NCBI GenBank assembly: GCA_001799195.1
Contig: MGSU01000061.1
Coordinates: 1-15,497, forward strand
DNA from: Deltaproteobacteria bacterium RIFOXYA12_FULL_61_11
GTDB taxonomy: Bacteria; Bdellovibrionota_F; JAHFAK01; YA12-FULL-61-11
Direction of reading: 5' to 3'
DNA length: 15,497 bases
Shown here piece by piece: positions 1 to 15,497 of this stretch. How positions within the stretch are numbered: the first letter of the stretch is position 1; each line of letters opens with the position of its first letter. The notes under the pieces were generated by a model. It searched no databases. It was not told the DNA's origin and saw nothing but the letters and a program-made list of their open reading frames with translations. The translations under genes and the position numbers were made by a program.

Positions 1-362
1 TGCCCTGGATCACGGCCAACGGAGCCTTCTTCGGCTTGCTCCTCGGCATGAGCTCCTCCTTCGGGATGTGGCTCGGGGTCAAGTACGGTTGGATCCCGGA
101 ACGGCTCATCACCTTCTCCGAGGTCAGCAGCGACATGGCGGCCAACTTCTGGCGGGCCTGGTGGGCCTGGTTGCTCTGTTTCCTGGCGACGATCCTCATC
201 AGCCTCTTCACGACCAAGAAACCCGCCTCCGAGCTGGTCGGACTGGTCAAGGGTCTCACCCCTCCGGCAGTGACCGGTACCGAACCTCGGCATCGTACTC
301 CGGGGTTCTGGGCCGTGATCGCCATTGTAGTCCTCTGTGTCCTCAACCTGTGGTTCTGGTAA
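1..362 (+). CDS. Sodium:solute symporter (SSS family), C-terminal part, 5' truncated
   Basis: The reading frame is open from base 3 and ends with TAA at 360-362, giving about 119 C-terminal residues of a gene that begins outside the window. Seen: hydrophobic helices (FFGLLLGMSSSFGMWLGV; WAWLLCFLATILISLF; a last one near AVIAIVVLCVLNLWFW), separated by a short polar loop with TTKKPASELVGLVKGLTPP. Known: the pattern of a helix, then 'FTTKKP-ELVGLVKGLTP', then a final helix is typical of the C-terminus of sodium:solute symporters in the SSS/acetate-permease-like group, which carry a solute across the inner membrane with Na+. The substrate cannot be told from this fragment. A small membrane protein gene follows after 31 bases, probably in the same transcript. 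Confidence 0.75.
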   Translation, partial: PWITANGAFFGLLLGMSSSFGMWLGVKYGWIPERLITFSEVSSDMAANFWRAWWAWLLCFLATILISLFTTKKPASELVGLVKGLTPPAVTGTEPRHRTPGFWAVIAIVVLCVLNLWFW

Positions 363-393
363 CCGCCAGACCCTCCCCTTGCCCGAGGTACCC

Positions 394-618
394 ATGAACG
401 ACACCGCACCCGTGATGAAGCCGATCTGGTATTTCGTCGGCCTGATTCTCCTGGCCATGGGAGTGGTGATCCTCGCCACCGGTATGTGGGAACTGGCCTT
501 CCCCCCGGAAGTCCAACCCGTGCTGGCCGCGCTGCGCGCCAATTTGTGGTGGGGGGGTATCATGATCGCCGCAGGCCTGCTCTTCCTCTTCCTCAACCGC
601 GGGACGAAGCAGCGCTGA
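394..618 (+). CDS. Small two-helix inner-membrane protein, likely partner of the symporter
   Basis: This 74-residue protein has two predicted membrane helices: residues about 9-28 (WYFVGLILLAMGVVILATGM) and about 51-68 (WWGGIMIAAGLLFLFLN). The start ATG at 394 is chosen because GAGG at 385-388 lies just upstream and because the first helix then begins close to the N-terminus; the frame stays open further upstream but that part is not protein-like. It sits 31 bases after the symporter gene. Small membrane proteins are often encoded beside SSS symporters (for example the DUF485/ActP and YhdT/PanF pairs), so a role as accessory or stability subunit is inferred. I do not recognise the exact family. 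The existence of the gene is fairly sure; the function is not. Confidence 0.65.
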   Translation: MNDTAPVMKPIWYFVGLILLAMGVVILATGMWELAFPPEVQPVLAALRANLWWGGIMIAAGLLFLFLNRGTKQR

Positions 619-633
619 GCCCTACGGGCAAGG

Positions 634-661
634 CTCGGGCGAGCCGTGGCTCGTGCCCGAG
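634..661 (+). other. Hairpin after the symporter operon, possible terminator
   Basis: CTCGGGCGAGC (634-644) can pair with GCTC (649-652) and GCCCGAG (655-661), with a two-base GT bulge and a four-base CGTG loop. It lies 16 bases after the stop of the small membrane protein gene. There is no T run behind it, so it may act as an mRNA 3' end or attenuating structure rather than as a classical intrinsic terminator. Confidence 0.3.
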
Positions 662-680
662 GTTCCCGAACGAGACACCT
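655..680 (+). repeat. Near-copy of the ribosome-binding/start region of the small membrane protein gene
   Basis: Bases 655-680 (GCCCGAGGTTCCC, GAACGA, GACACC) repeat bases 381-405 (GCCCGAGGTACCC, AT, GAACGA, CACC). Apart from one substitution, a missing AT and an extra GA the two stretches agree. The first copy contains the SD sequence and ATG of the 74-residue membrane protein gene; in the second copy the AT of the start codon is exactly what is missing. This may be a remnant of a small duplication. Confidence 0.4.
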
Positions 681-687
681 CCAGGAC

Positions 688-715
688 TTGACGTGGCCCC
701 TGGAATGATTATCGA
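688..715 (+). promoter_or_regulatory. Candidate promoter for htpG
   Basis: TTGACG (688-693; five of six to the sigma70 -35) is followed after 16 bases by TATCGA (710-715; a poor -10). Transcription would start near 722, directly before the 725-742 hairpin. No CIRCE element and no clear heat-shock sigma32 -10 (CCCCAT) is visible. The -10 match is weak. Confidence 0.3.
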
Positions 716-724
716 AGCCTAAAC

Positions 725-742
725 TCGAGGGGCAACCCTCGA
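725..742 (+). other. Seven-base-pair hairpin with GCAA tetraloop in the htpG leader
   Basis: TCGAGGG (725-731) and CCCTCGA (736-742) are perfect complements around the GNRA-type loop GCAA (732-735). The hairpin ends 11 bases before the SD sequence GAGGAGG (754-760) and does not cover it. It may stabilise the 5' end of the mRNA or slow ribosome loading; this is inference. Confidence 0.5.
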
Positions 743-765
743 AGCCGGCCGCAGAGGAGGAAGCG

Positions 766-2622
766 ATGAGCGAGACGACGGTGGAACACGGTACGCTGAG
801 CATTCACAGCGAGAACATCTTTCCCATCATCAAGAAATGGCTCTATACCGAGCGGGACATCTTCTTGCGCGAGCTCGTCTCGAACGCGGTCGACGCGATC
901 ACCAAGCTCCGCCAACTCGCCGTATCCGAAGGGCTCGACCTCTCGGGCGCCGACGGCCGTATCGACTTGACCGTCGAAGCCGAGGGCAGACTTTTGCGCA
1001 TCTCGGACAACGGCCTGGGCATGACCGCCGACGAGGTTCGGCGCTACATCAACCAGATCGCCTTCTCCAGTGCCGAGGAGTTTTTGGCCAAGTACAAGGA
1101 CGGAGGCGAAGGCGGCCAACTCATCGGGCATTTCGGCCTGGGCTTCTACTCGGCCTTCATGGTCGCCGAACGCGTCGAGCTCGAAAGCCTCTCCTATCGC
1201 CCGGGAACAGAGCCGGTGCACTGGAGCTGCGACGGCAGCACCAGTTTCGACATGACCCCGGGCTCGAGGACCACCCGGGGCACCGAGGTGTTGCTGCACC
1301 TCACAGAAGAAGCAGCGGATTTCTCCACGAAACCAGCCGTCCGCGAGGTGCTCGAGCGGCACTGCGGCTTCCTGCCCATCCCCATCTTCCTCGACGGAGA
1401 ACAGGTCAACGAGACCAGGCCCCTCTGGACCAGAGCGGCCTCCGACGTGTCCGAAGAAGACTATACATCCTTTTATGCCAAAACCTTCGGAGGAGACGAG
1501 GCCCTATTCTGGATCCACCTCAACGTGGACTACCCCTTCCGGCTCAAGGGCATACTCTTCTTCCCCAAGATCAAGCATCATCTTGATCCGACCGGCGGTC
1601 AGATCAAGCTCTTCTGCAACCAAGTCTTCGTCTCGGACAACTGCAAAGAACTGATCCCCGAGTTCCTCTTGTTGCTGCGAGGGGTCATCGACACCCCGGA
1701 CCTGCCACTCAACGTCTCTCGCAGCGCTCTCCAACGCGAGCCGGTCGTGGCCAAGATCTCTGCCCACATCATCAAGAAGATCGCCGACCGCCTCGGAGAA
1801 CTGCATTCGGGCGAGAAGGAGCGCTACGAAGGGTATTGGGCCGACATCCACCCCTTCATCAAATACGGCATGATGCGCGACGAGCGTTTCTACGAGAAGG
1901 CCAAGGATGTCGTCATCTTCCGAACCTCGGGTGGCGGCTACACGACCCTCGACGATTACCTCAAGCGCAACGAGGGCAAGCACAAGAACAAGATCTACTA
2001 CGCCAGCGACGAACACGGCCAAGCAGGGTACCTCGAGCTGTTCCGCAAACAGGGTCTGGAAGCCCTGCTCGTCGATGACCTGATCGATCCGCACTTCCTC
2101 CAGTTCCTGGAGTACAAGAACAGCTTGCTGCACTTCGCCCGGGTGGATTCCGACCTCTGCGACGAGCTGGTCGAGGCGAGTTCCGGCTCGCGCATCCTCG
2201 ATCCCAAAGACCAGAAGAACAGCGAGGAGAAAGTGCGCGACCTGTTCCGCAAGGTCCTCGAACTACCCGAACTGACCGTGGAACTGAAAACCCTCAAGTC
2301 CGACGAGGTCGCCGCCGTCCTGTTGATCCCCGAATACTCCAGGCGGCTGCACGAGATGTCCCGGCTCCTCACCAAGGAAGTTGCCCCGGCCAAAGAGGAC
2401 CACACCCTGGTCCTCAACGGTGCCAGCGGGCTGGTGAAGAGTCTCCTCCGCCTGGCGGATCACGGAGCCTCGGATGCTAAGGTCCAGCTCGTGTGCCGGC
2501 ATCTCTACGACCTCGCCCTGATGGCCCATCGCCAACTCGACCAGGAACGTCTCCAGGCCTTCCTGCGACGCTCGGAACAACTCTTGGAACAACTCGCCCA
2601 GAAGTCGCTGATTATTTCCTGA
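766..2622 (+). CDS. htpG: Chaperone protein HtpG (bacterial Hsp90)
   Basis: HtpG is the cytosolic ATP-dependent dimeric Hsp90 chaperone that helps refold and remodel client proteins, usually with DnaK. The 618 residues fit the family (about 610-650). Seen: the GHKL ATPase domain with ELVSNAVDA (36-44, including E36, N40 and D43), DNGLGM (81-86) and the lid/glycine segment GHFGLGFYSAFMV (121-133). The middle domain has TPDLPLNVSR (about 310-319), where the catalytic arginine region lies, and a leucine-rich C-terminal dimerisation domain follows. The N-terminus (TVEHGTLSIHSENIFPIIKKW) is a recognised variant of the usual beginning. The start ATG has the excellent SD GAGGAGG five bases upstream. 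The gene appears to be transcribed alone, between the symporter genes and a convergent glycosyltransferase gene. No frameshift or missing key residue was noticed. Confidence 0.97.
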   Translation: MSETTVEHGTLSIHSENIFPIIKKWLYTERDIFLRELVSNAVDAITKLRQLAVSEGLDLSGADGRIDLTVEAEGRLLRISDNGLGMTADEVRRYINQIAFSSAEEFLAKYKDGGEGGQLIGHFGLGFYSAFMVAERVELESLSYRPGTEPVHWSCDGSTSFDMTPGSRTTRGTEVLLHLTEEAADFSTKPAVREVLERHCGFLPIPIFLDGEQVNETRPLWTRAASDVSEEDYTSFYAKTFGGDEALFWIHLNVDYPFRLKGILFFPKIKHHLDPTGGQIKLFCNQVFVSDNCKELIPEFLLLLRGVIDTPDLPLNVSRSALQREPVVAKISAHIIKKIADRLGELHSGEKERYEGYWADIHPFIKYGMMRDERFYEKAKDVVIFRTSGGGYTTLDDYLKRNEGKHKNKIYYASDEHGQAGYLELFRKQGLEALLVDDLIDPHFLQFLEYKNSLLHFARVDSDLCDELVEASSGSRILDPKDQKNSEEKVRDLFRKVLELPELTVELKTLKSDEVAAVLLIPEYSRRLHEMSRLLTKEVAPAKEDHTLVLNGASGLVKSLLRLADHGASDAKVQLVCRHLYDLALMAHRQLDQERLQAFLRRSEQLLEQLAQKSLIIS

Positions 2623-2626
2623 CTCG

Positions 2627-2638
2627 AGTTCCGGAACT
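2627..2638. repeat. Perfect 12-base palindrome between convergent genes
   Basis: AGTTCCGGAACT is identical on both strands and lies four bases after the htpG stop codon. Without a loop it is a poor RNA terminator, and it has no T run. It could be a protein binding site or chance. The rest of 2639-2695 shows nothing clear. Confidence 0.4.
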
Positions 2639-2695
2639 GACCTCTAGGGGGTTGTCCTCCAACACCGAGCAGCTACAGTAATGTATACCAGATTG

Positions 2696-3547
2696 TTACG
2701 TTACTCCGCAGGCAGCGAGCAGCTCACTCATCCGTTGCTGGTAACTGTGTCGGCGCCGGGTTTCCTCGCATTGCCGGGCGGCCAGAGCAGTACGCTCGGC
2801 ATCATGGCCCAGGAAATAGGAAAAGACCTCCTCCAATTCCTCTGCCGTGGCATAGGTCACCAGATGAGAAAAAAGCTGGTCCTCTCCATTGTCCACGCGA
2901 TTGGTCAGCAGCAAGCCCCCGCAGGCTTGGGCTTCGAAACAGCGCATGTTGACGTCCTTGCCGACCGAGATGTTGAGGATCAACCTGCTGCGGTTGAAGA
3001 TCGACACGAGATCTTCTCCATAGGCCCGGCCTACGAAGTGCCGAGGGAAACGAGCCATCAGCCGGGTGAGCAACTCCCTGCGGAGCGCGAATTCGGTACT
3101 GCCGACGAAGCACCAGTCGAACTCGTGCACCACCTCGGGTAACGGTCGGTGAATCGAGGGATCACAGGCCAGGGGAAGCCAGGAACCGCCCAGTACATCG
3201 ACCCCATCGAGCTGGGCGGTGAAGAGACGATCGAAGCCTTCTGCTTTGCGCCGGCGAGACCATCCTCCTACCATCTGGTCCAGACGATGGGTATCGATGC
3301 ACCAATAGGCGTTCGGATGGAAAGCCACCGGACCTGGATAGGAGAGATCATCATCGATCTGCAGGTAGAGTTCATAGTCCGAGGGCAGGGTTTGATACCC
3401 GAGAAAGACGAGTCCGCCGCGGCCATCGCTTGCCAGCGGAGCGTAGTGATGTACCTCGTGACCCAGGAGCCTCAGGGCTCGATCGCACCAGATGCCGGTC
3501 GTATCGGGGCGCACCAGCGCATCATAGATCAGAGCCAGACGAGCCAT
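2696..3547 (-). CDS. CgeB-type glycosyltransferase (GT-B fold)
   Basis: This 283-residue protein probably transfers a sugar from a nucleotide-sugar donor; acceptor and sugar are unknown. Seen: an N-terminal Rossmann-like half (LALIYDALVRPDTTGIWCDRAL) with an aspartate-rich segment (IDDDLSYPG, 64-72). The C-terminal half carries the hallmark of the CgeB/YkvP-like (Glyco_trans_1_2) family: LNISVGKDVNMRCFEAQACGGLLLT (about 191-215), ending in the usual HSYQQRMSELL. CgeB itself decorates the Bacillus spore surface, but family members occur widely in polysaccharide and maturation loci. Its ATG (3547-3545) overlaps the stop of the upstream response-regulator gene as TGATG and has no SD of its own, so translation is probably coupled. 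It runs opposite to the nearby wzz operon. Family assignment is fairly sure; role in the locus is inferred. Confidence 0.8.
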   Translation of the reverse strand: MARLALIYDALVRPDTTGIWCDRALRLLGHEVHHYAPLASDGRGGLVFLGYQTLPSDYELYLQIDDDLSYPGPVAFHPNAYWCIDTHRLDQMVGGWSRRRKAEGFDRLFTAQLDGVDVLGGSWLPLACDPSIHRPLPEVVHEFDWCFVGSTEFALRRELLTRLMARFPRHFVGRAYGEDLVSIFNRSRLILNISVGKDVNMRCFEAQACGGLLLTNRVDNGEDQLFSHLVTYATAEELEEVFSYFLGHDAERTALAARQCEETRRRHSYQQRMSELLAACGVT

Positions 3548-3897
3548 CAGGTCTTGAGCAAGTCTGCCAAGAGATCGAGGAGCTGCCGGGAGCGAAAGGG
3601 CTTTTCCAGGAGGAATTGTGTGCGATCAAAGGCGACCTCGCCACCACTCGCTCCGGACATGATGACCACGGGCAACCCCGGATGGCTCCGATGCAGGGCC
3701 TCCGACAGGGCCAGCCCATCCATGCCGCCCGGCAGGTTGAGATCGGTCAGGAGCAGGTCGGGAGGTTGTTCCACGATCAGGGGCAGAGCGCTGACGGCAT
3801 CGGCATAGGCGCTCACCCCATAGCCCGCGCGTTGCAGGACTTGGACGAGGTAATCGCGAATGGCCTCCTCATCCTCGACAAGACAGACATTGGGCAT
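3547..3897 (-). CDS. Stand-alone response-regulator receiver protein (CheY-like)
   Basis: The 116 residues make one receiver domain and nothing else. Seen: acidic pair E8-D9, phospho-acceptor D52 in LLLTDLNLPG, the switch serine S81 (VVIMSGAS) and the invariant lysine K99 in LEKPF. Known: such domains take a phosphoryl group from a histidine kinase. Without an output domain the protein must act through protein contact, as CheY, Spo0F and phosphorelay proteins do. No kinase is adjacent; the only one in the window is at 10046-11794. The gene overlaps the following glycosyltransferase gene by one base (TGATG), suggesting a regulator tied to that enzyme or to polysaccharide synthesis. Its own SD is weak (GAGG about 12 bases before ATG). 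Confidence 0.92.
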   Translation of the reverse strand: MPNVCLVEDEEAIRDYLVQVLQRAGYGVSAYADAVSALPLIVEQPPDLLLTDLNLPGGMDGLALSEALHRSHPGLPVVIMSGASGGEVAFDRTQFLLEKPFRSRQLLDLLADLLKT

Positions 3898-3986
3898 GGT
3901 GCTGAGAGCCTCGTTTCCCTACCCGCAGAGTACCTTCTCCGAACCGGGCTGGCAATGCGTTCTATCGGCCTTTGCCAAACCATGCA

Positions 3987-4065
3987 GCGGAGAAGTTTGC
4001 TTTTACTCGATGAATATGGCTAGTAGGGAGCTGGAGGTACCTAGGAGCGATCTGGACTTCTCCGC
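3987..4065 (+). promoter_or_regulatory. Long-range inverted repeat ending at the wzz-type start codon
   Basis: GCGGAGAAGT (3987-3996) and ACTTCTCCGC (4056-4065) are perfect ten-base complements with 59 bases between them. The second arm ends on the base before the ATG at 4066. If the leader is transcribed from upstream of 3987, the mRNA could fold so that the region just before the start codon is paired. No strong SD is present otherwise (only TGGA about nine bases before ATG), which fits controlled or weak initiation. No convincing promoter hexamers were found in 3898-4065. Confidence 0.4.
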
Positions 4066-5262
4066 ATGGATAGCAACAAGAACGGGCAGTTGACCAACAC
4101 TCTACGTATTGTGGACGGCGATGCGATCAACCTGACGGCCCTCATTGCCCTTCTCCTCTCCAGGAAACGCCTCATCCTCGTAGTGACCTTGTGCGGTTTG
4201 CTCGCCTCGGTGACCTTCAGCCTCGTCACAAAGAAAATCTATAAAGCCCAAGCCCTTATTTCGGCAACAAACGAACGCACGATGGACCTTCCCTCCCAAA
4301 TGCTCGGTTTGAGCAGTGCCCTGGGGTTGTTCTCCCAGGGCATGGGAAGCAATGTTTCCCGCATTCTTGGTATCCTAAAAAGTCGTACCCTGCTCGATGC
4401 TGTCATCGCAGAACATCACCTCGACACGTTATTCCAAGAGGATAACCGCGATGACCTTCGCGAAAAAGTCTTGAACAAATTCGAGATCGACGAGACCAAG
4501 GATGGCATGATCCAGATCGCCTTCGAATATCACGACCCGATCAAGGCCCGGGACATCGTCAACACCGTTATTCAGCATCTCGACCATTTGAATATCGAAC
4601 TCAACGCCAAGAGTGTTTCCAGCGAAAGGAAATTCCTCGAGAATCGCCTGGCTGAAGTCAGTGCAGACCTCAAAGCGGCCGAGGAGAACCTTTTGAGCTT
4701 CCAGAAAGAGAACCATCTTTTCGAACCAGCTACCCAGACTTCCTTCTCTTCGAGTACCCTCATGATACTGCATCAACAGATCATTGAGACAGAAACCCAA
4801 CTCGGCGTCATGTCCAGCATCATGGCCGCCAATTCGCCAACAATCCAGGAACTGCGTTCCCGCCTCAACGAACTGCGTAAGCAAGTGGCGAAAGTCTCGG
4901 GGGGAAACCCCGCAGGGGCCAGCAAACATGCAGGTGGAGCCAGCGATTTCATGCTCCCTTTGGGCACTGTACCCGAGGTTGGCGTGCAGTACCTGCGTTT
5001 CAAACGCGAGTTGAAGATCCAAGAGACCCTGTTCGAACTGCTGACGTCCCAATACGAACTCTCCAAGATCGGCGAGCAGCGGACCACCCCGACGATCATG
5101 ATCATCGACGAGGCGGTGACACCCGAGCGTAAGGTGTGGCCGAAGAGAACCCTGATCGTTTTGGTCAGCACCTTCCTCTCGTTCCTGATGGCTATCCTGT
5201 ACGTACTCCTCCATGCAAGTCTGTCCACGGCGATCCTGCCTCCTCGTTCGCTGGCGGGTTGA
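4066..5262 (+). CDS. Wzz/GumC-type polysaccharide chain-length (co-polymerase) protein
   Basis: This 398-residue inner-membrane protein belongs to the polysaccharide co-polymerase family that sets chain length or supports export of O-antigen or exopolysaccharide. Seen: a cytoplasmic N-terminus, one membrane helix at about 36-54 (LILVVTLCGLLASVTFSLV) followed by the usual YKAQALI strand, a long periplasmic part with helical coiled-coil-like stretches (about 185-275), then a proline-rich motif VTPERKVWPKR (about 351-361) and a second helix (about 362-384). The protein ends soon after it, with no cytoplasmic tyrosine-kinase domain, so it is the short PCP-1/PCP-2 form. In-frame TAG codons upstream make ATG 4066 the first usable start. 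It begins an operon with the ligase/polymerase gene (10-base gap) and GT2 gene. Confidence 0.9.
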   Translation: MDSNKNGQLTNTLRIVDGDAINLTALIALLLSRKRLILVVTLCGLLASVTFSLVTKKIYKAQALISATNERTMDLPSQMLGLSSALGLFSQGMGSNVSRILGILKSRTLLDAVIAEHHLDTLFQEDNRDDLREKVLNKFEIDETKDGMIQIAFEYHDPIKARDIVNTVIQHLDHLNIELNAKSVSSERKFLENRLAEVSADLKAAEENLLSFQKENHLFEPATQTSFSSSTLMILHQQIIETETQLGVMSSIMAANSPTIQELRSRLNELRKQVAKVSGGNPAGASKHAGGASDFMLPLGTVPEVGVQYLRFKRELKIQETLFELLTSQYELSKIGEQRTTPTIMIIDEAVTPERKVWPKRTLIVLVSTFLSFLMAILYVLLHASLSTAILPPRSLAG

Positions 5263-5272
5263 GGGCCTTCCG

Positions 5273-6595
5273 GTGCGACTGCACCTCGCCACGCTCTACT
5301 CCTTGCTCTTGCGCTTGATCATTACCACCGTCCCCTTGACCTATGCCGGGACCATGGAAATCAGTGGCACCAGGATATTTCCCTCGTATCTCCCTCTGAG
5401 TCTTTTCATCGGGCTCGCCGGGCTCTGCTACCTTTTTCAACCACGTCAAAGCCTTCGGCTCGATACTCCGACCATCCTCATGCTTTTCTTCATCGGATTT
5501 ATCCTATTCTCCGCGTGGTCAGGTGCCCATCTCAGTCAATCCAATGCGCTCAAATACACGATCCGCTATCTCCTCGTGCTGTTCTACCTTGCAGGCTTCT
5601 ACTATATCCTGCCCCGCTGGCGTCTCGACTGGTTCTCCCTCTGGCGTTTCCACGCCTGGATCAGTGCCATGGTGGCGATCTACGGGATCTACCAATTCAT
5701 CAGTGTCTCCCTCTTAGGGACCTATCTTCCCCTCCTTCCCAACAGCTCCGCAGTCCCCTTTCTTCAGAACTTCCCCCGCGCGGTGGGTACGTTCATGGAA
5801 GCAGGGTATTTTTCCATGTACTTGGGGATAAGTATCTTGGGTACCCTCTACCTGCACAAATACCGCCCGGGTTTCAGTACGCGCCTTCCCTTGTTTTTCC
5901 TCGTCCTTGCGATGATCTTCTCGTATAGCTCCGCTGGTATCGTAGCATTGACGATTGCCATACTGTTTCAATACCTCCGAGAGGACCGCAGGTGGTTGCG
6001 TAAATCCATGGGAATGCTTGCAGTCATCACCGCTCTAGCGTTAAGCGTAATACTCATGCTGGCCCTCAATCCCACTGCCCTGCAAGAAACCATCATCAAG
6101 AAATTCGACATCGATCTGTCGAGTTTCAAAGATACCGAGTCCATGGGGCAGGTGGGCTCCGGCTCTACTTTCGACCGATTGGTCAAAGGATTCAAAGCCT
6201 ATAATATGACCCGTGAACGTCCTTGGTGTGGACATGGTTTGGGCAGCTATGGAGTGCTCTACAATCACTATCCACCCTTGGTAGAACCGCGAGATCTCGA
6301 TGTGGTACCCCTCAATGTCTATCTCCACCTCTTGGCAGAGCAAGGCCTCTGCGGGCTCGTGCTATTCCTGGGTTTGTTGTTCTTCATGTACTGGCAGCTC
6401 GTTGGTGCCCGGCCGGTCGTGGTATTCGTTGCCCTGAATTTCATGGCTTTTCCTCTCTACAGCATGGACTTCATCTGGGTGGGGTTGAGTATTCTTGTTG
6501 GTATGGAGTACCAACTTCGCCACGGTTCCGGCTATTCCCTCCCCAATCAAGGCACACCTTGCACCTCAAGTAGGAACCTGCGAGTGGAGCAATAA
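5273..6595 (+). CDS. O-antigen ligase/polymerase-type membrane protein (Wzy/WaaL superfamily)
   Basis: This is a multi-pass inner-membrane protein of 440 residues, probably joining polysaccharide repeat units or transferring the finished chain. Seen: about ten or more hydrophobic helices, and a periplasmic loop region with SGSTFDRLVKGFKAYNMT, RPWCGHGLGSYG and NHYPP, followed by NVYLHLLAEQGLCGLVLF. The pattern of arginine, 'P-x-G-G-G' segment and LAEQGLxGL is the signature of the O-antigen ligase (Wzy_C) domain. I chose GTG at 5273 because GAGGG (5261-5265) lies seven bases before it; an ATG at 5213 would give 20 more, polar, unlikely residues overlapping the previous gene and lacks an SD. It is the second gene of the operon and is followed after four bases by the GT2 gene. 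Ligase and polymerase cannot be told apart by sequence alone. Confidence 0.87.
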   Translation: MRLHLATLYSLLLRLIITTVPLTYAGTMEISGTRIFPSYLPLSLFIGLAGLCYLFQPRQSLRLDTPTILMLFFIGFILFSAWSGAHLSQSNALKYTIRYLLVLFYLAGFYYILPRWRLDWFSLWRFHAWISAMVAIYGIYQFISVSLLGTYLPLLPNSSAVPFLQNFPRAVGTFMEAGYFSMYLGISILGTLYLHKYRPGFSTRLPLFFLVLAMIFSYSSAGIVALTIAILFQYLREDRRWLRKSMGMLAVITALALSVILMLALNPTALQETIIKKFDIDLSSFKDTESMGQVGSGSTFDRLVKGFKAYNMTRERPWCGHGLGSYGVLYNHYPPLVEPRDLDVVPLNVYLHLLAEQGLCGLVLFLGLLFFMYWQLVGARPVVVFVALNFMAFPLYSMDFIWVGLSILVGMEYQLRHGSGYSLPNQGTPCTSSRNLRVEQ

Positions 6596-6599
6596 TACA

Positions 6600-7493
6600 A
6601 TGCTAGATCGCCAAACCTCTTTGAAAGCCGCCCTGATCATCCCGACGTATCGACGGTATGAAGTGCTGGCAACCTTGCTCGCTTCGATCAATAACCTTGA
6701 TACCACCTGCCTGTCAGAAATCATCATCGTGGATCAGAGTCCTCGCGAAGAATGCCCTTCCTGGTTACCGTCCTGGTTCGAAGCCGATGCCAGGAGAAGA
6801 TACTTGCGTCTCGATGAACCCTCTCTGCCCCGAGCGAGGAATGTTGCACTACGCAACTTGGGAGCGCAGACCGACATTGTCATTTTTATCGACGACGATA
6901 CCCTTTTGCCACCTTCGTTCCTGCAAGCGCACTGTGACACGTACCAAGACCCAACAGTACAAGCGGTGTGTGGGCGAGAATTCAACACGACAAAGGGGAG
7001 CGAACTCAAAGATGTTCTCAACCTCCTACTTCGCCCCATCGCTATGACGCTTGGAAAGGGCAACAGGTACAAGAGAAACCTCATAGCTCCAGGACTTGTC
7101 TTGGGGGAAGTCATTTTCCTCGGGACCTTCAATAGTGGGCAGCCTTCCATCGCCGACACCGTCAAGGGATGCAACATGTCCTTCCGCAAATCGGCGCTCC
7201 TGGCGATCAAGGGATTCGATGAACACTTCACACGTAATGCACGACGCGAAGAAAATGATGCAGCCGCCAGGTGTAGAACTCACTTTGGAAAGGATTGCAT
7301 CCACTACAATCCTGCCGCCTACCTCATCCACAGCGAACATGTGCTAGGCGGATGCAAAATCACCGCAAACGCCGAGAAATTCGAAAACGTCATGAGCAAT
7401 GAACGCCACTATCTCGAAAAACATGTTTCCAACCAGTTGGCAAGATGCGCGGCCGAGGTCTATCTCACGCTCAAAACCTGGTGGCGGGGTTGA
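6600..7493 (+). CDS. Family 2 glycosyltransferase (GT-A fold)
   Basis: This 297-residue cytosolic or membrane-associated enzyme probably adds one sugar to a lipid-linked repeat unit. Seen: the GT2 opening ALIIPTYRRYEVLATLLASI (11-30), the donor-binding VDQS, the DXD-type metal site IVIFIDDDTLLP (93-104, D98-D100), the acceptor-side GCNMSFRKSAL (190-200) with GFDEHF, and the likely catalytic acidic cluster EEND (217-220). ATG at 6600 follows the previous stop by four bases and has GGAG ten bases upstream; the frame is open further 5' but only inside the preceding gene. It is the last gene of the three-gene operon. Bases sampled here look lower in GC (about 47-53% in two hand-counted 60-base lines) than htpG (about 62% in one line). 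Confidence 0.92.
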   Translation: MLDRQTSLKAALIIPTYRRYEVLATLLASINNLDTTCLSEIIIVDQSPREECPSWLPSWFEADARRRYLRLDEPSLPRARNVALRNLGAQTDIVIFIDDDTLLPPSFLQAHCDTYQDPTVQAVCGREFNTTKGSELKDVLNLLLRPIAMTLGKGNRYKRNLIAPGLVLGEVIFLGTFNSGQPSIADTVKGCNMSFRKSALLAIKGFDEHFTRNARREENDAAARCRTHFGKDCIHYNPAAYLIHSEHVLGGCKITANAEKFENVMSNERHYLEKHVSNQLARCAAEVYLTLKTWWRG

Positions 7494-7518
7494 CACTCCT
7501 CAACAAGACCTCTGTCTT
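7489..7518. other. Two abutting short hairpins between convergent genes
   Basis: GTTGA (7489-7493) pairs with TCAAC (7500-7504), and directly next to it AAGAC (7505-7509) pairs with GTCTT (7514-7518). They cover the stop codon of the GT2 gene and end just before the stop of the epimerase remnant on the other strand. There is no T run. A weak two-way transcription end or an insertion scar are possible. Confidence 0.3.
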
Positions 7519-7590
7519 CTAGTAGCCCCAGCTCTCGATGAGATGAGATCCAATGAAACCAGCACCGCCCGTGACCAGGACGGTTGTCAT
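7519..7590 (-). pseudogene. 5' remnant of an NDP-sugar epimerase/dehydratase (extended SDR)
   Basis: Read on the minus strand, ATG at 7590 opens a 23-codon frame beginning M-T-T and continuing VLVTGGAGFIGSHLIE, then a short unrelated tail and TAG at 7521-7519. TGGAGFIGSHL is the textbook first strand and glycine-rich NAD(P)-binding loop of GalE/WcaG-type sugar-nucleotide epimerases and dehydratases, which are normally over 300 residues long. Nothing further of such a protein is visible in any frame beyond the stop. The start is one base after the stop of the GT4 gene and has GAGGA in that gene's 3' end as SD, so it was once the next gene in the ada-GT4 operon. The rest seems to have been lost where the plus-strand wzz operon now ends. 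The fragment cannot be an active enzyme. Confidence 0.75.
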
Positions 7591-7591
7591 G

Positions 7592-8716
7592 TCAATCGTC
7601 CTCCACGAGAAATCCCCTCAACTCGGTATAGAGTGTAAGCCAATCCAACCGCTCGGCTCCTCGACGACACTGCAAGGATAGCAGGTCCCACTGTCGTTCA
7701 TTGACCAGCAGGGCGTCGATAGCTGCCGCAAGGTGATGGGCCCCGGGCTGACACACCATTCCACAACCATACTCATGGACAACGGCCACTGTACCATTGT
7801 CAGGGTGGTCGGTAGTTATCGTGGGAATGCCATACGCCATACATTCGGCAACGGTTCTGGGGAAGCCTTCTCGTTCGCTCGGCAACAGGTGGAGAGAGGA
7901 TTTTGCAAGCAGCTGATGCTTCTCCTGTTCATCGACCTGCCCGGGGAGATGCAGCCATGGACGCCCCTGCTGATAGTGAGAGCGGAGTGAATCCAAGAGG
8001 GGTCCTGTTCCAGCGATGGTCAGTTCCAGGTCCCTCTTCCCGCGCTTACGCAGGAGATCAACGGCCTCGATGGCCATTTCAGGATGCTTATGTGCCGAAA
8101 GACGACCGAGAAAGAGCAATGCTCGGCGGTTCTTCATGGAGGGTCGGTATTTTGTCAGATCAAGACCACTCACCATTGTCCTGATATTCTCGGCATCAAT
8201 CCCGTACGTGCCGATCAGAAGATCACGCAAGGCAGAACTCACACAGAGATGCTGCTGCGTGGATTTCGCCATGGCAAGTTGAAGAGCATGCCACACTTTA
8301 CCGCTCCTCAATTCGCACCAATCGAGGCAGGTGGGAGCAGTTAATGATCGGCCGAACAACAACTGAGGCAATACCGGCCATTGATTGAAAAGCACAAGAT
8401 CCTGAGAAGACAACTTGCGTAAACGTCGCCCAAGAAGAAGAGTGAATGCAATTATAATCAAAGGATTGCGCGGCATTCCAAGGGACCGCCGCCGATAGGT
8501 AGGGGCTTTTAGTACGCGATGGATGGACATACCTTCGATTATTTCTTCAGCAGGCAGGTCTCCACGATGATCTATTGTATAGATGTCGACAGCATGACCT
8601 TTCGACTTGAGCATTCTGCCGAATTCAAAATAGCGGATTTCCTGCCCGCCCAAACTGGGGGGGAACAATTCGGTGATGATATGAAAATGGACCTTGTCGA
8701 TCAACTGATCGCCCAC
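7592..8716 (-). CDS. Family 4 glycosyltransferase (GT-B fold)
   Basis: This 374-residue enzyme probably uses a nucleotide sugar to extend a lipid-linked glycan at the inner membrane. Seen: N-terminal FHIITELFPPSLGGQEIRYFEFGRMLKSKGH (about 11-41), the usual acceptor-domain opening of GT4 proteins; the linker VSGLDLTKYRP; LLFLGRLSAHKHPEMAIEA (200-218) starting the donor domain; LTIAGTGP; and the EX7E motif from E283 to E291 in REGFPRTVAECMAYGIPTI. The start is uncertain: GTG at 8716 overlaps adenosine deaminase by 16 bases, while TTG at 8704 overlaps its TGA stop (TTGA) and has AGGAG 11 bases upstream. Either way translation is coupled to the deaminase gene. The epimerase remnant follows one base after the stop. 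Pairing with a purine enzyme is odd and suggests rearrangement. Confidence 0.92.
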   Translation of the reverse strand: MGDQLIDKVHFHIITELFPPSLGGQEIRYFEFGRMLKSKGHAVDIYTIDHRGDLPAEEIIEGMSIHRVLKAPTYRRRSLGMPRNPLIIIAFTLLLGRRLRKLSSQDLVLFNQWPVLPQLLFGRSLTAPTCLDWCELRSGKVWHALQLAMAKSTQQHLCVSSALRDLLIGTYGIDAENIRTMVSGLDLTKYRPSMKNRRALLFLGRLSAHKHPEMAIEAVDLLRKRGKRDLELTIAGTGPLLDSLRSHYQQGRPWLHLPGQVDEQEKHQLLAKSSLHLLPSEREGFPRTVAECMAYGIPTITTDHPDNGTVAVVHEYGCGMVCQPGAHHLAAAIDALLVNERQWDLLSLQCRRGAERLDWLTLYTELRGFLVEDD

Positions 8717-9909
8717 TCCTGTTCCACTTTTTCGTAGTAGTCGATAATCGAGTGGACGTAATCACGTTTTTGAAGGTAAGTCCCTGGGAAGAAGCTGCGT
8801 TTGAAACCATAGATGATGCAATGTCGGAGCTGCCGTGGGTTGATGTCGAAGTTCTTGAGTGCGAGTCGGATCTCCTCGGTGACCGTGGTCCTGCTGACGG
8901 TGCGGTTGTCCGTGCAGAACGTCGTGCTGAGTTTTGCCTTGAGCATCTTGCCGAAGGTGTGCTCGGCTATGGACTTGACCTGGGGCATGGTCTGGAGATT
9001 GCTCGTCAGGCACACCTCGATGGTTACCCTCCTGTCGGCGATGTACTGAGCCAACCCCTTGATATAGGCCTCTTTTTGCTTTGCATCGAATTTCTTACTG
9101 GTAATCATACGCTTGTCGAAGAGGTGGTAGCCGTGGCCGATGCGATCGGCATAGAGGTCGGTGATGGCCTGGAAAATGGACTCCGGTCCATAGGCTTCTC
9201 CCGCGTGAACCGTTTTTTTCAGGAAATGCTTGTGAGCGTAATGATAGGCCTCGGTGTAATACTCGGCAGGATGGCCTGCCTCCGCACCGGCCAGGTCGAA
9301 GCCCACAATCGGCAGCCCCAATTCGTCCCGCGCCTTGACGGCGGCCTGGACCAATTCCAAGGCGGCAAGGGAGAAGACCCTGTCTTGAGGACTATAGCGA
9401 TGGGAATCGAGGAAGCGGTCGAAATAGGTGCTCAAACCCCTACCGAAGGCTCGCATGGCACAGATGATAATACCGTAGTAAAAGGGAGGTTCTTTTCCGC
9501 TCTTGACCTCGCGGCGGGAATTGAACTCAGTGGTCGCTTTCTCGAGCCCTTTGTTGACGGCGAGCATGACATGCTCGAAATCGAGGTTGTCATTCATGTG
9601 GAACTGAGGAGCGAAGCGGACCTCGACATACCGAACTCCCTCCTCGACATTGTCCATGACGAACTCGTAACCGATCCGTTCGAGAGCTTCGTCGTCCTGC
9701 ATGATGGCGATCGTGTACCGGAAGCCCTCGAGGTAATCGAGCAGGTCGCGGTACCGTTCCTTGTAGACGAGCTCCATCATTCCCGCTTCGGTATAGGAAG
9801 GCAGCGCCAATTTGCGTTCTTTGGACAATTCGATGATGGTCGGTATGCGCACCGAACCATCGAGATGGACGTGGAGATCGGTCTTGGGCAATTTCTTGAT
9901 GAAGTCCAT
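8701..9909 (-). CDS. add: Adenosine deaminase
   Basis: The protein (402 residues) is a zinc-dependent TIM-barrel enzyme that hydrolyses adenosine (and deoxyadenosine) to inosine and ammonia in the cytosol. Seen: metal ligands H13 and H15 in TDLHVHLDGS, the substrate loop FDLAGAEAGHP (204-213), metal/catalytic H235 and E238 in VHAGEAYGPESI, H259 in DRIGHGYHL, and metal ligand D334 in CTDNRTVSRT. The residue after D334 is Asn rather than the second Asp of the E. coli and mammalian enzymes (TDD); TDNR forms are known in other bacterial deaminases. It is longer than the common 330-350 residues, with extra sequence near 130-145 and 265-285. The ATG has GAGGTG upstream. It is the first gene of an operon with the GT4 gene. 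An adenine or aminodeoxyfutalosine deaminase role within the superfamily cannot be excluded. Confidence 0.88.
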   Translation of the reverse strand: MDFIKKLPKTDLHVHLDGSVRIPTIIELSKERKLALPSYTEAGMMELVYKERYRDLLDYLEGFRYTIAIMQDDEALERIGYEFVMDNVEEGVRYVEVRFAPQFHMNDNLDFEHVMLAVNKGLEKATTEFNSRREVKSGKEPPFYYGIIICAMRAFGRGLSTYFDRFLDSHRYSPQDRVFSLAALELVQAAVKARDELGLPIVGFDLAGAEAGHPAEYYTEAYHYAHKHFLKKTVHAGEAYGPESIFQAITDLYADRIGHGYHLFDKRMITSKKFDAKQKEAYIKGLAQYIADRRVTIEVCLTSNLQTMPQVKSIAEHTFGKMLKAKLSTTFCTDNRTVSRTTVTEEIRLALKNFDINPRQLRHCIIYGFKRSFFPGTYLQKRDYVHSIIDYYEKVEQEWAIS

Positions 9910-9981
9910 GACGTGGTCACCTCAAGGGTGGATATTCTTCCCGTACGCAGCGCTCTTGGAAACGAGCATCCGAGCGGACCG

Positions 9982-10010
9982 ATAGTAGCAATCCGGTAAA
10001 GGGTATGCAA
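9982..10010 (-). promoter_or_regulatory. Candidate promoter of the adenosine deaminase operon
   Basis: On the minus strand TTGCAT (10010-10005) is followed after exactly 17 bases by TACTAT (9987-9982; four of six to the -10 consensus). Transcription would start near 9975, about 65 bases before the deaminase ATG at 9909. The -35 is weak. The region 9910-10045 otherwise separates the kinase gene from the deaminase gene on the same strand, and no terminator is visible in it. Confidence 0.4.
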
Positions 10011-10045
10011 CCTCGTTGGGACCCATGCGCGGTAAGAGCACCTCG

Positions 10046-11794
10046 TCAGATCGTTGAAGAGCCCCCGGACCGGGGCGGGAGAAACAGCGTATCGGCCTCG
10101 TCGGGGAGAACTCGGGTTTCGTCGCTATAGATGGGCAACGTGATGGTCACCGAGGTTCCCCGGCCTTCCTCGCTCGCGAGCTCGATGTTCCCTCGATGTT
10201 CTTGGATGATCGCATAGGCAATACTCAAGCCTAGCCCTGCCCCTTTTCCGGGCGCCCGGGTGGTGAAGAAGGGATCGAAGACGCGGTCGAGGTGGGCCGC
10301 GGGGATACCATGCCCGTCATCACTGATGATGACACAACAAGAGTCTGACCTCTTCCGAGTCACAACCCGGATAGTCCCTGCTTGCCCGATTGCCTGGATG
10401 GCATTGAGCAAGACATTCATGAACACTTGATTGAGCTGCCCCGGTCTGCACCAGGTGGTCGGTCGGTCGAGGTACTCGCGTCTCACCTCGATGCGATCTC
10501 CGAGCATGGGTTCGAGCAGGTTCAGGGCACTATCCAGACCCTCGCAGAGCTCGCACTCCTGGACCTCTGCCTCATCCAGGCGAGAAAAACTGCGCAAGCG
10601 AGCCTGAATTTCCTTGATCCGTTGAGCCCCAGATCCAATACCGTCGAGCACTCTGGGCAGATCGGCGACCAGGAAATCGAAATCCATGGCTCGTTTCTGG
10701 CAGACAACCCCTTCTCCGTCCTTGCGCTCGTACAATTCGAGTAGCTGGAGAAGATGCTCGAACTGTTCCTTGAGATGCTCGATATTGCCGTAAACGAAGG
10801 TCACCGGATTATTCAGTTCATGCGCCAATCCGCCAACCAATTGCCCCAGGGAAGCCATTTTTTCGGAACGCACCAGCATGACCTGGGTCTTGCGTAGGTC
10901 GCGTAGGGCTGTGTCGAGTTGTTCGTTCTTCTGCTCGAGTTGCTCGGTACGGCGTTGGACCAACTCTTCGAGGTGCTGCTGATGCTGTTCGAGCTCGCGC
11001 CGATACTCGCCAAGACGGACGACCATGACGGCAAAAGCCTGGCCAAGGGAGCGGATCTCCGCACTGCCGCGCGGAACAATGTCGATGGCGAGCTCATCCG
11101 CGCTGAGTCGCCTTGTTGCCTGCTCGAGCTGTTGTAATGGTTCGATGATCGTCCTCTTCACCAGAAGACCGAGAATACCCAAGAGCAAGAGGATGACCCC
11201 GGCAACAATCGAAGAGTCGACGATGAACTGACGGTCGACTTGACGTACGACTTGTTCGAGATACTCCTCGATCTGGCGTCCGAACTCGAGTCCCTCCCGC
11301 CTCGAGGTGACCACGAGGAAGGACCCTATGAAGTTCGACCCGAGGTGGACCGGAACTACGATCTCCAACAGGTCGTCACGATATCGCAGCTCGGGCTGAT
11401 CCCCAGGCCCGGCGGGCAGTCGGTCGGGTGGGGCAGCATCAGCAGAGGAGTCTCGATAGAGCAGGGTGCCGTCCGGAGCGAACACCATCAGGGTTTCGAG
11501 CACGGGAAAGAGCCGTCGAAGCTCGACCGCGCGCACCGCTAGATCCTGCCGATCGCGACGACTGAGAGCTTCGACCACGTGCGTTCGCACCGCACCTGAT
11601 ATAATTTCAGCAAGTTGCCGGTCGCGCTTGTTCATGGAATTGCTATAGAGCATCGAGGAGAGATCGGCCAACTTGCCGTATTCCCGGCGAGCGTGCAGGG
11701 AGAGGAAGGTGAGGAGGCTCAGGGCTGCGAAGGCCACCAAGAGGACGGGTAGCACGATGAATCGTGAGAAGAGGCCGAAACGCAGGTTCCTCAT
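10046..11794 (-). CDS. Membrane sensor histidine kinase (HAMP, coiled coil, HisKA, HATPase)
   Basis: This 582-residue inner-membrane kinase probably senses a periplasmic signal and phosphorylates an unknown regulator. Seen in order: helix 1 (about 9-33); a periplasmic domain (about 35-190) with a PAS/Cache-like end (LMVFAPDGTLLYRD, LEIVVPVHLGSNFIGSFLVV); helix 2 (about 194-213); a HAMP domain beginning KRTIIEPLQQLEQ; a long coiled coil (about 262-310); phospho-acceptor H325 in GGLAHELNNP; and an ATPase domain with N box (NVLLNAIQA, N464), G1 (SDDGHGI, 491-497), F box (DPFFTT) and G2 (GKGAGLGLS, 516-524). The HELNNP form is typical of orphan NtrB/cache-type kinases. No response regulator gene is next to it; the single receiver protein at 3547-3897 is one possible partner, unproven. 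The SD before ATG 11794 is weak. Confidence 0.93.
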   Translation of the reverse strand: MRNLRFGLFSRFIVLPVLLVAFAALSLLTFLSLHARREYGKLADLSSMLYSNSMNKRDRQLAEIISGAVRTHVVEALSRRDRQDLAVRAVELRRLFPVLETLMVFAPDGTLLYRDSSADAAPPDRLPAGPGDQPELRYRDDLLEIVVPVHLGSNFIGSFLVVTSRREGLEFGRQIEEYLEQVVRQVDRQFIVDSSIVAGVILLLLGILGLLVKRTIIEPLQQLEQATRRLSADELAIDIVPRGSAEIRSLGQAFAVMVVRLGEYRRELEQHQQHLEELVQRRTEQLEQKNEQLDTALRDLRKTQVMLVRSEKMASLGQLVGGLAHELNNPVTFVYGNIEHLKEQFEHLLQLLELYERKDGEGVVCQKRAMDFDFLVADLPRVLDGIGSGAQRIKEIQARLRSFSRLDEAEVQECELCEGLDSALNLLEPMLGDRIEVRREYLDRPTTWCRPGQLNQVFMNVLLNAIQAIGQAGTIRVVTRKRSDSCCVIISDDGHGIPAAHLDRVFDPFFTTRAPGKGAGLGLSIAYAIIQEHRGNIELASEEGRGTSVTITLPIYSDETRVLPDEADTLFLPPRSGGSSTI

Positions 11795-11898
11795 GGCGCA
11801 GCCGTGCAGCAGTCAGCATCGGGCCCCACCCAGCGGCAAGGCCAAGAACGAGGACTAGCACAGCAGTGCATTCTGGACAAGCACAACGATGTTGCTGC

Positions 11899-11927
11899 TT
11901 GCTCCGCGGCCAAGGCACGACTAGAAT
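11899..11927 (+). promoter_or_regulatory. Candidate promoter of the PfkB-family kinase gene
   Basis: TTGCTC (11899-11904) and TAGAAT (11922-11927; five of six to the -10 consensus) are 17 bases apart. Transcription would start near 11934, giving a leader of about 43 bases. Just upstream, AAGCA-CAAC (11880s) can pair with GTTG-C-TGCTT ending at 11900, so an imperfect inverted repeat overlaps the -35 and could be an operator. The opposite strand, which should carry the kinase promoter, shows no clear hexamers. Confidence 0.45.
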
Positions 11928-11940
11928 GCGCTCTGCTGGA

Positions 11941-11955
11941 GGCGAGAAAATCGCC
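11941..11955 (+). other. Small hairpin in the leader of the PfkB-family kinase gene
   Basis: GGCGA (11941-11945) and TCGCC (11951-11955) pair around the loop GAAAA. It ends eight bases before the SD TAGGAGG (11964-11970) and leaves it free. Confidence 0.35.
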
Positions 11956-11976
11956 GTTCATGGTAGGAGGTACTGC

Positions 11977-12969
11977 GTGAGCCCAAAGGATCTTGATGTG
12001 GTTGGTATTGAGAATGCCCTCGTCGACATCATCATTGATGCCGACGAGCATGATCTTCTTCAACTCGGTTACCAGAAAGGAGTGATGCATCTGGTCGAGG
12101 AAGAGGAACAAGCTCGTTTACTGCAGTACCTCGCGGGTCGCGACCTCGGGATCGAAGTCGGTGGCGCCGGACCGAACATCATCCGCCTAGTCGCCTCGCT
12201 CGGCGCCCGGACCTGCCTCGCTGGAATGGTCGCAGACGATGACTTCGGACGCCACTTCCGTCAGCGACTGGCCGCTCTCGGCATCATGGATCGCATCGCC
12301 ACTACGACCTGCGCACGTACTGGGACCTCCGTCATCCTTGTCACCGGTGATGCCGAACGGACCATGCACACGCACCTCGGCGCCTGTCGTCACTTCGCTC
12401 CTTCCTACATTCCCCATCCCGAGATCGCGCGAGCACACTACTTCGTCATCACCGGCTACCAGTGGGATACCGACAATCAAATCGCAGCGGCCGGCCAAGC
12501 CCTCCAAGCAGCCAAAGCGGCAGGAGCCAAGGTGGTCTTCGATGTTGCAGATCCTTTTTGCATAGCCAGACACAGGCAAGCCTTCCTTGATCTCATGACC
12601 GAGGCGAAGATCGACATACTCTTCGCCAACCAAGAGGAGGCGAAAGCCCTGGTAGGAGCCGAACCCGAGCAAGCGATCGCCGAACTCGCTTCCAAGGTCG
12701 AGGTGGCGATTATCAAGCTCGGAGCCGCAGGTGCCCTAGTTCAATCAGGAAAGACGCGCCACCATGTTGCGAGCCGCAAGGTGGCGGTCAGGGATACCAC
12801 CGCTGCCGGCGACATGTTTGCCGGCGGTTTCCTGTACGGTCTCTTGCAAGGTTTCGACCTCCCTCGCTGCGGAGCCTTAGCTGCACGCTGCGCCGAGGTA
12901 GTCATCCAGAGGATCGGAGCAACGCTCCCCGAGGACCTTCGCGTCCAGGTCGGACTCGATCAAGGTTGA
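11977..12969 (+). CDS. PfkB-family carbohydrate kinase, adenosine-kinase-like
   Basis: This 330-residue ribokinase-fold enzyme phosphorylates a sugar or nucleoside with ATP. Seen: the N-terminal DVVGIENALVDIIIDADEHDL, a beginning common in adenosine-kinase-like members; the substrate-side glycine motif GGAGPN (62-67); ANQEEAKAL (217-225), the usual 'N..E...L' element; and the family signature DTTAAGDMFAGGFLYGLL (273-290) with the catalytic base D279 and the anion hole. The GTG start at 11977 is chosen because TAGGAGG lies six bases before it; the frame is open to 11764, but that part is arginine-rich and overlaps the divergent kinase gene. Presence of an adenosine deaminase gene 2 kb away supports a nucleoside salvage role, but ribose, fructose or other substrates remain possible. 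Its last ten bases overlap the convergent radical SAM gene. Confidence 0.87.
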   Translation: MSPKDLDVVGIENALVDIIIDADEHDLLQLGYQKGVMHLVEEEEQARLLQYLAGRDLGIEVGGAGPNIIRLVASLGARTCLAGMVADDDFGRHFRQRLAALGIMDRIATTTCARTGTSVILVTGDAERTMHTHLGACRHFAPSYIPHPEIARAHYFVITGYQWDTDNQIAAAGQALQAAKAAGAKVVFDVADPFCIARHRQAFLDLMTEAKIDILFANQEEAKALVGAEPEQAIAELASKVEVAIIKLGAAGALVQSGKTRHHVASRKVAVRDTTAAGDMFAGGFLYGLLQGFDLPRCGALAARCAEVVIQRIGATLPEDLRVQVGLDQG

Positions 12970-13985
12970 CGACGGCCCAGTACCATGTTCACCGCCTGGC
13001 GGAAACGTGGGCCGAGTTCTGCGGCCACGAAGCGCGTGGGCGAAGTGATGAAAACCGAATTGTTCACCGCGCAATAAATACCGCAATGCGGTTCGCAGCC
13101 TTTCCGTCCGGCATACCCATGAAGATCTGCTGTTGAGACCTGCAGGATATCGAGGTCGGTGGGACGATGACTACATAGCCAGAATTTACCATCTCCTGAA
13201 ACGAAGAAAATCTTGTAACCGGCCAAACAGGTCCAGTCGAAGCGTCCGCGGCCGAGAATGGCGGCCTGGAAATCCAGGATCGTCGAGGTCGCATGAATGG
13301 AACGCCCGACAGCCTTCAACCGACGCTGCTCCTCGATCAAAGCGAACAGGTCCTCTTGTTCGGCTGATGTGGTCCGGAAACATTGACCGGGATCGGCATG
13401 CATGACCCGCAGTTCGACATGGATATTCCGTGCCACAGCCCATTCTAGGATGGCGCGAGCGTCTCCCACAGTGTCGGCACACATCACCGTGGTGAGGTGG
13501 AACTTGAAAGGGGCCTTGTTCAGCAGGTCGATGCGGTCCTCGACGAGGGAAAGGGCCTTGCGGGACACGGCCGACGGGGTCAAACGATCGACCGAGAGTT
13601 GCAGCCCGTTCAGACCGGCCCCGGCCAATTCATCAATCTTTGCGGCGGTGAGCAGGTGACCATTGGTCGAGATCGAGGTATTCGCGCCCCGCTGGCGAGC
13701 ATGCCGTATCAGGGGACCCAGTTCAGGGTGGAGCAAGGGTTCTCCACCCACGAAGGCGATCTTGCTGACCCCCAGGTCCAGGACCTTGTCCACGCGCTGG
13801 CGCAATTGCTCGAAGGTGGGCATCGGCTTCCGGTTGTCATACTCATGACAATACCCGCAGGCGAGGTTGCATCGGTCGGTCACGTACAAACTACAGTGCA
13901 TCGGTCTTCGATCGATCGTACGCAGCAGGGGGGTTAACCACGCATGATCTCGGTAGTCTTTGATAACTCTCGAAAAAAGCTTCAT
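12960..13985 (-). CDS. Radical SAM protein with C-terminal SPASM-like cysteine cluster
   Basis: This 341-residue enzyme probably uses a [4Fe-4S] cluster and S-adenosylmethionine for radical chemistry; the substrate is unknown. Seen: the CX3CX2C motif CNLACGYC (C39, C43, C46), the SAM-binding FVGGEPLLHPEL (78-89), STNG (106-109) and LQLSVDRL (128-135). The C-terminal part holds C253, C271, C297, C301 and C305 (TCLAGYKIFF, WLCSH, GCEPHCGIYC), a spacing that resembles SPASM/twitch domains binding auxiliary clusters. I chose ATG 13985 because GGAG lies seven bases before it; the frame runs up to 14132 but the extra 49 residues are not protein-like. Radical SAM/SPASM enzymes modify peptides, proteins or small cofactors. 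No known partner gene is adjacent, so no function is assigned. Confidence 0.88.
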   Translation of the reverse strand: MKLFSRVIKDYRDHAWLTPLLRTIDRRPMHCSLYVTDRCNLACGYCHEYDNRKPMPTFEQLRQRVDKVLDLGVSKIAFVGGEPLLHPELGPLIRHARQRGANTSISTNGHLLTAAKIDELAGAGLNGLQLSVDRLTPSAVSRKALSLVEDRIDLLNKAPFKFHLTTVMCADTVGDARAILEWAVARNIHVELRVMHADPGQCFRTTSAEQEDLFALIEEQRRLKAVGRSIHATSTILDFQAAILGRGRFDWTCLAGYKIFFVSGDGKFWLCSHRPTDLDILQVSTADLHGYAGRKGCEPHCGIYCAVNNSVFITSPTRFVAAELGPRFRQAVNMVLGRRQP

Positions 13986-14037
13986 CTTGCATCTCCATGA
14001 GGCAATTGAAGAGAACCTCCTCGCTGCTCCTTCACCC

Positions 14038-14109
14038 CTAGACCTGGAAAGAAGGCGAAGACGTGGTGGACGTGCTGCGCTGTTTCGCCTGAGGTGGTCG
14101 TTGGGACAT
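14038..14109 (-). CDS. Possible 23-codon small ORF in the radical SAM leader
   Basis: On the minus strand an ATG at 14109 has GGAG five bases upstream and opens 23 codons ending with TAG at 14040-14038, 52 bases before the radical SAM ATG. The peptide begins MSQRPPQAKQ and continues Ser/Thr-rich, without cysteine or membrane segment. It could be a leader peptide, a very small substrate peptide of the radical SAM enzyme, or chance. Only the good SD and the position speak for it. Confidence 0.15.
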   Translation of the reverse strand: MSQRPPQAKQRSTSTTSSPSFQV

Positions 14110-14140
14110 GCGTACTCCGGGGAGGACGGCAAAGAACCAT

Positions 14141-14169
14141 TACATAGCGACCGCGAGGGGTCTTGGCAA
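14141..14169 (-). promoter_or_regulatory. Candidate promoter of the radical SAM gene
   Basis: On the minus strand TTGCCA (14169-14164; five of six to the -35) is followed after 17 bases by TATGTA (14146-14141), which extends to TATGTAAT; TGTAAT with a 19-base gap would match the -10 better. Transcription would start near 14134, leaving a leader of about 150 bases that contains the possible small ORF. Confidence 0.4.
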
Positions 14170-14315
14170 CTATCTCCCGGCCTCGCCCGAGGATCACACT
14201 CCGTCCATTGCGAACAGGTTTTGACCGCACGTACCCTGTACGGTTGAACGCCCTAAAATATTTCAACTTTCGGTGATCAAAGTATTTTATTTTCTTCCTA
14301 CACTGTAAATTCCGC

Positions 14316-14344
14316 TTGACAGCTTCGGGGAGCCCTGTTAGAAG
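14316..14344 (+). promoter_or_regulatory. Strong sigma70-type promoter of the predicted small RNA
   Basis: TTGACA (14316-14321) is a perfect -35. After 17 bases TAGAAG (14339-14344) matches the -10 at four of six positions. The 60 bases upstream are AT-rich (TTTTATTTTC and similar tracts), fitting an UP element. The GC-rich spacer/discriminator end (GCGGCC after the -10) recalls stable-RNA or stringently controlled promoters. Predicted start near 14350. Confidence 0.6.
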
Positions 14345-14349
14345 CGGCC

Positions 14350-14445
14350 TTGCAATGAACACGGCAGTGTCGTCATTGGCACTGCCCCCCTCCGACACGG
14401 TAGTGTACTAGCGAGACCTTCGCAAGTCACTACCGTGTTTTTTTT
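14350..14445 (+). ncRNA. Predicted two-hairpin small RNA or switchable apbE leader
   Basis: Between a strong promoter and a strong terminator lies about 95 bases without a protein frame. Hairpin 1 is GGCAGTG (14363-14369) with CACTGCC (14380-14386), ten-base loop. Hairpin 2 is the terminator, arm 14395-14405 with 14428-14438. The left arms are near copies (ACACGGCAGTGT at 14359-14370, ACACGGTAGTGT at 14395-14406), so CACTGCC of hairpin 1 can instead pair with GGTAGTG of hairpin 2 (one G-U), which would break the terminator. The linker CCCCTCCG (14387-14394) is unpaired in the first fold and complementary to GGAGG-type SD sequences. I do not recognise it as 6S, SRP, tmRNA, a GEMM/c-di-GMP or FMN riboswitch. 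It is either a free sRNA or an attenuator 186 bases before apbE. Confidence 0.55.
14395..14445 (+). terminator. Strong intrinsic (Rho-independent) terminator
   Basis: ACACGGTAGTG (14395-14405) pairs perfectly with CACTACCGTGT (14428-14438). Inside, after a one-base bulge, ACT/AGT and GCGA/TCGC continue the stem to the loop GACCT (14415-14419). Eight T residues (14438-14445) follow directly on the plus strand. On the minus strand there is no T run on the other side, so it acts on plus-strand transcription. Confidence 0.9.
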
Positions 14446-14631
14446 CATATTCTTAGCATCGCGAACACGCTTCAAGCGTATCGAACAACCCTAGAGGCTT
14501 TTTTGTTCTCAGGCCTCCTCGGCACCGCAGCAAACCAGCCTTTTCCAAAGTCGGGACCCCGATACGGCACGAGCTTCCCTCTCCCAACAAGATTTGGTAG
14601 ATAACCAGAGAACCTCACGGAGGACTCCACT

Positions 14632-15497
14632 ATGCCAATCCTTCTCCTCCTGGCCTTCTTCCTCTCCGTGGCCCACGTATCGGCAGAAATCATCGAAGAG
14701 AAAGCCCTGCACATGGGAACCCTGGTGCGTCTGGCCACCGAGTTCGACCCCACGTCGCCAACAGTAACCCCTGCACACGTTCGCACGACTCTGACCGGCG
14801 GGATGAACCGCATTGCCGAACTCGAGGCCTTGCTCAGCGAGTACCGGCCCGGCAATGACCTTGCCAAGCTTGCACAGGCCGCGGGCAAACACCCGGTCAA
14901 GGTCCACCACATGGTCTTCGACGTCCTGAAAGAGGCTCTCCGGCTCGGTGACCTAACCGCAGGAGCTTTCGATATCACCTTCAAACCATTGGGGCGATTA
15001 TGGAATGTTGAACACCTGCTCACCCCACCCCCGGCCGGAGCCATAGCCATAACCAAGAGGCTCGTCGATTACCGCCTGGTCCAACTCGACGACCTCGCCG
15101 GTACCGTGTTTCTCCCCCTCGCCGGTATGGAGATAGCTCTCGGAGGCCTGGCGAAAGGCTATATTATCGACGCAGCGGCCGACTACCTGCGCAACCACGG
15201 CCTGACCCGTTTCCTCGTCGACGGCGGCGGCGACTTACGCCTCGTCGGTTCGAAAACCACCGGCCCTTGGCGAGTGGGCATCCGCCATCCCCGACGTCCC
15301 GATCAATTCTTACGGGTTGTTGCGGTCAAAGACCTCGCCGTGGTCACCTCAGGGGACTACGAACGCTTTACCATGCTCGACGGAAAGCGGTACCACCACA
15401 TCATCGATCCGGTCTCCGGGAAACCCGGGCTCGGCTGCCAATCAGTGACCGTGATCCACCGCGACACCATGACGGCTGACGGCTTGGCCACCGGCGT
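14632..15497 (+). CDS. apbE: FAD:protein FMN transferase ApbE, 3' truncated by the window end
   Basis: ApbE moves FMN from FAD onto a threonine of target flavoproteins such as NqrB/NqrC or RnfD/RnfG subunits, on the periplasmic side, with Mg2+. Seen in the 288 residues present: a signal peptide (PILLLLAFFLSVAHVSA, 2-18) without lipobox cysteine, so secreted rather than a lipoprotein; the early HMGTLVRL; LSEYRPGNDLAKL (68-80); GGLAKGYIID (171-180); DGGGDLRL (197-204); SGDYERF (240-246); HHIIDPVSGKP (255-265); and TADGLATG (281-288), all conserved family blocks including the metal-binding aspartate region near D283. About 20-40 residues are probably missing. ATG 14632 has GGAGG eight bases upstream. 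The preceding intrinsic terminator and small RNA may control it; no separate promoter is obvious. Target flavoproteins are not in the window. Confidence 0.95.
   Translation, partial: MPILLLLAFFLSVAHVSAEIIEEKALHMGTLVRLATEFDPTSPTVTPAHVRTTLTGGMNRIAELEALLSEYRPGNDLAKLAQAAGKHPVKVHHMVFDVLKEALRLGDLTAGAFDITFKPLGRLWNVEHLLTPPPAGAIAITKRLVDYRLVQLDDLAGTVFLPLAGMEIALGGLAKGYIIDAAADYLRNHGLTRFLVDGGGDLRLVGSKTTGPWRVGIRHPRRPDQFLRVVAVKDLAVVTSGDYERFTMLDGKRYHHIIDPVSGKPGLGCQSVTVIHRDTMTADGLATG

Follow-up and report, generated by a model that had tools for sequence, protein, structure and literature searches.

Between a radical SAM gene and apbE lies a 646-bp gap with two hairpins and a T tract, which raises the question of whether this element specifies a small RNA of its own, a leader that governs apbE, or a stop signal alone. 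The window analysed, 15,497 nucleotides in length, is one entire contig (C61) of the 4.64 Mb, 87 % complete assembly of RIFOXYA12_FULL_61_11, whose phylum is poorly sampled and represented by one other genome in the comparison set. Both hairpins and the T tract, their orientation toward apbE and the single copy in the assembly are seen directly in the sequence (Table 1). It is very probable that the DNA just ahead of apbE specifies the final part of a short RNA, which ends in a strong stop signal. On balance, the layout favours a promoter within the gap and a short transcript that would stop by default before apbE, either as a small RNA (sRNA) or as the product of an attenuator.

Table 1. Features of the radical SAM-apbE gap and its flanking genes (window coordinates)
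Feature	Position	Strand	Remarks
Radical SAM gene	12960-13985	-	Start about 13985; divergent from apbE
-35 hexamer TTGACA	14316-14321	+	Perfect match, read from the sequence
-10-like hexamer TAGAAG	14339-14344	+	4/6 matches, conserved final T missing; spacer 17
Possible 18-codon ORF MNTAVSSLALPPSDTVVY	14355-14411	+	Nearly leaderless; spans both left arms; weak
Left-arm repeat 1, ACACGGCAGTGT	14359-14370	+	One base off repeat 2
Hairpin 1	14363-14372 / 14377-14386	+	10 pairs (2 G-U), loop TCAT
Possible antiterminator	14379-14386 with 14399-14406 (span 14379-14406)	+	8 pairs (2 G-U)
Left-arm repeat 2, ACACGGTAGTGT	14395-14406	+	Terminator left arm; one base off repeat 1
Intrinsic terminator	14395-14445	+	11-bp stem, structured 22-nt loop, T tract
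apbE (FAD:protein FMN transferase family)	14632-15495	+	Pfam ApbE, 2.1e-69

The 3′ end of apbE lies off the window contig and continues on contig C113, which carries the apparent final 62 codons of the gene, with the first 19 residues overlapping the window end. These nineteen apbE residues are identical at the two contig ends (window 15439-15495 and G000:C113:2-58), and on the basis of this apparent overlap C61 and C113 are probably neighbours. The next long frame on C113 after apbE lies on the opposite strand in convergent orientation, and apbE thus seems to stand alone.

Terminator and promoter-like site

Rho-independent terminators consist of a G+C-containing stem followed directly by a T tract. 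The stem of the second hairpin is formed by eleven perfect pairs between ACACGGTAGTG (14395-14405) and CACTACCGTGT (14428-14438), with seven T residues directly after it, while its loop forms additional short stems in the predicted fold. The initial annotation had given an 11-bp stem with eight T residues, and both the pairs and a run of eight T (14438-14445) are present, but the first of these is the last base of the stem, so that only seven lie beyond it. When the gap was dinucleotide-shuffled 1000 times, no terminator with at least nine perfect pairs and a T tract arose, and neither strand of the 15.5-kb window has another perfect stem of at least 8 bp that carries a T tract. It was missed by a built-in terminator scan because the latter covered loops of 3-8 nt only. 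As the T tract is found on the plus-strand side only, the terminator would act on transcription toward apbE. Hairpin 1, the other of the two hairpins already recognised in the initial annotation, has a stability equalled by 1/1000 mononucleotide shuffles. The fold of the 106-nt element has an energy of -45.9 kcal/mol (z = -5.7), with no shuffle as stable.

Since the upstream radical SAM gene is divergent, a plus-strand transcript ending at this terminator must either begin within the gap or cross the radical SAM gene in antisense. A perfect -35 with a 17-base spacer had been proposed as its origin, and both hexamers were verified on the sequence, directly ahead of hairpin 1, with a predicted start at about 14350-14352. 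The TTGACA/TAGAAG pair is the top plus-strand site in the gap, with a score of 11.0 under a simple sigma-70 matrix which may not fit the sigma factors of the host, as compared with a median of 8.0, a 90th percentile of 10.35 and values up to 13.1 for the top site per dinucleotide shuffle. It is rejected by a rule-based promoter scan, as the -10 hexamer lacks the final T. The promoter is thus moderate and suggestive only. A second promoter-like site, TTTACA-17-AATACT (9/12 matches; 14281-14309), lies on the minus strand, faces the radical SAM gene and is within shuffle expectation.

The favoured reading is that a promoter in the gap, most simply TTGACA/TAGAAG, would start a plus-strand RNA, which would fold into hairpin 1 and then into the terminator, such that transcription would end by default at about 14445 and yield a free RNA of ~95 nt. 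The complete transcription unit of the initial annotation is borne out as far as the promoter-like site, the hairpins and the terminator are concerned, but its start and its transcript are predicted ones and its promoter is moderate. The poor -10 and the lack of a homologue among the genomes searched speak against a short transcript, as does the possibility that the terminator merely shields apbE from antisense or upstream transcription. In the latter case the terminator would be an insulator only, stopping stray or antisense transcription before apbE, and hairpin 1 would have arisen through duplication of an arm nearby or by chance. Such a role is conceivable, if rather doubtful. It accounts for the terminator and the near-identical left arms without regulation, and a 12-mer repeat of equal quality is found somewhere in the gap in 7.6 % of shuffles, but the matching right arm of hairpin 1 itself and the promoter-like site directly ahead are left unexplained. 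The arm repeat by itself is not rare; its position on both left arms is.

Arm repeats and alternative pairing

The left arms of hairpin 1 (arm 1) and the terminator (arm 3) are near-identical, as had been noted at the outset, with one mismatch between the two repeats, and ACACGGYAGTGT occurs just twice in the genome, once in each of these arms. Each left arm takes the form ACAC-N4-GTGT, so that the motif is present twice in direct orientation, and a related copy lies in inverted orientation. Palindromes of this type might be operator repeats, bound by a protein in the divergent promoter region. Although the arrangement of the copies would suit such a function, ACACGGYAGTGT is absent elsewhere in the genome and the T tract is left unexplained, and operators of this kind are highly improbable.

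The repeated arms would also allow the right arm of hairpin 1 (arm 2) to pair with arm 3. The arms had been described as interchangeable, and eight positions can indeed be paired, two of them as G-U, but the term is overstated. This pairing has an energy of about -10.7 kcal/mol, as compared with -16 to -17 kcal/mol for hairpin 1 and about -26 kcal/mol for the terminator, and when it is forced upon the full-length RNA, in which case arm 1 pairs with the terminator right arm (arm 4), the fold is ~15 kcal/mol worse than the default (-30.5 versus -45.3 kcal/mol). The switch can therefore not flip unaided. For an RNA still in synthesis, with arm 4 yet to be added, folding predicts 2:3 as the best pairing only if all or part of arm 1 is taken away. 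A switch is thus possible, but would require an agent that holds arm 1.

In ribosome-dependent attenuators the terminator and antiterminator are mutually exclusive, and the leader ORF places its regulatory codons over arm 1 and its stop codon before or in arm 2. By analogy, the element may be an apbE attenuator, in which 1:2 and 3:4 pair by default, while occupation of arm 1 by a ribosome, protein or ligand would permit 2:3 to pair and transcription to read through into apbE. This is a tentative proposal, and somewhat unlikely. It draws on an arm order as in classical attenuators, on the eight pairs and the behaviour of the nascent fold, and on the eight best plus-strand promoter-like sites of the gap in the matrix scan, none of which lies between the terminator and apbE. 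The last of these points mildly favours a leader role, but the high scores of shuffled sequences make it a weak argument. Against an attenuator stand the cost of the alternative full-length fold, the distance of 186 nt between the T tract and the apbE start, and the relatives of apbE: when the 700 nt preceding the match were scanned for strong terminators with a T tract (loops of 12 nt or less), 1/15 (L033) had one. No relevant paper tying apbE to attenuators or riboswitches was found in the literature.

A candidate leader ORF of eighteen codons, encoding MNTAVSSLALPPSDTVVY, opens about 4 nt past the predicted RNA start. A leader ORF that begins at the 5′ end of the attenuator RNA has a precedent in rnTrpL/peTrpL of Sinorhizobium meliloti (PMC7298713). 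The element resembles this trpL attenuator in the small ORF at or near the 5′ end, the 1:2 and 3:4 hairpins, the possible 2:3 pairing and, by inference, the release of the terminated RNA (PMC7298713). It differs in that the ORF carries no repeated regulatory codons or single-amino-acid run, its stop codon (14409-14411) falls beyond arm 3, unlike in trp-type leaders, and the downstream gene is not one of amino-acid biosynthesis. Neither a Shine-Dalgarno sequence nor a Pfam match was found for this ORF, and an estimate from the stop-codon frequency is that roughly 40 % of frames this long would be open by chance. It is thus a weak lead and not evidence. A lineage-specific attenuator may be envisaged in which translation begins at the extreme 5′ end and covers arm 1, so that apbE can be read, and the terminated RNA is a by-product. 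This is a speculative and improbable version which, if true, would represent a translation-sensing switch for the attachment of flavin to proteins.

Relatives and known RNA classes

The initial annotation could not place the element in a known family, and in line with this an Rfam covariance search of the window gave no family at the gathering threshold, while three matches in the gap at E <= 10 all fell far below gathering scores. BLAST comparison of the DNA against 98 genomes gave short chance matches only, of up to about 47 bases. A covariance model was built from one sequence (two identical rows), and thus represents its structure with no variation. Within its own genome the model found only the element itself, and a pattern search likewise found no second copy. 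A minus-strand model match is the near-palindromic terminator itself, and an 18-base match on contig C292 lies within an apparently protein-coding stretch. No homologue was found with the model in 386 + 8 genomes; three weak matches among the 386 (G130, G267 and G327) are located in or antisense to long frames, have no T tract and are considered chance. No homologue was found in viral contigs and plasmids. The relatives of apbE share 27-42 % identity with it (37-42 % for the best in GTDB genomes), and at their loci the model gave no match other than weak ones in L033. The element thus appears as an orphan among the data searched. Given the poorly sampled phylum, the missing homologues neither support nor refute a function.

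A riboswitch-like leader of an undescribed class, sensing a metabolite or protein, would have an anatomy identical to that of the attenuator and would agree with the lack of an Rfam match. The FMN (RFN) riboswitch, a known flavin-sensing leader, is similar in its location ahead of a flavin-related gene and its termination layout, but no Rfam match to it was obtained, either at the gathering threshold or at E <= 10. A single simple hairpin before the terminator leaves little room for an aptamer, and there are no relatives from which one could be defined. A further stem upstream, spanning the promoter (14312-14347), was rejected as a candidate structure: its pairing is real, yet 35 % of shuffles are as stable. 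A leader of this type must be considered very unlikely.

The short transcript may instead be a stand-alone, trans-acting sRNA with its own terminator, with apbE expressed from a separate promoter. Like terminator-ended intergenic sRNAs, the element is intergenic, short and compact (about 95 nt), with a promoter-like site, stable hairpins and a strong terminator with a T tract. It differs from these in that neither a homologue nor a typical Hfq was found. No Hfq scored above the Pfam cut-off in the 87 % complete genome, the element has no second copy, and no apbE promoter was evident in the matrix scan, all of which weigh against a separate sRNA. A protein of 233 residues that is encoded on contig C76 of the same genome (L055, 967-1668) might serve as partner of such an RNA. 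It has an N-terminal cold-shock domain (Pfam, 1.6e-14), followed by Hfq-like matches to Hfq_1 at residues 84-117 and Hfq at 179-229, both weak and below the curated cut-offs. It represents the only Hfq-like match found in the genome, and no paper on a fusion of cold-shock and Hfq-like domains was found.

A stand-alone sRNA is a possible but unassured identity for the transcript, rated nearly equal to the attenuator product, with the riboswitch-like leader far behind; under each of these readings transcription would end ahead of apbE by default. The view taken in the initial annotation, that sRNA and attenuator are not separable by sequence, still holds. If transcribed, the element would be an undescribed short RNA from a poorly sampled phylum and, should it govern apbE, protein flavinylation would be under an unusual form of RNA-level control. 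As one orphan locus built of ordinary kinds of parts, it offers a small general lesson.

The protein encoded by the divergent radical SAM gene has best NCBIfam matches that are all far below the cut-offs. Two distant genomes, G349 and G375, encode relatives that are ~40 % identical to it. The loci of these relatives gave no match to the covariance model, and no adjoining apbE was evident. In G375 the relative adjoins a second radical SAM frame, as well as nucleotidyltransferase-like and CDP-alcohol-phosphatidyltransferase-like frames, as named from a reading of their translations.
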